Shown here: piece after piece, positions 1-51,344 of the stretch
Position numbering within the stretch: the stretch's first letter is position 1
Layout of the letters: the number at the start of each line of letters is the position of its first letter
DNA from: a virus
IMG/VR virus record: IMGVR_UViG_3300033155_001120
Coordinates: 1 to 51,344 of that record
DNA: 51,344 nucleotides
Strand: one strand, 5' to 3'
Translations under genes and position numbers: made by a program
Notes under the pieces: generated by a model
Database searches by the model: none
Told to the model about the DNA's origin: nothing
What the model saw: the letters and a program-made list of their open reading frames with translations, nothing else

Positions 1-1
1 C

Positions 2-169
2 TATTATAACAAGGCAGGCCAGATTATAGGCATGACCGAAAATCCAGTAACACCTCTTGGTGAAAGTTTAAAAGAATTACGTGAGGAGGCCATCATGTTT
101 TTGCAAGCATGTGGCCACCCCGTATTAATTGAAGATGATATTGTGTTTCATGGAGACGAAGAATTATGA
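2..169 (+). CDS. Hypothetical protein, 5' truncated
   Basis: This is the C-terminal 55 residues of a gene that begins before the window. The frame is open from base 2 to a TGA at 167-169 and shares an ATGA overlap with the next start, as its neighbours do. The visible part is acidic near the end (EDDIVFHGDEEL). I do not recognise a family. Confidence 0.65.
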   Translation, partial: YYNKAGQIIGMTENPVTPLGESLKELREEAIMFLQACGHPVLIEDDIVFHGDEEL

Positions 170-360
170 GCGAGTGGACTTGTAGACCGGCAGAGTATTG
201 GCGTAAGCGTAGTATGATGGATGAAAATTATCTTGATGCAGTTATAACTATAATTGGCAAAGCACTCCCACATATACAGCCAGACATTGAAGTGATGGAT
301 GAAGCTTGGAACCGAAGTTTAGATGTATTGAATGCGGAGTATCCTTTAGATGAAGGTTAA
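166..360 (+). CDS. Small hypothetical protein (64 aa)
   Basis: The start is coupled to the upstream stop by ATGA, so it is probably translated by re-initiation. The protein is soluble and mixed-charge, with an amphipathic middle (DAVITIIGKALPHIQPD). There is no signal peptide, membrane segment or recognisable motif. It belongs to the co-directional early block of small genes. Confidence 0.6.
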   Translation: MSEWTCRPAEYWRKRSMMDENYLDAVITIIGKALPHIQPDIEVMDEAWNRSLDVLNAEYPLDEG

Positions 361-393
361 AGACTTAATAGCTGAAATCCCAATGATGATGTA

Positions 394-570
394 ATGATTT
401 CCGGGGATGCAGAAGGTAATTATTTTAGTGAGGGTGTCGGTATAGAACGAGGTGTGTTCAAAGATGATACCTTCTACTCTCTGGAGTGGTCAGCAGATGA
501 TGCATGCTTAGAACAAGAAGAATGGGACAAGATGAGAGCTGGTCAACAGTGTATAGTGATTTGGCCATGA
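394..570 (+). CDS. Small acidic hypothetical protein (58 aa)
   Basis: The frame opens at ATG 394 and ends in TGA at 568-570, overlapping the next gene's ATG (567) as ATGA. That coupling, the good fit into an otherwise empty 200-base gap and the acidic composition typical of this block support it as a real gene. It is Asp/Glu-rich with two Trp residues near the C-terminus. No family is recognised. Confidence 0.55.
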   Translation: MISGDAEGNYFSEGVGIERGVFKDDTFYSLEWSADDACLEQEEWDKMRAGQQCIVIWP

Positions 571-821
571 CGGGTATCCAAGACAAGGCTAATGAGTTAT
601 TCGCCTATGCAGACTTATGTAATGATGAGGTAGGAGAGACTTGCCTACTTCTGTGTAGTATGTCTGGGTACACTTACGCACTAACTGCGGAGTTTATAAA
701 AGCTCTGGAAGAAGAGATTGATAGGAACCTTGAGTGGTTCCAAAACAACTCAAAAATTGTTAACAACGAACACACCGAAACATACCGCAGGCTAGAGTTA
801 GAGTACCACCGTGATCAATAG
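567..821 (+). CDS. Hypothetical protein (84 aa)
   Basis: A longer reading frame begins at 504, but ATG 567 is chosen because it overlaps the preceding stop as ATGA; the upstream extension lies inside the preceding gene in another frame. The protein is helical, with a Cys-containing stretch (CNDEVGETCLLLCSMS) and charged C-terminal half. It overlaps the NADAR gene by 11 bases. Function is unknown. Confidence 0.6.
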   Translation: MTGIQDKANELFAYADLCNDEVGETCLLLCSMSGYTYALTAEFIKALEEEIDRNLEWFQNNSKIVNNEHTETYRRLELEYHRDQ

Positions 822-1242
822 TTTCCACAACGAACATAGATTTTTAAGTAACTTCTGGATGTGCCCAGTTGTGCTGGACGGTGAGGCCTACACGTCCGTG
901 GAAGCAGCGTATGTAGCTGCTAAGACTACAGACATAAAGATACGTCATGCTGTACAAAAACTAGCTACACCGGGAACAGCTAAACAATTTGGTAGAGCTA
1001 TACCCCTACGAGAAGACTGGGAGTTAGTTAAAATAGATATTATGCTGAACTTATTAAGACAAAAATTCAAGGTAGGCACTACACCAGCCGAGTTACTAGC
1101 CCATACAGCCATGGAAGAGCTGGTTGAGGGTAATCACTGGGGTGATACATTCTGGGGAGTGTGTAACGGTAAAGGTGAAAACAACTTAGGGAAGTTGCTC
1201 ATGTTAGTACGAGCAGAAAACAAACTAGAGATGTTGAAATGA
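811..1242 (+). CDS. NADAR domain protein (YbiA-like N-glycosidase / ADP-ribosyl hydrolase family)
   Basis: The 143-residue protein spans one NADAR domain. FLSNF is at 11-15, the conserved VEAAYVAAK stretch at 30-38 (usually VEhayqAaK), and NHWGDTFWGVCNGKGENNLG at 108-127 near the C-terminus. NADAR proteins cleave N-glycosidic bonds. Some act on riboflavin intermediates, and others remove ADP-ribose placed on guanine by DarT1-type toxins. The start is GTG at 811, inside the preceding gene. In a phage, reversal of DNA ADP-ribosylation is a plausible role, but the family is mixed and the substrate is not shown here. Confidence 0.85.
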   Translation: MINSFHNEHRFLSNFWMCPVVLDGEAYTSVEAAYVAAKTTDIKIRHAVQKLATPGTAKQFGRAIPLREDWELVKIDIMLNLLRQKFKVGTTPAELLAHTAMEELVEGNHWGDTFWGVCNGKGENNLGKLLMLVRAENKLEMLK

Positions 1243-1427
1243 ATGAAGAGCAAAAGATGATTTGGCTTTGGGAACAAGCCAATGGTAAGCTGGATACACA
1301 CACTGGATGTAGCTTTGCGTCTGATGACTACCCACCAACACGCCTTATACTAATGAAAGATGGCAGCGAATGCTGGAGTTTAACTAAGGCTGAGTTGGTA
1401 TTTGATTACCTAACAAAAGATTTATAA
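1239..1427 (+). CDS. Small hypothetical protein (62 aa)
   Basis: It is coupled to the NADAR gene by a 4-base ATGA overlap, which suggests co-translation. The protein is soluble, with several Trp residues and a C-terminal helix (TKAELVFDYLTKDL). No domain is recognised. Any functional partnership with the NADAR protein is inferred from position only. Confidence 0.6.
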   Translation: MNEEQKMIWLWEQANGKLDTHTGCSFASDDYPPTRLILMKDGSECWSLTKAELVFDYLTKDL

Positions 1428-1508
1428 ATAATGTTTCTTGGGTGGAGAGCCAGTTGTTTTGTACTGTTTATCCATATAATTTACGTAGGAAAATAGAGAG
1501 AATAAAAA

Positions 1509-1688
1509 ATGACGAGTACGGTAATAGTTGAAGCCCATTGTAGTCCAGAGAAAGAAGTAAAAGTTCTTATACTTACAGATGCTGATGGGAAGTTAGAAAG
1601 ACATACTCTGGAAGATGGTGAAAAAGCAGAATATTATGTTTATGATGATCGCAGTGTTATTGTAAAAGAGGTGGTAAAAGAAAAATGA
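1509..1688 (+). CDS. Small hypothetical protein (59 aa)
   Basis: ATG 1509 follows a purine-rich GAGAGAATAAAAA tract that can serve as a ribosome-binding site. The frame ends in TGA overlapping the next ATG at 1685 as ATGA. The predicted protein is a small beta-rich fold (TVIVEAHCSPEKEVKVLILTD). I see no known motif. The 81 bases before it hold no convincing gene. Confidence 0.6.
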   Translation: MTSTVIVEAHCSPEKEVKVLILTDADGKLERHTLEDGEKAEYYVYDDRSVIVKEVVKEK

Positions 1689-2038
1689 AACCTTATTACC
1701 ATGCCAGACTTTCTGTGAAAAGATACGGTGGGGTCATTGAAGATTATCTAGAAATTCATAATTTCATTGACTCTTCAAAGTCCGCACTGGCGGACGTAAG
1801 ACATAGGGCACTGATGCATAGCTCATTTGGGTGCTTCATTGTTGAAAAAGTTTATGGTGTGACATTAGAGAATAGTGCCGGTAAGGTGGTACAGGTTAGA
1901 GATTTAGCAGAAGATCATGTGCAGGAAGACCTAGGCTTTGTCCCCAGCGTGGATAAGTGGCTTAGGAACATGAGAATTGAACCATGGATGAGTGGGGCGA
2001 GAAAACGACAAACTACAAAACAAAAGAGGATAGACTGA
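1685..2038 (+). CDS. DUF6915-like phage protein (117 aa)
   Basis: The protein follows a pattern I recognise from a phage and bacterial family annotated DUF6915: an N-terminal KPYYHA followed by KRYGGVIEDYLEIHNFIDSS, then DVRHRALMHSSFG, then a late VRDLAEDHVQEDLG and EPWMSG. The many His residues and DxRHR could bind a metal, but no enzyme activity is established to my knowledge. It is ATGA-coupled upstream and overlaps the next ORF. Confidence 0.65.
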   Translation: MKPYYHARLSVKRYGGVIEDYLEIHNFIDSSKSALADVRHRALMHSSFGCFIVEKVYGVTLENSAGKVVQVRDLAEDHVQEDLGFVPSVDKWLRNMRIEPWMSGARKRQTTKQKRID

Positions 2039-2466
2039 TGGAAGAACTAGAAAGATTAGCAAAAGAAATTGAAGATATGAAGACAGCGTATCAAGAGAAG
2101 GCTCGATCAGCCCTATCAGATGTTGTGTTCCCGGACTTCTTTAAAGCTCACCCAGAAATCAAAGTGATTTACTGGACACAGTATACTCCATACTTTAATG
2201 ATGGGGAGCCTTGTGTATTTAGTGTTGGGGAGGTTTGTATTTCAGATGATGTCGAAGTGGAAGATTACTACGAGTCTTTCTTAGACGGAAAGTACTTGTG
2301 GGACTTGAAGGGTAAAGATGACTTAAAAAAAGACTTTGAGTTAGTAGCTTCGTTTATTGAAAAGAATGAAGAGTTGATGCAGGAATTATATGATGATCAT
2401 TGTGTAGTAAAAATCTTTAATGAGACTCCGGTGAGAACAGAAGTCGAAGAATATGACCATGACTAA
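2038..2466 (+). CDS. Acidic hypothetical protein (142 aa)
   Basis: An earlier in-frame ATG lies at 1984, but 2038 is chosen because it forms a TGATG overlap with the DUF6915-like stop. Residues 1-35 form a charged helix, and the remainder is acidic with many Tyr and Asp. The ending EVEEYDHD is very acidic. No family is recognised. Confidence 0.65.
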   Translation: MEELERLAKEIEDMKTAYQEKARSALSDVVFPDFFKAHPEIKVIYWTQYTPYFNDGEPCVFSVGEVCISDDVEVEDYYESFLDGKYLWDLKGKDDLKKDFELVASFIEKNEELMQELYDDHCVVKIFNETPVRTEVEEYDHD

Positions 2467-2722
2467 AATGAAACAGTTCCCGGAAAGATACACAGAGATT
2501 TCCGAGCCTTTACTTTGGCAAAACTGTATGAAAATGCCTCTTATCATTCAGGCCGCACAGATCGATGAGGAATTTCGAGTGAATACCCTTGAGGGTGATT
2601 ATAAGCAAGGTAAACCCGGGGATTATCTTATGTGTGGTATCGATGAAGAGTTATATATCTGTGATCAGGACATTTTTGAGAGAACATATACCATAGTACA
2701 AGAATCTAGGTTTACCCAGTGA
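2453..2722 (+). CDS. PGDYG-family small protein (89 aa)
   Basis: KPGDYLMCGIDEELYICDQDIFERTY (positions 54-79) matches the pattern of the small PGDYG family seen in many phages and bacteria: PGD(Y/F)-hydrophobic-G-(E/D)-x-(Y/W)-hydrophobic-C-x-x-x-x-F-x-x-(T/S)Y. The biochemical role is unknown. The start could be 2453 or the in-frame ATG at 2459. It overlaps both neighbours. Confidence 0.65.
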   Translation: MTMTKMKQFPERYTEISEPLLWQNCMKMPLIIQAAQIDEEFRVNTLEGDYKQGKPGDYLMCGIDEELYICDQDIFERTYTIVQESRFTQ

Positions 2723-2910
2723 CTGACACCCAACTAACCTTTTCTGGTTGTCCGGGCTTTACAGAGGGTGACCAGATACTGGTAGCTAAAGAAAATGGTT
2801 TCTGGAAAACGTTATGGTGTTGGATTTTTCAGTTGCCAATGAGTAGGCATAGTAGTTTTGTAGTTCTGGAAGTTAATAGCAGTACCTGTATGACTATAGA
2901 AAGAGAATAG
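2719..2910 (+). CDS. Small hypothetical protein (63 aa)
   Basis: A GTG start at 2719 overlaps the preceding TGA. The protein has a hydrophobic, Trp-rich middle (FWKTLWCWIFQL, positions 28-39) that could be a membrane-associated helix, flanked by a beta-like C-terminal part. No family is recognised. Confidence 0.5.
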   Translation: MTDTQLTFSGCPGFTEGDQILVAKENGFWKTLWCWIFQLPMSRHSSFVVLEVNSSTCMTIERE

Positions 2911-2922
2911 GAGAAATTAATA

Positions 2923-2994
2923 GTGGAAATTATATTAATCAGCATAGCACTTACAGCTATGATCTTTGCTTTGACTTGGTGGTTATTCGGATGA
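2923..2994 (+). CDS. Single-span membrane micropeptide (23 aa)
   Basis: GTG 2923 is preceded by an AGGAG-like site (ATAGGAGAAA) 8-10 bases upstream. The peptide is almost entirely hydrophobic, MEIILISIALTAMIF then ALTWWLFG, so it is predicted to be a single transmembrane helix. Its TGA overlaps the next gene's ATG (2991) as ATGA. The clear RBS and coupling favour a real gene despite its size. Confidence 0.5.
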   Translation: MEIILISIALTAMIFALTWWLFG

Positions 2995-3296
2995 GTGAGT
3001 TTGAAGATCAAATAGACAGTCTTAATGCTATTTGTCCATATTGTGGTGATAAATGGCAACCAGAGGGTGAGGACTTCTCTGAAGATGAGCGAGAAGAAGT
3101 ATGCGAAGAGTGTGGTCAGGCATACTATCTCCATCAAAGCTTTACTGTAGACCACCACACATCACCAGACTGCGAAATAAATGGTAGAGAGCACAACTGG
3201 GAACCTTTTGAATTTCGTGATGGTAGGTCTCATGATTACTGTACTATTTGTGATAAGGCAGCACCCTATACAAGGGACTCAAATAGTAATGAGTGA
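2991..3296 (+). CDS. Small zinc-ribbon protein (101 aa)
   Basis: CPYCG (C15, C18) pairs with CEECG (C38, C41) to form a likely zinc ribbon. A second cluster near the C-terminus (EHNWEPFEFRDG followed by CTICDKA) resembles another small metal knuckle. Start 2991 is preferred over an upstream in-frame start because it overlaps the micropeptide stop as ATGA. A nucleic-acid or protein-binding role is possible; none is shown. Confidence 0.6.
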   Translation: MSEFEDQIDSLNAICPYCGDKWQPEGEDFSEDEREEVCEECGQAYYLHQSFTVDHHTSPDCEINGREHNWEPFEFRDGRSHDYCTICDKAAPYTRDSNSNE

Positions 3297-3570
3297 TAAA
3301 ACGCAAGCAATGGCTGAAGAGATGTACCAGATCATGTGTGACTATGTTGGTGCTGATCATCCGGGGAAGTGTATTGAGTCTATTAAGTTTACACTTGATT
3401 CTATGGAAATAGAAATAGAACGTAAGACAGCTGAATGTGATAAACTTAGGTTTAGATTAATGACTGGCTACGATTTAGTGGCAGAGTCCATGGCGGATAC
3501 CAAGCAGTATGACTTTGAGGCAAGAGCTAGAGCTTTTGTAAAAGCGGTTCAGAGAGAGTTAATGCTATGA
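3289..3570 (+). CDS. Hypothetical helical protein (93 aa)
   Basis: ATG 3289 lies inside the end of the preceding gene and gives an 8-base overlap. The frame stays open further upstream, but that extension is buried in the previous gene. The product is mostly helical and charged (DSMEIEIERKTAECDKLRF), probably a short coiled coil. No family is recognised. Confidence 0.6.
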   Translation: MSDKTQAMAEEMYQIMCDYVGADHPGKCIESIKFTLDSMEIEIERKTAECDKLRFRLMTGYDLVAESMADTKQYDFEARARAFVKAVQRELML

Positions 3571-3833
3571 ATGAGTGGGAAAGGGAACCTGACTTCATTA
3601 ATGACGAAGGCTTCAAGTGGTGGAAGGAGGATAGCATCACAGATTATGCTAGACGGGAAGATCAATTTGGTACTGTTCTTAAAGCTACGTGTTTTGTCGT
3701 AGAAGAACCCGGTACAGGACGAAAAACAAGGCTCCTAGTTTCTGAGGATCAAGAGATACTAGCAGACGAGCAAGGTCTGGAAGCCATGGCTATAAAAATT
3801 GACATGTTAAAATTCTTGGAGAGAGATAAATGA
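3567..3833 (+). CDS. Hypothetical acidic protein (88 aa)
   Basis: It is ATGA-coupled to both neighbours. The protein has a Trp-rich N-terminus (EGFKWWKEDSITDYARRED) and a beta-like middle with a basic GRKTRLLV stretch. I do not recognise it. Confidence 0.6.
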   Translation: MNEWEREPDFINDEGFKWWKEDSITDYARREDQFGTVLKATCFVVEEPGTGRKTRLLVSEDQEILADEQGLEAMAIKIDMLKFLERDK

Positions 3834-3976
3834 ATAACGAGATGTATGTAGTAACAGCAGCGGATGGTAACAGGTTTGTGTCTTTCAAAGATGGTGACCG
3901 ATGGGTAGCTACCAGTAGTGGTAACAAGATTCATCACTTCGTTGAAGGATATATCGTAAGCTGGATAAAGATATAA
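3830..3976 (+). CDS. Small hypothetical protein (48 aa)
   Basis: The frame starts at ATG 3830 in an ATGA overlap and ends at TAA 3974-3976. The product looks like a short beta-hairpin protein (MYVVTAADGNRFVSFKDG, then DRWVA) followed by HHFVEGYIVSWIKI. No family is recognised. The coupling to the previous gene is the main support. Confidence 0.5.
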   Translation: MNNEMYVVTAADGNRFVSFKDGDRWVATSSGNKIHHFVEGYIVSWIKI

Positions 3977-3999
3977 TAACTTAATAAAGGAGAAATAAA

Positions 4000-4218
4000 A
4001 TGTTTAAAGAATACGAAACTGAGATAAATAACTTTATGTATTGGTTCTTTGGTACAGCAGTAGTATTACTATTCTTTGGAGGGCTTGTAGCTTTTGTTGT
4101 GGGTATTGCAGCAGCAGCTGGTAGAGAGTTAGTAGACGAAAATAGTACAGATGAAGAAAAAATGTGGGGTGGCGGTGCTTCCGTGCTCGGAACCATAGCG
4201 GCCTTACTAATAGTATGA
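4000..4218 (+). CDS. Small membrane protein, two predicted spans (72 aa)
   Basis: A strong AAAGGAG site precedes ATG 4000. Residues about 13-39 form one long hydrophobic segment ending in AAAAG, and residues 57-72 form a second. An acidic loop with DENSTDEEK lies between them. It is likely an inner-membrane protein of the infected cell. No lysis or exclusion function can be assigned from sequence alone. Confidence 0.65.
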   Translation: MFKEYETEINNFMYWFFGTAVVLLFFGGLVAFVVGIAAAAGRELVDENSTDEEKMWGGGASVLGTIAALLIV

Positions 4219-4724
4219 TGACAGAAATAGAGAAGTTTATAAAGTGGGTGGATGACCAAGTTCATAACCACGGGCTTATACAGATCAGTGGTGTACACCT
4301 TGATAAAGGCGGCACAGCTATGGACATTCTAAGGTCTAAGTCTAAAGAAGTTATGTTGTATGGAGACGTAGAGCCATCTTTAGAAGACGTTGCTAAATCC
4401 ATGAATGATTTAGCAGACATGGATACCATACATTACAAACCCTATGTGGATAACGTAGACCGAAAAGAATACCAAGGTCTGTGGGAGTTAATGGGTGGAA
4501 GCAAAATGTTGACTGTTGATGAAGTGAAAGAAAAAGCAGAAGTCATGGAGTTACATGGTATGGACTTCTTACATAAAGATTTCACTCCCGGTGCTAGAAG
4601 TAGTGATGTAGAGCACATCCGTTTGATTTTTATTGATGGAGTAGAAACTGTGTTTACACTTGAGGAATTCGAACCTCTTAAAGGCACAAAGTTTAATTTA
4701 CGCCCGAGCACAGACCATTCCTGA
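4215..4724 (+). CDS. Hypothetical protein (169 aa)
   Basis: The open frame begins at 4164, but the tandem ATGATG at 4215 overlaps the membrane-protein stop and is preferred. The N-terminal half reads as a helical, acidic domain and the C-terminal half as beta-rich (HIRLIFIDGVETVFTLEEFE). No catalytic motif is recognised. Confidence 0.6.
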   Translation: MMTEIEKFIKWVDDQVHNHGLIQISGVHLDKGGTAMDILRSKSKEVMLYGDVEPSLEDVAKSMNDLADMDTIHYKPYVDNVDRKEYQGLWELMGGSKMLTVDEVKEKAEVMELHGMDFLHKDFTPGARSSDVEHIRLIFIDGVETVFTLEEFEPLKGTKFNLRPSTDHS

Positions 4725-4960
4725 TGTGCACTTGGTGTGATAAATTTTCCAAGAGAAACTTTGAAAATAAGTATTTTGGATTTTCTAGAGCACGTTGGTT
4801 AAGTTTCTATGGGGAGAGATGGCTCCTATGGAGACCAAGGAGCAAATATAAGAATGGTTTCCTAATATATGGTCGAAGTGAACAACATGAAGCCAGACGT
4901 ACTCTACGTGGGGGTTGTATGAGAAAGGGGAATGGTATATTTGGGAATGACAGAGAGTAA
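4724..4960 (+). CDS. Small basic hypothetical protein (78 aa)
   Basis: It starts in a TGATG overlap and ends in a TAATG overlap with the release-factor-like gene. It is unusually basic and aromatic for this block (RWLSFYGERWLLWRPRSK) and opens with a CTWC pair. The composition could suit nucleic-acid binding, but there is no family match. Confidence 0.5.
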   Translation: MCTWCDKFSKRNFENKYFGFSRARWLSFYGERWLLWRPRSKYKNGFLIYGRSEQHEARRTLRGGCMRKGNGIFGNDRE

Positions 4961-5355
4961 TGGAAGAACTACATCTAACAAAGAAAGATTTCCGACTGGA
5001 GTGGTTCTCTGGAACAGGTGGTGGGGGTCAATATCGTAATAAGCATCCAAATTGTTGTAGGATTACTCATATAGAAACGGGGTTAATGGCCACCGGCCAA
5101 AGTAACCGTGAGAGGCCTGCTAACCAGAAAGAAGCCTTTAATAAACTAGCCAGACTTATACTTGCATATTATGAGGCACCTCCTGAAGCTCGACGTACCC
5201 TTGCCCCTACTATAAGAGACTACCATGGTGGGAGGAACGAGGTAAAAGATAAAGCGTCCGGATTCAAACAAACTTATAAAAAAGTCGTGACAGGGGGTCA
5301 CATAGATGATATGATAGATGCTCGAAAAAAGGCTTTAGGAGAAAATAATGAATAG
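4960..5355 (+). CDS. Lone GGQ (class I release factor catalytic) domain protein
   Basis: Residues 11-60 carry the catalytic core of bacterial release factors: F-R-L-E-W-F-S-G-T-G then GGGQYRNK, with the GGQ at 22-24, followed by THIETGLMATGQSNRERPANQKEAF, matching the H-x-P/E-T-G and E-R-x-x-x-N-x-x-x-A pattern. The family triggers hydrolysis of peptidyl-tRNA on the ribosome. At 131 residues it lacks the codon-recognition and superfamily domains of RF1/RF2, so it is closer in layout to ArfB/YaeJ or PrfH-type factors. The C-terminus is not strongly poly-basic like ArfB, though Lys-rich. A ribosome-rescue or translation-shutoff role is plausible. Confidence 0.85.
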   Translation: MEELHLTKKDFRLEWFSGTGGGGQYRNKHPNCCRITHIETGLMATGQSNRERPANQKEAFNKLARLILAYYEAPPEARRTLAPTIRDYHGGRNEVKDKASGFKQTYKKVVTGGHIDDMIDARKKALGENNE

Positions 5356-5815
5356 GGGAGATTGTGCTAAACTTGTTGTAGGGTGTACGTTAGTGGCGGC
5401 AGACGGAGAGAGAATCTTCGGAGCCAACTGGTGTGCTAACCCACAAGAGGTGTGCCCTAGAGAACCCGGCGAAGACTACACAAAGTGCACGACTATTTGT
5501 CAGCAGTTAGGTCATGCTGAAGAAGTAGCTCTTAAAGAGGCTGGTAACAAAGCTAAGGGTGCCCGAGCCATTTTGGAGGGTCACACATATGCTTGTAGAG
5601 ATTGCCAAGAGGCTTTGTTTTCTGCTGGCGTTGTAAGTTTGGAGATAAAGCACCCTAAGTATCAACCTGTGGACTTTGAAACGAGTCCATGTTCTGTTTG
5701 TGGAAAAGAAACACCTAATGTATTTAATATAAGTTTAAAGGCTGTACCAGTTTGTGAAAGATGTGCTGATTCGATATCTCTTCAGCAGGTAAACTACGTA
5801 CTACAAAATAAATAA
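5348..5815 (+). CDS. Cytidine/deoxycytidylate deaminase-like protein with C-terminal zinc ribbon
   Basis: HAE at 56-58 and the paired Cys of YACRDCQEALFSAGV (C83, C86) form the zinc site and proton-shuttle Glu of the cytidine deaminase fold. The C-terminal 45 residues add CSVCG (C115, C118) and CERC (C136, C139), a separate zinc ribbon. The nucleotide or nucleic-acid substrate is not clear, since the region before HAE is unusual and Cys-rich. It overlaps the release-factor-like gene by 8 bases. Confidence 0.75.
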   Translation: MNRGDCAKLVVGCTLVAADGERIFGANWCANPQEVCPREPGEDYTKCTTICQQLGHAEEVALKEAGNKAKGARAILEGHTYACRDCQEALFSAGVVSLEIKHPKYQPVDFETSPCSVCGKETPNVFNISLKAVPVCERCADSISLQQVNYVLQNK

Positions 5816-5826
5816 AGGAGAATAAT

Positions 5827-6117
5827 ATGAAAGCTATATATGAGTTTTATTGGGACTGTGGGAGAATGGGAGACCTAACTGGATTGTTTATTGCTAACAC
5901 ATCAGATATTGATAAGATCATAGGCGAAGAAATTTATTTTGGTGAAGTGTTAGGTAAACATTCAGAAATCTATGGTGACCTAGAAGAAAAAGACTTAACT
6001 GTTAAGTCTAAAGATCAAGAGTTCATCAAACAGTTTGAGGATATAATGGGTGAGGGTACTATCTCCGGCTATAACCCCTTAAACTATCACCATGAAGATG
6101 AGAGAGTAGGAGAATAA
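5827..6117 (+). CDS. Conserved-looking phage protein of unknown function (96 aa)
   Basis: An AAAGGAGAATA site precedes ATG 5827. The protein reads IYEFYWDCGRMGDLTGLFIA then IYFGEVLGKHSEIYGDLEEKD, a pattern I associate with uncharacterised phage proteins. The C-terminal third is acidic and His-rich. No catalytic role is known to me. Confidence 0.6.
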   Translation: MKAIYEFYWDCGRMGDLTGLFIANTSDIDKIIGEEIYFGEVLGKHSEIYGDLEEKDLTVKSKDQEFIKQFEDIMGEGTISGYNPLNYHHEDERVGE

Positions 6118-6118
6118 T

Positions 6119-6607
6119 ATGAGTACACAAGATGTCCCGGGTCATGGGAGTGCGAAAAGTGACGTGCTAGGTATGGGCGTTTGGGGTGAACACGATGATG
6201 GAAGTTTGTTATTCGTCGAGTCCACTGAAGGTGGTCGAGTTATTTATTCGATCTTTGATATGGCACAAAACCCTATTACTGAGTACCGTGATGCTATGCC
6301 TGAAAAAGGCTTCAAGCAAACGTTCTCTTATGGGAGCAAGAATGCTAAAGTAGACAGTGGTTGGGTTTTTCATGACAAGACACCTTTCCCTTGGGATAAG
6401 ATTATGTCTGTGGGTGGAAAAGATGGCATGCGCTTCGCTTCAGCAGAAGATCAACTAAACGCTGCCCAACGGTTGGCTAAATCGATGGAGATGCGTGGCT
6501 CCACTTTTGATGGGGATAGGTATGCCCATTTAAGAGAGAATGTTGGACGTAAAGGTAAAACTATTATTGACAAAATCCAACGAGCTGTTAGTGAGCTGAG
6601 AAACTAA
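6119..6607 (+). CDS. Hypothetical protein (162 aa)
   Basis: The start is one base after the preceding stop. The protein is mixed alpha/beta with an aromatic segment (KTPFPWDKIM) and a basic C-terminal helix. Nothing in it allows a function to be named. Confidence 0.65.
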   Translation: MSTQDVPGHGSAKSDVLGMGVWGEHDDGSLLFVESTEGGRVIYSIFDMAQNPITEYRDAMPEKGFKQTFSYGSKNAKVDSGWVFHDKTPFPWDKIMSVGGKDGMRFASAEDQLNAAQRLAKSMEMRGSTFDGDRYAHLRENVGRKGKTIIDKIQRAVSELRN

Positions 6608-6608
6608 G

Positions 6609-6917
6609 ATGCAGGAAGCCATATCAGAAGATGGTAAAGCTGAAGGTGTTATACGTACGGACATGCACTGTCATGATTGTAACAAAACCTTCTATGCATC
6701 TATAGATTTTGATATCGAAGGTAACCATACTATTATTTGTCCATATTGTGGTCACCAACACTGCCGTGTTATCGAAAACGGACAAGTGACGGGCGAACGG
6801 TGGGACAGTAAGTGGGGGGATAGTATTGATAGAACAGAGAGAGTTTGGAGTCATCAGTCACTAAAGATGGAGACATCTTCTGCCGCTATGCTACTTCGTA
6901 ATAAGTGGATAAAATAA
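6609..6917 (+). CDS. Small zinc-ribbon protein (102 aa)
   Basis: CHDC near residue 21 and CPYCG near residue 44, about 20 residues apart, make a classic four-Cys zinc ribbon. This is followed by a basic, helical C-terminal tail. Similar ribbons occur in phage nucleic-acid-binding proteins. The gene is packed one base after its neighbour. Confidence 0.6.
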   Translation: MQEAISEDGKAEGVIRTDMHCHDCNKTFYASIDFDIEGNHTIICPYCGHQHCRVIENGQVTGERWDSKWGDSIDRTERVWSHQSLKMETSSAAMLLRNKWIK

Positions 6918-6918
6918 G

Positions 6919-7575
6919 ATGGCTGCTGGTACAGGCATATCAATTTCTAATGGTGGTAATGGTAGTATAACTATTGGGCAGGGTGGTCATATTACTGTGA
7001 GCAACTATACTTCTACCTCCGCAACTGCTACAACCGGTTGGTATAATACATCTACTACTGGAGGTAGTGGTCTAACAGTATCTGATTTTCAAGATGTTAT
7101 AAAACGTGACCCCACTTATGTGGATGGTGATGTAAAAGTTAAACCTAACTCTGAGCTACATTTACCAGATGGTAGTGTTCTCAAAGTAGATAGTTTTGGT
7201 AACTTTAAAGTACTCGATGATAAAGCCATTGTTACCCACAAGGGGAATAATACAAGAGAGTTTAATAAGTTTATTAATGCCAGCGATTTACTAGAGGCAT
7301 TTATAAAAGATCTAGGCGATCTCGGTGTTAAGCAGCACGAAGTTCTGGACGTACCAATTGAGATGTTTATTAATTGGTTAATATTTAAAGCCGCTGAGGA
7401 GGATGGTGATGATGCACCTACGGATGTACCGTTGTTAGAATCATCTGTAACTCCACACAAGCATCCAAAGTGTTTGTGTTGTGGTAGGTTTATTAAAAAG
7501 AAGCTGGTGGAGCACAAAATACACTTTTGTAATCCTAAACACCATGAACGTTATTTAGAGAGGATAAGTATGTGA
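6919..7575 (+). CDS. Gly/Ser/Thr-rich protein with C-terminal zinc knuckle (218 aa)
   Basis: Residues 1-55 are low-complexity Gly/Ser/Thr. The middle (VKVKPNSELHLPDGSVLKVD) looks like a short beta-repeat. The C-terminal 30 residues hold CLCCG, then a Cys and His (HFCNPKHHERY), a likely zinc site. The mixed make-up suggests a virion or accessory protein but is not diagnostic. It has an ATGA-type overlap with the next gene. Confidence 0.55.
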   Translation: MAAGTGISISNGGNGSITIGQGGHITVSNYTSTSATATTGWYNTSTTGGSGLTVSDFQDVIKRDPTYVDGDVKVKPNSELHLPDGSVLKVDSFGNFKVLDDKAIVTHKGNNTREFNKFINASDLLEAFIKDLGDLGVKQHEVLDVPIEMFINWLIFKAAEEDGDDAPTDVPLLESSVTPHKHPKCLCCGRFIKKKLVEHKIHFCNPKHHERYLERISM

Positions 7576-7901
7576 ACACATTTGATATAGATATAATTGC
7601 TGGTAGAGGTAGACAGGAAAGAGGTAAGGTATGTTTCCCTGATCGTGGGGATGAAGTTACCGAGGACAGCATAATTGTAATACCTCATGGTGGCGAAGCC
7701 TATCATATCCCGGGAATGAAATGTAAGGCTATCATTACCGAGATAGGAAACAGACTATGTCACTTGGCAATTGTCACCAGAGAGTTTGGTAAGGTAATGG
7801 TTAAGATGCCCAACGCTCTGGAAGAACTGAAAGACGTGGATCACGTCTGGATCAGATGTGGTGATGCCGGTCAGGGTATTGTTGCGGAGGTAAAAGGATA
7901 A
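7572..7901 (+). CDS. Lone PEP-utilising enzyme mobile (swivelling phosphohistidine) domain
   Basis: The C-terminal two-thirds match the swivel domain of pyruvate phosphate dikinase, PEP synthase and enzyme I. KAIITEIGNRLCHLAIVTRE (51-70) places His64 where the phosphorylated His lies in T-x-GG-x-x-S-H-x-A-I-V-A-R-E, and the end (WIRCGDAGQGIVAEV) matches the V-x-V-D-x-x-x-G-x-V finish. No PEP-binding or nucleotide-binding domain is present. It could serve as a phosphocarrier or decoy for a host kinase, but the role is unknown. Confidence 0.7.
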   Translation: MNTFDIDIIAGRGRQERGKVCFPDRGDEVTEDSIIVIPHGGEAYHIPGMKCKAIITEIGNRLCHLAIVTREFGKVMVKMPNALEELKDVDHVWIRCGDAGQGIVAEVKG

Positions 7902-8128
7902 TGAAAAAACTTTTATTAATTGTACCCCTAATGTTATTGGGTTGTGCAGGTGAGGATAGAGAAGAAGTTAAAAAGATTCAAAAAGCTATTGTAGAAGCAG
8001 CGCCTATAGCAGATACTTCGTATGACAGATTTAAAGAAGAGTCGGTAGCTTGTATAAACCTAGGCGGAGTACCCATTAGATCAGCGTGGGATGGGCGCAT
8101 GAAAGATTGTAAGTTCCCACCAAAATAA
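7901..8128 (+). CDS. Small lipoprotein (75 aa)
   Basis: The N-terminus is a type II signal peptide: MKK, a hydrophobic stretch and lipobox LLGC with Cys15. GED after the Cys gives Asp/Glu near +2/+3, which may favour inner-membrane retention. Mature residues are helical, then a two-Cys segment (CINLGG...KDCKF). Phage lipoproteins often act in superinfection exclusion, but nothing here proves that. Confidence 0.65.
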   Translation: MKKLLLIVPLMLLGCAGEDREEVKKIQKAIVEAAPIADTSYDRFKEESVACINLGGVPIRSAWDGRMKDCKFPPK

Positions 8129-8141
8129 AACGGAGAGAAGA

Positions 8142-8822
8142 ATGAGATCATTGTACCATAAACATTATGAGATGAACCCTGTCGGGCGTGACTATGTCAT
8201 GGGCGATCTTCATGGTGAGTATGATAAAATGTTTGAGTTCTTAGATGATATGGGATTCGACTTCGAGAAGGATCGCTTATTTTCCGTTGGTGATATTATA
8301 GACCGTGGGGAGAAGAGTTTAGAATGCTTGAAGCTAATCAGAGAGCCTTGGTTCCATGCTGTACAAGGTAATCATGAAGACATGATGCTAAATTCCGTGT
8401 TAGATGGCATGGACGGAGAGATGTGGTTAGCTAACGGAGGAATGTGGGCAGTGGATGTTCTTCCTGATACACTTTGGGAGCTATGTAACGAAGTTAGGGA
8501 GCTACCCTATGCTATGACAGTCAAAACAGCTAACGGCAAGGTAGGTATATGTCATGCAGAACCACCTACACGAAGATGGTCGGATGTAGAACACCCCACT
8601 ATATATGATGTCAATGTAATGCTGTGGTCTAGAAAGCTGGCAAAGATGGCTAGAAGTACTGGCCAGAGTCGTCATAATATTATAGTAGCTGGAGTGGATA
8701 ATGTCTACTGCGGTCATAGTGTTTTTAAAGAAGTAACACGCTTAGGAAATATTATATTTTTGGATACCGGGAGTGGATTTGATTTTGGTAGACTATCAAT
8801 AATGGAAATTTATAATGCCTAA
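8142..8822 (+). CDS. PP1/PP2A-like serine/threonine protein phosphatase
   Basis: The metallophosphatase signature is complete: GDLHG (21-25), GDIIDRG (50-56), GNHED (76-80), then His138 in GICHAE and His192 in VYCGHS. At 226 residues it matches the size of lambda-type phosphatases and E. coli PrpA/PrpB. It would dephosphorylate Ser/Thr or His residues, or related phosphoesters, using two metals. A GGAGAGAA site precedes the start. Confidence 0.9.
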   Translation: MRSLYHKHYEMNPVGRDYVMGDLHGEYDKMFEFLDDMGFDFEKDRLFSVGDIIDRGEKSLECLKLIREPWFHAVQGNHEDMMLNSVLDGMDGEMWLANGGMWAVDVLPDTLWELCNEVRELPYAMTVKTANGKVGICHAEPPTRRWSDVEHPTIYDVNVMLWSRKLAKMARSTGQSRHNIIVAGVDNVYCGHSVFKEVTRLGNIIFLDTGSGFDFGRLSIMEIYNA

Positions 8823-9024
8823 TATTATAGTTACAGTTATGACGAATGATCCTCTAGGCCGCTGGAAGAAATGGGAAGAGGGCATCCTTTTAGAAAACGA
8901 CTTTGAAAAGTATGACTACTTTGTAGAACTAAAACGCAAAGCAGGTTCTAAAATGGCTAGAAATTATTATTTTTATAAAGAGGAGGTATCGCTACATGAA
9001 CACATTACTACTGAACAGGATTAA
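8815..9024 (+). CDS. Small hypothetical protein (69 aa)
   Basis: It overlaps the phosphatase by 8 bases. It is charged and aromatic (EKYDYFVELKRKAG; ARNYYFYKEE), with no family match. Its 3' end contains the GAGGAGG ribosome-binding site of the next gene. Confidence 0.55.
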   Translation: MPNIIVTVMTNDPLGRWKKWEEGILLENDFEKYDYFVELKRKAGSKMARNYYFYKEEVSLHEHITTEQD

Positions 9025-9379
9025 AACCCCAGATGGTACCATTCTTACTAGCCGTACTAGACATGATTATGTAACTCATAAGGATGCAAATGGCTTAGAA
9101 TATATGGTGGATGGCGGGATAGACTACCAACGCTGTAATCTAAATAAGGATGCCCCACATGAAGATTTAAGTATTTACTCTGATGATGCCCATGAAAAAA
9201 TTCGTGCCGGATTCGAGTGGGGTGGTAGAGGCATAAACGGTGACCAGCCTCTTACCTACAAACCTCTTATGGCTATGAGTGATGACCACATTAAAGCTAT
9301 ACTGAAAACTCAAAACCATATTTCTATGATTGTGCGCGAGATATTTGCGAATGAGTTGAGATACAGGGAAGGCTTATGA
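8996..9379 (+). CDS. Conserved-looking phage protein of unknown function (127 aa)
   Basis: ATG 8996 follows a strong GAGGAGGT site. The N-terminal half (SRTRHDYVTHKDANGLEYMV then DGGIDYQR) recalls a group of uncharacterised T4-like and other phage proteins. The C-terminal half is helical. There is no catalytic assignment. Confidence 0.6.
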   Translation: MNTLLLNRIKTPDGTILTSRTRHDYVTHKDANGLEYMVDGGIDYQRCNLNKDAPHEDLSIYSDDAHEKIRAGFEWGGRGINGDQPLTYKPLMAMSDDHIKAILKTQNHISMIVREIFANELRYREGL

Positions 9380-9780
9380 TTAAGACACCACTATTAGCAG
9401 TTGATATTATCATTAAGATGCCTAATGAACCTTATAGTCCACTCGTGTTTATCGAGAGGAAGAACCCACCTCATGGTTGGGCATTCCCCGGGGGGTTCGT
9501 GGACATTGGCGAGTCTTTAGAGCAAGCGGCAATCCGTGAGGCTAAAGAGGAAACATCATTAGATATAGTTCTCAAAGGACTGTTAGGTTGTTACTCCGAT
9601 CCCGGTCGTGATCCGCGCATGCCCGTTGTCAGCGTAGTGTTTATGGCTGAGGCGGGGGGTACTCCAGAGGCTGCAGATGATGCCACCAACATATTCCTTG
9701 GTGACATGTTATCTTATCCGACAAATTTAGCTTTTGACCATAGTAAAATTTTACAAGATTACTTAAAGGCTACGAAATGA
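9376..9780 (+). CDS. Nudix hydrolase, ADP-ribose pyrophosphatase-like
   Basis: The Nudix box spans 40-62: G40, E46, then REAKEET at 54-60 with metal-binding Glu55, Glu58 and Glu59. The usual late Gly is Ser61. Downstream YSDPGRDPRMPVVSVVFMA is typical of bacterial ADP-ribose or NAD-linked Nudix enzymes. The protein would hydrolyse a nucleoside diphosphate linked to another moiety. The same early region encodes a NADAR protein, so both could touch ADP-ribose metabolism, which is inference. Confidence 0.88.
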   Translation: MIKTPLLAVDIIIKMPNEPYSPLVFIERKNPPHGWAFPGGFVDIGESLEQAAIREAKEETSLDIVLKGLLGCYSDPGRDPRMPVVSVVFMAEAGGTPEAADDATNIFLGDMLSYPTNLAFDHSKILQDYLKATK

Positions 9781-10148
9781 AATACCTAGTTATATTAATA
9801 TTATTATCGGTCTCTTTTAATGCTCAAGCATTAGAAAAGGACTACAATGTGCCATGGTGTAAAAGCCAAAACGGCCTATGGGAAGGGTCAGCCATCACTG
9901 TACGTGACCAGTACACTGGGAAGGTTGAGGGCTATATTGATTGTCTAACAGCCACACACGCCATTGAGGCTGATTTTGATACCAAGTGGAAGGAGTCTGT
10001 AGCTCAAGCACTCTGGTACGCTCATAACACAGGCAAACGAGCCGGTATCCTACTAATAACTAAACCTAGCAGCTCTGGAGAGAAAAAACTTCGTGATTTA
10101 GTGAATGGCCTAGGATTACCTATTGACATTTGGACTGTTCCGAAATGA
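9777..10148 (+). CDS. Exported protein with possible PD-(D/E)xK-like core (123 aa)
   Basis: Residues 1-18 form a signal peptide with AxA-type cleavage (NAQA then LEKDY). The mature part, CLTATHAIEADFDTKWKESV then QALWYAHNTGKRAGILLIT, resembles small uncharacterised proteins in which an E-x-D-x-x-x-K-W motif suggests a degenerate nuclease fold. Two Cys residues could form a disulphide in the periplasm. The fold call is tentative. Confidence 0.5.
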   Translation: MKYLVILILLSVSFNAQALEKDYNVPWCKSQNGLWEGSAITVRDQYTGKVEGYIDCLTATHAIEADFDTKWKESVAQALWYAHNTGKRAGILLITKPSSSGEKKLRDLVNGLGLPIDIWTVPK

Positions 10149-10315
10149 GTACCCATGATTTCAGTGAAGTAAGTTTTAGAGTTCATTTCAACAACATAAA
10201 CGAGGCTATGTCAGCAGGGTTTAGTAAGAATGAGATAACTAAAGTTACAGAGTCATGGACAGACCCTAAGACTTGGGAGAAATGCGGTAGAGTAACATAT
10301 TATGTTGATATTTAA
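10145..10315 (+). CDS. Small hypothetical protein (56 aa)
   Basis: ATG 10145 overlaps the preceding TGA as ATGA. This is the last gene of the early block before the RNA region. It is a small mixed alpha/beta protein with no recognised domain. Confidence 0.55.
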   Translation: MSTHDFSEVSFRVHFNNINEAMSAGFSKNEITKVTESWTDPKTWEKCGRVTYYVDI

Positions 10316-10324
10316 GAAAAGCCC

Positions 10325-10352
10325 TTGACACATCCTAAAAAGAGAGTATGAT
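10325..10352 (+). promoter_or_regulatory. Sigma70 promoter of tRNA unit 1
   Basis: TTGACA (10325-10330), a 16-base spacer and TATGAT (10347-10352) give a near-consensus promoter. Transcription would start near 10359, one base before the leader ATG at 10360, so the leader mRNA is essentially leaderless. Confidence 0.8.
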
Positions 10353-10359
10353 ACGCAGA

Positions 10360-10446
10360 ATGAAAACTTATTCACAACAGCCCAGCTTCTTTCAACCGTG
10401 CCCATTCTGGCTCGGTGCTCGTCTGTGTGAGGAAAAAAGTTATTAG
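10360..10446 (+). CDS. tRNA-unit leader peptide 1 (28 aa), putative attenuator sensor
   Basis: The ORF starts one base after the predicted transcription start and has no Shine-Dalgarno site. It has three parts: a head (MKTYS), a sensor block at residues 6-17 (QQPSFFQPCPFW) and a tail ending ARLCEEKSY. Eleven of the 12 sensor residues are Gln, Pro, Phe, Cys or Trp, exactly the charged amino acids of the downstream Gln, Trp, Pro, Pro, Cys and Phe tRNAs. Synonyms are sampled: CAA and CAG; CCC, CCG and CCA; TTC and TTT. A second leader at 11585 has the same length and tail. The likely role is ribosome stalling that controls the following terminator, not the peptide itself. Confidence 0.75.
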   Translation: MKTYSQQPSFFQPCPFWLGARLCEEKSY

Positions 10447-10508
10447 TTAGTTAAGTTTTAAATAACAGAATTCACAGGCGAGATACTCATAAGGTATCTC
10501 GCCTTTTT
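10420..10508 (+). promoter_or_regulatory. Attenuator of tRNA unit 1: antiterminator arm and terminator
   Basis: CGTCTGTG (10420-10427, leader codons 21-23) can pair over 8 positions with CACAGGCG (10473-10480), with one T-G pair. That distal arm overlaps the first four bases of the terminator stem (10477-10486 with 10494-10503), so the two hairpins exclude each other. A further hairpin, CCGTGCC with GGCTCGG, sits just upstream within the sensor codons. A ribosome stalled in the sensor block would leave CGTCTGTG free to form the antiterminator. This is inferred from sequence only. Confidence 0.65.
10477..10508 (+). terminator. Strong intrinsic terminator before tRNA unit 1
   Basis: A perfect 10-bp stem, GGCGAGATAC with GTATCTCGCC, closes a 7-base loop and is followed by TTTTT. 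It lies between the promoter and the first tRNA, so the tRNAs depend on read-through or on processing of a read-through transcript. Confidence 0.85.
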
Positions 10509-10514
10509 ACGTTT

Positions 10515-10588
10515 AGGGGATTGGTGTAATGGTAACACCTCAGGTTTTGAGCCTGATGTTGGGAGTTCGAGCCTCTCATCCTCTGCCA
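10515..10588 (+). tRNA. tRNA-Gln (TTG)
   Basis: Acceptor AGGGGAT pairs with ATCCTCT, CCA is encoded, and the anticodon loop TTTTGAG is closed by TCAGG/CCTGA. First tRNA of unit 1. Gln appears three times in leader peptide 1. Confidence 0.88.
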
Positions 10589-10595
10589 GTTTAAT

Positions 10596-10668
10596 GGGAA
10601 AGTCAGCCTAGGGGCGGCAAGGTCTCCAAAGCCGAAGCGGGTGGGTTCGAATCCTACCTTTCTCGCCA
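10596..10668 (+). tRNA. tRNA-Trp (CCA), weak anticodon stem
   Basis: Acceptor GGGAAAG pairs with CTTTCTC, the T-arm is GTGGG-TTCGAAT-CCTAC, and CCA is encoded. The anticodon loop CTCCAAA gives CCA, but only three of five stem pairs form (the outer A-A and A-G do not). It may be decaying or rely on modified geometry. Trp occurs once in leader 1. Confidence 0.7.
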
Positions 10669-10675
10669 GTTTTAT

Positions 10676-10751
10676 CAGAGTGTAGCTGAGTTTGGTTTAG
10701 CACCGCGTTTGGGGCGCGGGGACGTAGGTTCGAATCCTACTATTCTGACCA
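10676..10751 (+). tRNA. tRNA-Pro (TGG)
   Basis: Acceptor CAGAGTG/TATTCTG, anticodon stem CCGCG/CGCGG with loop TTTGGGG, T-arm GTAGG-TTCGAAT-CCTAC, encoded CCA. G37 is as expected for Pro. Confidence 0.9.
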
Positions 10752-10758
10752 GTTTAAT

Positions 10759-10836
10759 CTGAGTGTAGCTCAGTTTGTGTAGAGTACTCGCCTTGGACGC
10801 GAGAGGTCGTAGGTTCGATTCCTACCACTCAGACCA
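10759..10836 (+). tRNA. Second tRNA-Pro-like gene (TGG)
   Basis: Acceptor CTGAGTG/CACTCAG is perfect, T-arm GTAGG-TTCGATT-CCTAC, encoded CCA. The anticodon stem CTCGC/GCGAG closes loop CTTGGAC, so the anticodon reads TGG, but position 37 is A and not the G usual in Pro tRNAs. It is probably a diverged duplicate of the previous gene. Confidence 0.78.
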
Positions 10837-10904
10837 GTTTAGACTATCTTTTTGATTTTAAGGTGATATACTGATGAGTCACTAAAGACACCGAGGAGGT
10901 AGTC

Positions 10905-11297
10905 ATGAGTAAGAAGAAATCAGAACAATTAGGTATGAATCCTAGCACCGCTTCACATAGGTTAGTTAAAGATGTGTTGTTTAAACTCCTTATCGAAGCA
11001 GGTCATACTTGTTTTCAATGTGGAGAGGAATTGACGAGGGATACTTTTAGTATTGAGCACATGGAACCTTGGTTGGACAGCGAAGACCCTCTGGGACTAT
11101 ACTTTAACTTAGAAAATATAGCTTTCAGTCATAAGTCTTGTAACTATGCAGCTAGTAGAACGCCGTATAAAAAATACTTTTCCGAAACAGAATTACAAGA
11201 AGCAAGCAACCGATGGCAAAAAGAATACAAAGAAAGGCAAGGTGTAGAAAAAAGGAAAGAAGTACGGAAAGCACAATATTTAAGAACAGGAAAATAA
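10905..11297 (+). CDS. HNH endonuclease, homing-type, inside tRNA unit 1
   Basis: The HNH fold is visible: CFQCG (C36, C39), IEHMEPW with His52, YFNLENIAFSHKSCN with Asn68 and His76, and Cys79. Basic tails flank it. Such free-standing HNH enzymes cut DNA and spread by homing. A GGAGG site precedes ATG 10905, and an extended -10 (TGATATACT) lies upstream. Its stop codon is one base before tRNA-Cys, which shows insertion between tRNA genes. Confidence 0.85.
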   Translation: MSKKKSEQLGMNPSTASHRLVKDVLFKLLIEAGHTCFQCGEELTRDTFSIEHMEPWLDSEDPLGLYFNLENIAFSHKSCNYAASRTPYKKYFSETELQEASNRWQKEYKERQGVEKRKEVRKAQYLRTGK

Positions 11298-11298
11298 T

Positions 11299-11374
11299 GT
11301 ACCGGTGGCTCGAAAAGATAGGCAGCGGCCTGCAAAGTCGTTTTATGGGGTGGCGGAATCCCCTCGGTACTCCA
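11299..11374 (+). tRNA. tRNA-Cys (GCA) with atypical T-arm
   Basis: Acceptor GTACCGG/TCGGTAC, discriminator T (the Cys identity base), encoded CCA. Anticodon stem GCGGC/GTCGT closes CTGCAAA. The T-arm is GGGGT-GGCGGAA-TCCCC, without the TTCRA loop, so it is non-canonical. It begins one base after the HNH stop. Confidence 0.72.
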
Positions 11375-11381
11375 ATTTATT

Positions 11382-11458
11382 GCCCCTGTAGCTGAGATAG
11401 TTACAAGCGTCCGGTTGAAGCCCGGAAGACGAAGGTGCGAGCACTTCCGGGGGCACCA
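11382..11458 (+). tRNA. tRNA-Phe (GAA)
   Basis: Acceptor GCCCCTG/CGGGGGC, anticodon stem TCCGG/CCGGA with loop TTGAAGC, discriminator A, encoded CCA. The T-loop reads TGCGAGC, slightly off consensus. Confidence 0.85.
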
Positions 11459-11463
11459 ATTTA

Positions 11464-11530
11464 TGCGTAGTTTAAGAGGAAGAACGCACCTATAAGAGGG
11501 TGAAGTGTGGGATTCGAGTTCCCTCCGCAA
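11464..11530 (+). tRNA. Degenerate or minimal tRNA-like gene
   Basis: TGCGTAG pairs with CTCCGCA at six of seven positions. A TTCGAGT T-loop and a CACC/GGTG arm are present, but the arm has an 8-base loop (TATAAGAG), the element is only about 67 bases long, and CCA is not encoded (ACTT follows). It sits at the end of unit 1 after the usual ATTTA spacer. The anticodon cannot be assigned safely. Confidence 0.4.
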
Positions 11531-11549
11531 CTTAATTTCAAAAAGGGAC

Positions 11550-11577
11550 TTGACACAATCAAAAAGAAGAGTATAAT
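11550..11577 (+). promoter_or_regulatory. Sigma70 promoter of tRNA unit 2
   Basis: TTGACA (11550-11555), a 16-base spacer and TATAAT (11572-11577) match consensus. The predicted start at 11584 is one base before the leader ATG (11585), as in unit 1. Confidence 0.85.
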
Positions 11578-11584
11578 CACCCCC

Positions 11585-11671
11585 ATGAACACATTTAACC
11601 TCCTATCAGAACTGAGTTATTTATCTGAATCCTTGGATTCGGCTCATCTGTGTGAGGAAAAAAGTATTTAG
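11585..11671 (+). CDS. tRNA-unit leader peptide 2 (28 aa), putative attenuator sensor
   Basis: It has the same length and layout as leader 1: a head (MNTFN), a sensor block at residues 6-19 (LLSELSYLSESLDS) and a tail ending AHLCEEKSI. Thirteen of the 14 sensor residues are Leu, Ser, Glu or Tyr, the amino acids matching the Leu, Leu, Leu, Glu, Glu, Tyr, Ser and Ser anticodons downstream. The five Leu codons are all different (CTC, CTA, CTG, TTA, TTG) and so are the five Ser codons (TCA, AGT, TCT, TCC, TCG). This looks like deliberate sampling of isoacceptors. The start is leaderless by promoter position. Confidence 0.78.
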   Translation: MNTFNLLSELSYLSESLDSAHLCEEKSI

Positions 11672-11733
11672 TTAATTAATTTTTCAAAGTAATAACACAG
11701 ATGGGCTACCCGAATAAGGTAGCCCATTTTTTT
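11645..11733 (+). promoter_or_regulatory. Attenuator of tRNA unit 2: antiterminator arm and terminator
   Basis: CATCTGTGT (11645-11653) pairs perfectly with ACACAGATG (11695-11703), which overlaps the first three bases of the terminator stem. Relative to unit 1 the second pair changes from G-C to A-T on both strands, a compensatory change that supports the pairing. A CTGAATC/GATTCGG hairpin lies just upstream in the sensor codons, at the same place as the one in unit 1. The linker TGTGTGAGGAAAAAAGT is conserved in both. Confidence 0.68.
11701..11733 (+). terminator. Strong intrinsic terminator before tRNA unit 2
   Basis: A 10-bp perfect stem, ATGGGCTACC with GGTAGCCCAT, closes a 7-base loop (CGAATAA) and runs into seven T residues. 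It separates the leader ORF from the unit 2 genes. Confidence 0.88.
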
Positions 11734-11750
11734 ATGTTTGGGAGTATAGA

Positions 11751-11951
11751 ATGAAATATTATTTTAGAGGTCGGCTGATACTAGAGTACGACATAGAACG
11801 TAAAGATTTAAGAGTCACTGAGGACTTTAATATCTGTAAGTTTATACCAGAGGACTACCTGCTGATAGCAGAGTTCATGGACAAAATCTACAGACTACAA
11901 ATGGGTATGTCAGTGACAGATGAGGAGCTAAAAGATATAGAAGTAGATTAG
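11751..11951 (+). CDS. Small hypothetical protein (66 aa) at the head of tRNA unit 2
   Basis: A GGGAG site precedes ATG 11751. The protein is acidic and helical after a short beta start (YYFRGRLILEYDIERKDL), with no recognised family. It lies directly behind the unit 2 terminator and ends three bases before tRNA-Leu, so its expression would follow the same read-through as the tRNAs. Confidence 0.6.
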   Translation: MKYYFRGRLILEYDIERKDLRVTEDFNICKFIPEDYLLIAEFMDKIYRLQMGMSVTDEELKDIEVD

Positions 11952-11954
11952 TAT

Positions 11955-12038
11955 GGGTCGGTGGTGGAAGTGGTATACACAGTGGGTTCAAACCCCGCGC
12001 CGAAAGGATTGAGGGTTCGAGTCCCTCCTGACCTACCA
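11955..12038 (+). tRNA. tRNA-Leu (CAA)
   Basis: Class II tRNA of 84 bases. Acceptor GGGTCGG/CTGACCT, anticodon stem GTGGG/CCCGC with loop TTCAAAC, long variable arm, T-arm GAGGG-TTCGAGT-CCCTC, encoded CCA. Confidence 0.9.
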
Positions 12039-12045
12039 GTTTAAT

Positions 12046-12129
12046 GTCGGGGTGGTGGAAGGGTATACACAGGGGATTTAAAATCCCCCGCCTTTGGGAT
12101 TGAGAGTTCGAATCTCTCCTCCGATACCA
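12046..12129 (+). tRNA. tRNA-Leu (TAA)
   Basis: Class II tRNA of 84 bases. Acceptor GTCGGGG/CTCCGAT, anticodon stem GGGGA/TCCCC with loop TTTAAAA, T-arm GAGAG-TTCGAAT-CTCTC, encoded CCA. Confidence 0.9.
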
Positions 12130-12143
12130 AATTTAAGTTTTAA

Positions 12144-12227
12144 GCCGTGGTGGTGGAATGGTATACACATTGGTTTTAGAAACCAACGCCGCAAGGATTG
12201 AGGGTTCGACTCCCTCCTACGGTACCA
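12144..12227 (+). tRNA. tRNA-Leu (TAG)
   Basis: Class II tRNA of 84 bases. Acceptor GCCGTGG/CTACGGT, anticodon stem TTGGT/ACCAA with loop TTTAGAA, T-arm GAGGG-TTCGACT-CCCTC, encoded CCA. The three Leu genes share D-arm and variable-arm sequence and look like a duplicated family. Confidence 0.9.
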
Positions 12228-12233
12228 GTTTAG

Positions 12234-12262
12234 TGCGGAGATTAGAGGCCTTATTCTCCGCA
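12234..12262 (+). ncRNA. 29-base acceptor-stem-like hairpin between tRNAs
   Basis: TGCGGAGA pairs perfectly with TCTCCGCA around a 13-base loop. It is flanked by the same GTTTA spacers as the tRNAs. The stem resembles the acceptor of the degenerate gene at 11464 (CTCCGCA on the 3' side). It may be a tRNA gene with its body deleted, or a processing hairpin. Confidence 0.5.
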
Positions 12263-12272
12263 AAAGTTTAAT

Positions 12273-12357
12273 GTTGCGATATACAAGTGGCTAAAGTAAC
12301 TAGGTTTTCACCCTAGTCCGTACCGGTTCACGGGTTCGAATCCCGTTCGCAATACCA
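12273..12357 (+). tRNA. tRNA with Glu anticodon (TTC) on a class II body
   Basis: Acceptor GTTGCGA/TCGCAAT, discriminator A, encoded CCA, T-arm ACGGG-TTCGAAT-CCCGT. A six-pair ACTAGG/CCTAGT stem closes TTTTCAC, so the anticodon is TTC. The variable region is 13 bases with a CCG/CGG stem, giving 85 bases in all. The D-arm AAGTGGCTAAAG is close to bacterial tRNA-Tyr. Glu is present in leader 2, in agreement with a Glu role, but the body is unusual. Confidence 0.8.
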
Positions 12358-12364
12358 GTTTTAC

Positions 12365-12451
12365 GACGTGATATACAAGTGGCTAAAGTAGCTAGGTTCT
12401 CAACCTAGTCCTCACGAGGGTTCATGGGTTCGAATCCCATTCATGTCACCA
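12365..12451 (+). tRNA. tRNA with Glu anticodon (CTC) on a class II body
   Basis: Sister of the preceding gene: acceptor GACGTGA/TCATGTC, discriminator A, stem CTAGG/CCTAG with loop TTCTCAA, 15-base variable arm, T-arm ATGGG-TTCGAAT-CCCAT, encoded CCA. Confidence 0.8.
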
Positions 12452-12458
12452 AGTTTAA

Positions 12459-12552
12459 GGTCAGAAGCTCGATATTGGTTTAAGCGGGGGCGGTCTGTAA
12501 AACCGTACAGGGGCTAGACCCCGTGATGGTTCGATTCCATCTCTGACCACCA
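12459..12552 (+). tRNA. tRNA-Tyr (GTA)
   Basis: Acceptor GGTCAGA/TCTGACC, anticodon stem GCGGT/ACCGT with loop CTGTAAA, long variable arm with GGGG/CCCC, T-arm GATGG-TTCGATT-CCATC, discriminator A, encoded CCA. At 94 bases it is longer than the usual 85. Confidence 0.88.
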
Positions 12553-12554
12553 AT

Positions 12555-12583
12555 TTGACAAGATAAGGATTACGTGGTAGGTT
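12555..12583 (+). promoter_or_regulatory. Promoter for the second HNH gene
   Basis: TTGACA (12555-12560), a 17-base spacer and TAGGTT with an upstream TGG (extended -10). The predicted start near 12590 is one base before the HNH ATG. An inverted repeat AAGGATTA/TAATCCTT spans the spacer and start region and could be an operator. Confidence 0.5.
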
Positions 12584-12590
12584 AATCCTT

Positions 12591-12968
12591 ATGATAAAAG
12601 AATGCAAAAAACACGGCTCTGTAGAGCATTATGAACGAACTGATAATAACGGGTTCCGCTGTAAGGTATGTAATACGGAGAGGGTTAAGGAACATAGGCG
12701 AAAGAAAAAACAGTGGTGCTTAGACTATCTAGGTGGGGAGTGCCAAGTTTGCGGGTACAAAAAATGTAGGGCTGCACTAACATTTCATCATAGAGACCCG
12801 AGTGAGAAAGAATTCTCGTTTAACCGGTACCAGAAAACCAGCTATAAAAAGTTGGCTATAGAATTAGAAAAGTGCGACCTCCTATGTTCTAATTGTCATA
12901 TGGAAGCGCACTGGCCGGATGAAAAAGTTTTGGAAAAATCCGCTAGGTTGGCTGGCGATACGGTTTGA
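12591..12968 (+). CDS. HNH endonuclease whose 3' end runs into tRNA-Ser
   Basis: CQVCG (C51, C54), TFHHRDP with His66 and His67, and CDLLCSNCHMEAH (Cys99, Cys102, His103, His107) define a zinc-HNH nuclease. An N-terminal CKVC (C24, C27) adds another Cys pair. The last 11 codons and the stop are made from the first 37 bases of the tRNA-Ser gene. No Shine-Dalgarno is visible, which fits a leaderless start. Confidence 0.82.
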   Translation: MIKECKKHGSVEHYERTDNNGFRCKVCNTERVKEHRRKKKQWCLDYLGGECQVCGYKKCRAALTFHHRDPSEKEFSFNRYQKTSYKKLAIELEKCDLLCSNCHMEAHWPDEKVLEKSARLAGDTV

Positions 12969-13020
12969 ACCCGTAGGTGACCATTGTGTGTTAGGGGTTC
13001 GACTCCTCATTTTTCCGCCA
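12932..13020 (+). tRNA. tRNA-Ser (TGA)
   Basis: Class II tRNA of 89 bases. Acceptor GGAAAAA/TTTTTCC, discriminator G (Ser type), anticodon stem TACGG/CCGTA with loop TTTGAAC, long variable arm, encoded CCA. Its 5' half is also the 3' end of the HNH gene. Confidence 0.88.
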
Positions 13021-13026
13021 AGTTAT

Positions 13027-13116
13027 GGTAGATTGGCCGAGTGGTTGAAAGCAGCGGGTTGCTAACTCGTACAGGCATTGTGTCCTGCGTCAGTTCGAAT
13101 CTGACATCTACCTCCA
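13027..13116 (+). tRNA. tRNA-Ser (GCT)
   Basis: Class II tRNA of 90 bases. Acceptor GGTAGAT/ATCTACC, anticodon stem GCGGG/CTCGT with loop TTGCTAA, T-arm GTCAG-TTCGAAT-CTGAC, encoded CCA. The discriminator is T and not the usual G. It is the last tRNA of unit 2. Confidence 0.88.
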
Positions 13117-13157
13117 TTTTTCAAATAGTAAGGTCTGCCCTACACTCTCCTAGTTAC

Positions 13158-13186
13158 TTGACGACACCCCCAGTTGGACGTATAAT
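13158..13186 (+). promoter_or_regulatory. Sigma70 promoter after tRNA unit 2
   Basis: TTGACG (13158-13163), a 17-base spacer and TATAAT (13181-13186). The predicted start near 13193 leaves a 34-base leader with AAGGGAT before the small ORF at 13227. Confidence 0.75.
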
Positions 13187-13226
13187 GGGCACTCCATTAA
13201 TAATATAACCAACAAGGGATATAAAA

Positions 13227-13388
13227 ATGTCAATGATCGAACTGGATACTCCTTATGGGGTTGCTAAATTTTCTTCTAAAACTCTAGCTAAGGGATTGAA
13301 GAGAGCTAAGCAAGATATTAAAGCTAAGGAACAGCCAGCCAGACGCGCCACAGATACACAACGTCTGTCGAAGACTGAGAAAGCCTAA
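13227..13388 (+). CDS. Small basic protein (53 aa)
   Basis: ATG 13227 follows an AAGGGAT site and its own promoter. The protein is Lys/Ala-rich and helical (LAKGLKRAKQDIKAKEQPAR), ending in KTEKA. Basic small helical proteins may bind nucleic acid or host polymerase, but there is no family match. Confidence 0.6.
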   Translation: MSMIELDTPYGVAKFSSKTLAKGLKRAKQDIKAKEQPARRATDTQRLSKTEKA

Positions 13389-13400
13389 CTATTAGCTTTA

Positions 13401-13429
13401 TTGACGGAGTACCTACTACTCCGTATAAT
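13401..13429 (+). promoter_or_regulatory. Promoter giving a leaderless mRNA for the PQ-loop gene
   Basis: TTGACG (13401-13406), 17-base spacer, TATAAT (13424-13429). Seven bases past the -10 falls exactly on the A of ATG 13436. No Shine-Dalgarno site precedes that ATG. Confidence 0.7.
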
Positions 13430-13435
13430 ACCTGA

Positions 13436-13714
13436 ATGATACTAGAGTCCATAGGGTGGCTTGGGGCTTTCTTTTTCGCGATATGCGGGGCACCTCAAGC
13501 CTACGAAAGTTATAAAAATAAAAACAGTGATGGCATCGCCATAATGTTTGTTATCTTATGGTTACTTGGTGAAATATTTATGCTTGCCTATGTAGCCCTC
13601 CAACCAGAACTAAGTTTACCACTAATCGCAAATTACATTGGTAATTTAGGAATTGTAGCGATTATAATTTATTACAAAATTTATCCAACTAGGGAGTTGC
13701 TGAATGCGGACTGA
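13436..13714 (+). CDS. PQ-loop / SemiSWEET-like membrane protein (92 aa)
   Basis: The 92 residues form three predicted transmembrane helices (about 3-20, 34-55 and 60-82) with Pro20-Gln21 at the end of the first, in GAPQAYESYKNKNSDGIA. This is the layout of bacterial SemiSWEET transporters, which dimerise to carry sugars. Cargo in phage-infected cells is unknown. The gene seems to be made from a leaderless mRNA. Confidence 0.78.
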   Translation: MILESIGWLGAFFFAICGAPQAYESYKNKNSDGIAIMFVILWLLGEIFMLAYVALQPELSLPLIANYIGNLGIVAIIIYYKIYPTRELLNAD

Positions 13715-13883
13715 ACAACTAAGAGCTATACTGGATATTCTTGAGGAGTCAGATCAAGAAGAAGTGAAAATGTATTACGAAAGCCCGGACAAAGAATCAA
13801 TACCTGTAGTGTGTACTATAAAAAATGGTGGAGTAATAAAGGATCAATTAATTTCTTTAGTGTTTTACGAAGAAAAGGCTTGA
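13704..13883 (+). CDS. Small acidic hypothetical protein (59 aa)
   Basis: ATG 13704 lies 11 bases inside the PQ-loop gene. The product is acidic with a helical start (MRTEQLRAILDILEESDQEE) and a beta-like end. Its stop codon overlaps the -35 of the next promoter. No family is recognised. Confidence 0.55.
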   Translation: MRTEQLRAILDILEESDQEEVKMYYESPDKESIPVVCTIKNGGVIKDQLISLVFYEEKA

Positions 13884-13907
13884 CAACCAGTTTAAAGTCA
13901 GTATAAT
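13880..13907 (+). promoter_or_regulatory. Sigma70 promoter of tRNA unit 3
   Basis: TTGACA (13880-13885), 16-base spacer and TATAAT (13902-13907), the same geometry as units 1 and 2. The first ATG downstream (13918) meets a stop after two codons, so no 28-residue leader is present here. Confidence 0.82.
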
Positions 13908-13926
13908 CCGCCCCCAGATGTCGTAA

Positions 13927-13990
13927 AGAAGGCCTCTAACTTATTTGAATACTTGTAGCTATATCTATAAGAGTTTTAGGCCTTCTATTT
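13927..13990 (+). terminator. Hairpin before tRNA unit 3, terminator-like
   Basis: AGAAGGCCT (13927-13935) pairs with AGGCCTTCT (13978-13986) around a 42-base AT-rich loop and is followed by ATTTATTT. The stem and position match the attenuator terminators of units 1 and 2, but the loop is longer and the T-run weaker. Confidence 0.5.
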
Positions 13991-13994
13991 ATTT

Positions 13995-14070
13995 GGGTCG
14001 TTAACTCAACAGGCTAGAGTAACTGGCTTTTAACCAGTAAGACGGGGTTCGAGTCCCTGACGACCTACCA
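13995..14070 (+). tRNA. tRNA-Lys (TTT)
   Basis: Acceptor GGGTCGT/ACGACCT, anticodon stem ACTGG/CCAGT with loop CTTTTAA, T-arm CGGGG-TTCGAGT-CCCTG, encoded CCA. This isoacceptor is the target of PrrC-type and PARIS-type anticodon nucleases in E. coli. Confidence 0.9.
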
Positions 14071-14075
14071 AATTT

Positions 14076-14153
14076 AGGCTTTTAGCTCATCATTGGTAGA
14101 GCAACCGCCTCTTAAGCGGAGGGTGCCGAGTTCGAGTCTCGGAAAGCCGACCA
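14076..14153 (+). tRNA. tRNA-Lys (CTT)
   Basis: Acceptor AGGCTTT/AAAGCCG has an A-G mismatch at the first pair. D-stem GCTC/GAGC, anticodon loop CTCTTAA closed by CCGC/GCGG, T-arm CCGAG-TTCGAGT-CTCGG, encoded CCA. Confidence 0.85.
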
Positions 14154-14159
14154 GTTTAT

Positions 14160-14297
14160 GGACAAGGTGCATGTACATGCATTTAGTGAGAATTAATACC
14201 TGCTAACCACAGGTCTTAGGCGGGATGGTGATACCATAAGTCCTACACTAAAATATGCTGCTAACATATGTAGGTGAGAACCCTACCTTGTCTACCA
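14160..14297 (+). ncRNA. 138-base tRNA-like structured RNA A
   Basis: GGACAAG pairs with CTTGTCT and is followed by A and CCA, like a tRNA acceptor. Inside lie a perfect TGCATGTACATGCA palindrome, a TTTAGTG/CACTAAA stem enclosing ACCTG/CAGGT and ATGGT/ACCAT hairpins, then ATATG-CTGCTAA-CATAT (like a Ser GCT anticodon arm) followed at once by GTAGG-TGAGAAC-CCTAC. There is no variable region and no TTCGA loop. It is bounded by the standard GTTTA spacers. T4 also encodes two stable non-tRNA RNAs in its tRNA cluster, of unknown function. Confidence 0.6.
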
Positions 14298-14352
14298 GTT
14301 TAACCAAGTAGTACTTTTATAAACATAGTAATTATTCTTAGGAGAATATAAT

Positions 14353-14451
14353 ATGGGCGGAATGGGCGGTGGCGGAATGGGCGGCGGCATGGGTGGTATG
14401 GGTGCTGGTGGAATGGGTGGAGGTATGGGTGGTGGAATGGGTGGTATGTAA
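14353..14451 (+). CDS. Gly-Met repeat peptide resembling the GroEL C-terminal tail (32 aa)
   Basis: An AGGAG site precedes ATG 14353. The peptide contains only Met, Gly and one Ala, arranged as GGM and GGGM units from end to end (for example MGGMGGGGMGGGMGGM). The disordered tail of GroEL is built from the same GGM repeats and affects folding within the chaperonin cavity. Codons alternate between GGC, GGT and GGA, so it is not a simple DNA microsatellite. It lies between two structured RNAs in tRNA unit 3. Confidence 0.6.
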   Translation: MGGMGGGGMGGGMGGMGAGGMGGGMGGGMGGM

Positions 14452-14478
14452 CTAGTCTCCACGACTCAGTAACAGTTT

Positions 14479-14624
14479 AGACAGGTAGTACTAAGACACC
14501 ACTAACGTGGGTCAGCGATTGTACAGGGGAGCCGAACACCAAGGCTCCTCGATCTTGGCGAATCGGTGAAGGTGTAAACCCGGCTAGTGTTATCAAGATG
14601 CAGAGTTAGCGTTCTGCTCTGTCT
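14479..14624 (+). ncRNA. 146-base structured RNA B
   Basis: AGACAG at the 5' end pairs with CTGTCT at the 3' end, after a standard CAGTTTA spacer. Inside are GGAGCC/GGCTCC, CGAT/ATCG and GCAGA/TCTGC hairpins and a GGTGTAAACCC motif recalling the GGTGAGAACCC arm of RNA A. There is no encoded CCA, no anticodon arm I can defend and no ORF of note. I treat it as a stable RNA of unknown function. Confidence 0.5.
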
Positions 14625-14636
14625 ATTATTAATTTC

Positions 14637-14713
14637 AGGCCGATAGCTTAATTGGTGAAGCACCCTACTCATAATAGGGAGAAGGAGCGGATCGTAACCG
14701 CCTCGGCCTACCA
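14637..14713 (+). tRNA. tRNA-Met or Ile2 (CAT)
   Basis: Acceptor AGGCCGA/TCGGCCT is perfect, anticodon stem CCCTA/TAGGG with loop CTCATAA, encoded CCA. The A1-T72 pair does not show the initiator mismatch, so it is an elongator Met or a lysidine-modified Ile tRNA. The T-loop is ATCGTAA, with A54 and T58 swapped relative to the usual T54-A58 pair. Confidence 0.8.
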
Positions 14714-14716
14714 GTT

Positions 14717-14866
14717 AAAATAATTCCTTAGTGGGTAGCAGTGACTTGTGAGAGGCTAGGGACAACGTGGGATATGCATAGAGTCTTCCTTGCCCCACCG
14801 GATGAACCATTTAAGAGAGATTAGTCATTTCTTGTTTGTGGGGTTATCTGTTTGGTGGAACAAAAA
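14717..14866 (+). other. Unassigned 150-base stretch within tRNA unit 3
   Basis: No ORF or tRNA is recognised. CCCCAC (about 14793-14798) can pair with GTGGGG downstream, or GTGGG upstream with CCCAC, giving alternative folds. The stretch occupies a slot between two tRNAs and is the size of RNAs A and B, so it may be another structured RNA. Confidence 0.3.
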
Positions 14867-14869
14867 TTT

Positions 14870-14945
14870 GGGGCTGTAGCTCAGTTGAGAGAGCACCGGT
14901 TTTGCACTCCGGAGGTCGTCGGTTTGATCCCGACTAGCTCCACCA
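14870..14945 (+). tRNA. tRNA-Ala (TGC)
   Basis: Acceptor GGGGCTG/TAGCTCC, D-arm GCTC/GAGC, anticodon loop TTTGCAC closed by CCGG/CCGG (the fifth pair is T-T), T-arm GTCGG-TTTGATC-CCGAC, discriminator A, encoded CCA. Confidence 0.85.
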
Positions 14946-14951
14946 AATTTA

Positions 14952-15023
14952 GGGGCTGCTATACGGGATAGACTCTGCATTTGCAATGCGGAAGGCTCGG
15001 ATCGTTACCGAGTGGCTCCACCA
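14952..15023 (+). tRNA. Second tRNA-Ala (TGC), short D-loop
   Basis: Acceptor GGGGCTG/TGGCTCC, anticodon stem CTGCA/TGCGG with loop TTTGCAA, encoded CCA, 72 bases. The D-arm CTAT-ACGGG-ATAG has a 5-base loop. The T-loop ATCGTTA again has an A54-T58 swap. Confidence 0.8.
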
Positions 15024-15031
15024 AGTTTAAT

Positions 15032-15136
15032 GGGCTGGTGGCGGAAGTTGGTAGACGCGCATGCGGTTAGCTACTGTGTGGTCAATAGCATATTTGGCCA
15101 ATATGTCTGTAGGTTCGAGTCCTACCTAGCCCACCA
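15032..15136 (+). tRNA. 105-base class II tRNA-like gene (loop reads AGC)
   Basis: Acceptor GGGCTGG/CTAGCCC, T-arm GTAGG-TTCGAGT-CCTAC and CCA are canonical, and the D-arm TGGCGGAAGTTGGTAGAC resembles Leu tRNAs. The anticodon arm TGCGG-TTAGCTA-CTGTG puts AGC (Ala) at 34-36. The variable arm is about 28 bases with a CATATT/AATATG stem. The isotype is uncertain because body and anticodon disagree. Confidence 0.65.
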
Positions 15137-15140
15137 AATA

Positions 15141-15181
15141 GCAGCAAGAGGTTCGGGTTCGTCCCACTCCCTTGTAGCTGC
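15141..15181 (+). ncRNA. 41-base hairpin C
   Basis: GCAGC pairs with GCTGC, followed inward by CAAG/CTTG and a terminal GGG-TTCGT-CCC hairpin. It lies between two tRNA-like genes. No CCA is encoded. Confidence 0.35.
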
Positions 15182-15188
15182 AAACATA

Positions 15189-15308
15189 GGTTGATGGTGA
15201 CTCGTGTAGTTGGAACCATGCAATGGACGGTTTACGCCTTGAGCGAACGTGTCCTCCGTCATTGGGGCATAATGAACACGGTAGGTGAGAACCCTGCACC
15301 GGCCTCCA
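15189..15308 (+). ncRNA. 120-base tRNA-like structured RNA D
   Basis: GGTTGAT pairs with ACCGGCC at six of seven positions (with T-G pairs), followed by T and CCA. The penultimate arm GTAGG-TGAGAAC-CCTGC is almost identical to that of RNA A. A long arm AATGGACGG/CCGTCATT encloses CGC-CTTGA-GCG. There is no clear anticodon. With RNA A it suggests a family of CCA-ended RNAs lacking a normal T-loop. Confidence 0.5.
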
Positions 15309-15313
15309 ATTTA

Positions 15314-15373
15314 TGAACAGGCAACTTCGGTCGGCATGATATCGAAGGGATGAGTCCCGCCCTTACCTGTTCA
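15314..15373 (+). ncRNA. 60-base structured RNA E
   Basis: TGAACAGG pairs perfectly with CCTGTTCA. Inside are CTTCG/CGAAG and AAGGG/CCCTT hairpins. The 3' end reads ACC-T, so CCA is incomplete. It follows the usual ATTTA spacer. It could be a minimal tRNA-like RNA. Confidence 0.45.
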
Positions 15374-15414
15374 CCTATTCCTTACCCTTTCCTAGGGTTA
15401 CTAAAAGATAACAC

Positions 15415-15443
15415 TTGACTCACAACGTAAAATACCTCATACT
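15415..15443 (+). promoter_or_regulatory. Promoter and structured 5' UTR of the downstream block
   Basis: TTGACT, 17-base spacer, CATACT. The transcript would begin near 15450 and carry nested stems CTGGGGGT/ACCCCCAG (15459-15500) around the palindrome GAGGTACCTC before the AAGGAG site of the gene at 15538. The stems could stabilise or regulate the mRNA. Confidence 0.5.
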
Positions 15444-15537
15444 GTCCTTGGCCTGAAGCTGGGGGTAGAGGTACCTCAGGTCTAATCAACCAACCCCCAG
15501 TGAATGGTAATACATAAATTCTTAAAAGGAGAAAATT

Positions 15538-15645
15538 ATGAGTGAATTAGACTGTTTTAAATGTGGTGATACTGAAGTTTGTCTTTTAGTTAGCACCCCT
15601 GCCCACAAGACCATGTGGTGGTTCCTAACGGGTCGTAGCCTGTGA
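15538..15645 (+). CDS. Small Cys-pair protein (35 aa)
   Basis: A strong AAGGAG site precedes ATG 15538. CFKCG near the N-terminus and a single further Cys suggest a small metal knuckle. The end is hydrophobic (TMWWFLTGRSL). The stop overlaps the next gene's GTG start. Confidence 0.5.
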   Translation: MSELDCFKCGDTEVCLLVSTPAHKTMWWFLTGRSL

Positions 15646-15947
15646 CAGAGGAAAGAGCACTACTAGAAGAGCTGGTGTCCCTCATGGACACCGGCATCCC
15701 CACAGACATTACGGCTATTCTTCGTTTAGCCCAACGTGCTGAGACACTTCTGCAAGGGGAGAGCACAAAAACTATTATAGAAGTAGAGGATAATTTTGTG
15801 GATAATATTTTCATCCAGTTGGAGGAGATAATGAGTCCTCAAGTTAAGTATGATGATAGCCACCTAAAAATGTGTCAGGATATTATTGAACGTAACAAAC
15901 ATGTGGCTAGAGATGTCTTTGTAAAAATAGACATGGCTATCCGATGA
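15642..15947 (+). CDS. Hypothetical helical protein (101 aa)
   Basis: GTG 15642 overlaps the preceding stop. The product is helical and acidic with heptad-like stretches (RLAQRAETLLQGESTKTIIE). No family is recognised. It overlaps the next gene as ATGA. Confidence 0.6.
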   Translation: MTEERALLEELVSLMDTGIPTDITAILRLAQRAETLLQGESTKTIIEVEDNFVDNIFIQLEEIMSPQVKYDDSHLKMCQDIIERNKHVARDVFVKIDMAIR

Positions 15948-16192
15948 ACGCTGAATGGGGAGCATCAAGATGGAATGACTCAAAGGGCATGCTTAAACTA
16001 GAAGCTGCATTACTAAAACCCGATGAGCGTAGGATAGAGTTATATAACCATGTTAAGAGATATTGTGAGGACACGGCAGACCTACCAGCCAAGGAGTGTG
16101 TTCAATATGCTAAAGAGCTAAATGAGTGGGCACTAGTAAATAAGTACCCTCAAAATGAACTTAATAAAATGAGGGTAAGTATAAGAGGATGA
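15944..16192 (+). CDS. Small hypothetical protein (82 aa)
   Basis: ATGA overlaps on both sides. A helical, charged protein with two Cys residues (RYCEDTADLPAKECVQYAKE). No function is recognised. Confidence 0.58.
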   Translation: MNAEWGASRWNDSKGMLKLEAALLKPDERRIELYNHVKRYCEDTADLPAKECVQYAKELNEWALVNKYPQNELNKMRVSIRG

Positions 16193-16539
16193 AAAGACGT
16201 GATTTTTTAAAAGCCTTAGTAGCTATACCAGCTGCTGTAGTAGTTGGCAAGGCTGCAGCTCTTGTTCCTGAACCGACACCAGAGTATACTGGTACTATAA
16301 CTTTAGGGGATATGGAGTCGGATGCAGATCATTATTGGCACCATTCAGATCATATGTTGGATGCCCTCAGGCATAATGGTCGGTATACAGGGAAATACAA
16401 ATTAGCAACTGTCAGTGGTAATGTTAATTCTAAAGGTATCCCCACCATAAATATGTATAATAGTACGGGGAAGCTTACTATACGTAAATTCAAGGATGGG
16501 TTAAAAGTAATAAACGGAGACTCTTTATTATGCTTATAA
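16189..16539 (+). CDS. Exported protein with twin-arginine (Tat) signal peptide (116 aa)
   Basis: The N-terminus MKRRDFLKALVAIPAAVVVG is a textbook Tat signal: R3-R4-x-F-L-K, a moderately hydrophobic h-region and an AAA cleavage site near residue 24. Folded proteins use this route to the periplasm. The mature part contains an Asp/His-rich stretch (DADHYWHHSDHM) that could bind metal, then beta-rich sequence. No enzyme family is recognised. Confidence 0.7.
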   Translation: MKRRDFLKALVAIPAAVVVGKAAALVPEPTPEYTGTITLGDMESDADHYWHHSDHMLDALRHNGRYTGKYKLATVSGNVNSKGIPTINMYNSTGKLTIRKFKDGLKVINGDSLLCL

Positions 16540-16613
16540 AATTTGCTATACTGGTAATCTTAACAGTAGTGTTTGTGTCATGTGGTGAGCCTAGACCTCC
16601 CTCGTGGCCTTGA
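16530..16613 (+). CDS. Micro-lipoprotein (27 aa)
   Basis: It overlaps the Tat gene by 10 bases. Residues 1-17 are a hydrophobic signal ending in a lipobox-like VFVSC with Cys18, followed by nine Pro-rich residues (GEPRPPSWP). A tiny lipoprotein of this form recalls outer-membrane spanin subunits, but no partner spanin is seen nearby, so that is only a possibility. Confidence 0.5.
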   Translation: MLIKFAILVILTVVFVSCGEPRPPSWP

Positions 16614-16633
16614 TAGCACAGAGGGCTAAGATT

Positions 16634-16717
16634 ATGGATAAAGAAACGCTTAAGAAAGTGTGGGTTGTAGTATTATGGATAATTTTTATATCTTACTTAC
16701 TTACTAGGAGTGGTTAA
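16634..16717 (+). CDS. Single-span membrane micropeptide (27 aa)
   Basis: Charged start (MDKETLKK), then one hydrophobic helix (VWVVVLWIIFISYLL) and TRSG. Its stop overlaps the next ATG as TAATG. It follows the micro-lipoprotein by 20 bases, so the two may form a membrane pair. Confidence 0.5.
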   Translation: MDKETLKKVWVVVLWIIFISYLLTRSG

Positions 16718-17061
16718 TGAGAACAATTATAGCTGGAAGTAGAGATAACGTTGTTTACGCTCACCTGTTGGCAGCTTTAGAAGAGATAGATTGGGCACCC
16801 TCGGTCGTTATAAGTGGTACAGCTCGTGGAGCTGATACCTTTGGAGAGAGATGGGCCGGTGAGAATGATGTACCGGTGGAAAGATTTCCAGCCGACTGGA
16901 ACACCCATGGGAAAAGTGCCGGGTACATTCGTAATTCTGAAATGGCACAGAAAGCTGAGGCACTCGTGGCTCTATGGGACGGCTCTAGCAAAGGCACCAT
17001 GCATATGATAAACTTGGCTACTAAAGCGGGACTAAAAGTCCATGTGTATAATATAGGATAA
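16717..17061 (+). CDS. SLOG-family protein (YspA-like, DUF2493)
   Basis: AGSRD at 6-10, SGTARGAD at 33-40, NTHGKSAGYIRNSEMA at 62-77 and LWDGSSKGTMHMI at 86-98 are the nucleotide-binding landmarks of the SLOG (LOG/DprA-like Rossmann) superfamily, DUF2493/YspA branch. These proteins are thought to bind or process nucleotides or ADP-ribose-type ligands. The ligand is unknown here. Confidence 0.82.
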   Translation: MRTIIAGSRDNVVYAHLLAALEEIDWAPSVVISGTARGADTFGERWAGENDVPVERFPADWNTHGKSAGYIRNSEMAQKAEALVALWDGSSKGTMHMINLATKAGLKVHVYNIG

Positions 17062-17065
17062 AATC

Positions 17066-17212
17066 ATGAGTAGTTTAGAAGATGAATTTATAAAAATAGA
17101 AACCGAAATAATGGAAAAGCTTGAGCGTTACAAAGAGTTATGTGAACGCCTTGGATTTAATTTTACGGAACACGCCGAAGACCTCGTAGATAATACTAGA
17201 ATTAATTACTAA
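17066..17212 (+). CDS. Small coiled-coil protein (48 aa)
   Basis: Starts at ATG 17066 four bases after the SLOG stop. Almost the whole length is a charged amphipathic helix (LEDEFIKIETEIMEKLERYK). No family is recognised. Confidence 0.5.
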   Translation: MSSLEDEFIKIETEIMEKLERYKELCERLGFNFTEHAEDLVDNTRINY

Positions 17213-17223
17213 AGAGTAGAATA

Positions 17224-17538
17224 ATGCCAGAAGTAGACCTTGGTGTGTATCGTCAAATACGGGAGATACTAAACAATTTTGATTTCAACAGAGTCCATGA
17301 TATCATGGAGTTTATGGGTTGGAAGTATTCTTTTGGTGAAGGACATAATAGAGTCCCCACAGTAGATGACCTGAAGAAGCATGCGGGTATTATGTTAATG
17401 TTCATAGCCCGGGCAAACGGTGGTACTCATCACTTGAAGTCGGGAGGGTTCAGCGTGGAACAATACTACACCGACCAAGGTAATAAAATGTCTTTAGAAT
17501 TTATAGTAGAATCTTTCGAATCAGAACCCTTTAAGTAG
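17224..17538 (+). CDS. Hypothetical protein (104 aa)
   Basis: ATG 17224 follows AAGAGTAGA. The protein has a helical start and a C-terminal segment with GGTHHLKSGGFSVEQYY. It looks like small uncharacterised phage proteins but I cannot name a family. Confidence 0.58.
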   Translation: MPEVDLGVYRQIREILNNFDFNRVHDIMEFMGWKYSFGEGHNRVPTVDDLKKHAGIMLMFIARANGGTHHLKSGGFSVEQYYTDQGNKMSLEFIVESFESEPFK

Positions 17539-17548
17539 AGGAAAGATC

Positions 17549-17722
17549 ATGCGTTTTAGTGTAGACGTGAACGTAGTAAAACAACCAGAAGCGTATGATA
17601 AGTATTATACGGCATTTATAAACCACAAACCTTTAGATACTGGGAGCAGGGTGGTAGAAATGACCCATTATGTAACTAATGAAAGTACAGATGTTTATTG
17701 TACATTTAAAATAAGGAGTTAA
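17549..17722 (+). CDS. Small hypothetical protein (57 aa)
   Basis: A GAGGAAAG site precedes ATG 17549. The product is beta-rich (MRFSVDVNVVKQPEAYDKYY). It ends in the AAGGAGT site of the next gene. No family is recognised. Confidence 0.52.
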   Translation: MRFSVDVNVVKQPEAYDKYYTAFINHKPLDTGSRVVEMTHYVTNESTDVYCTFKIRS

Positions 17723-17723
17723 T

Positions 17724-18839
17724 GTGACTGTTGTTATAAACCCATATGTACATAAGCATATAAAAAAGGAGACTAGAGAAGGTTTTCTAGAAAGAGTTTC
17801 TTGTGTTGAGTATATAAGAACTCGTACGGATAGTTCGGGTTGCGATGGTCTATCTCTATATATAGGGTCACAAAATAATTATGAGCAATTTCGTGATATA
17901 AAGCTTGCTGTATCTAAGGGGGATTTCACTGGTTTAGACTCCAGAACGTATGGGTATGTTTTTGGCATAGACATCCCAGATAAGCTTTATGACTGGATGT
18001 TAAAAAATGATATAGACTTAATATACAGACAAGTTTTTTGCTGGTTAGCTGCATTATATGCTTCTGACCCGGGGATGAGGTATGTAATGTTGGAACAAAT
18101 ATACCCTCCTGTTTTTGAAGAAGTCTTAAAGATTTATGAAGAGTATTTCAGCGAGTATGTAGAATCAGAAGAGGAATATTCGATTAGAACTGGAAAAGAA
18201 GAGTTTTTGACTTGGGAAGAAGAACAAGTACACTCTAATGTTCTTAAAGAGGTATACAAAAAAGCTTGTAAGGATTATTATGGTAGCTTACCACCTGACA
18301 TTATTTCTAACCCTTTTTCCCTCTCCAGCCATGAAGATTGGATGCTGGGTAATGGAGCGTCAGATAGGTTTAATGTCACCATAACCAAATTCTGGTTTAC
18401 ACCTATAGATTGGAAAAATATTGTATTAAATGAGGTGCAAGACAATTTAGCTAGGTGTGAATCAGTAAAACATTACTGGGAGAAGTGGAGGCATCAATTT
18501 TCAGCTTTTGAGTCCACCAACAACCACCATTTTTCCCTCTTTAATGGTAATCAGAAGAAGGGTTATGTTTACCTGATAAATCAGAGAAATACTTCAGTGT
18601 ATAAAATAGGCTTCACAACAGACCAAAAAATAGAAAAAAGGTTGAAGGGGCTACAAACCGGGAACGCGGCTGTACTAGACATAACAGGTTATTTTCAATG
18701 TTCGGGTGTTAAAACTGAGGGAAATGTGCACAAACTATTTTCTTCCCAAAGATTACAAGGTGAGTGGTTTGAACTAGAAAACAAAGATGTATACAACATA
18801 TTAGATGAGAAGTGGAGAATATTAAATAATATTTTTTAA
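17724..18839 (+). CDS. T5orf172 / GIY-YIG-type nuclease-domain protein (371 aa)
   Basis: Residues 279-360 carry the domain: GYVYL (280-284), YKIGFT (293-298), Arg306, E332 with His336, and GEWFEL (346-351), the order seen in T5orf172/MUG113 members of the GIY-YIG fold. The 270-residue N-terminal part is unrecognised and acidic. A GTG start is used with a good AAGGAG site. Roles for this family in phages range from homing to DNA processing. Confidence 0.75.
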   Translation: MTVVINPYVHKHIKKETREGFLERVSCVEYIRTRTDSSGCDGLSLYIGSQNNYEQFRDIKLAVSKGDFTGLDSRTYGYVFGIDIPDKLYDWMLKNDIDLIYRQVFCWLAALYASDPGMRYVMLEQIYPPVFEEVLKIYEEYFSEYVESEEEYSIRTGKEEFLTWEEEQVHSNVLKEVYKKACKDYYGSLPPDIISNPFSLSSHEDWMLGNGASDRFNVTITKFWFTPIDWKNIVLNEVQDNLARCESVKHYWEKWRHQFSAFESTNNHHFSLFNGNQKKGYVYLINQRNTSVYKIGFTTDQKIEKRLKGLQTGNAAVLDITGYFQCSGVKTEGNVHKLFSSQRLQGEWFELENKDVYNILDEKWRILNNIF

Positions 18840-18853
18840 AATAAGGAGTTAGT

Positions 18854-19267
18854 ATGACGACCAATTTCGGAGAAGCTCTTCAAAATGAAGACTTTAGAAT
18901 AAAGATAGCCTCAGATATGAATATAGCTATGCACCTTTGCCATGGTCTGGCCAAAGAAGCAGGCTGGTGGACTAACCTAGAAACTGGGGAACCATTAGAA
19001 CGTAATAAAGGTGAGATGTTTTGTCTCATGCACTCAGAAATTTCTGAAGCTATGGAAGGAGCACGTAAGAATTTAATGGACGACCATTTAACATACCGCA
19101 GTATGGAAGAAGTGGAACTAGCAGACACAATAATTCGTATCTTAGATTACTGTGAAGCTCATAAATTAGATATTGGTGGAGCACTAGTTGAAAAATTAGT
19201 TTATAACACACAACGTGCGGATCATAAAATCGAGAACCGAAAAGAAGCAGGGGGGAAACAATTCTAA
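18854..19267 (+). CDS. MazG-like nucleotide pyrophosphohydrolase
   Basis: The all-alpha NTP-PPase pattern is present: EISEAME (62-68) with paired acidic residues, and VELADTIIRILDY (87-99) with the E-x-x-D metal site, followed by KLVYNTQRADHK. Enzymes of this type hydrolyse NTPs or dNTPs to monophosphates. At 137 residues it is a single domain. It sits ahead of the ribonucleotide reductase genes, consistent with nucleotide metabolism. Confidence 0.8.
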   Translation: MTTNFGEALQNEDFRIKIASDMNIAMHLCHGLAKEAGWWTNLETGEPLERNKGEMFCLMHSEISEAMEGARKNLMDDHLTYRSMEEVELADTIIRILDYCEAHKLDIGGALVEKLVYNTQRADHKIENRKEAGGKQF

Positions 19268-19509
19268 TGAGTGGATATATGACTCCGGAAGGATACTTTA
19301 ATGCCACAGAGATGGTACCGATTGATGAGGGGGGTACAAAGACTCACAAGCCAGCTCACTTTCTAGATAACCTAAAAGTACAAAATATGTTGAAACATAT
19401 CGACAAACCTGCGAAAGTATATCGTGGTCGTGGTGCTTGTACGTTTATCCCAGATGAACTTAAAACTATATTTATAGCTTGGTTAGCACTTAACCTAGTA
19501 GAGGAATAA
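19267..19509 (+). CDS. KilA-N-like DNA-binding protein (80 aa)
   Basis: The sequence follows the KilA-N plan: GYFNATEM near the start (as in hydrophobic-N-A-T-x-M), a basic helix-rich middle with FLDNLKVQNML, then GRGACTFIPDELKTIFIAWLAL where KilA-N has a GRGG-W-hP pattern and a final helix. These domains bind DNA or regulate transcription in phages. Confidence 0.6.
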   Translation: MSGYMTPEGYFNATEMVPIDEGGTKTHKPAHFLDNLKVQNMLKHIDKPAKVYRGRGACTFIPDELKTIFIAWLALNLVEE

Positions 19510-19511
19510 TA

Positions 19512-19895
19512 ATGTTACAGGATTATATAAAAGAAAAAACGGGTGGTGAAGGGGATTGTTTTGCAAATGTACTTTCTGTTGCTACAGGAATACCAAGAGG
19601 TGGTATCCCAAACTTTTCACAGCATGAGGACTTTTGGGCAGCAGTAGACTCTTACCTGTATGCATGGGACTTACAAATATTCCCTTATGAAAAAGACCAA
19701 CACTTTGGTGTTCAGAATGTTATGGGGATAGGCTTAAACGAACGTGGTAACCAACATGTCGTTTTATATACTAAAGATGAGGTAGTATATAACTCAGCAC
19801 CTAAAGGTGGAGATATAGAAGGTGATGTTGACAAGTTTGTAGTAATGCCATGTTATCATAGCTACTCCAATGAGGAGATAAGCAGTGGTTGCTGA
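19512..19895 (+). CDS. Possible papain-like / C39-like fold protein (127 aa)
   Basis: EGDCFANVLSVATGIPRGGI followed by PNF near the N-terminus and GNQHVVLYT later match a group of phage proteins with a Cys (C16) in a GDCF helix and a downstream His, as in papain-like peptidases or transglutaminases. Catalysis is not established. Confidence 0.5.
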   Translation: MLQDYIKEKTGGEGDCFANVLSVATGIPRGGIPNFSQHEDFWAAVDSYLYAWDLQIFPYEKDQHFGVQNVMGIGLNERGNQHVVLYTKDEVVYNSAPKGGDIEGDVDKFVVMPCYHSYSNEEISSGC

Positions 19896-20253
19896 TAGAG
19901 ACCAAGTAGCAATAGTTGTTAGAGAAACACTGAGTAAAAAATTACTAGCCCGTAAGAAGTTGAGTGAAGAGGAAATAGACGTCCTCGTGGAGCTTAATGT
20001 AGAAAAATACTACTTATACCGAGAGATGCGGGGCTTAGAAGATTCATCGGTGCTAAAAGAATTAGCTAGTAAGGTAACAGGAATAAACTATTTAATACAA
20101 GAAGCATGGGGCTTTGAACAACATAAAAAATATCATAAGTTTTGGGAGTTGCCGGGATGTCAGTGTCCAGTTTTTGAAAATATAAATATCTATCCATCGG
20201 ATGAATACAAGCACCTATCGACTTGTCCCATCCATGGAACTAAATGTAAATGA
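19885..20253 (+). CDS. Hypothetical protein with Cys-rich end (122 aa)
   Basis: A GTG start follows GAGGAGA within the previous gene. The protein is helical, then has a C-terminal CQCPVFEN...CPIHGTKCK cluster with enough Cys and His for a zinc site. No family is recognised. Confidence 0.55.
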   Translation: MVADRDQVAIVVRETLSKKLLARKKLSEEEIDVLVELNVEKYYLYREMRGLEDSSVLKELASKVTGINYLIQEAWGFEQHKKYHKFWELPGCQCPVFENINIYPSDEYKHLSTCPIHGTKCK

Positions 20254-20351
20254 AAAAGTGTTGTACGTGTAAGGTAGAAAAATCATTAGATGATTTACAA
20301 ATAATAAGTGCTGGTTTAAACCAGCACAAGAACAATACATTTAAAGTTTAA
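20250..20351 (+). CDS. Small CxxC peptide (33 aa) ahead of nrdB
   Basis: ATG 20250 is in an ATGA overlap. KKCCTCKVEKSLDDL resembles the zinc-knuckle start of some HNH and phage regulatory proteins, so it may be a remnant or a real small protein. Its frame contains the 20-base palindrome at 20308. Confidence 0.4.
   Translation: MKKCCTCKVEKSLDDLQIISAGLNQHKNNTFKV
20308..20327. promoter_or_regulatory. Perfect 20-base palindrome upstream of nrdB
   Basis: GTGCTGGTTTAAACCAGCAC is its own reverse complement. It lies 36 bases before the NrdB start and could be a dimeric regulator site, or an mRNA hairpin affecting RNR expression. Confidence 0.5.
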
Positions 20352-20362
20352 AAAGGAATGAA

Positions 20363-21334
20363 ATGCCTAAACCATTATGTCAACAAAAACAAGAAGCTTA
20401 TGTAGTTACATACCCGGAAGCTATACAGTTTGCTGAAGTTCAATTTAGTATCGCTTGGCCTCCAACAGAGTTTCCAGTGGAGGATGATTTGCACGAACTC
20501 ATGACAGAATTAACAGAGTCTGAGTTGCATGCTGTAGTTACTATACTAAAGCTATTCACCAAGTACGAATTAGTAGCGGGTAATGAGTACTGGGGTGGTA
20601 GAATAGCTAAAAAATTTCCTAGAGTTTGTATCCAACGTATGGCTAATGCATTTGCCTATGCTGAGCTTAACATGCATGCTCCTTTTTATTCAGAAGTTAA
20701 TCGAGTACTACATCTGGATACAGAAGAGTTCTATACAGACTATGTTAATAACCCAACACTAAATGCTCGTATGAACCAAATTAGTGATTTAATTAAGTCT
20801 AAAGATGATTTACTTTCTTTAGGGGTGTTTAGTATAGTCGAGGGGGCTGTGTTATACTCTTCATTTGCTTTTATAAAGCACTACCGTACTGGTGGTAAGA
20901 ATTTACTTAAGAACCTTGTCAGTGGGATCAATGCTTCGGTCAGAGATGAAAACTTACACCAAAAAGGTGGAGCTTGGCTGTTTGGAGTGCTGAAAAAAGA
21001 GTCTGGCACTACAGAGAAAGAATGGGAGAAATTAGTAAAATCCATTACCGATGCAGCCAAAGTATTATATGATCATGAGTGTCAAATCATTGACATGATT
21101 TTTGAAAAGGGGGCAATCGAGGGTATAACCTCCACCCAGTTGAAACACTTTGTAGAAAGTCGAATTAATATTTGTTTGTCTGACTTAGGTATAAAGAATA
21201 TTTTTACTGTTACATATAACCCCATTGCGGACACTTTTTATGATAGTATTAATTCCATCAAACTACATGACTTCTTTAATGTCAGTGGAGCAGAGTATAC
21301 ACGTAACTGGAATCAAGAAAGGTTTACATGGTAA
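20363..21334 (+). CDS. nrdB: Class I ribonucleotide reductase, beta subunit
   Basis: This subunit makes the radical or metal cofactor used by NrdA to reduce ribonucleotides. Candidate metal ligands are Glu75 (NEYW), Glu101 and His105 (AELNMHAPFY), Glu160 (IVEG) and Glu196 with His199 (RDENLH). Tyr109 is placed four residues after His105, near where the radical Tyr lies in class Ia. The Glu-to-His spacing (E-x3-H) differs from the usual E-x2-H. Length 323 residues fits. AAAGGAATG supplies a close RBS. Confidence 0.88.
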   Translation: MPKPLCQQKQEAYVVTYPEAIQFAEVQFSIAWPPTEFPVEDDLHELMTELTESELHAVVTILKLFTKYELVAGNEYWGGRIAKKFPRVCIQRMANAFAYAELNMHAPFYSEVNRVLHLDTEEFYTDYVNNPTLNARMNQISDLIKSKDDLLSLGVFSIVEGAVLYSSFAFIKHYRTGGKNLLKNLVSGINASVRDENLHQKGGAWLFGVLKKESGTTEKEWEKLVKSITDAAKVLYDHECQIIDMIFEKGAIEGITSTQLKHFVESRINICLSDLGIKNIFTVTYNPIADTFYDSINSIKLHDFFNVSGAEYTRNWNQERFTW

Positions 21335-23076
21335 TGACTACTGATATATATGAAGAACTTTCTACCGAAAGAAAACAGATGCAGAAAGATGGGAAACTAC
21401 CTGAGTGGTTCACTACTGGTGGCTGGCATATGTTCAAAAGTACCTATCAGTACCAAGCTGATGGGTACAATGAACAGATTTTAAGGGTAGCCACATGTAT
21501 GGCTAGACATGCCCCCAGTTTCTTAAATAAGTCTCATCCACTATACGACAGAATTGTAGAGAACTATGGTACATCTTGGGAAGAGGTATTTTATAATGTC
21601 ATGGCGAAAGGCCACCTAGCTCCATCCAGTCCGGTGCTTTCAAATGGCGGCACAAAACGCGGAAGCCCTGTGAGTTGTTCAGGACAAACTGTGGGTGATA
21701 GTATAGATGGATTTTATACTGCCCGTCATGAGTCAGCTTTACTTACTAAAGAAGGTTTCGGTACGTCTGCTTACTTGGGCGGTATACGTCCCAGAGGATC
21801 AGAAATAAGTAAAGGTGGTAAGGCAGAAGGTTCTATGCCAGTGTTGATAGGGTTCTCACAAGATGCGAGAGATGTGTCACAAGCCGGGGTAAGACGGGGG
21901 TCATGGGCTGGTTATTTAGACATAGATCACGGTGACTTCGATGAATGGGCAGACCACCTTCACAAAAATCCACAGGGTATGAACATAGGTTGGAATATAA
22001 CTAGAGAATTTATTCAACGGTGCGAGGATGGAGATGAAGAATCAATTCGTCGATTCCAAAAAGCATTATGGGTTAAGATGCAGACCGGTAAAGGATACTT
22101 CTGGAAAGTTGACCATGTCAATGAGCAACAACCTCAAATGTACATCGACCACGGCTTGAGAAATAAAGCTTCGAATCTGTGTACAGAAATCACTTTACAT
22201 GCTGATGAATTTTTTACATACACATGTGTACTGTCCAGTATCAACTTATTCCATTTTGATGATCTCTTTGCCACAGGAGCCATTTTTGTATCCACCATAT
22301 TCTTGGATTGTGTAGCTGAGGAATTTGTGCAGCGTGGTAAGAGCATTCGTGGCTTAGAGAAAGCAGTAAGATATACTGAAAGAGCTAGATCACTTGGACT
22401 AGGAACTTTAGGATTCCATTCTTACTTGCAGAAGAACTCTATACCTTTTGAGTCATTTGATGCTCATCAGAGAAATAACTTAATCTTCAAACATATGCAC
22501 GATGAATCACTAGCAGCATCCAGATGGATGGCTGAGGCTTGGGGTGAGCCAGAGTGGTGTGAAGGTTATGGTGTTCGTAACACACACCGTACTGCTATCG
22601 CTCCCAATATGTCTTCGGCGGTAATGGCCGGTCAGGTGAGTCAGGGGATAGAGCCTTTCTACGCTAATGTATTTCTACAACCCACATCTACTGGTGAGAT
22701 GCAGCGTATAAACCCTATATTCCTTGAGATTATGCAGGAGAAGGGGAAGTACACCAAAGCTACCATGAGATCGATCATTGATAATAATGGTTCTGTTCAA
22801 CATCTTACATGGCTATCAGATCATGAGAAGGATGTTTTTAAGACAGCATTCGAGATAGACCAGCGATCTATTTTACGTTTAGCTTCTGCCAGACAGAAGT
22901 ATATTTGCCAAGGGCAGTCGCTTAACCTGTTTTTTGATGCCGATGAGAAGGAAGAGTACATAGCTCAGATTCATAAGGAGGCTCTACTTGACGAGAATAT
23001 AAAAGGCCTATACTATGTCAGAACTCTCGCTGGTGTTCAGGCGGCTAAGGATACTTGTGTAGCTTGTGAGGGGTAA
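21328..23076 (+). CDS. nrdA: Class I ribonucleotide reductase, alpha subunit (short form)
   Basis: The catalytic set is visible: Cys117 (SCSG), Asn283-Cys285-Glu287 (NLCTE) and Cys300 (TCVLSSINL), corresponding to the radical site and redox pair, plus a C-terminal YYVRT and DTCVACEG with Cys577/Cys580 for re-reduction. At 582 residues it lacks the N-terminal ATP-cone, so dATP feedback inhibition through that domain is absent. Start 21328 gives good RBS spacing; ATG 21334 is an alternative. It overlaps nrdB by 7 bases. Confidence 0.92.
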   Translation: MVMTTDIYEELSTERKQMQKDGKLPEWFTTGGWHMFKSTYQYQADGYNEQILRVATCMARHAPSFLNKSHPLYDRIVENYGTSWEEVFYNVMAKGHLAPSSPVLSNGGTKRGSPVSCSGQTVGDSIDGFYTARHESALLTKEGFGTSAYLGGIRPRGSEISKGGKAEGSMPVLIGFSQDARDVSQAGVRRGSWAGYLDIDHGDFDEWADHLHKNPQGMNIGWNITREFIQRCEDGDEESIRRFQKALWVKMQTGKGYFWKVDHVNEQQPQMYIDHGLRNKASNLCTEITLHADEFFTYTCVLSSINLFHFDDLFATGAIFVSTIFLDCVAEEFVQRGKSIRGLEKAVRYTERARSLGLGTLGFHSYLQKNSIPFESFDAHQRNNLIFKHMHDESLAASRWMAEAWGEPEWCEGYGVRNTHRTAIAPNMSSAVMAGQVSQGIEPFYANVFLQPTSTGEMQRINPIFLEIMQEKGKYTKATMRSIIDNNGSVQHLTWLSDHEKDVFKTAFEIDQRSILRLASARQKYICQGQSLNLFFDADEKEEYIAQIHKEALLDENIKGLYYVRTLAGVQAAKDTCVACEG

Positions 23077-23096
23077 TTAACTAAGGAGCAATCCCA

Positions 23097-23723
23097 ATGC
23101 CTCATTCGCTAAGTGATCTACATAATTACAATATAAATCAAAAGACTAACGAGATATTCCTGTTTGGTGAGGATGCCTACACCTTCACCAGATCGGATAA
23201 TGATACTGAAGAACCCGGTGTAGAGTACACCATGGCTAACAGGTTTATTCGTAACCTAACCTATCTGCAGGACAAGTCAGAAAATCCTATTACTATTCAC
23301 ATGAAAACATGTGGTGGTGAATGGGGGGAAGGGATGGCCATATATGATGCCATTAACACCTGCCCAAATGTTGTAAAAATCATCAACTATACTCATGCCC
23401 GTTCTATGTCCTCACTGATACTCTGTGCAGCGGATGAACGTGTTATGCACAAACACTCCACTTTTATGTTCCACACTGGTACCTCTGCAATGACCGGCAC
23501 GGTAAAACAGTGGAGAACAGAAAATGTACAGTTGGAGATAGGCATGGAGCAGATGCTGGATGTTTATGTGGCTACTATGAAAGTCTCCGGATGTATGAAA
23601 GATAAGACTGAGAAACAGATTAAAAAGTGGTTAACCTCGGAAATGGATAAAAAAGAGGAAGTTTATTTAAGCGCCGAACAGGCTATCGAGTATGGGTTTG
23701 CTGATAGCATTCTAGGCGTTTAA
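23097..23723 (+). CDS. ClpP-like serine protease
   Basis: The ClpP/crotonase-fold peptidase features are present: ARSMSSLIL with Ser103 at the nucleophile position, and STFMFHTGT with His126, followed by a late acidic/helix region (LSAEQAIEYGFADSIL) typical of the family end. In phages such proteins can act as prohead maturation proteases. The gene lies close upstream of the terminase, portal and scaffold genes, and no other maturation protease is visible. A host-ClpP-modifying role is an alternative. Confidence 0.82.
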   Translation: MPHSLSDLHNYNINQKTNEIFLFGEDAYTFTRSDNDTEEPGVEYTMANRFIRNLTYLQDKSENPITIHMKTCGGEWGEGMAIYDAINTCPNVVKIINYTHARSMSSLILCAADERVMHKHSTFMFHTGTSAMTGTVKQWRTENVQLEIGMEQMLDVYVATMKVSGCMKDKTEKQIKKWLTSEMDKKEEVYLSAEQAIEYGFADSILGV

Positions 23724-23731
23724 CATCGCTC

Positions 23732-23760
23732 TTGCGTATATCATGAAATACTTATATACT
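23732..23760 (+). promoter_or_regulatory. Promoter ahead of the packaging genes
   Basis: TTGCGT, 17-base spacer and TATACT. It lies in the 74-base gap between the ClpP-like gene and the small gene before the terminase. Confidence 0.5.
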
Positions 23761-23797
23761 CCGTCTTTACCTTCCCAAAATAAAAGAGGTTTAATAA

Positions 23798-24016
23798 ATG
23801 CAAAGTATTACTATGCAGATAGAAAGATTGGAAAGAGTTGTTGACGGGTTGTATAACCGAAGTGAAAGCGTACTAGGAAATTCAGACATCATTACCAAGC
23901 AGTCACTCAAAGCTTTAGTTTACTTACAAGGACTTAAGTACGACGTGAGGGCGGCTGAAGAGATAGCGAAGGCCGAAGATGATGCTAAAGCTGATGAGGC
24001 CAAAGATACAGAATAG
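23798..24016 (+). CDS. Small acidic helical protein before terminase (72 aa)
   Basis: AGAGG precedes ATG 23798. The protein is helical with a very acidic, Ala-rich tail (AEEIAKAEDDAKADEAKDTE). Its position directly upstream of the large terminase, with stop and GTG start overlapping, suggests a packaging accessory role; a small terminase function cannot be shown. Confidence 0.55.
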   Translation: MQSITMQIERLERVVDGLYNRSESVLGNSDIITKQSLKALVYLQGLKYDVRAAEEIAKAEDDAKADEAKDTE

Positions 24017-25431
24017 TGGACATAACCCTAACTGAAAAACAGTCATTAGTTTTTCAGACAACAGTAAACGAATTGTTCTGGGGGGGAGCAGCATCAGGTG
24101 GCAAGACCTTTGTAAACAAGGTCTTAGCTACAGCCGTGTGCATGGCTATACCAAATGCACATGTAGCCATTCTTCGTAATACCAGTAAAAACCTTAAGAA
24201 AAACTATATGATGGGTAATGCTTCATTACCTCAAATTCTGGCCGATAATATAAAAGAGAAGTCAGTCTCCATAAACTATTCTGATATGGTTATAAACTTT
24301 GATAATGGTGCAGCTATACATATGATGCATGCTGAACATATCCCCACCACAATAGAAAACTTACAAGGTCTTGAGTTTGTCCTTATCATTGTTGATGAGG
24401 CAGCACTTATATCTTCTGAAATTATTGGTCACTGTCCATCTCGTTTACGTCTTGGGTCACTTAAAATAGAAGACCCTTTCTGGGCTGCACGTTTACCACG
24501 CCTGCAACTCACTAGTAACCCCGGTGGTATTTCTCATGGCTTTCTTAAAGGTGAGTACATCGACCCGGCACCCGCCATGACAGAATTTGTAAACGAGGCT
24601 GGCCATAGATGTATGTTTATTCCGGCATTTGCCAAAGATAATCCTCATGTGGATCATGTTGCCTATGACAAACAGTTAAAATCAATGGGCGATGATGTAA
24701 AGTATGCTCAACTGGGTGAGGGTGACTGGAACGCTGGTGGTGCAGCATTCTTCGCGGATGCATTTAAAAAAGAAAAGAATGTCATACCTGACTTCGATGT
24801 ACCCAAGGAGTGGAGAATTACCAGAGCTTATGACCCGGGCTACTCATCCCCATTTGGATACGTAATTGTTGCCAGAGTAAAAGGTAGCAACCATGTTATA
24901 TTTAAGGACGGGACTACCCGGTACTTCCCCAATGATACCATTATTGTTTATAGGGAATGGTATGGTTATGCAGGGGGTAAAAAAATGAATGAAGGCCTAC
25001 GCTGGCAACACGATGAGATAGCTGGAACCATGCGAGAGAAAGAAGAAGGCTGGGGATTAAGAGGTAGAGTAAGAGCAGGACGAGCTGATTGGAAAATCTG
25101 GGATGGAGAACTGAGTGTAATTGACGAGTACACATCCAGAGGTATTAATTTTGTAAAGGCTGATAAAGCTAAAGGCACCAGAACTGCTGGGGCCTTAAAA
25201 ATGAGAAGCCTCATGTTTGCCGCTCATGAAGAAACTCTGGAAAGACCTGCCCTATTTTTTGTGGATAGGTGTATTCACTGCATCTCAACAATACCTGATC
25301 TTCCGGCTGACCCTAAAAACCCTGATGACGTTGTGACTGATGGGGTTCCAGACCATTTATATGATGCCCTTAGGTATGAAGTTATGTCAGAACTCTACTC
25401 CGTGGGAACCATGAAAGTGGTTGGAGCTTGA
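24016..25431 (+). CDS. terL: Terminase large subunit
   Basis: The motor ATPase and nuclease that packages DNA into proheads. Walker A is GGAASGGKT (23-31) and Walker B FVLIIVDEA (121-129). The nuclease domain includes AYDPGYSSPF with Asp273 and a final PDHLYDALRYEVM. The length of 471 residues is normal. The start is GTG at 24016. Confidence 0.93.
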   Translation: MDITLTEKQSLVFQTTVNELFWGGAASGGKTFVNKVLATAVCMAIPNAHVAILRNTSKNLKKNYMMGNASLPQILADNIKEKSVSINYSDMVINFDNGAAIHMMHAEHIPTTIENLQGLEFVLIIVDEAALISSEIIGHCPSRLRLGSLKIEDPFWAARLPRLQLTSNPGGISHGFLKGEYIDPAPAMTEFVNEAGHRCMFIPAFAKDNPHVDHVAYDKQLKSMGDDVKYAQLGEGDWNAGGAAFFADAFKKEKNVIPDFDVPKEWRITRAYDPGYSSPFGYVIVARVKGSNHVIFKDGTTRYFPNDTIIVYREWYGYAGGKKMNEGLRWQHDEIAGTMREKEEGWGLRGRVRAGRADWKIWDGELSVIDEYTSRGINFVKADKAKGTRTAGALKMRSLMFAAHEETLERPALFFVDRCIHCISTIPDLPADPKNPDDVVTDGVPDHLYDALRYEVMSELYSVGTMKVVGA

Positions 25432-25456
25432 CAGTTTCCCACTTATTTGGTATAGC
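25428..25456 (+). promoter_or_regulatory. Extended -10 promoter ahead of portal
   Basis: TTGACA, 17-base spacer ending in TTTGG, then TATAGC. The TGG before the -10 is an extended -10 element. Predicted start near 25463. Confidence 0.6.
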
Positions 25457-25482
25457 CAAGTAAATTTCCTGAGAAATAACAA

Positions 25483-26922
25483 ATGCCAATTGATACAAAA
25501 CACCCAGACTATGATGTTCACTCACCGTTATGGAATAAGTGTAAAGACTTTACAGCTGGAGAAGAAACTGTAAAAGCTGCTGGTGATGATTATCTACCAA
25601 AGCTTTCAGGACAAACTAACGCTAAGTATACTGCTTACAAAAAGAGAGCTGTTTTCTATGCTGCTGCTGCTAGAACTGTAGCTGGTCTTGTTGGTGCTAT
25701 CTTTCGTAAAGCCCCTGTTATAGCTCTCCCTCCCAAATTAGAATATCTTCGAAAAGATGCTACCGGTACGGGCATGTCTCTTACTGAAGTGGCGATTCGT
25801 GTCATAACTGAAATAATGATAACTGGTAGAACTGGCATGATCGTTGACAGGTCAGAAGATGGTGGCTCATCATACATAAGTATTTATGATGCCGAGGACA
25901 TAACAAACTGGTCGCTAGAAGATGACTTCGTAGTTCTAAAAGAAACTACGTTGGTAGCTGGTGATGACAAGTGGGAGTTGGTAGAAGATGAAACATTTAG
26001 AGAATTACTATTAAATGAGAACAACGAGTACGTTGTAAGACTATGGAGTAAAGTAGCTTCTACTGAAGAAGGTGACTGGGAGTATGTAGAAATCCAGCCT
26101 CTCCAAAATGGTAGACCGATAACTTTTATACCGTTTACTTGTATTGCTGCATCTGGTTTGGATTATGAAATTGACAAGCCACCTATTCTTGATTTAGTAA
26201 ATGTTATGGAGAAGCACTACCAAATTAGTGCTGACTATGCTAATGCCCTCCATGTTTCTGCCCTGCCTACACCTTTCATATCTGGTAATATAAATAAAGA
26301 TGACAATGAAGTCTTTCATATTGGTACGGATGTAGCTTGGGTTTTGCCAGAGGGTAGTAAAGCTGGGTTCATAGAATTTACAGGTCAAGGTCTCAACCCA
26401 ATAGAAAAAGCTCTAGATAAACTTGAGAACATGCTTGCAGCATTAGGTGCAAGACTTATTGAAACACGTAAAGTAGCTTCAGTTGCTGAAACAGCCGAAG
26501 GCATACGTACAAAAGAAAGCGCAGCGACTGCCATCCTTTCACAAATAGTTTCTAGTGCTGAAGCAGGAATAGAAAAAGTACTAACTTGGGCTGCAGAAGC
26601 TGAGAACGCTGACGCTTCCCAAATATCCGTGAAACTTAATCGTGAACTGGTACAAGCACCGCTTGATGCGAACATGGTTAATGCTCTTACCAAGGCTTTA
26701 CAAGAAGATGCTATAAGTGCTGAGTTATTCTACCATAACCTTGAAGAGGCTGGTATGGCTACGCCTGACAGCACTTTTGAGTTGGAGAAAGAGCGCAGGG
26801 ATGTTCAAAGAAAAATTAAGAAGGAAGAAGAAAAAATTATACTAGCTGAGGAAATGGCACTTGCAAAAGCTAAGTCTACTACCGAAGAAACCAATGATAA
26901 CAACGATCAAGATACCAAGTAG
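25483..26922 (+). CDS. Portal protein, DUF4055 type
   Basis: The 479-residue protein has the DUF4055 portal layout: MPIDTKHPDYDVHSPLWNKC at the start, then YLPKLSGQTNAKYTAYKKRA and an AARTVAGLVGAIFRK segment, with MITGRTGMIVDR further on. The C-terminal third is helical and acidic (the clip/barrel region). It would form the dodecameric DNA gate at the head vertex. It follows the terminase and precedes the scaffold, as expected. Confidence 0.88.
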   Translation: MPIDTKHPDYDVHSPLWNKCKDFTAGEETVKAAGDDYLPKLSGQTNAKYTAYKKRAVFYAAAARTVAGLVGAIFRKAPVIALPPKLEYLRKDATGTGMSLTEVAIRVITEIMITGRTGMIVDRSEDGGSSYISIYDAEDITNWSLEDDFVVLKETTLVAGDDKWELVEDETFRELLLNENNEYVVRLWSKVASTEEGDWEYVEIQPLQNGRPITFIPFTCIAASGLDYEIDKPPILDLVNVMEKHYQISADYANALHVSALPTPFISGNINKDDNEVFHIGTDVAWVLPEGSKAGFIEFTGQGLNPIEKALDKLENMLAALGARLIETRKVASVAETAEGIRTKESAATAILSQIVSSAEAGIEKVLTWAAEAENADASQISVKLNRELVQAPLDANMVNALTKALQEDAISAELFYHNLEEAGMATPDSTFELEKERRDVQRKIKKEEEKIILAEEMALAKAKSTTEETNDNNDQDTK

Positions 26923-26925
26923 CTC

Positions 26926-26954
26926 TTGACAACCTGTTTTTTATGTGTTAACTA
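26926..26954 (+). promoter_or_regulatory. Promoter ahead of scaffold and capsid
   Basis: TTGACA, 17-base spacer, TAACTA. The -10 is weak. It lies in the 74-base gap between portal and scaffold genes. Confidence 0.45.
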
Positions 26955-26996
26955 CTGAAACGTAAACTAACACAATGACTTTAGGAGTCACACAAA

Positions 26997-27824
26997 ATGA
27001 AAGATTTAAACGATTTGAGCAAGGCTCATTGGTTGATTGTTCCTCCTCGGGATGGCGACGATGATAATAGTAATGATAACGACAGTAACAACGATGGCGA
27101 TGATAGTGCAGCTGAATTAGCTAAACTGATGTCCACACCAGAAATGCAGGCTGCTATTCAAGCAAAGATTGATGCAGAAGTAACTGGTTTAAAAACAAAG
27201 AATTCAGAGTTGATTGAAAAACAAAAAACTCTAAAAAGTGACTTGTCACAGTACGATGATGTAGACTTAGAGAAAATCCAAAAGCTACAGAAAGAAATTG
27301 ACAATAATGAAGAAATGAAACTTTTGTCAGAAGGTAAGACAGAGGAAGTAGTTGCAAGACGTGTTCAGGCTATGAAGAAAGATTTCGAAGCTAATCTTTC
27401 AGCCAGAGACGCAAAGATTGATGAGTACTTAAGTGCTCTCAAGCAAAAAGATGAAAAATTAACGTCTCTTGTAGTTGATGGTCAAATACGAGAAGCGTAT
27501 GTAAGATTAGATTTCGAACCAACTGCCATGGATGATGTTATTACCTCCGCACGTAATACATTCACTATGGATCACGAGACTGGCATGGCCACACCTCGTG
27601 ACAACATGGGCAATATCATCTTTAGTAAAGATGGTAAGACACCTATCGAAGCGTCAGAATGGTTAGAAAATCTGTCAGAAACAAAGAAATATTTGCGTCG
27701 CGCCTCTTCAGGAGCTGGTGCAAGCGGAAGTGGCAACACTGGTGGTAAACGCGGAAGCGAAGATACCTCCAAAATGAATAGTACTCAACTAATAGCACAC
27801 GGTTTAAAGAACGGTTTACTATAA
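26997..27824 (+). CDS. Capsid scaffolding protein (275 aa)
   Basis: An Asp/Asn-rich disordered segment (residues 19-37) leads into a long charged coiled coil (about 50-160), then a smaller domain and a Gly/Ser-rich, basic C-terminus. This layout, between the portal and major capsid genes, is typical of phage scaffolding proteins, which guide prohead assembly. GGAGTCAC precedes the start. Confidence 0.78.
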   Translation: MKDLNDLSKAHWLIVPPRDGDDDNSNDNDSNNDGDDSAAELAKLMSTPEMQAAIQAKIDAEVTGLKTKNSELIEKQKTLKSDLSQYDDVDLEKIQKLQKEIDNNEEMKLLSEGKTEEVVARRVQAMKKDFEANLSARDAKIDEYLSALKQKDEKLTSLVVDGQIREAYVRLDFEPTAMDDVITSARNTFTMDHETGMATPRDNMGNIIFSKDGKTPIEASEWLENLSETKKYLRRASSGAGASGSGNTGGKRGSEDTSKMNSTQLIAHGLKNGLL

Positions 27825-27917
27825 GTGGTTGAGATTCGTAAAATTCTTAGGTTGAGTCAGGCTCAAGCTATAATGTATGTAAAATTAGTTTAGTAATTCC
27901 AACTTAGGAGATTTAAA

Positions 27918-28853
27918 ATGACTTCTCAAACTTTAGCAGAAGCTAAAAAACTTATTAACAACGAAATCGTTGCTGGTGTTGCACAAGACATCATCGACGT
28001 AAACCCTCTGTATGCTTCCCTGCCATTTATTGGCTATGAGGGGCAAGCTATCTTAGTTAACCGTGAAAACGCTCTTGGTGATTCAGAGCATATCTCGGCT
28101 GTAACCGGAACAATTGCCGCTAAAGCCGCTGCAACGTTCGTGCAGGATACATTCACTGCTACCAAACTGATCGGTGATGTGGAAATGGATGGCTTGGTTC
28201 AAGCTCAATCTACTTCTGCTGGCGTTGATCAAACTGCTATTGAAATTAGCTCTAAGGCTAAATCAATTGGTCGTTTGTTCCAAACTGGTATGGCGATTGG
28301 TACTGGTTCTACACCAGAAATGAACTCGCTTCACAGCATGGCTGATTCTGGTCAGTTCACAGCAACAAATGCTGGTCAAACTCTTAGCTTCAAACTGATG
28401 GACGAAGCAATGGATTTGGTTCTGTCTAAAGACGGAGAAGTTGACTGGTGCATGATGCCTGCTCGTACAATGCGTTCTTATAAAGTTCTGCTTCGCGGAC
28501 TTGGTGGAACACCGGGTGACTGGGTTGTAACTCTGCCTGATGGCCGTACTACAATTGCATATGAAAGTATTCCTATCTTCAAGAACACTTTCCTTCCTGT
28601 TGTTGAAACAGCTAATGGTGCCGCTATCACTGGTGGTGCTCTGACTTCAGTATGGTTCGGAAACTTCGACGACGGTTCTCAAAAAATCGGTGTTGCTGGT
28701 ATCCATCCTGCTTCTGTTCCTGCTGGTCTGATGGTTGAGGCCGTTGGTAAACAAGAAGCTAAGGATCAAGAAATCATCCGTGTTAAGCAGTACGCGAACT
28801 TCGCGAACTTCAACCGTAAAGGTATTGCACGTCTGACTTCTATCTCAGACTAA
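27918..28853 (+). CDS. Major capsid protein, HK97-like (311 aa)
   Basis: The sequence follows a known phage capsid type: AEAKKLINNEIVAGVAQDII, then NPLYASLPFIGYEG, VNRENALGD, QDTFTATKLIGDVEMDGLVQ and SSKAKSIGRLFQ. Codon use shifts toward CGT, CTG and GGT, as in highly expressed genes, unlike the AGA/TTA/ATA-rich early genes. A strong terminator follows directly. TTAGGAG precedes the start. Confidence 0.9.
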   Translation: MTSQTLAEAKKLINNEIVAGVAQDIIDVNPLYASLPFIGYEGQAILVNRENALGDSEHISAVTGTIAAKAAATFVQDTFTATKLIGDVEMDGLVQAQSTSAGVDQTAIEISSKAKSIGRLFQTGMAIGTGSTPEMNSLHSMADSGQFTATNAGQTLSFKLMDEAMDLVLSKDGEVDWCMMPARTMRSYKVLLRGLGGTPGDWVVTLPDGRTTIAYESIPIFKNTFLPVVETANGAAITGGALTSVWFGNFDDGSQKIGVAGIHPASVPAGLMVEAVGKQEAKDQEIIRVKQYANFANFNRKGIARLTSISD

Positions 28854-28878
28854 GTCTAGAGAAATTTAGATTTAAGAG

Positions 28879-28904
28879 GCCGTCCTCCGGGGCGGCTTTC
28901 TTTT
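28879..28904 (+). terminator. Intrinsic terminator after the major capsid gene
   Basis: GCCGTCC pairs with GGGCGGC around a TCCG tetraloop, followed by TTTCTTTT. It would end the capsid transcript. Confidence 0.85.
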
Positions 28905-28907
28905 GTC

Positions 28908-28935
28908 TTGACAAAAGTTTATTACAGTGTACATT
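28908..28935 (+). promoter_or_regulatory. Promoter just after the capsid terminator
   Basis: TTGACA, 16-base spacer and TACATT. It starts four bases past the terminator T-run and would restart transcription for the zinc-ribbon gene. Confidence 0.55.
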
Positions 28936-28958
28936 AGTATTTTTAAGGAGAACTATAA

Positions 28959-29225
28959 ATGCCTATTTTCGAATATGAATGTAAAGAATGTAAAGTACTA
29001 GAAGAACATATGGTAAAAAAGTATGATGACCCTATAAGTTGTCCAAAGTGTTCCCTCCAAATGAGAAAACTTGTTGGTGCTCCCTCCTTCATACTGAAAG
29101 GCACAGGATTTTTTGGTACCGGTAGTAACCCCAATGTTAATAAAGGCCCACATATTTCGAACGAGATTAAAGAAATGTCTGATGTAGACCTTAATAGATC
29201 ACTAGGATTACCTGACGATCATTAG
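28959..29225 (+). CDS. FmdB-family zinc-ribbon protein (88 aa)
   Basis: MPIFEYECKECKVLEEHMV then DPISCPKCSLQMRKLVGAPSF is the FmdB zinc ribbon (C8, C11, and a CPKC pair near residue 32) followed by the usual LKGTGFFGTG. The family is often annotated as regulatory, but in phages its role is unclear; the position after the capsid suggests a virion-linked or late function. Confidence 0.82.
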   Translation: MPIFEYECKECKVLEEHMVKKYDDPISCPKCSLQMRKLVGAPSFILKGTGFFGTGSNPNVNKGPHISNEIKEMSDVDLNRSLGLPDDH

Positions 29226-29228
29226 CTC

Positions 29229-29257
29229 TTGACTGGGCAGTCTCCCTGTGGTATATG
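29229..29257 (+). promoter_or_regulatory. Extended -10 promoter ahead of decoration-like genes
   Basis: TTGACT, 17-base spacer ending CCTGTGG, then TATATG. The spacer end resembles that of the promoter at 45374 (CCTGTGGTAT). Confidence 0.55.
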
Positions 29258-29292
29258 CGAGAGAGTAACTAAACCCCATTTGGAGAATCGAT

Positions 29293-29655
29293 ATGCCCAC
29301 AGGTAGATATGTAAGCCATTACTATGCAAGTTTCCCTTTCCCAGCGATTAGAGCTGGTAAAACAGGTGAACCCGAATTAATCACAGAAGCTGGTGCAGTT
29401 TCTGTTCTAACAGAACCCACTCAATTTAGTATTGCTCAAGGTTCCGACCAAGCTATGACTTTAGCTGATGGTGACGAAACCCAACGCAAGTTAATGTATA
29501 TGACTGTCCGTACAACTAATGACGCTGTTGTAACTCCCGCAAATCTTACAGGTGGAACTACAATTACGTTCAACTCTGTTGGTGACTGGGCTGAATTGCG
29601 CTTCATTAGTGGTTCTTGGGTAGTTGTTGCCAACAGCGGTGTTGTTATAGCCTAA
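29293..29655 (+). CDS. Structural protein, short form of a two-paralog pair (120 aa)
   Basis: The N-terminus (SHYYASFPFPAIRAGKTGEP) and C-terminus (GDETQRKLMYM... ANLTGGTTITFNSVGDWAEL) are homologous to both ends of the next protein, but the middle is only about 30 residues. It is beta-rich with a Val/Ala tail and probably decorates the capsid or belongs to the neck; the exact place is inferred. Confidence 0.65.
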   Translation: MPTGRYVSHYYASFPFPAIRAGKTGEPELITEAGAVSVLTEPTQFSIAQGSDQAMTLADGDETQRKLMYMTVRTTNDAVVTPANLTGGTTITFNSVGDWAELRFISGSWVVVANSGVVIA

Positions 29656-29667
29656 TAGGAGATTATC

Positions 29668-30399
29668 ATGACTGCTACAAGATATAAATATACTGATCAC
29701 TCTTACGCTGAAGAACCTTTAGTTGCTTTCAGAGCAGGTAAAATCGGTGAGCCGGAAGTAGTAGCTGCTGGTGGTACACTTGCCTCTGGCACAATTACTT
29801 TTGCTGATAACCCTACAGCGGCGGATACCATTACTATTGATGGTGTTGTCGTAGAGTTTACTGCTGCTGCTTCAGATGCCACAACTGCTGGTACTATAGG
29901 CGATCCTCTTCTAGTGAATATCAAAGTCTCGACAGACCTTACTCTTGATGAAATTCTTGTAGTTTGTAATTCAGGTACTGTTCCAGCGGCCATGCAGCTT
30001 GCTACGTACACAGAAGATGGTGCCACCATCCTAACTATTACATATGACAGTTATGGTCTCGGTGGTAATCTTTTCACCTTAGCTGCTTCTTCAGATACTG
30101 TTTCAGGAGCATTTTTAACTGGTGGCCAAACTTTGATTAACCTCACGGTTGTAGACGGCCCTACTGACTTAGCTTTAACACAAAATGTAAATCAACAAAT
30201 GGGATTATTAGATGGTGATGAAGCACAGCGTAAGTTTGTGTTTATGTCACTCCAAGATGGAACGGGTGATGCAGTAATAACACCTGACAATTTAACTGGT
30301 GGTACTACCATCACATTTGGCGCTGTCGGCGAGTACTCTGAACTAAGGTTTATGAATGGTACGTGGATACAAACAGCTGGCACTGCGACAGTCGCATAA
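29668..30399 (+). CDS. Structural protein, long form with inserted beta domain (243 aa)
   Basis: It repeats the ends of the preceding protein (FRAGKIGEP; GDEAQRKFVFM; DNLTGGTTITFGAVGEYSEL) but carries about 110 extra residues in the middle (TITFADNPTAADTITIDGVV to LTGGQ). The insert is also present in the gene at 30761. It is likely a surface-exposed module. Confidence 0.68.
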   Translation: MTATRYKYTDHSYAEEPLVAFRAGKIGEPEVVAAGGTLASGTITFADNPTAADTITIDGVVVEFTAAASDATTAGTIGDPLLVNIKVSTDLTLDEILVVCNSGTVPAAMQLATYTEDGATILTITYDSYGLGGNLFTLAASSDTVSGAFLTGGQTLINLTVVDGPTDLALTQNVNQQMGLLDGDEAQRKFVFMSLQDGTGDAVITPDNLTGGTTITFGAVGEYSELRFMNGTWIQTAGTATVA

Positions 30400-30419
30400 T
30401 ATAAACTGGAGAAGAAGAG

Positions 30420-30758
30420 ATGGCTTTTTATAAGATTAGTAAATTTTTTAACCCTGAAGGTCGTAATGACGTAAAGTACTATGGTTGTGATTGGAAGCAA
30501 GAGAAAGATGGTATGTATGCCGATGTTCCTGACTACGCCGTTGAAGATTATATAAGTGCTGGGCGTATTGAAGGTGTAGTAGCACAAAAAGCACCTGAAG
30601 CTCCAAAACTTAAAGATGTTAAACCTGAAGATATGTCAGCTGAAGATGTAGTTACAGGTAATACTGTTGCTGCTGCTGAAAAGAAAGAAGCTCGTGTAGC
30701 GAAGGCTGCTGCGGTTAAACCCAAGGCTAAGTCTAAATCTAAAAGTAAAGGTAAGTAA
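30420..30758 (+). CDS. Protein with Lys/Ala-rich tail (112 aa)
   Basis: GGAGAAGAAG precedes the start. Residues 1-60 form a small domain (FYKISKFFNPEGRNDVKYYG); residues 60-112 are Pro/Lys/Ala-rich and end in repeated K-S-K. The tail may bind DNA or the capsid. No family is recognised. Confidence 0.58.
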   Translation: MAFYKISKFFNPEGRNDVKYYGCDWKQEKDGMYADVPDYAVEDYISAGRIEGVVAQKAPEAPKLKDVKPEDMSAEDVVTGNTVAAAEKKEARVAKAAAVKPKAKSKSKSKGK

Positions 30759-30760
30759 TC

Positions 30761-31411
30761 ATGCCTATTCAAATGCCAATGAGTACTGGTGGCCCAGTTC
30801 AAGCTGTTAAGCCTTTACCGGGTGGCATTAATGATGCGCCTATAGCCTACACAGGAACTAGTGCTACTAGTTCTGCTGGTGTAGCAGCCACAGGTACTAT
30901 AACTTTTGCCGACAATCCAACAGCTACTGATACCATTACAATTAATGGTACCTCGTTTGAATTTGTAGCTTCGGGTGCTATAGGCAACCAGATTAATATA
31001 GCTGGCTCTTTAGTACTAACTTTAGATAATATGGTTACAGTTTTAGATGGTAGTACGGTCGCTGGAGTTTCTCTGGCTACGTACACCGAAGATGGTGCAA
31101 CAATTTTAACAATTACTTACGATACACTTTCTCGTGCTGGTAATACTTTTACATTGGCTGCGTCCTCGGATACTCCCTCTGGTGCAACACTGACTGGTGG
31201 AATAAACACAGGAGCTGCTGGTGAGGCTTTATATATAATGGCTACTACTCTTTGTCATGTAAGATTTGATGGACAGGCAGCTACTGTCAATGATGCTCCT
31301 CTACCAGCAAATACACCTATGGTGTTTTCTGTGAATGTTGGAGATAGAGTTAGCGTAATACAAAATGCCTCTGGGGGCAACTTATATGTTCATGATGTAG
31401 AGAAACTATAA
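30761..31411 (+). CDS. Structural protein carrying the shared beta module (216 aa)
   Basis: Residues about 42-150 (GTITFADNPTATDTITINGT ... LATYTEDGATILTITYD) match the insert of the 243-residue protein. The flanking ends differ. The last 70 residues are a separate beta domain (ALYIMATTLCHVRFDGQAAT). Confidence 0.65.
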   Translation: MPIQMPMSTGGPVQAVKPLPGGINDAPIAYTGTSATSSAGVAATGTITFADNPTATDTITINGTSFEFVASGAIGNQINIAGSLVLTLDNMVTVLDGSTVAGVSLATYTEDGATILTITYDTLSRAGNTFTLAASSDTPSGATLTGGINTGAAGEALYIMATTLCHVRFDGQAATVNDAPLPANTPMVFSVNVGDRVSVIQNASGGNLYVHDVEKL

Positions 31412-31809
31412 TGTCAGGTAACTCTGAGTATTTATCTACATACATGGCTAACTGGATACGTGGTACAGATTTACCTACCGCCCCAGTCACTTTGTATTTA
31501 GGATTAGCAACTGCTGCCATCACAGGTCTGACGGCACCAACTGAACCAGTGGCTGGTTCTTATGCTCGTGAAGTTATAGCCTTTACAGTTCCATCATTTA
31601 CTGATATAGATGGTGCGCAGATTAGCTCAACAGCTGATATAGTTTTTACAACCGCCACAGGTAACTGGGGTGATATTACTCATGGGTTTATTTCAGATTC
31701 ATTGAGTGGTGGTAATGTTTTAGAGAAGTGGGTGTGGCCGGTGCAGAAGACCATTAATATTGGTGATACATACGTAGCGGCTACAGGCGACGTTTTACTG
31801 GCATTCTAA
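31411..31809 (+). CDS. Tail/fibre-type structural protein (132 aa)
   Basis: The pattern NSEYLSTYMANWIRGTDL, then VTLYLGLATA, SYAREVIAF and GNWGDITHGFISDSLSGGN matches a widespread small phage structural family with a conserved NWG-x-x-T/H-x-x-I/F core. The exact place in the virion is unknown. Confidence 0.68.
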   Translation: MSGNSEYLSTYMANWIRGTDLPTAPVTLYLGLATAAITGLTAPTEPVAGSYAREVIAFTVPSFTDIDGAQISSTADIVFTTATGNWGDITHGFISDSLSGGNVLEKWVWPVQKTINIGDTYVAATGDVLLAF

Positions 31810-31810
31810 A

Positions 31811-32425
31811 ATGCCGATGTTTGTATACAGACCTGACCCCCCTTCCGAGAAGGCATATATATTTGCCGGGTCTAGAGTAACAGCGGCAAGTGGAATAACT
31901 TATGGCGGAGATGCTGTGAGTGTTGACACAGGGTCAACAGTAACATTAGGTACACCATATATAGGGCAAAGCTCTACACCTGTCTCAGTAGCTTCAGGCT
32001 CCATAGTAACAGCGTTTGGTAACCGAAAATTTACATCACCAGTAGCAGTAGATTGTGGATCAACAGTAAACATTAATTTCGTCCACATGACGAGTTTAAG
32101 AATTTATAACGAGGGTGGGTTTAAGGCCGACACGAGGGATTTGAATTTTTCAGGTAGCACAGTCACAGTATCTGGGGATATTGTTACAAATACAGATACA
32201 GGCGGAGGAGCCGCAGAAGTGGAATATGCTACACGAATTGATGAAGTCAGCTCTTTGCTGATGTATAAAGCTGAAGCTACACCCGGTTCTGCCGATGCCT
32301 CAGCTGTTTGGAGAATCAGCAGGCTGACATTTGCCGCTGATGGGGACGTAACGATTGAGTGGGCTGGTGGTACGAGCGCGTTCGACAAGATTTGGGATAA
32401 TCATTTGGGATTATCATATTCATAA
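31811..32425 (+). CDS. Beta-rich structural protein (204 aa)
   Basis: Starts one base after the previous stop. The protein is rich in Thr, Ser, Val and Gly with repeated VDTGSTV, VASGSIV and VDCGSTV turns, which suggests a beta-solenoid segment, then a small C-terminal domain. It is probably a fibre or baseplate component. Confidence 0.6.
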   Translation: MPMFVYRPDPPSEKAYIFAGSRVTAASGITYGGDAVSVDTGSTVTLGTPYIGQSSTPVSVASGSIVTAFGNRKFTSPVAVDCGSTVNINFVHMTSLRIYNEGGFKADTRDLNFSGSTVTVSGDIVTNTDTGGGAAEVEYATRIDEVSSLLMYKAEATPGSADASAVWRISRLTFAADGDVTIEWAGGTSAFDKIWDNHLGLSYS

Positions 32426-32500
32426 ACATCGGGTATTACCTAGGGTAAGAGCCAACAGAAACAACATAAATATTTAACGCTTACTTAGAGGGTAAACAAA

Positions 32501-34903
32501 ATGCCATTAATTACAGACGGCAACCAAGGATCATCAACAGCAGCACCAACGTGTGCTTTCACATTATCATCTGGCACAGCTACAACTATTACTGATTCTG
32601 GTAGTAACCTACCAGCATTGGCTGCTGGCGAGTTCTTCGAAATTCGTGATCACTCAGTGGCAGGTAATAATGGTTTGTACCAAGTTACTACGGTAACGAC
32701 CTCAACAACTGAATATATTCTTAAAAAGATTTCTGGTATCAACCCAGCTAACGCCGGTGCAGAGGCTCTTACTACACTTGGGGCTACCGGTGCCACTACT
32801 GAGAAATCAGTTTATTTCGATACAGCTACTAAGCTGGTTTATTTATTTGAACAAGGTAATATGGACGTTGCTGGTGTTACCATGTTGGGGCTTCACTCAT
32901 TCATGAAAGCTCGTTGGAAAGATGACCAATACCTAATGGATACTGCAGAGTTCCCAATGGTTGGTATCTCTTTCGCGGCTGGACAGTGGATTTTTGGTCA
33001 AGACCCTTCTGGTAACAACTCTGGTTGGAAGCCTGCTGAAGATAATGTTACTGACAGTATTTATACTCGTCAGCTTATTCGTAATGCTGGTTGGGATGAG
33101 GTTGATATCAATGGTAATGCGATCAAGAAATACTTTAACGTTACTACTTTGGGTGACTTTAATGCTGCAGGCGATCAGGCTCACTACCGTTTTGGTACTG
33201 ATGCTACCGATTTGGCTGCTGCTGTTGATTATGTCTACACAGATAAAGTTAACGAGCCAGTTAAGTACTTCGAAGAATTCAGCGGCATAGACACATTCAC
33301 TTATGTAGATGGTGCTGGTGGTGAGGATACTGTGACCAGAGCTACAGGTTCTTTTATTACTGATGGTTTTGCAGTCGGTGGTCAGATGACTACTCGTGCT
33401 TCTAATACCTCAGCCAATGATGGTACCTATCTTATTACTGGTGTTGCAGCGCTAACACTTAACTTTGCTACGGCCTCATTTGACACGGCTGAAGTGGATG
33501 CAGTTGCCGAAGTTGCTGCGGATAACTCCAATGCCTTTACGACCTTCCTACGAATTGAAGCTAAGACGTTCGGTCAGGCCAACTTGGCCAACGCCGGTGA
33601 AACAGGCATATCTTCTAAAATCATCAAGTTCCCTCTTGCTAATAACGCTGATGTTGATATCACTAAAGCTGACCCTGTAACAGGTGCGCTGGCTGGTACT
33701 GGTAACTACGAAGACATTGAGATTCGTTATTTCGATCAAGCCTTCAACCGTGAAGTTGATAGTGCCACAAACAGAAATTTCGGTATTGTTATTGATGTGG
33801 GTACTCACTCTGGTGTTGATGGTTCAGCCCCGGGCGCTGCCTCTGTACTAACAACAGCTGAAGCTGGTATGACTGGCTCAGCATTCGTTGGTGGTACACT
33901 GCGTATCCATGAGGGTGCAGACGAGAATACTGAATTCCCTATTACTGCTAACACAACATCTACTATTACTGTTACAGGTACCATCGCTTCGGCGACAGAT
34001 GTGTCCTTTACAGCGACATTAGCTACTCCTCTGGTTGCTACACGTAACGAAATTTACGAACGTATTCAGTACCAGTTGAGACAGGCTGCTGATGTTGATG
34101 ATACAGATCAGGTGGTTAATGGTAAAACAACTGATGCCTTGTTAACATTCGTTGGTGCCGATTTAAAAATTGGTGATGGAATCCCAACTAATCCTAACGG
34201 TGGTGGTTCTGGTGTTGTTATCGAAGGATTCGATTCTAATGATACCAACAACTTGTACTTCACTGATAACAGCGGAACAGAATATACATACCCATTCGTT
34301 GCGGCTGGTACGATTACCTTCAGTCAAACACTGGTTGATGACACTGATGGTGAGTACTGGTTGTACTATGACAGAACAGTTAGAACATCTTCTGTTAATA
34401 TCGTGACAGCAGGTAACGCCGGGTCTACCATGGACATCGTCCACGCTGATCTGCCTGTTTATGTTGTGGGTGACTACGTAAGAATAGGTGGCTTCTCAGA
34501 CGCAGACAACAATGGACTGTTCGTTGTTACTGTAGAGAATGTATCCAGCTCAGATTATGAAGTTCGTAAGATTGATGGTACCGCCGTTGGTGCTGCTGCA
34601 GACACAGGAACAATTCTTGTTGATGAGCATCCTTACCCATCTCCTGATGCATTGATTGTGGATAATAACACTGGAACTGATTTGGCCGGAGCTATTAATG
34701 CTACCTCAATAGGTTTCGATTATGACTATGATAACAACTCCCAAGGTAGTAGAGTTACTGGTGTTGCCGACGTAGTACTGGTTGCTGCTGGAGCCGAAGC
34801 TGCACAGGTAGCGGTTGTAAAAGGCCTACAGATCACTCGTGCTACTGGACTGTCGTTCTCGATCACAAGTCCGTTAGAACGTAACTACAGTGACCCTGCT
34901 TAA
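32501..34903 (+). CDS. Large virion structural protein (800 aa), C-terminal DPA motif
   Basis: Beta-rich, Asp/Thr/Ala-rich and without transmembrane or enzyme motifs. The codon use is capsid-like (GGT, GCT, CGT), which suggests high expression. Two segments (about 258-310 and 480-520) show ITDGFAVGGQMTTRASNTSA- and FVGGTLRIHEGADENTEF-type repeats of a small barrel. It ends ERNYSDPA, a motif shared with the 740-residue protein at 35619. Probably a tail sheath, tube or major fibre protein; this cannot be decided. Confidence 0.7.
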   Translation: MPLITDGNQGSSTAAPTCAFTLSSGTATTITDSGSNLPALAAGEFFEIRDHSVAGNNGLYQVTTVTTSTTEYILKKISGINPANAGAEALTTLGATGATTEKSVYFDTATKLVYLFEQGNMDVAGVTMLGLHSFMKARWKDDQYLMDTAEFPMVGISFAAGQWIFGQDPSGNNSGWKPAEDNVTDSIYTRQLIRNAGWDEVDINGNAIKKYFNVTTLGDFNAAGDQAHYRFGTDATDLAAAVDYVYTDKVNEPVKYFEEFSGIDTFTYVDGAGGEDTVTRATGSFITDGFAVGGQMTTRASNTSANDGTYLITGVAALTLNFATASFDTAEVDAVAEVAADNSNAFTTFLRIEAKTFGQANLANAGETGISSKIIKFPLANNADVDITKADPVTGALAGTGNYEDIEIRYFDQAFNREVDSATNRNFGIVIDVGTHSGVDGSAPGAASVLTTAEAGMTGSAFVGGTLRIHEGADENTEFPITANTTSTITVTGTIASATDVSFTATLATPLVATRNEIYERIQYQLRQAADVDDTDQVVNGKTTDALLTFVGADLKIGDGIPTNPNGGGSGVVIEGFDSNDTNNLYFTDNSGTEYTYPFVAAGTITFSQTLVDDTDGEYWLYYDRTVRTSSVNIVTAGNAGSTMDIVHADLPVYVVGDYVRIGGFSDADNNGLFVVTVENVSSSDYEVRKIDGTAVGAAADTGTILVDEHPYPSPDALIVDNNTGTDLAGAINATSIGFDYDYDNNSQGSRVTGVADVVLVAAGAEAAQVAVVKGLQITRATGLSFSITSPLERNYSDPA

Positions 34904-34912
34904 GGAACTGAA

Positions 34913-35290
34913 ATGAAGTTAAATAAAATCATCCTTATTGCCGTTGCTATTTTAATGGTTGCTATACTTTATGCTCGTGATGCTTCCGCCGGTGACCCCC
35001 ATCATGATCACTATGATTATGATGGTGGGGGTGATAGTTATGTGACTAATGTTGACAGAACTGGAGACGCTGAAGGTGTGGCCTTGGCCATAGCTGCCGC
35101 TCAATGCCAATTCGACTTCGGAACGTATAGTACACAAGGGTGTGTATCTGCGGGTAGTTATGATAATAAAGATGCTATTAATTTTGGTGTTGGTAAACGT
35201 TTTGGCAAGAATCGTTTACTACTTAATGGTAGCGTAGGTATTGAGAACGGTAAGACTGGTGTTGGTGCTGCGGTGAACTGGAGGTTCTAA
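34913..35290 (+). CDS. Exported outer-membrane-like protein with YadA-like end (125 aa)
   Basis: Residues 1-26 are a signal peptide with ASA cleavage. A His/Asp/Gly-rich linker follows (DPHHDHYDYDGGGDSY). The C-terminal 40 residues (NFGVGKRFGKNRLLLNGSVG then AAVNWRF) alternate as beta strands and end in an aromatic, as in trimeric autotransporter anchors and other outer-membrane barrels. Its location among virion genes is odd. Confidence 0.6.
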   Translation: MKLNKIILIAVAILMVAILYARDASAGDPHHDHYDYDGGGDSYVTNVDRTGDAEGVALAIAAAQCQFDFGTYSTQGCVSAGSYDNKDAINFGVGKRFGKNRLLLNGSVGIENGKTGVGAAVNWRF

Positions 35291-35616
35291 TGGCTCAAGT
35301 ATATGATTGGTTTAAAACATTCTCTGAAAATTACATAAACCCACTTCTTGAAAATAAGAAGTTTGTTGCATTTGTCATGTGTGCACTCCTAGGTACAGGG
35401 GTATATACTGCTGTTGATATGACGGGTAACAAACTACAGATTGGTACCCCCATAGTTGAAGAAGTTAAAGTAAAAGTTGAAAAAGTTCCTGAGTTTCCTA
35501 CTATGGCTGAGCCAAGAGTGATAGTAGAGAGGACTACAGAAAAGGTTCTCCAACCTATTGTGAACTGTAATGGTGATGCACGAGTAATGAGAGATCACGT
35601 CAAAGAGCACCACTAG
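35290..35616 (+). CDS. Single-span membrane protein (108 aa)
   Basis: One predicted transmembrane helix at about 25-43 (KFVAFVMCALLGTGVYTAV), then a charged Val/Glu/Pro-rich periplasmic or cytoplasmic tail ending KEHH. It overlaps the preceding gene by one base, so the two may be made together. A holin or spanin role is possible but unsupported by motif. Confidence 0.6.
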   Translation: MAQVYDWFKTFSENYINPLLENKKFVAFVMCALLGTGVYTAVDMTGNKLQIGTPIVEEVKVKVEKVPEFPTMAEPRVIVERTTEKVLQPIVNCNGDARVMRDHVKEHH

Positions 35617-35618
35617 TC

Positions 35619-37841
35619 ATGGCTATTACCTATGCGGCCGGGCCGGGTACGCACATTACAACCCATGCAGTCAGTGAGACTTGCATAGATCAGACTGATC
35701 AAACGAATAATAATACTGTTGTCGTAACAGATGATTATACTACCAGTGAAAATGGTCAGTCCGGGGATGGGACTCTAGGTATTGGTCTAAGTTATGTTGG
35801 TCGGTTAATTGTTATCAACAAGGGCGCAGCTAATGTTCAAATCAGAAGGTGTATCACAGAAGCATCAATCGGTACACCAACTGTAGCCAATTCTTGGCTA
35901 CTAACCGTCCACGAGGATTGGGATACAAACCCCATACAAACTACCGATCAGTTAGATATTCCTTACGAGCTAGCGGACATAGAAGACGGAACAGCCAGTG
36001 GAGGTATTGGGTTTACTTCCAGAACAGGTTATTTCACGTTAACGAATGACTTAACTATAGACTCGACTGGTGGAATACAAATGCTTGATGGTGCTGCTAC
36101 CGAGCTTGATGACAGTGGTGCTAATGCCACGCTCGTAAACTCTTCAGGGGGGTACTTTTATTCTGGCTATGAGGCGGGTGGAGATTATATTAACGGTGGT
36201 CTAATGCTAACTGTTAATAATGTCACAGGTGAGCCTATTTATGATTTTCAGGCGGGTTGTAAGGGTTATGTATACGACATGCTTTTCTGGGCGCAGATCG
36301 TTGATAGTTTAGCAACACACGCTAGTACTGCTGACATGAAGTTCTATGGTACTAAGTGGTTAAACGCGACTAATGAGTTGCTCCTGTATGATGCTTTAAT
36401 AAACTTGGGTAAGGCTTACGGAAAAGGAGCCACTACGTCCATAGTGAGAGTGAATGCTGGTACGATTGTTGATGGGTTGGTTATCGCAAATATCCACGCC
36501 TTAGACTCGGCGGCTGACACCACCACGGAGACGTTAAGCAACTTAGAAGCGATTATTTTTTCTGGTGTGACAAATGTTCTTACCGTAAGGCAAAACAAAA
36601 CTTGGTATCTAATTGACCCATTGTGGACTGTGGTAACATATACGGATCTAGACTGGAATGGTACTTCTACTCTTTGTTATGTTTATGATCAACGGTCTAT
36701 TAAAACGACAGTACAGGAATCCGATGGTACTAAGCTCCAAGACGCCTTGGTTAATATCTATGAGAACACCCAACTAGCTGATCTTGTTGTCGAGATTACC
36801 ACCGACGTTGATGGGTATGCAGAGGATGCTTTCACCTATAAGTACCATGAGACTAATTCGGCTACAACTACATATGGTGGTCATGCCCTGCAGTGTAGTA
36901 AATGGCTATATTTACCTTTTGTGGCAGCTCAGGTTTCCACAGATAAGTTTTTAGGGGCCATCGTTTTAAGTAGTGATACTAATATTTCTGAAACCACTCA
37001 AGCTACGGCATTAACAAATGGTTCTGGTATTACTTGGAATGAGGATACCAATCCTTCAGAATTATTCGCTTTCACTTCTGGGTCGGGAACTTTAGCAGTA
37101 GGTATGATACTAACTTTCGCCCCTTCGGGAGCTATAGGGACTATCACGGAGTCTATGTCTGGGGACTCAACAGCGGGGGATATTCATCTTGACACTCGTA
37201 ATGCTACCGCTATAGCCGACAATGATACATTTTCGCGTACCGGTGGTACCGCAGGAACATTCTCTGGCACGTATACAAATAGCTCAAAGCAACCTTTTGC
37301 AATCCATATAGACGCCAACTCCAAAACATACCAAGTTGTCTATGACTATATAGCGGCTAAGACTACTGAGACAACTTTAAGTGCTGATGGAGAGTTAATT
37401 TGGGAATGGTGCCGAAGTGCCCAAACTCAAGCTTTGTATACCACTGGCTCTAGTTTTTATACTAAGCAGTCTAACAGTAAGGGTATCTTCATTATAAATG
37501 CTGGTGCTGGGACTTTAGATTATCTGACTGATAATTCTGGTACTACATGGACACCACCGACCACAACTAATATTACATTCACTGGTATGAGGGACAACAC
37601 AGAAGTTAGGGTGTATAAAACTTCTGATGGTAGTGTCGTAGGAGGCATAGAAAACGCCACAGCTGGTAGTGCTAATGATAGAAGCTTCACTTGGAGTGCT
37701 TTAGCCACAACAGACACGTACTATAAGATATTCCATGTGGATTACGAAGAAATACACAAGAAAGGCTATGTTGTACCAGCGACGGATGCATCATTACCTA
37801 TACAGCAGAGATTTGATAGAAATAGCACCGACCCTGCATAA
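35619..37841 (+). CDS. Large virion structural protein (740 aa), C-terminal DPA motif
   Basis: A beta-rich protein with right-handed-helix-like stretches in residues 120-320, a predicted Ig-like turn around DGTKLQDALVNIYENTQLAD near 370 and compact domains towards the end. It finishes RFDRNSTDPA, matching the ERNYSDPA end of the 800-residue protein. It is probably a tail fibre or spike subunit. Confidence 0.68.
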   Translation: MAITYAAGPGTHITTHAVSETCIDQTDQTNNNTVVVTDDYTTSENGQSGDGTLGIGLSYVGRLIVINKGAANVQIRRCITEASIGTPTVANSWLLTVHEDWDTNPIQTTDQLDIPYELADIEDGTASGGIGFTSRTGYFTLTNDLTIDSTGGIQMLDGAATELDDSGANATLVNSSGGYFYSGYEAGGDYINGGLMLTVNNVTGEPIYDFQAGCKGYVYDMLFWAQIVDSLATHASTADMKFYGTKWLNATNELLLYDALINLGKAYGKGATTSIVRVNAGTIVDGLVIANIHALDSAADTTTETLSNLEAIIFSGVTNVLTVRQNKTWYLIDPLWTVVTYTDLDWNGTSTLCYVYDQRSIKTTVQESDGTKLQDALVNIYENTQLADLVVEITTDVDGYAEDAFTYKYHETNSATTTYGGHALQCSKWLYLPFVAAQVSTDKFLGAIVLSSDTNISETTQATALTNGSGITWNEDTNPSELFAFTSGSGTLAVGMILTFAPSGAIGTITESMSGDSTAGDIHLDTRNATAIADNDTFSRTGGTAGTFSGTYTNSSKQPFAIHIDANSKTYQVVYDYIAAKTTETTLSADGELIWEWCRSAQTQALYTTGSSFYTKQSNSKGIFIINAGAGTLDYLTDNSGTTWTPPTTTNITFTGMRDNTEVRVYKTSDGSVVGGIENATAGSANDRSFTWSALATTDTYYKIFHVDYEEIHKKGYVVPATDASLPIQQRFDRNSTDPA

Positions 37842-37929
37842 TTGCCCCCTTGATTTATTGGGAAAACTATGCGATACCTGCCAGTTGTTTGGAATTAATT
37901 ATAAGATGTAAAATACCAAGGAGAAGAAA

Positions 37930-38163
37930 ATGGATGAAGCAGCAGAATTAGCAGTGGCATTGGGAGAGGCGCAGAATGCACAGAATATGGCTGAGGGGTC
38001 TTTGGTCAGTGCTAAGAATGAGATAGCCAGACTAGTTGAAGAGAACAGGCAACTCGTAGATCGTGTTACAAATTTAGAAATAGCAAACATTAATATGGAT
38101 ACTCTTCTCCAAGAGTTCCGTGTTCAGTATAAGCCTTCACCCGCAGCGGTGGATAGAGGATAA
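37930..38163 (+). CDS. Coiled-coil protein (77 aa)
   Basis: AGGAGAAGAAA precedes ATG 37930. Almost all of it is a heptad-pattern helix (ENRQLVDRVTNLEIANINMD), with a short Pro-rich tail. Likely a trimerisation or assembly factor for neighbouring fibre proteins, by position. Confidence 0.6.
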   Translation: MDEAAELAVALGEAQNAQNMAEGSLVSAKNEIARLVEENRQLVDRVTNLEIANINMDTLLQEFRVQYKPSPAAVDRG

Positions 38164-38167
38164 TTAG

Positions 38168-39772
38168 ATGGCCGCAGTCAACAGTAGAACGTATAGTAGA
38201 ATTCTACCCGAGTCCACTGGTGACCGTATTGGGTTCATCCATACTTGGGATATAGAATATAAAGACAAAACCGGCTCGTTCTCAGTCGGCGATACTGTTG
38301 TGGATAGTATCTCCGGGCTTGAAGGCGAAGTAATAAGAGACACAGTAGATAATGTTACGTCTACATCTGGTGTACTATCTGTTATGTTACTGCCCGGATT
38401 CGAGGCATCTACCAATACTGTTGATGCCACATTAAATGTTAGTGCCAGCCCCCAAGCTACCGTAGTTACAGGGTACTGTGTGTATATTGGCCGTAGTATT
38501 CTTGTTGGTGGAAACAACCCAACTTATGGACAATCTGTTGATGTTCAAGGTCAGGCATTCGTAAGATTCGCCGAAGGTGCTCCACAGTTTGATGGCTTTG
38601 GTAAGCTGAAGGTTAGTCAAGAGACCACACTGGGTGAGTTCGATTTTCATTATACTGATGAGGCAGACCACTTTGATGATGATATAGTGGGTACTGGCTC
38701 TGTAAGCTTCGAGAGTGATGGATCAGGTATCCTGCTCTCTACAGGCACACCTTCTGGTGATAAAGTAGTTAGAACGAGTAATACTTATTATACTTACCAA
38801 GTGGGTAGATCACAGCTGGTTGAAATAGCCTGCACGGTTGGTGATGCTGGTAAGACGAATGTTAATAGGGTGTGGGGGTATGGAGATGCTAGCAATGGAA
38901 TTTACTTCTTATTAGAAGATACAGTTCTTAATGCCTATATAAGAAATTCTTCCAGTGGGTCTGTAATCGAAACAAAAGTGGCTCAGACAGCATGGTCAGA
39001 GGATAGACTTGATGGTACGGCAAACTCTAAGAATGTTTCCGGGGCACTACTGGATTTAACAAACGTTAATATCTTCTGGATGGATTTCCAGCTTAATGGT
39101 ACTATCCGATTTGGTGTCAGCATTAATGGCGACCGAGTGGTATGTCACATCCAACATAACACAAACCTTGATGCCCTTCCATTTATGCGTGTTGGTAGAC
39201 TACCCATTTGCTTAGCTCAAGAGAATACAGGCACAGCCGGTTCTACCAGTGAGTTCAGAGTTTGGAGTGCAGCCGTTAAATCAGAAGGCGAGTACGAGCC
39301 TAGAGAGCATCACTTCTCTGGTAGTAGACTGAACCAAACCGTGACAGCAGCTAATACAGCATTAGTAACATTTAGATCAAAACAAACATATAACTCACTC
39401 GACAATCGTGTTAGTGCCTATGGTGAGACTGTACATATATTCAGCTCCGCTGAACCTATTCTCGTAGAGTTGGTTAAAAGCCCTACGTTGGGTGGCACAC
39501 CCACATGGACAGGTGACCCCGGTTCTGATAGTTCTGTAGAGTTTGACACGGCAGCTACTACTGCGACAGGTGGTATAGTTATATCTAGTATCCTTATAGG
39601 GGTCGGTGATCCACACGACATAGACTTGTCGGAAGTATTTTCTCATGATGGTGAGGTGATGCAGCGTAAGGCTGATATAACACTTTATGATCACTACACG
39701 TTAAGAGCTACATTACTAACTGGTGCAACAACAGATATAAGCACAACAGCAGACTGGCATGAGGTTGACTAA
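38168..39772 (+). CDS. Virion structural protein (534 aa)
   Basis: Beta-rich throughout. Residues 1-90 include a small barrel-type domain (GSFSVGDTVVDSISGLEGEV); 150-350 look like a jelly-roll or LamG-like lectin fold (RVGRLPICLAQENTGTAGST). It is one of a run of tail or appendage genes. No catalytic site is seen. Confidence 0.65.
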   Translation: MAAVNSRTYSRILPESTGDRIGFIHTWDIEYKDKTGSFSVGDTVVDSISGLEGEVIRDTVDNVTSTSGVLSVMLLPGFEASTNTVDATLNVSASPQATVVTGYCVYIGRSILVGGNNPTYGQSVDVQGQAFVRFAEGAPQFDGFGKLKVSQETTLGEFDFHYTDEADHFDDDIVGTGSVSFESDGSGILLSTGTPSGDKVVRTSNTYYTYQVGRSQLVEIACTVGDAGKTNVNRVWGYGDASNGIYFLLEDTVLNAYIRNSSSGSVIETKVAQTAWSEDRLDGTANSKNVSGALLDLTNVNIFWMDFQLNGTIRFGVSINGDRVVCHIQHNTNLDALPFMRVGRLPICLAQENTGTAGSTSEFRVWSAAVKSEGEYEPREHHFSGSRLNQTVTAANTALVTFRSKQTYNSLDNRVSAYGETVHIFSSAEPILVELVKSPTLGGTPTWTGDPGSDSSVEFDTAATTATGGIVISSILIGVGDPHDIDLSEVFSHDGEVMQRKADITLYDHYTLRATLLTGATTDISTTADWHEVD

Positions 39773-41056
39773 ATGTTCGTCAATGTATTCGTACATAACC
39801 AGAACGACTACTGGAGTCTTAGGCACAAGATAACTGTCCATACGGACACGAAGCTTGTGTATATAAACTCGGCTGTAACAGAATTTGATATTAAGATAGA
39901 CCTGTACTCTGACTTAAAAGAGTGGTTCAAGCTCAGAGAAAACAGTGGTATTATAGACTTCCCAATTCGCTCCATCGGTGGTGACCCCACGATTACTGGC
40001 CAGTTTGCTGGTGACATTTACTTCATGGTGAATGGCTGGCGTGTTGTTATCGACCTAAGAAAAGTAGCTGTTACAGGCGTTCTCTTCTCCGATGACTATG
40101 CTAGTGCTTGGTTGAATGAAGAAGACTTGGCAGCTATCACACCTATTCAGGTATCCTCACTTGTAACATCTGTTACTCCCCAACTTGATCAGTTCGGTAT
40201 ACCGACAGCAGCTGAAAATGCCTCTGCAACGGCAACGGCTGTTTGGGAGGAAGCAGTTAATGGCGTGGTAGCAGGAAGTTTTGGGGAGACTATAAAACAG
40301 CTAGCCTATAAAAATATGGTGTCCGTCAGCCAAAACAATGGTGTAGCTGGAACGTTGTACCCGATTGGAACTCCCGAATCTCCTGTGAGTAACATCCCAG
40401 ACGCTCTGCTGATTGCCGCTAGTATTGGTACAGTATTATTAAAAATAGAAGAGGATATCGAAATCCCTGCGACTGTTAATCTTGATGGGTACCATGTCTC
40501 CGGGCACCATGCTACAAAAAACCAAGTGACTGTTTTAGAGGGTGCCTCTACTAATTTATGTCAGTTTGACAATATAAACTTAACAGGGAATTTGGATGGT
40601 CAGATAGTTATACGTGATAGTGTTATGGAGGACATTATAGACTTTCAAGGGGTGGCACACCAATGTTTGCTTATTGGTACAATTGAACTTTGTGGTAACC
40701 TACCTGCACCACAACAACTAGCTAATGCCCAATCTTTTTTCCTTTCTTGCTACTCGGGTTATGCTGGTACAGCCACCCCAGAAATAGACATGGATGTAAC
40801 TGGCTATGCTTGTGTGGTTCGTGATTATAGTGGAGGTATTAAGTTTGTTAATAAAGCGGGTGCCGATCCCGTTTCGATAGACTTCAACTCAGGAACGCTA
40901 ATCTTGGATGGTACAGTTACCGGGGGAGAGTTTAATGTTCGCGGTACTTATGAGTTAATTGATAATAGTGGGGGGACAGCCACTATCCTTCGTAAGACTA
41001 ACCTTGATGAGATTGAGAGAAAAGCTAAACTGGCTGCTCTTAATATTATTAAGTAA
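39773..41056 (+). CDS. Tail fibre or appendage protein (427 aa)
   Basis: ATG 39773 follows the previous stop directly. Residues 1-110 form an N-terminal attachment-type domain (DLYSDLKEWFKLRENSGIID). Residues 200-400 look like a beta-helix (INLTGNLDGQIVIRDSVMED; CVVRDYSGGIKF). The C-terminal 25 residues are helical (LDEIERKAKLAALNIIK), a common trimerising end. Confidence 0.66.
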   Translation: MFVNVFVHNQNDYWSLRHKITVHTDTKLVYINSAVTEFDIKIDLYSDLKEWFKLRENSGIIDFPIRSIGGDPTITGQFAGDIYFMVNGWRVVIDLRKVAVTGVLFSDDYASAWLNEEDLAAITPIQVSSLVTSVTPQLDQFGIPTAAENASATATAVWEEAVNGVVAGSFGETIKQLAYKNMVSVSQNNGVAGTLYPIGTPESPVSNIPDALLIAASIGTVLLKIEEDIEIPATVNLDGYHVSGHHATKNQVTVLEGASTNLCQFDNINLTGNLDGQIVIRDSVMEDIIDFQGVAHQCLLIGTIELCGNLPAPQQLANAQSFFLSCYSGYAGTATPEIDMDVTGYACVVRDYSGGIKFVNKAGADPVSIDFNSGTLILDGTVTGGEFNVRGTYELIDNSGGTATILRKTNLDEIERKAKLAALNIIK

Positions 41057-41060
41057 GCTA

Positions 41061-41089
41061 TTGACGGAATTAGTAAATAATAGTACTAT
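41061..41089 (+). promoter_or_regulatory. Promoter ahead of the VRR-NUC gene
   Basis: TTGACG, 17-base spacer, TACTAT. Predicted start near 41096; the gene begins at ATG 41122. Confidence 0.6.
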
Positions 41090-41121
41090 TGCTGAATATT
41101 TTGGTTTGGAGAACATCTAGG

Positions 41122-41478
41122 ATGGCGAAAACCCCCGAAGGCCTTGTCAAAGACATGGTCAAGAAAAGACTTAACAAACGAAGCATATTCTACAAAATGA
41201 TAGTGCCACACCCATACGGAGCCAACGTAGGTATCAGTGACTTTCAAGTACATCACCGTGGGCATATTATAGTCATTGAAACCAAACCCCGCACAGGCAG
41301 AAAGAAGCCTACACCTAAGCAAGCGGAGTATATGGACGAGATCGATAAGGCTGGTGGTGTTTCCTTTGTCGTGCGTAATGAAGATGACATGACCAGAGTA
41401 GAAGAATACCTAGACTGGGCTGCATCTAACCCGGCTCCTAAACCCCCCTTCCAAATTTTAAGAGATGACCTTTCATGA
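41122..41478 (+). CDS. VRR-NUC domain nuclease (118 aa)
   Basis: GISDFQVHHRGHIIVIETKP carries the Asp and the E-x-K of the PD-(D/E)xK fold, followed by KPTPKQAEYMDEIDKAGG, the family's conserved T-x-x-Q and AGG stretch. VRR-NUC enzymes cut branched or flap DNA; phage members may resolve junctions before packaging. ATG 41122 has a GGAGA site; an upstream TTG frame at 41089 is rejected. Confidence 0.85.
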   Translation: MAKTPEGLVKDMVKKRLNKRSIFYKMIVPHPYGANVGISDFQVHHRGHIIVIETKPRTGRKKPTPKQAEYMDEIDKAGGVSFVVRNEDDMTRVEEYLDWAASNPAPKPPFQILRDDLS

Positions 41479-42017
41479 GTAGAGATATCGTGCCCATGAA
41501 TAAGTGGCCTGCATTGCTGCCTATGCATATTGCAGAGTATGAATCTAGTGGTGATCTACCACTATACACCCTTGAAGAAATAGCTGAGCACTTTGACATC
41601 ACAGTGCAAGACATAGAAGTGTTTTCCCAACAGATGTTATTCCGTGAAGAAGTTAGAGCTTTCATATCAGAGATAAAAGATAGTACCTCAGTGGTACGCC
41701 AGAAAGCTAAAGCTCAGTTAGAATTATACCTAGACACCTTAGTCCCCGTGTGGATGGTAGACCCAGACTTTCCCCCAGCCGAAAAGAATAAGACATTAAA
41801 ATTTGTTTCAGAACTAGCTGAAGCGGGCGGTAGTGCTGCACAAAAAGCTAGTGCTAAAATAGCTGCCTCGCCTGAGGCAAAAGCTGCTAACCTTAATATT
41901 TATATGACCTTGCCCGGTGGTGAGACCAAAACTGTGGAAGGTGTGATAATCGAACAAGAACCTGAAGAAGTAGAAATAATAGAAATAAAAAAACCGGAGG
42001 ATAAAGATGGCGAATAA
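41475..42017 (+). CDS. Putative small terminase or DNA-binding protein (180 aa)
   Basis: Residues 30-55 form a helix-turn-helix (TLEEIAEHFDITVQDIEVFS), followed by a helical region, an Ala-rich segment and an acidic tail (EQEPEEVEIIEIKKPEDKDG). This plan resembles some small terminase subunits, though it lies 16 kb from the large subunit. The next gene also begins with an HTH, so an alternative regulatory role is open. Confidence 0.5.
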   Translation: MSRDIVPMNKWPALLPMHIAEYESSGDLPLYTLEEIAEHFDITVQDIEVFSQQMLFREEVRAFISEIKDSTSVVRQKAKAQLELYLDTLVPVWMVDPDFPPAEKNKTLKFVSELAEAGGSAAQKASAKIAASPEAKAANLNIYMTLPGGETKTVEGVIIEQEPEEVEIIEIKKPEDKDGE

Positions 42018-43248
42018 ACGACCTAGTATAAAAGTACTTAAAAAAGTGCATCAAGTATTTCTAGAATGTGGTAGTAATGTCGAGACAGGTAGACGGCTAG
42101 GCATCCCAGAAAGTTCCGTCAGAAGATACTTGAAGTATTACGTTGAAGAGTATGATAGCCCCATTTCCGAGAATGAACGAAAGTACCATGAGGATTGGAC
42201 TGCTCAAGACTGTATTGATGAACTCCGAAGAATAGCAGAAATTGACGAGACTAAGGTTATTACCAGAAACTACTTTCGTAATCATTCACGGATATCTGAA
42301 AGTACATGGAACCAATTTTTTGGTACCTTTCAAGAATTTAAGGGGAGAGCAGGCTTAACACTTGATAGGGCTGCAAAACAAATGGAGAGGCAGATTGCTA
42401 AGCATGCCTCCATTGATAAGTATCGTGAGGTTAATGAGGAGAGACAGTCCTACTCAGAAAATTACTTGCATCCCACTGATGGCAGGTATAAAACTGTTTT
42501 GGTTTGCTCCGACTTACATGACATAGAATGTGATGAATTCTTTTTAGAAGTGCTGATTGATACAGCTAAAAGATTACAACCAGATATTTTGGTATTCAAT
42601 GGAGATATATTTGATCTTGCAGAGTTCAGTAGATTTGCTGTAGACCCCAGAGAGTGGGATGTGGTAGGACGTATAAAGTTTGTACATGAAGAAATATTTG
42701 CGCCTCTTCGTGAGGTTTGTCCGGATACCCAGTTCGATTTCATTGAAGGTAATCATGAATTTAGACTACTAAAACATCTGACTGATGCCACCCCTGCCTT
42801 AAAAGTGGTATTGTCTGATCTCCATGGATTCACCATTCCTAAATTACTAGGTTTGGATGAGTTCGAAATAAACTATATTGCCAAAGCAGACATGTCGGCG
42901 TACATGAAAACAAATGTAAAACAGCAGATAGCTAAGAACTACAAAATTTATTACAACAGCTTCATATGTCACCATCATCCGGAGGGGAAACACCTCGGAA
43001 TGCCCGGTATCAACGGTCATCACCACAAAGAGAAGGTAGAAACCCTATACAACGAAACGTACGGCTCTTTCCAGTGGGTTCAGAGTGGTTGTGGACACAG
43101 ACGGGATGCTAGTTATGCCATGGGTGAGAAGTGGTCTGAGGGCTTTGTAATAGCACATGTGGACACCGAGGAGTGTAAAACTATATTCGAAATGGCCACT
43201 ATAGGAGAGGACTTTGCTGTAATAGGCGGAAAGTACTACTTTAGGTAG
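42007..43248 (+). CDS. HTH and metallophosphoesterase fusion (413 aa)
   Basis: Residues 1-45 are a helix-turn-helix (NVETGRRLGIPESSVRRYLK). Residues 67-118 (DELRRIAEIDETKVITRNYF, then FGTFQEFKGRAGL) resemble the helical HNH-associated repeat used for DNA binding. The catalytic domain follows: SDLHD (168-172), FNGDIFD (198-203), GNHE (248-251) and His clusters HHHPEG and GHHHKE. It is probably a DNA-linked phosphatase or nuclease of the calcineurin superfamily. Confidence 0.82.
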   Translation: MANKRPSIKVLKKVHQVFLECGSNVETGRRLGIPESSVRRYLKYYVEEYDSPISENERKYHEDWTAQDCIDELRRIAEIDETKVITRNYFRNHSRISESTWNQFFGTFQEFKGRAGLTLDRAAKQMERQIAKHASIDKYREVNEERQSYSENYLHPTDGRYKTVLVCSDLHDIECDEFFLEVLIDTAKRLQPDILVFNGDIFDLAEFSRFAVDPREWDVVGRIKFVHEEIFAPLREVCPDTQFDFIEGNHEFRLLKHLTDATPALKVVLSDLHGFTIPKLLGLDEFEINYIAKADMSAYMKTNVKQQIAKNYKIYYNSFICHHHPEGKHLGMPGINGHHHKEKVETLYNETYGSFQWVQSGCGHRRDASYAMGEKWSEGFVIAHVDTEECKTIFEMATIGEDFAVIGGKYYFR

Positions 43249-43252
43249 TGAC

Positions 43253-43281
43253 TTGACAACCTTTAGATGTTTTGGTAGAAG
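43253..43281 (+). promoter_or_regulatory. Extended -10 promoter
   Basis: TTGACA, 17-base spacer ending TTTTGG, TAGAAG. The same TGG-TA(T/G) junction occurs at 25451, 29252 and 45397. Confidence 0.5.
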
Positions 43282-43334
43282 AGAGGAACTACACACTATT
43301 AAAATCAATCCAGCATTACTTAAAGTGAAATACT

Positions 43335-43592
43335 ATGCCTGATTATCAAATGTTATTTAATGTTTCTTTTTCCGTTATTCTTATGGGGGCTGGCTGGCTT
43401 ATGAGAGTTCTATTCGAAACTATCAAAGACCTTAGAGATAAGGATCAAAAGATATACGACAAGGTGTCTGGCCTCGCGGTAACCCTTCCCGAAAACTATG
43501 TTTCCAAAAGAGACTTCAAGGACTTGAATGATCGCATATTCGATAAACTTGATCGCATAGAAAATAAAATCGATACCAAGGCGGATAAGTAA
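43335..43592 (+). CDS. Small membrane-anchored coiled-coil protein (85 aa)
   Basis: One transmembrane helix at about 6-26 (MLFNVSFSVILMGAGWLMRV) is followed by an amphipathic helix, a LPENYVSKRDF linker and a coiled-coil end (DRIENKIDTKADK). This layout is common in small phage proteins near morphogenesis genes, some called holin-like or accessory. Function is not established. Confidence 0.62.
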   Translation: MPDYQMLFNVSFSVILMGAGWLMRVLFETIKDLRDKDQKIYDKVSGLAVTLPENYVSKRDFKDLNDRIFDKLDRIENKIDTKADK

Positions 43593-43891
43593 TGGCTAAA
43601 ACTAAAAAATCCTCAAAGAGTAAAAAGTCTGAAGCCCCTGTTGATACCTTCCAAAGGTATACGGAAACGGTAGAAGAAATGTTAAATGAAGTTACTATAC
43701 AAGATATAGTAGTTCCTTCGACCTCTTCTGACATGAAGCTAGCTAAACAGTTAACAGGGACTCCTGTAATCTTTGGTGAGAACCACCAAGCAGCACTAGA
43801 ACGTTTGGTCAGTGAAGGTATTGCAGCGGACTTCGGAGATGAAGGGCATGCCAGAGGTTTTAAATGGAGAGGTAAAGTACTAAAACGGTAA
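43592..43891 (+). CDS. Small basic-start protein (99 aa)
   Basis: A Lys/Ser-rich N-terminus (AKTKKSSKSKKSEAPV) leads into a mixed domain with a final FKWRGKVLKR. The stop is 28 bases before the PhoH ATG. No family is recognised. Confidence 0.58.
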   Translation: MAKTKKSSKSKKSEAPVDTFQRYTETVEEMLNEVTIQDIVVPSTSSDMKLAKQLTGTPVIFGENHQAALERLVSEGIAADFGDEGHARGFKWRGKVLKR

Positions 43892-43921
43892 TAAAGGCAA
43901 TCCAATCTTGAGAGGTTATCA

Positions 43922-44590
43922 ATGCCACGCAAGCGAGAAGATAAAGAATTCACTAACAACCAATACAACCCTTTCACAGCGAAAAACGATAAACAGAAAC
44001 AACTCTTTAATCACCTAGACTCCTCAGAGATCATAATAGCTTATGGTGCGGCAGGCACTGGAAAGACGGCCTGTGCGGTTAGTAAGGCCTGTGAATACCT
44101 CCATGAACATAAGGTTGACAAAATCATAGTCTCCAGACCTTCTATCGAAGCTGGGGAGAGTATTGGGCACCTACCCGGGGAGATACACGATAAATTTGCT
44201 CCTTGGTTAGCTCCGGTTCGAGGGATTATGAATGAGATACTGGGGAAGTCACATGTTGACTCTTTGGTAAGGGCTGGAAAGATCGAGGCTATTCCCCTAG
44301 GCTTCTGCCGAGGCCAAACCTTCAATAACTCCTATATCCTCTTAGACGAAGCTCAAAATACCACCCCCGAACAGATGAAAATGTTCCTAACCAGAATAGG
44401 GCATAACTCTAAGATGGTTGTAACTGGGGATAATGACCAGACAGATATTAGAGGCCAAAATGGGCTAGAAGATGTTATTTATAAGATTGACTGGATGTCG
44501 TCAGTAAAAATAGTTGAATTTGAACGCAATGATATAGTGCGTAACTCGATCATAAGTGATATACTCAGCAGCTATGACGAACCAAATTAA
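43922..44590 (+). CDS. phoH: PhoH-family ATPase
   Basis: Walker A GAAGTGKT (42-49), Walker B ILLDEAQN (139-146) and sensor TGDNDQTD are intact, with the family's VSRPSIEAGE and PLGFCRGQTF segments. PhoH proteins are RNA-associated ATPases/helicase-like enzymes that are frequent in marine and other phages; the phage role is not settled. The next gene, a sigma factor, starts inside its last codons. Confidence 0.93.
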   Translation: MPRKREDKEFTNNQYNPFTAKNDKQKQLFNHLDSSEIIIAYGAAGTGKTACAVSKACEYLHEHKVDKIIVSRPSIEAGESIGHLPGEIHDKFAPWLAPVRGIMNEILGKSHVDSLVRAGKIEAIPLGFCRGQTFNNSYILLDEAQNTTPEQMKMFLTRIGHNSKMVVTGDNDQTDIRGQNGLEDVIYKIDWMSSVKIVEFERNDIVRNSIISDILSSYDEPN

Positions 44591-45152
44591 AAATATGTCC
44601 AATGAAGAACTATACGCTAACTACCACGAACATGTAGCTAGATCATGCTTGATAACTTGGAAAAAGTATGATTGGGTTCTACCCCCAAACGATGCTATTC
44701 AAATAGGCTGGCTAGCCCTTATAAACATGATGAAGAATTATGAACCTATGGAAAATGGTACCTCTGAGGATTTCTTAGCTCTTAGTGGTATGAGAGTTAG
44801 CGGAGCGGTTAAGGATGAAGTCAGGAAAATAGGCGGTGTAAAGAAAGTCAAGGGTAAGGAAATATACACTATACGGCACTTCGAGTTATCACTTGAGGAC
44901 ACAGAATCTTCCAGAGCTGACCTATCTCTGTACTCTACAGACCCAGAAGAACCGGAGGTACCATTAGAAGAACTTGTTGGTATGTTGAAGGATCAACAAA
45001 AAGAAGTTATACGTGGTATGTATAGATATGAGAAAACTATGACAGAGATAGCAGTGTATCTAAACGTATCAGAGTCGAGGGTATCGCAAATACATAAAGA
45101 AGCCTTAGCCAAACTACGTAGAAAACATGGAGTACTTAGATATGCGGCCTAA
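44574..45152 (+). CDS. FliA-like (sigma-28 type) sigma factor (192 aa)
   Basis: Region 2 appears as NDAIQIGWLALINMMKNYEP then SGMRVSGAVKDEVRK (39-85), close to FliA's D-L-x-Q-x-G-x-x-G-L and R-I-R-G-A-x-x-D-E-L-R. Region 4 is MTEIAVYLNVSESRVSQIHK (156-175) within a helix-turn-helix, ending in ALAKLRR. It would redirect host RNA polymerase, probably to late genes. ATG 44574 is preferred to the longer frame at 44556. Confidence 0.85.
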   Translation: MTNQIKNMSNEELYANYHEHVARSCLITWKKYDWVLPPNDAIQIGWLALINMMKNYEPMENGTSEDFLALSGMRVSGAVKDEVRKIGGVKKVKGKEIYTIRHFELSLEDTESSRADLSLYSTDPEEPEVPLEELVGMLKDQQKEVIRGMYRYEKTMTEIAVYLNVSESRVSQIHKEALAKLRRKHGVLRYAA

Positions 45153-45354
45153 GGAATTTGTAGCAGATGATGAACTAGACACCCCTCTCCGAGGCCTACC
45201 CGGGGATAGTAAATATGAGCTTATAAAAATATGGAAATCAGAATTCATTAAAATGAATGAGCATTCTGATAACCTCAAAGAAGCCTCTAAAAGAACTCGG
45301 TACTTAAATAACCGAAGCCAAAACTCTACCTTCATGGTACGTAAAAAACCTTAG
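45127..45354 (+). CDS. Small hypothetical protein (75 aa)
   Basis: It overlaps the sigma gene by 26 bases, or begins at ATG 45142 with a shorter overlap. The product is charged and helical (DSKYELIKIWKSEFIKMNEH) with a basic end. No family is recognised. Its place after a sigma factor makes an accessory regulatory role possible, by position only. Confidence 0.5.
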   Translation: MEYLDMRPKEFVADDELDTPLRGLPGDSKYELIKIWKSEFIKMNEHSDNLKEASKRTRYLNNRSQNSTFMVRKKP

Positions 45355-45373
45355 TAGTCTTTCCCCCTCGCTG

Positions 45374-45402
45374 TTGACACAGCTCCCCTCCTGTGGTATC
45401 CC
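45374..45402 (+). promoter_or_regulatory. Extended -10 promoter of the last structural block
   Basis: TTGACA, 17-base spacer ending CCTGTGG, then TATCCC. Predicted start near 45409; the 80-base leader ends in AGAGGAAT before ATG 45492. Confidence 0.5.
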
Positions 45403-45491
45403 CTAGCTATGAGTGTTATGACACTCCAAAATTACTATGACTACGAAAATCTTGTGGTCTAAAATAACTCATAGATTAGAGGAATTAAAAG

Positions 45492-45929
45492 ATGGCTACA
45501 GGTGACGTACTAATTTTTGACGAAGCGATGGCATATATGCTCGATGGTGGTTGGGAAGCTGCTGATGATATTAAGTGTGCCATCCTAGATAACACAGTAA
45601 CTCCTGTTATAGGAGCTACTACTCCAGCCCTTGGTGACTACACAGAAGTAGGAGCAGCCGGTTCTTATACCTTAGGTGGAACTTCACTGGGCACATGGGG
45701 TACTGTGATTACTCAGACATCAGGTGTTACTAAGATGGACTCAGCTACTAATCCTACGTGGGCGCAACACGCTTCCAGTGATGTCGATGCCTATTGGGGT
45801 CTTTTGTATAATGATACAGATGCTGGTGATGCAGCCATTGGTTTTATAGAACTAGGTGGGCCGGTTGACATGACGGCTGGTGACTTAACAATCACTTGGG
45901 CAGCTGGTGGTATCTTCACTATTACTTAA
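45492..45929 (+). CDS. Structural protein (145 aa)
   Basis: Beta-rich and Gly/Thr/Ala-rich: DVLIFDEAMAYMLDGGWEAA, then AYWGLLYNDTDAGDAAIGFI. It recalls small phage tail or fibre proteins with a family core of ANPTWAQ-type text, and is distantly similar in style to the gene at 31411. A strong terminator follows it, so it may be made in high amounts. Confidence 0.65.
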   Translation: MATGDVLIFDEAMAYMLDGGWEAADDIKCAILDNTVTPVIGATTPALGDYTEVGAAGSYTLGGTSLGTWGTVITQTSGVTKMDSATNPTWAQHASSDVDAYWGLLYNDTDAGDAAIGFIELGGPVDMTAGDLTITWAAGGIFTIT

Positions 45930-45960
45930 TATCTAGTTAGCTTGAGGTAAAGTTTAAAAA

Positions 45961-45985
45961 ACGGGACAGTATTGTCCCGTTTTTA
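45961..45985 (+). terminator. Strong, possibly bidirectional terminator
   Basis: ACGGGACA pairs with TGTCCCGT around GTAT, flanked by a run of A on the left and TTTTT on the right. It separates the 145-residue gene from the next. Confidence 0.9.
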
Positions 45986-46014
45986 GCGGTATAACATTCA
46001 TAAAGGTAAGAGCC

Positions 46015-46518
46015 ATGGCAACAACTAATATTTCTTATGGTACTACAACAGACATACCAGTAACGGCGTTAGATGGTAATGGAGACAACACCTTTGCCTC
46101 CAGTGCTATTGTGGATAACCAAACTAATAAGTTTGTTGATGCCATGGTGGGTGGTACCATTCAAGTAGGAACAGTCACAGCGGATGGTACTTTGGACTTT
46201 TACTTGGATATATCTTGGGATGGTACCGAGTTTGCAGCTGGGTGTGATGCTGGAGACACAGACATTACATGGGGGACTACAGGTAGTACCACTGTTAATG
46301 GCCAAAATAACTTGATTTTTTTAGGGTCGGTGGACGTAGATTCTACGGATGATAACTCAGACTTCCCCTTTGGGGGGTTTAGTATTGCGGGGGCAACTGG
46401 AGGGATAATGCCTGCCAAGTGGACTATTCTAGTAAGAAATAACACTGGAGTGGCGCTACATGCCACAGGGACTAATAATCATTTAGAGTATCGAGGAATT
46501 ACCTTCACCTCTGGCTAA
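46015..46518 (+). CDS. Structural protein (167 aa)
   Basis: Beta-rich, Thr/Asp/Gly-rich protein (ATTNISYGTTTDIPVTALDG) with single compact domain. No catalytic motif. It probably belongs to a fibre or decoration complex with its neighbours. Confidence 0.62.
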   Translation: MATTNISYGTTTDIPVTALDGNGDNTFASSAIVDNQTNKFVDAMVGGTIQVGTVTADGTLDFYLDISWDGTEFAAGCDAGDTDITWGTTGSTTVNGQNNLIFLGSVDVDSTDDNSDFPFGGFSIAGATGGIMPAKWTILVRNNTGVALHATGTNNHLEYRGITFTSG

Positions 46519-46554
46519 TAACGTTATATTGTCTTAATTCGGGGTACACATAAT

Positions 46555-47031
46555 ATGAGTAGAGTAAGAAATTTTATTGGAGTGAAACATCAAGGACTAC
46601 GTGAGAAAGTCGATGTACTTACTAATGAGTTACATGATGAGTTAGAGGATGCCTACTATGGGACTTATATATCCGAGGGTGTTAGATCAGAAGACGGCTG
46701 GAAACATGGTGTATCTAAACCATGGGAGGGTTTTGACGTGCGCGTGAACGCGACACAATCACTAAAGCAGTTCCAAATTCTGCATGGGATGTTATTCCAT
46801 ATACACAATATTCTGTTCCACAAGGTCAACCTGTTAGAACCCGAAGTCATACCTGCATCGGACTACGACGAGAACACGGACAAGGATGCTGTGCTACACA
46901 TCAAATCATCGGAGTCCCGTCAGTGGATAATTGATACTGCCCAACAGTATGGGGTTAATCCTAAGAAGATTCGGAACCGACTGATCTTACGTGTAAAGGA
47001 AACCCTCAACCATGACATCATTCTTGACTGA
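46555..47031 (+). CDS. Hypothetical virion-region protein (158 aa)
   Basis: Helical first two-thirds (LREKVDVLTNELHDELEDAY; FQILHGMLFHIHNILFHKVN), then an alpha/beta end. Its style differs from the beta-rich neighbours, so it may be a chaperone or adaptor. The stop overlaps the next ATG. Confidence 0.58.
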   Translation: MSRVRNFIGVKHQGLREKVDVLTNELHDELEDAYYGTYISEGVRSEDGWKHGVSKPWEGFDVRVNATQSLKQFQILHGMLFHIHNILFHKVNLLEPEVIPASDYDENTDKDAVLHIKSSESRQWIIDTAQQYGVNPKKIRNRLILRVKETLNHDIILD

Positions 47032-48539
47032 TGACCACGAAGTTCATCACTCCTGTTGATATCACGCCGGGTACAGCCGGTTCATGGCAGGATATTGATG
47101 TCTCCAGCTATGTGTCGGATAATGCTACAGGTGTAATTTGTAGGTTCACAACAGAGGGCACCGGCAGTGAACACTGGCGCAAGAATGGCAGCACGGATGC
47201 CTTGGAGTATTACTCTGATACGAGTGAACACGTCTTTTTCCTGTGTGGTATCGATGGCTCCAACATATTTGAGATGTACATTAAGTCTCTATCAGCGGTT
47301 TACCTAGTAGGTTATACAGAGGATGAAGCGACGTACTTCACCAATCTTACGAATATACAAACTGGATCGGCAAGTACATGGAACGATTATGATATATCTG
47401 GTGACACCGGGGGAGATACAGCGATTGCTGCAATCTTGAATTTCAGAGGAGGGGGACACAGCGTTTATGGTGTTAGAAAGAATGGTGGCACGGATAGCAT
47501 ATTCCGAGAGAAGTACGGTCATATAGGAATGGTCGTGGGGGTGGATGGCAGTGAGATTCTGGAGGGGTATCAGGTAACGACAGGCGACCCTTGCTACCTG
47601 ACTGGATACTTCACTAAAGGCATTACCATGTATACTAATGGGGTGGTTAATGACCTCGCAGACGACAAGACGTATTTTCAACCAATGGACCCCATGCCCG
47701 GTGTGGAGGGTATAATCGTAGAGGCAGAGGCGTCTTACGCTCAAGCGAATCATATTGTTAAGACGAGAGGCTCGACCGACATGGCCTTTACTAATAGTAA
47801 TATGGATCAGCACATGTTCCATTTTGTCCAGTGTGATGCCTTAGGTAGAACTGAAGGGATTATCGGCAGCGCAGGCATTGACTGGAATATTCTCGGCTAC
47901 TGGGGGAGGTTATCTACAAGGCCGATCACTGAAGTTACATACCAAGTTAGTGCCAATGATCGTGATGGTGAAGAAATCGATGATACAACGTGGGATGAGG
48001 ATGGGTTTGACTCAGATGGTATCCGCGTGGGGGGCGACACCGGAGATCACGACATGGGGATGGCGTGGACAGGTGTTGCTGTTCCAAAAGGAGCTAAGAT
48101 ATTGTCGGCTATCATTGAGGTGTTTTGTAAGTGGGAGTCCAGCGTAGGCATCGATCCCCAGACATTAATGTACGGCTTCGCTGTCGATGATCTCGCTGCC
48201 TTCGGGGCATCTAACCGTCCCTCACAGATAGCACAGACAACGGCGTTCGTTGACCAGAAATATGACGGCGAGTGGGATTACCGGGATGAGGAGTTTATAC
48301 CCTTGTATGACGCTGCAGACCTTATTCAGGAGATAGTGAATAGAGATGGGTGGGTATCGGGTAATGCTCTAGGTGTAGTCTGGAAGGAGAATGGGTCTCC
48401 TGCCAGCTACCGGTGGCAACTACAGACCTATAACCGCAGCACAAGCCAAGCAGCGAAGATTACGATCAACTATATGACTATGTCCCACCCACCTATACGA
48501 AGACGTACAACTAGACAACAAGTTTTATTAGCGAGGTAA
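47031..48539 (+). CDS. Structural protein with repeated beta domains (502 aa)
   Basis: Two adjacent N-terminal segments are repeats: DITPGTAGSWQDIDVSSYVS and NIQTGSASTWNDYDISGDTG begin similar modules of about 100 residues that include VICRFTTEG/AAILNFRGGG and KNGSTD/KNGGTD. The remainder is a jelly-roll-type domain. Probably a fibre or receptor-binding component. The higher C and G use suggests a separate evolutionary history. Confidence 0.65.
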   Translation: MTTKFITPVDITPGTAGSWQDIDVSSYVSDNATGVICRFTTEGTGSEHWRKNGSTDALEYYSDTSEHVFFLCGIDGSNIFEMYIKSLSAVYLVGYTEDEATYFTNLTNIQTGSASTWNDYDISGDTGGDTAIAAILNFRGGGHSVYGVRKNGGTDSIFREKYGHIGMVVGVDGSEILEGYQVTTGDPCYLTGYFTKGITMYTNGVVNDLADDKTYFQPMDPMPGVEGIIVEAEASYAQANHIVKTRGSTDMAFTNSNMDQHMFHFVQCDALGRTEGIIGSAGIDWNILGYWGRLSTRPITEVTYQVSANDRDGEEIDDTTWDEDGFDSDGIRVGGDTGDHDMGMAWTGVAVPKGAKILSAIIEVFCKWESSVGIDPQTLMYGFAVDDLAAFGASNRPSQIAQTTAFVDQKYDGEWDYRDEEFIPLYDAADLIQEIVNRDGWVSGNALGVVWKENGSPASYRWQLQTYNRSTSQAAKITINYMTMSHPPIRRRTTRQQVLLAR

Positions 48540-48545
48540 GAGAAA

Positions 48546-49028
48546 ATGGCAAGAAGATACACAGCAGTATTTGAAGATATTGCAATAACCGCAGCACAAG
48601 ACCTATTTGAGATTGCTGCCCCCTCCACGGGTATAGTGAAGATTATTAAGTGGTCAGTATTTCAAACTACTGATGTAGGAGATGCAGAGGAAGAAATTCT
48701 TGAGATAGAAACAGTTCGTGGTGATGGCACAGTCACAAGTGGTTCAGGTGGGGCAGCAGTTACACCTCAGCCAATTGATAATGGTGACGGAGCGGCTAGT
48801 TCGACGGTGGAACGAAATAACACAACACGTATGGTAGTAGGTACTGGTACATTAGACCTACTAGAAAAATATGGGTTCAATGTTCGTATGCCTATCGAAA
48901 TGGTCTACACTCCAGAGGAACAGCCCGTCATTTCACCGAGTGACCGTTGGACTCTGTCCTTAAATGACGCTCCGGCTGATTCAATAACTTGTTCTGGTAT
49001 GATAGTCTTTGAAGAAATTGGCGGATAG
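48546..49028 (+). CDS. Structural protein (160 aa)
   Basis: Beta-rich: a compact domain starting YTAVFEDIAITAAQDLFEIA and ending ITCSGMIVFEEIGG. GAGAAAATGG lies around the start. It belongs with the surrounding late structural genes; no specific family is recognised. Confidence 0.6.
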   Translation: MARRYTAVFEDIAITAAQDLFEIAAPSTGIVKIIKWSVFQTTDVGDAEEEILEIETVRGDGTVTSGSGGAAVTPQPIDNGDGAASSTVERNNTTRMVVGTGTLDLLEKYGFNVRMPIEMVYTPEEQPVISPSDRWTLSLNDAPADSITCSGMIVFEEIGG

Positions 49029-49030
49029 TA

Positions 49031-51344
49031 ATGTCCTATGGGGTATACCGTCGCCGACATAACCCTAGGTTATACAAACGACGTATAATTATACCATCGG
49101 CGGCTAGTGCTGGTACAGGGGTTGTAGCTAATACAGCCTCTTTAACATTTGCCGCTAGTACAGCAGAGATAAACGCTGCTATTAATGTTGTGTCTGGTGT
49201 AAAAACATTTACGCTAGTAACAAATACAGTAACTGTAACATCAAATGTTGTGGTTACTAGTGCCATAACTCTCTTAGTATTAATCCCCAATCCTCCTAAC
49301 GTAAATGCAGGCATTAATATTGGCACAAATATTAATGCCTTATTACTATCTCGTAACCAAGCGGTGGTCAATGCTGAGACTACTATAGACACAACAGTTA
49401 ATTCTTTAGTACTCACAACCATACCCACCGATGTTAATCTTAATAAGTTCATACTTACTAACCTTGTAACTTTAACATCCACAACCCCTCAAGCTAGTGT
49501 GAACGCAGAGACCAGTGTAACTACTGGCCTTAATAGTTTAATCCTCACAACTATACCCGCTAGTATCAATGCCGAAACTAATATAGAAACATCAGTTAAT
49601 ACTCTGGTACTAACAACAAACCCGGCCTCTCTTAGTCTCAGTAGTGAGATAGTCACAACTACTAATAGTTTAACTCTGGCAACCAGTCAGGCTGATGTTA
49701 ACCTTAATAAGTTTGTAAATGCCAGCCTCAACACTCTAGCTCTTACGGCTGGTCAGGCTAATGTTAACTTTAGTAGGTTGGTAGCTACTAGTACTACTAC
49801 CTTGGTACTCTCAACAAACCAAGTGGTAATTGCAAAACCTCTTGCAGCTGGTCTAGTCGTAATTAATCGCCCTTATAGGAATCGTCCACAAACTCATACC
49901 AATCTCCATCCTTCTATCTTAAGTCAACAGAAGCTAAAGACTTTTGTTAACTTAGGTACTACAGGGAATAGAGCCTTTGATCAGGTAAGTAACAGGTTTA
50001 TTACTAGTGCTACAGGAGAATTTAAAAAGTTATCCCAACTAGGAGTAGGGGTACAGTTTGATGGTTCTGATGACTTTATTGATTTAGGTGGTGACTCGGG
50101 ATTCTATAGTGATAACTTCATTATGTATGCAGAGGTTACATTTGATAATATCATACCTGCTACGACCAGTACCCCCTTCGGTCATATATCTAGGGATATA
50201 AGTGCTAATGCTGCTAATGCAGCGTTTGAGTTACAGGTGACTACAGGAGACCTAGATTTTGCTCTCGGAGCCGTAGGGGATACATGGGAGTCCATAATTT
50301 GGGGTGAAGCAGTTGTTGTAGGTAGAGCTTATAAGCTTGTTGGGATGCTTCACAATGGAACTATGAAGTTTTGGGTTAATGGGGTACTAGCAGGAACCAA
50401 GACTAGTATTACCATAAACCATGGTACTGACACTAACCTTGCGATAGGTCGGACAAACTACTTCACGGGTAATTTGCATGAGGGTACAGTAGGTATCTGT
50501 GCCTATATTGCCGATGGGGGTGAAGCTCTTGCACAAGCCTTGGCTAAGAATCCTTATGAAGTTTTCTTCCAAGACACCTTACAGTTATTTCCAGTAGGGG
50601 ACGCAGGTAAAGAGATTGTAACTAACACCACCTCTCTAATACTAGCTGCTAACAGTGCCTCTATTAATGTCGAGACCAATGTATCCACTACCCTTAACAC
50701 CCTACTAGTATCCGTTAGCCAAGCAGTAGTAAACTCAGAAACGAATATTAATACGGGTCTTAATAGTCTGGTTCTGACCACTGGTTTAGCGGACGTTAAC
50801 CTTAACAAGGTTGTTGGTACCAGTCTTAAGAGCTTAATCCTTACCACAGGTCAATCTACTGTTAATGCTGAAATCAATATCAGTACGAGTCTTAACGGCC
50901 TAACTCTTACAACTAACCAATCTGGTATTAGGATAGATAGTGAGATAACCACTTCTCCTAACAGCCTAGTATTAAGTACTAGTCCAGTAGATGTTAATGC
51001 CGAAACTAATATCGATACGAATCTTAATAGCATAGTCCTTACCACTGGTCTGGCTGATGTTAATGCCGAAACTAATATCGATACGAATCTTAATAGCCTA
51101 GTCCTTACCACGGGTCAGGCTAATTTAACCACAGATTCAGAAGTAGTCACAACTCTTAAGAGCTTAACTCTTACCACTGGTCAATCTACTGTTAATGCTG
51201 AAATCAATATCAGTACGAGTCTTAACGGCCTAGTCCTTACCACTGGTCTGGCTGATGTTAACCTTAATAAGTCTGTTGATACAACTCTTAATGGCTTAGT
51301 CCTTACCACTGGTCTGGCTGATGTTAACCTTAATAAGTCTGTTG
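49031..51344 (+). CDS. Giant repeat protein with central LamG-like domain, 3' truncated
   Basis: An open frame of more than 770 codons runs from ATG 49031 off the window end. Residues about 25-285 and 525 onward are built of 22-residue repeats of the form L-x-L-T-T-x-x-A-x-V-N-A-E-T-N-I-x-T-x-L-N-S. Between them, residues about 339-513 (GVQFDGSDDFIDLGGDSGFY to GICAYIADGGEALAQALAKN) form a concanavalin/LamG-type lectin domain. It is probably a long tail fibre or surface adhesin. The repeats beyond 50990 are nearly identical at DNA level. Confidence 0.8.
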   Translation, partial: MSYGVYRRRHNPRLYKRRIIIPSAASAGTGVVANTASLTFAASTAEINAAINVVSGVKTFTLVTNTVTVTSNVVVTSAITLLVLIPNPPNVNAGINIGTNINALLLSRNQAVVNAETTIDTTVNSLVLTTIPTDVNLNKFILTNLVTLTSTTPQASVNAETSVTTGLNSLILTTIPASINAETNIETSVNTLVLTTNPASLSLSSEIVTTTNSLTLATSQADVNLNKFVNASLNTLALTAGQANVNFSRLVATSTTTLVLSTNQVVIAKPLAAGLVVINRPYRNRPQTHTNLHPSILSQQKLKTFVNLGTTGNRAFDQVSNRFITSATGEFKKLSQLGVGVQFDGSDDFIDLGGDSGFYSDNFIMYAEVTFDNIIPATTSTPFGHISRDISANAANAAFELQVTTGDLDFALGAVGDTWESIIWGEAVVVGRAYKLVGMLHNGTMKFWVNGVLAGTKTSITINHGTDTNLAIGRTNYFTGNLHEGTVGICAYIADGGEALAQALAKNPYEVFFQDTLQLFPVGDAGKEIVTNTTSLILAANSASINVETNVSTTLNTLLVSVSQAVVNSETNINTGLNSLVLTTGLADVNLNKVVGTSLKSLILTTGQSTVNAEINISTSLNGLTLTTNQSGIRIDSEITTSPNSLVLSTSPVDVNAETNIDTNLNSIVLTTGLADVNAETNIDTNLNSLVLTTGQANLTTDSEVVTTLKSLTLTTGQSTVNAEINISTSLNGLVLTTGLADVNLNKSVDTTLNGLVLTTGLADVNLNKSV
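50824..51344 (+). repeat. 66-base tandem repeats within the giant gene
   Basis: A segment at 50990 recurs at 51056, one at 50851 recurs at 51181 (five units on), and one at 51245 recurs at 51311, so the period is exactly 66 bases (22 codons). Copies differ at only a few positions, which indicates recent amplification or gene conversion. The array continues past the window. Confidence 0.9.

Follow-up and report, generated by a model that had tools for sequence, protein, structure and literature searches.

Leader peptides composed of the amino acids of their own tRNA operons suggest multi-specific transcription attenuation of phage tRNA genes

The window analyzed here, the complete 51,344-nucleotide stretch of IMG/VR virus record IMGVR_UViG_3300033155_001120, contains a cluster of phage tRNA genes, as found in anti-defence arrays, and 17 tRNAs were called in it by ARAGORN. 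The first of the two tRNA operons considered in the current study begins with promoter 1 (10325..10352, + strand, as are all features below), a TTGACA-N16-TATGAT sequence with 11/12 consensus positions and a start predicted about 7 nt downstream. It is followed by a 28-codon ORF (10360..10446), with its ATG at 10360 and stop codon TAG at 10444-10446, which encodes leader peptide 1, MKTYSQQPSFFQPCPFWLGARLCEEKSY, and by intrinsic terminator 1 (10476..10504; 12 bp, -18.8 kcal/mol, then TTTT). The genes behind the terminator are tRNA-Gln (TTG; 10515..10588), tRNA-Trp (CCA; 10596..10665), two copies of tRNA-Pro (TGG; 10676..10751 and 10759..10836), an HNH endonuclease gene within the operon (10905..11297; phrog_23251, 2.6e-31), an atypical tRNA-Cys (GCA; 11299..11374) and tRNA-Phe (GAA; 11382..11458). 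The Gln, Pro and Phe genes are ARAGORN calls, tRNA-Trp is based on a sub-threshold Rfam match (23.7 vs 29 bits) and a hand reading, and tRNA-Cys is a hand reading alone, with a 7-bp acceptor and a CCA end, and was called by neither ARAGORN nor Rfam. This is the order of promoter, ORF, terminator, Gln, Trp, Pro, Pro, HNH, Cys and Phe that the original prediction had described at this place.

The same prediction had pointed to residues 6-17 of leader 1 as being drawn from the amino acids of the operon, and this is found again here. These regulatory codons (10375..10410; QQPSFFQPCPFW) are cognate to operon 1 in 11/12 cases, i.e., belong to the set {Q,W,P,C,F} (p ~2e-8, corrected for 17 in-leader positions), and this is the sole such 12-mer among the 53,470 stop-free 12-mers in the six frames of the window. 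The match of the leader to its operon is restricted to the coding frame (p 7e-9, with 0.2-0.3 in the other frames), and when leader 1 is scored against the tRNA set of the second operon, it drops to chance level (p 0.18). Non-cognate residues are also present, namely a Ser in the leader, and Leu, Glu and Ser codons in its 3' third that are not cognate to operon 1.

The second unit (11550-13116 in total) starts with promoter 2 (11550..11577), a perfect TTGACA-N16-TATAAT consensus. Leader peptide 2, MNTFNLLSELSYLSESLDSAHLCEEKSI, again has 28 codons (11585..11671), with the ATG approximately at the predicted start site, and lies upstream of intrinsic terminator 2 (11699..11729; -18.6 kcal/mol). 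Operon 2 consists of a 66-amino-acid ORF of unassigned function (11751..11951), tRNA-Leu CAA, TAA and TAG (11955..12227), tRNA-Glu TTC and CTC (12273..12451), tRNA-Tyr GTA (12459..12552), an HNH endonuclease gene (12591..12968; phrog_2255, 3.7e-26) and tRNA-Ser TGA and GCT (12932..13116), with all tRNAs called by ARAGORN. Codons 6-17 of leader 2 (11600..11635; LLSELSYLSESL) are cognate to operon 2 without exception (12/12 residues from {L,E,Y,S}; p ~6e-7), the in-frame match of the leader reaches p 9e-8, and only two residues of the first set occur in it, i.e., chance level. The run uses five kinds of Leu codons (CTC, CTA, CTG, TTA, TTG) and four kinds of Ser codons (TCA, AGT, TCT, TCC), with TCG directly after it. 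Since this unit was reached via the second promoter and 18 bp that it has in common with unit 1, it forms an independent repeat of the initial observation, and it is the cleanest repeat of the leader/tRNA match. Unit 2, together with the explicit antiterminators described below that compete with both terminators, goes beyond what had been noticed at first.

In both units, a promoter and a short ORF thus lie upstream of the tRNA genes, with an intrinsic terminator between the ORF and the first gene. The ATG lies about 8 nt past the -10 box, hence leaderless or almost leaderless mRNAs are predicted. Folding of RNA prefixes predicts that the start of the leader (strand 1; 10371..10386 in unit 1 and 11599..11616 in unit 2) pairs with a downstream strand 2 as a protector hairpin 1:2. 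Strand 2, detected by a pairing search and by folding (CTCGTCTGTG, 10418..10427, in unit 1; GGCTCATCTGTGT, 11641..11653, in unit 2), can alternatively pair with strand 3 (CACAGGCGAG, 10473..10482, 10 bp; ACACAGATGGGCT, 11695..11707, 13 bp), and in neither unit was any of 200 shuffles as good. This 2:3 pairing would occupy 7/12 nt of the 5' arm of terminator 1 and 9/12 nt of that of terminator 2, so that antiterminator 2:3 and terminator 3:4 are predicted to be mutually exclusive. As the regulatory codons overlap strand 1 or directly follow it, a ribosome stalled in the run (in unit 1, early in the run) would mask strand 1 and free strand 2. As modeled by these folds, the two units show the classical 1:2 / 2:3 / 3:4 arrangement of an attenuator.

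Searches with Rfam gave no match to the amino-acid leader families, either at E up to 1 or at the gathering threshold; apart from chance hits, all matches were to tRNA, tmRNA or group I intron models. A T-box riboswitch was rejected as an identity of these elements, as no Rfam T-box match was obtained in the window or at the other loci. T-box riboswitches resemble the proposed phage attenuators in that they sense uncharged tRNA and control termination, but they bind the tRNA directly, without translation.

No near relative of the window phage was found to retain the tRNA array, as searches with the MCP, metallophosphatase, RNR and HNH genes led to contigs without it. Exact and relaxed searches with the shared tail CTGTGTGAGGAAAAAAGT gave nothing convincing elsewhere, and the leaders had no meaningful tblastn or blastn match among named phages, as expected if residue composition alone is conserved. 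IMG/VR contigs were therefore sampled instead, by selecting those with a T-run just upstream of a tRNA and screening them for short ORFs before the arrays. Leaders of the same kind were detected upstream of Thr, Asn, Pro, Ser and Ser tRNAs (MKTLNTTNSSTAPVNLGGLLL, contig L095), of Val, Gly, Gly, Asp, three Ala and two Glu tRNAs (MKSMVEFVGAVATVVAAEAAEGVDTGHLSLVRIS, L145/L165), of Thr, Glu, Ala, Asn, Asp, Asn, Gly, Gly, Arg and Arg tRNAs (MKTTRIANRARENRITINGNDETGG, L163) and of His, Tyr, Pro, Leu, Pro and Gln tRNAs (LPLPYHYQPLPQ, L180), with further ones in L073, L274 (two), L283 and L295. A 330-kb contig (G024) carries four leaders, each fitting its own tRNA block: CNSNYFTSSFSN precedes Phe, Asn, Ser and Cys; HVHAAVMVLSSLSWLLEGEGYD precedes His, Leu, Asp, Trp, Gly, Tyr, Glu, Val and Met; DMDMRQVTCAATTIR precedes Met, Thr, Ile, Ala, Asp, Arg and Val; and RRPQPQQPRR precedes Pro, Gln and Arg. 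Non-cognate Ala and Ser occur in G024-2.

Among cultured phages, Cellulophaga phi4:1, phi17:2 and phi38:1 have three leaders each, which jointly span nearly whole tRNA clusters. Those of phi4:1 and phi17:2 are QRLHLQELEQP upstream of Pro, Glu, Gln, His, Leu, Leu and Arg, TKTGITVIDKTKGARA upstream of Ala, Lys, Ile, Gly, Met, Asp, Thr, Val and Arg, and NYCTYNNSNWSFSY upstream of Tyr, Ser, Asn, Trp and Phe. Phage phi38:1, which belongs to a family other than that of phi4:1, has three different leaders, including LLHQEPLEQLRLPSR upstream of Pro, Glu, Gln, His, Leu and Arg, and in phi10:1 the ORF MLKKWSYSCFSYSFKNGEVIL, which contains Y and F, lies upstream of Tyr and Phe. Eleven leaders were found within the stretches read of uncultured phages of 634-735 kb, for example IINMIQEQMQQIQNLI upstream of Met and Gln tRNAs with one Ile. 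Overall, the leaders range from 16 to 42 codons and read up to 9 amino acids each. Two of them have been annotated as genes (phi4:1 gp075 and phi38:1 gp066), and they are otherwise mostly unannotated. On the other hand, many tRNA-rich phages are devoid of the leader design: no matching leader was detected in T4, T5, crAss001, Pontus, Moby or KoPa-4, nor in the parts read of BDU-MI-1, which contain one tRNA. The design thus seems widespread, but not universal.

Short peptides, for which the ORF and the array boundary can be chosen in several ways, could match a tRNA set by chance or through the search itself. This was addressed with a residue-blind sample of 17 array starts from three IMG/VR scans, picked by the presence of a terminator, an antiterminator and an ATG ORF. 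In this sample, the own tRNA set was top-ranked in 8/17 cases, and the summed -log10 p was 50.4, compared with a mean of 19.9 and a maximum of 35.4 over 1,000 permutations of the tRNA sets. For 22 curated leaders, a list partly chosen by match, the summed score was 115 vs a maximum of 69 over 200,000 permutations, and the mean -log10 p was 5.24 in frame 0, compared with 0.65 and 0.75 in the two alternative frames. The 11 follow-up leaders, some of whose ORFs were identified with knowledge of the hypothesis, gave a permutation p of 5e-6. The residue-blind and the curated tests are to be weighed jointly. Considering the blind permutation test, the frame control and the occurrence of several units per genome, chance or a search artefact is rejected as an explanation, and we regard its probability as negligible.

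All amino acids of the array are present in the own leader in 20 of the 22 curated cases. The exceptions are phi4:1-B, in which M is absent, and phi10:1, whose row was scored at wrong coordinates (the correct ORF has Y and F) and whose match is weak among the 22 scored leaders (p 3e-3). Agreement between codon boxes and the isoacceptors of the array is partial, with phi4:1-C having Ser GCT only and using TCC and TCG, and matching at the level of isoacceptors was therefore rejected as a rule.

How the leaders are conserved bears on a further reading, namely that the peptides are functional microproteins whose likeness to the tRNA set stems from descent or coincidence, as the gene annotations gp075 and gp066 might suggest. 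The homologous leaders MKLINTSSSSSRLIISKEIRLCV, MKTINNTSKSSSRSSSMSEIRLYS and MKTTIKNTSSRSRSSKSGEVRLYS all lie upstream of Arg and Ser tRNAs, and their residue order is scrambled while their composition is kept, which is not the behavior expected of a functional microprotein. At the sequence level, residue identity in these homologs tracks the tRNAs as order shifts. Between phages the sequences are unrelated, and the permutation tests contradict a resemblance by coincidence. We therefore reject the microprotein reading and consider it very improbable. A change of leader residues together with the tRNA set, which the original prediction had put forward as a check, is seen in unit 2, in other phage families and among several operons of one genome.

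The predicted antiterminator of the window units recurs in most of these phages. In most leaders, the 5' arm of the terminator finds a pairing partner of 7-16 nt further upstream, and in 10/20 leaders, both window units included, no shuffle was as good as the antiterminator pairing. In folds of the nascent RNA with the ribosome set on the run, upstream pairing of the 5' arm exceeded that of shuffles (combined p 1e-11). The uniform antiterminator finder behind these comparisons missed pairings seen by eye in phi38:1-A, and phi38:1-C was left out. The antiterminator did not rise above shuffles in phi4:1-A, phi4:1-B, L180, L274-1 and L295, and it is weak in about a quarter of the relatives. Its weakness in phi4:1-A/B and L295, and the heavy processing that tRNA operons undergo, would fit a stalled ribosome that acts otherwise, by blocking Rho or RNase or by polymerase pausing, with the hairpin serving as a processing site rather than as a regulated terminator. 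Most hairpins, however, have a T-run and a competing upstream strand, and the spacing from stop codon to hairpin is 18-31 nt in 20/21 leaders, which makes this other output unlikely in our view. The cognate leaders before other tRNA sets, and the mutually exclusive antiterminator that is predicted for most relatives as well as for the two window units, support the multi-specificity attenuator that was originally proposed.

Considering these findings, it is highly probable that each tRNA operon is placed under a ribosome-mediated transcription attenuator that is multi-specific and senses the charged tRNAs of its own set. Read from the sequences are the in-frame cognate match, its co-variation across operons and phages, the terminator and the competing antiterminator. 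From the promoter, a short and often leaderless mRNA would be made, in which the middle of the encoded peptide consists of codons for most or all amino acids of the tRNAs of the operon. When charged tRNAs are plentiful, the ribosome would translate up to the stop codon and either cover strand 2 or let it re-pair with strand 1, and the 3:4 terminator would form and keep the tRNA genes silent. When any one charged tRNA is scarce, the ribosome would stall in the run and mask strand 1, allowing strands 2 and 3 to pair, so that no terminator forms and transcription continues into the replacement tRNAs of the phage. In this way, the attenuator would combine several amino acids in an OR-gate and exert negative feedback on tRNA supply. 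We infer translation of the leader, stalling, read-through and a trigger by host tRNA loss during infection from this arrangement; decay of host tRNAs or host anticodon nucleases may provide such a trigger.

The same attenuator could also respond to amino-acid starvation or general demand, i.e., to the level of aminoacylation, rather than to the destruction of tRNA by defence nucleases. A ribosome reads the level of charged tRNA whatever its cause, the sets, in which one leader may cover up to 9 amino acids, are broader than what any one known anticodon nuclease targets, and the leaders of phi4:1 and G024 cover nearly all amino acids. Yet extra tRNA genes are useless if the amino acid itself is limiting and become sensible when the tRNA is lost, and phage tRNAs are known to act against defences that cleave tRNA, replacing the host tRNAs that these destroy (PMC10264068, PMC11555353). 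We therefore regard starvation or demand as a possible signal, although a doubtful one, and, given that tRNA is the output, tRNA loss as the most sensible trigger. The studies of those arrays deal with the function of the tRNAs and with their resistance, rather than with transcription made conditional by cognate leader peptides.

The type of mechanism is known. The trp, his, phe, leu, thr and ilv attenuators have the same promoter, leader ORF with regulatory codons and terminator before the first gene, together with the 1:2/2:3/3:4 hairpins that are predicted for the phage units, but these biosynthetic attenuators control enzymes, whereas the phage units would control tRNA genes, with up to 9 amino acids and often on a leaderless mRNA. 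In E. coli, the Phe-tRNA synthetase operon pheST is attenuated by ribosome stalling at Phe codons, and, as the phage units would, acts on the supply of charged tRNA, but with a single amino acid and a cellular synthetase gene. The ilvGMEDA leader senses Ile, Val and Leu and likewise reads several amino acids in one leader, but these are three related amino acids that regulate biosynthesis genes, in contrast to the arbitrary, array-matching sets of the phages. The theory of attenuation has been treated before (PMC1183508). The original prediction had named no described precedent for a leader that reads the cognate codons of its own tRNA genes, and none came to light in the literature searched on leader peptides, attenuation and phage tRNAs, in which subscription papers and preprints were thinly covered. 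The use of attenuation on tRNA genes, with arbitrary sets of multiple amino acids, therefore appears to be new.

We are inclined to extend this picture to diverse phages, including the largest known, in which the tRNA complement would be split into operons, each with its own multi-codon sensor of the codons of its tRNAs. Together, these sensors would monitor most of the genetic code, and tRNAs removed by the host or its defences would be replaced operon by operon. Why phages carry tRNAs, and when these are expressed, is a long-standing question. If the proposed mechanism is true, phages would gauge charged tRNA in the infected cell and make their tRNAs only when one is missing, which would provide a direct and testable tie to tRNA-cleaving immunity. 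The leaders can be surveyed from sequence alone, and the cultured Cellulophaga phages phi4:1, phi17:2, phi38:1 and phi40:1 are open to immediate tests. Each leader would then be a readable record of what its operon senses, and the leaders may represent ready-made, multi-input tRNA sensors.

A third promoter region of the window (TTGACA..TATAAT, 13883-13994) lies upstream of an operon of tRNA-Lys, Lys, ... Met, Ala, Ala. No cognate leader is found between this promoter and the tRNAs; instead, ATG-TCG-TAA follows the promoter, and RNA folding predicts that GAAGGCCT..AGGCCTTC in the same region forms a long hairpin. The regulation of this operon seems to differ from that of the two attenuated operons. 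Each of the latter contains one HNH gene inside its tRNA array (10905-11297 and 12591-12968). By eye, an HNH gene is also present within the array of L145, which follows a leader before Val, Gly, Asp, Ala and Glu tRNAs.

Ends resembling those of tRNAs, with acceptor-like arms and in some cases CCA, were observed in six stretches between the called tRNAs of the window (11464-11534, 12234-12262, 14157-14300, 14460-14632, 14717-14860 and 15142-15375), none of which was called as a tRNA by either ARAGORN or Rfam. In spirit, these stretches recall the T5 annotation, which includes stable RNAs that are tRNA-like. Other RNA features were noted in the array of the 330-kb phage (L060:6265-6541 and 8180-8475; L169:18241-18851), namely a tRNA-Asn apparently split by a group I intron and an RNase P RNA-like stretch, both by eye, and a tmRNA adjoining a group I intron (Rfam). 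A permuted tmRNA was called in a relative of the window phage (L005:3827-4247), with no tRNAs in the stretch read.

A further candidate leader, MRTTMVHISSFKQQEICSWYRYVENCSSENMVK (L205:228-329), precedes Val, Glu and Pro tRNAs, with Phe, His, Ser, Ile, Lys, Cys, Trp, Tyr, Gln, Arg and Met tRNAs further on. Nearly all its residues past the start region match the union of near and further tRNAs, which may belong to one operon, and it was left out of the statistics. Because the leaders at L330:7990-8109 (phi4:1 gp075) and L334:1254-1361 (phi38:1 gp066), from cultured Cellulophaga phages, are annotated as hypothetical proteins, further leaders may hide unrecognised in annotations.
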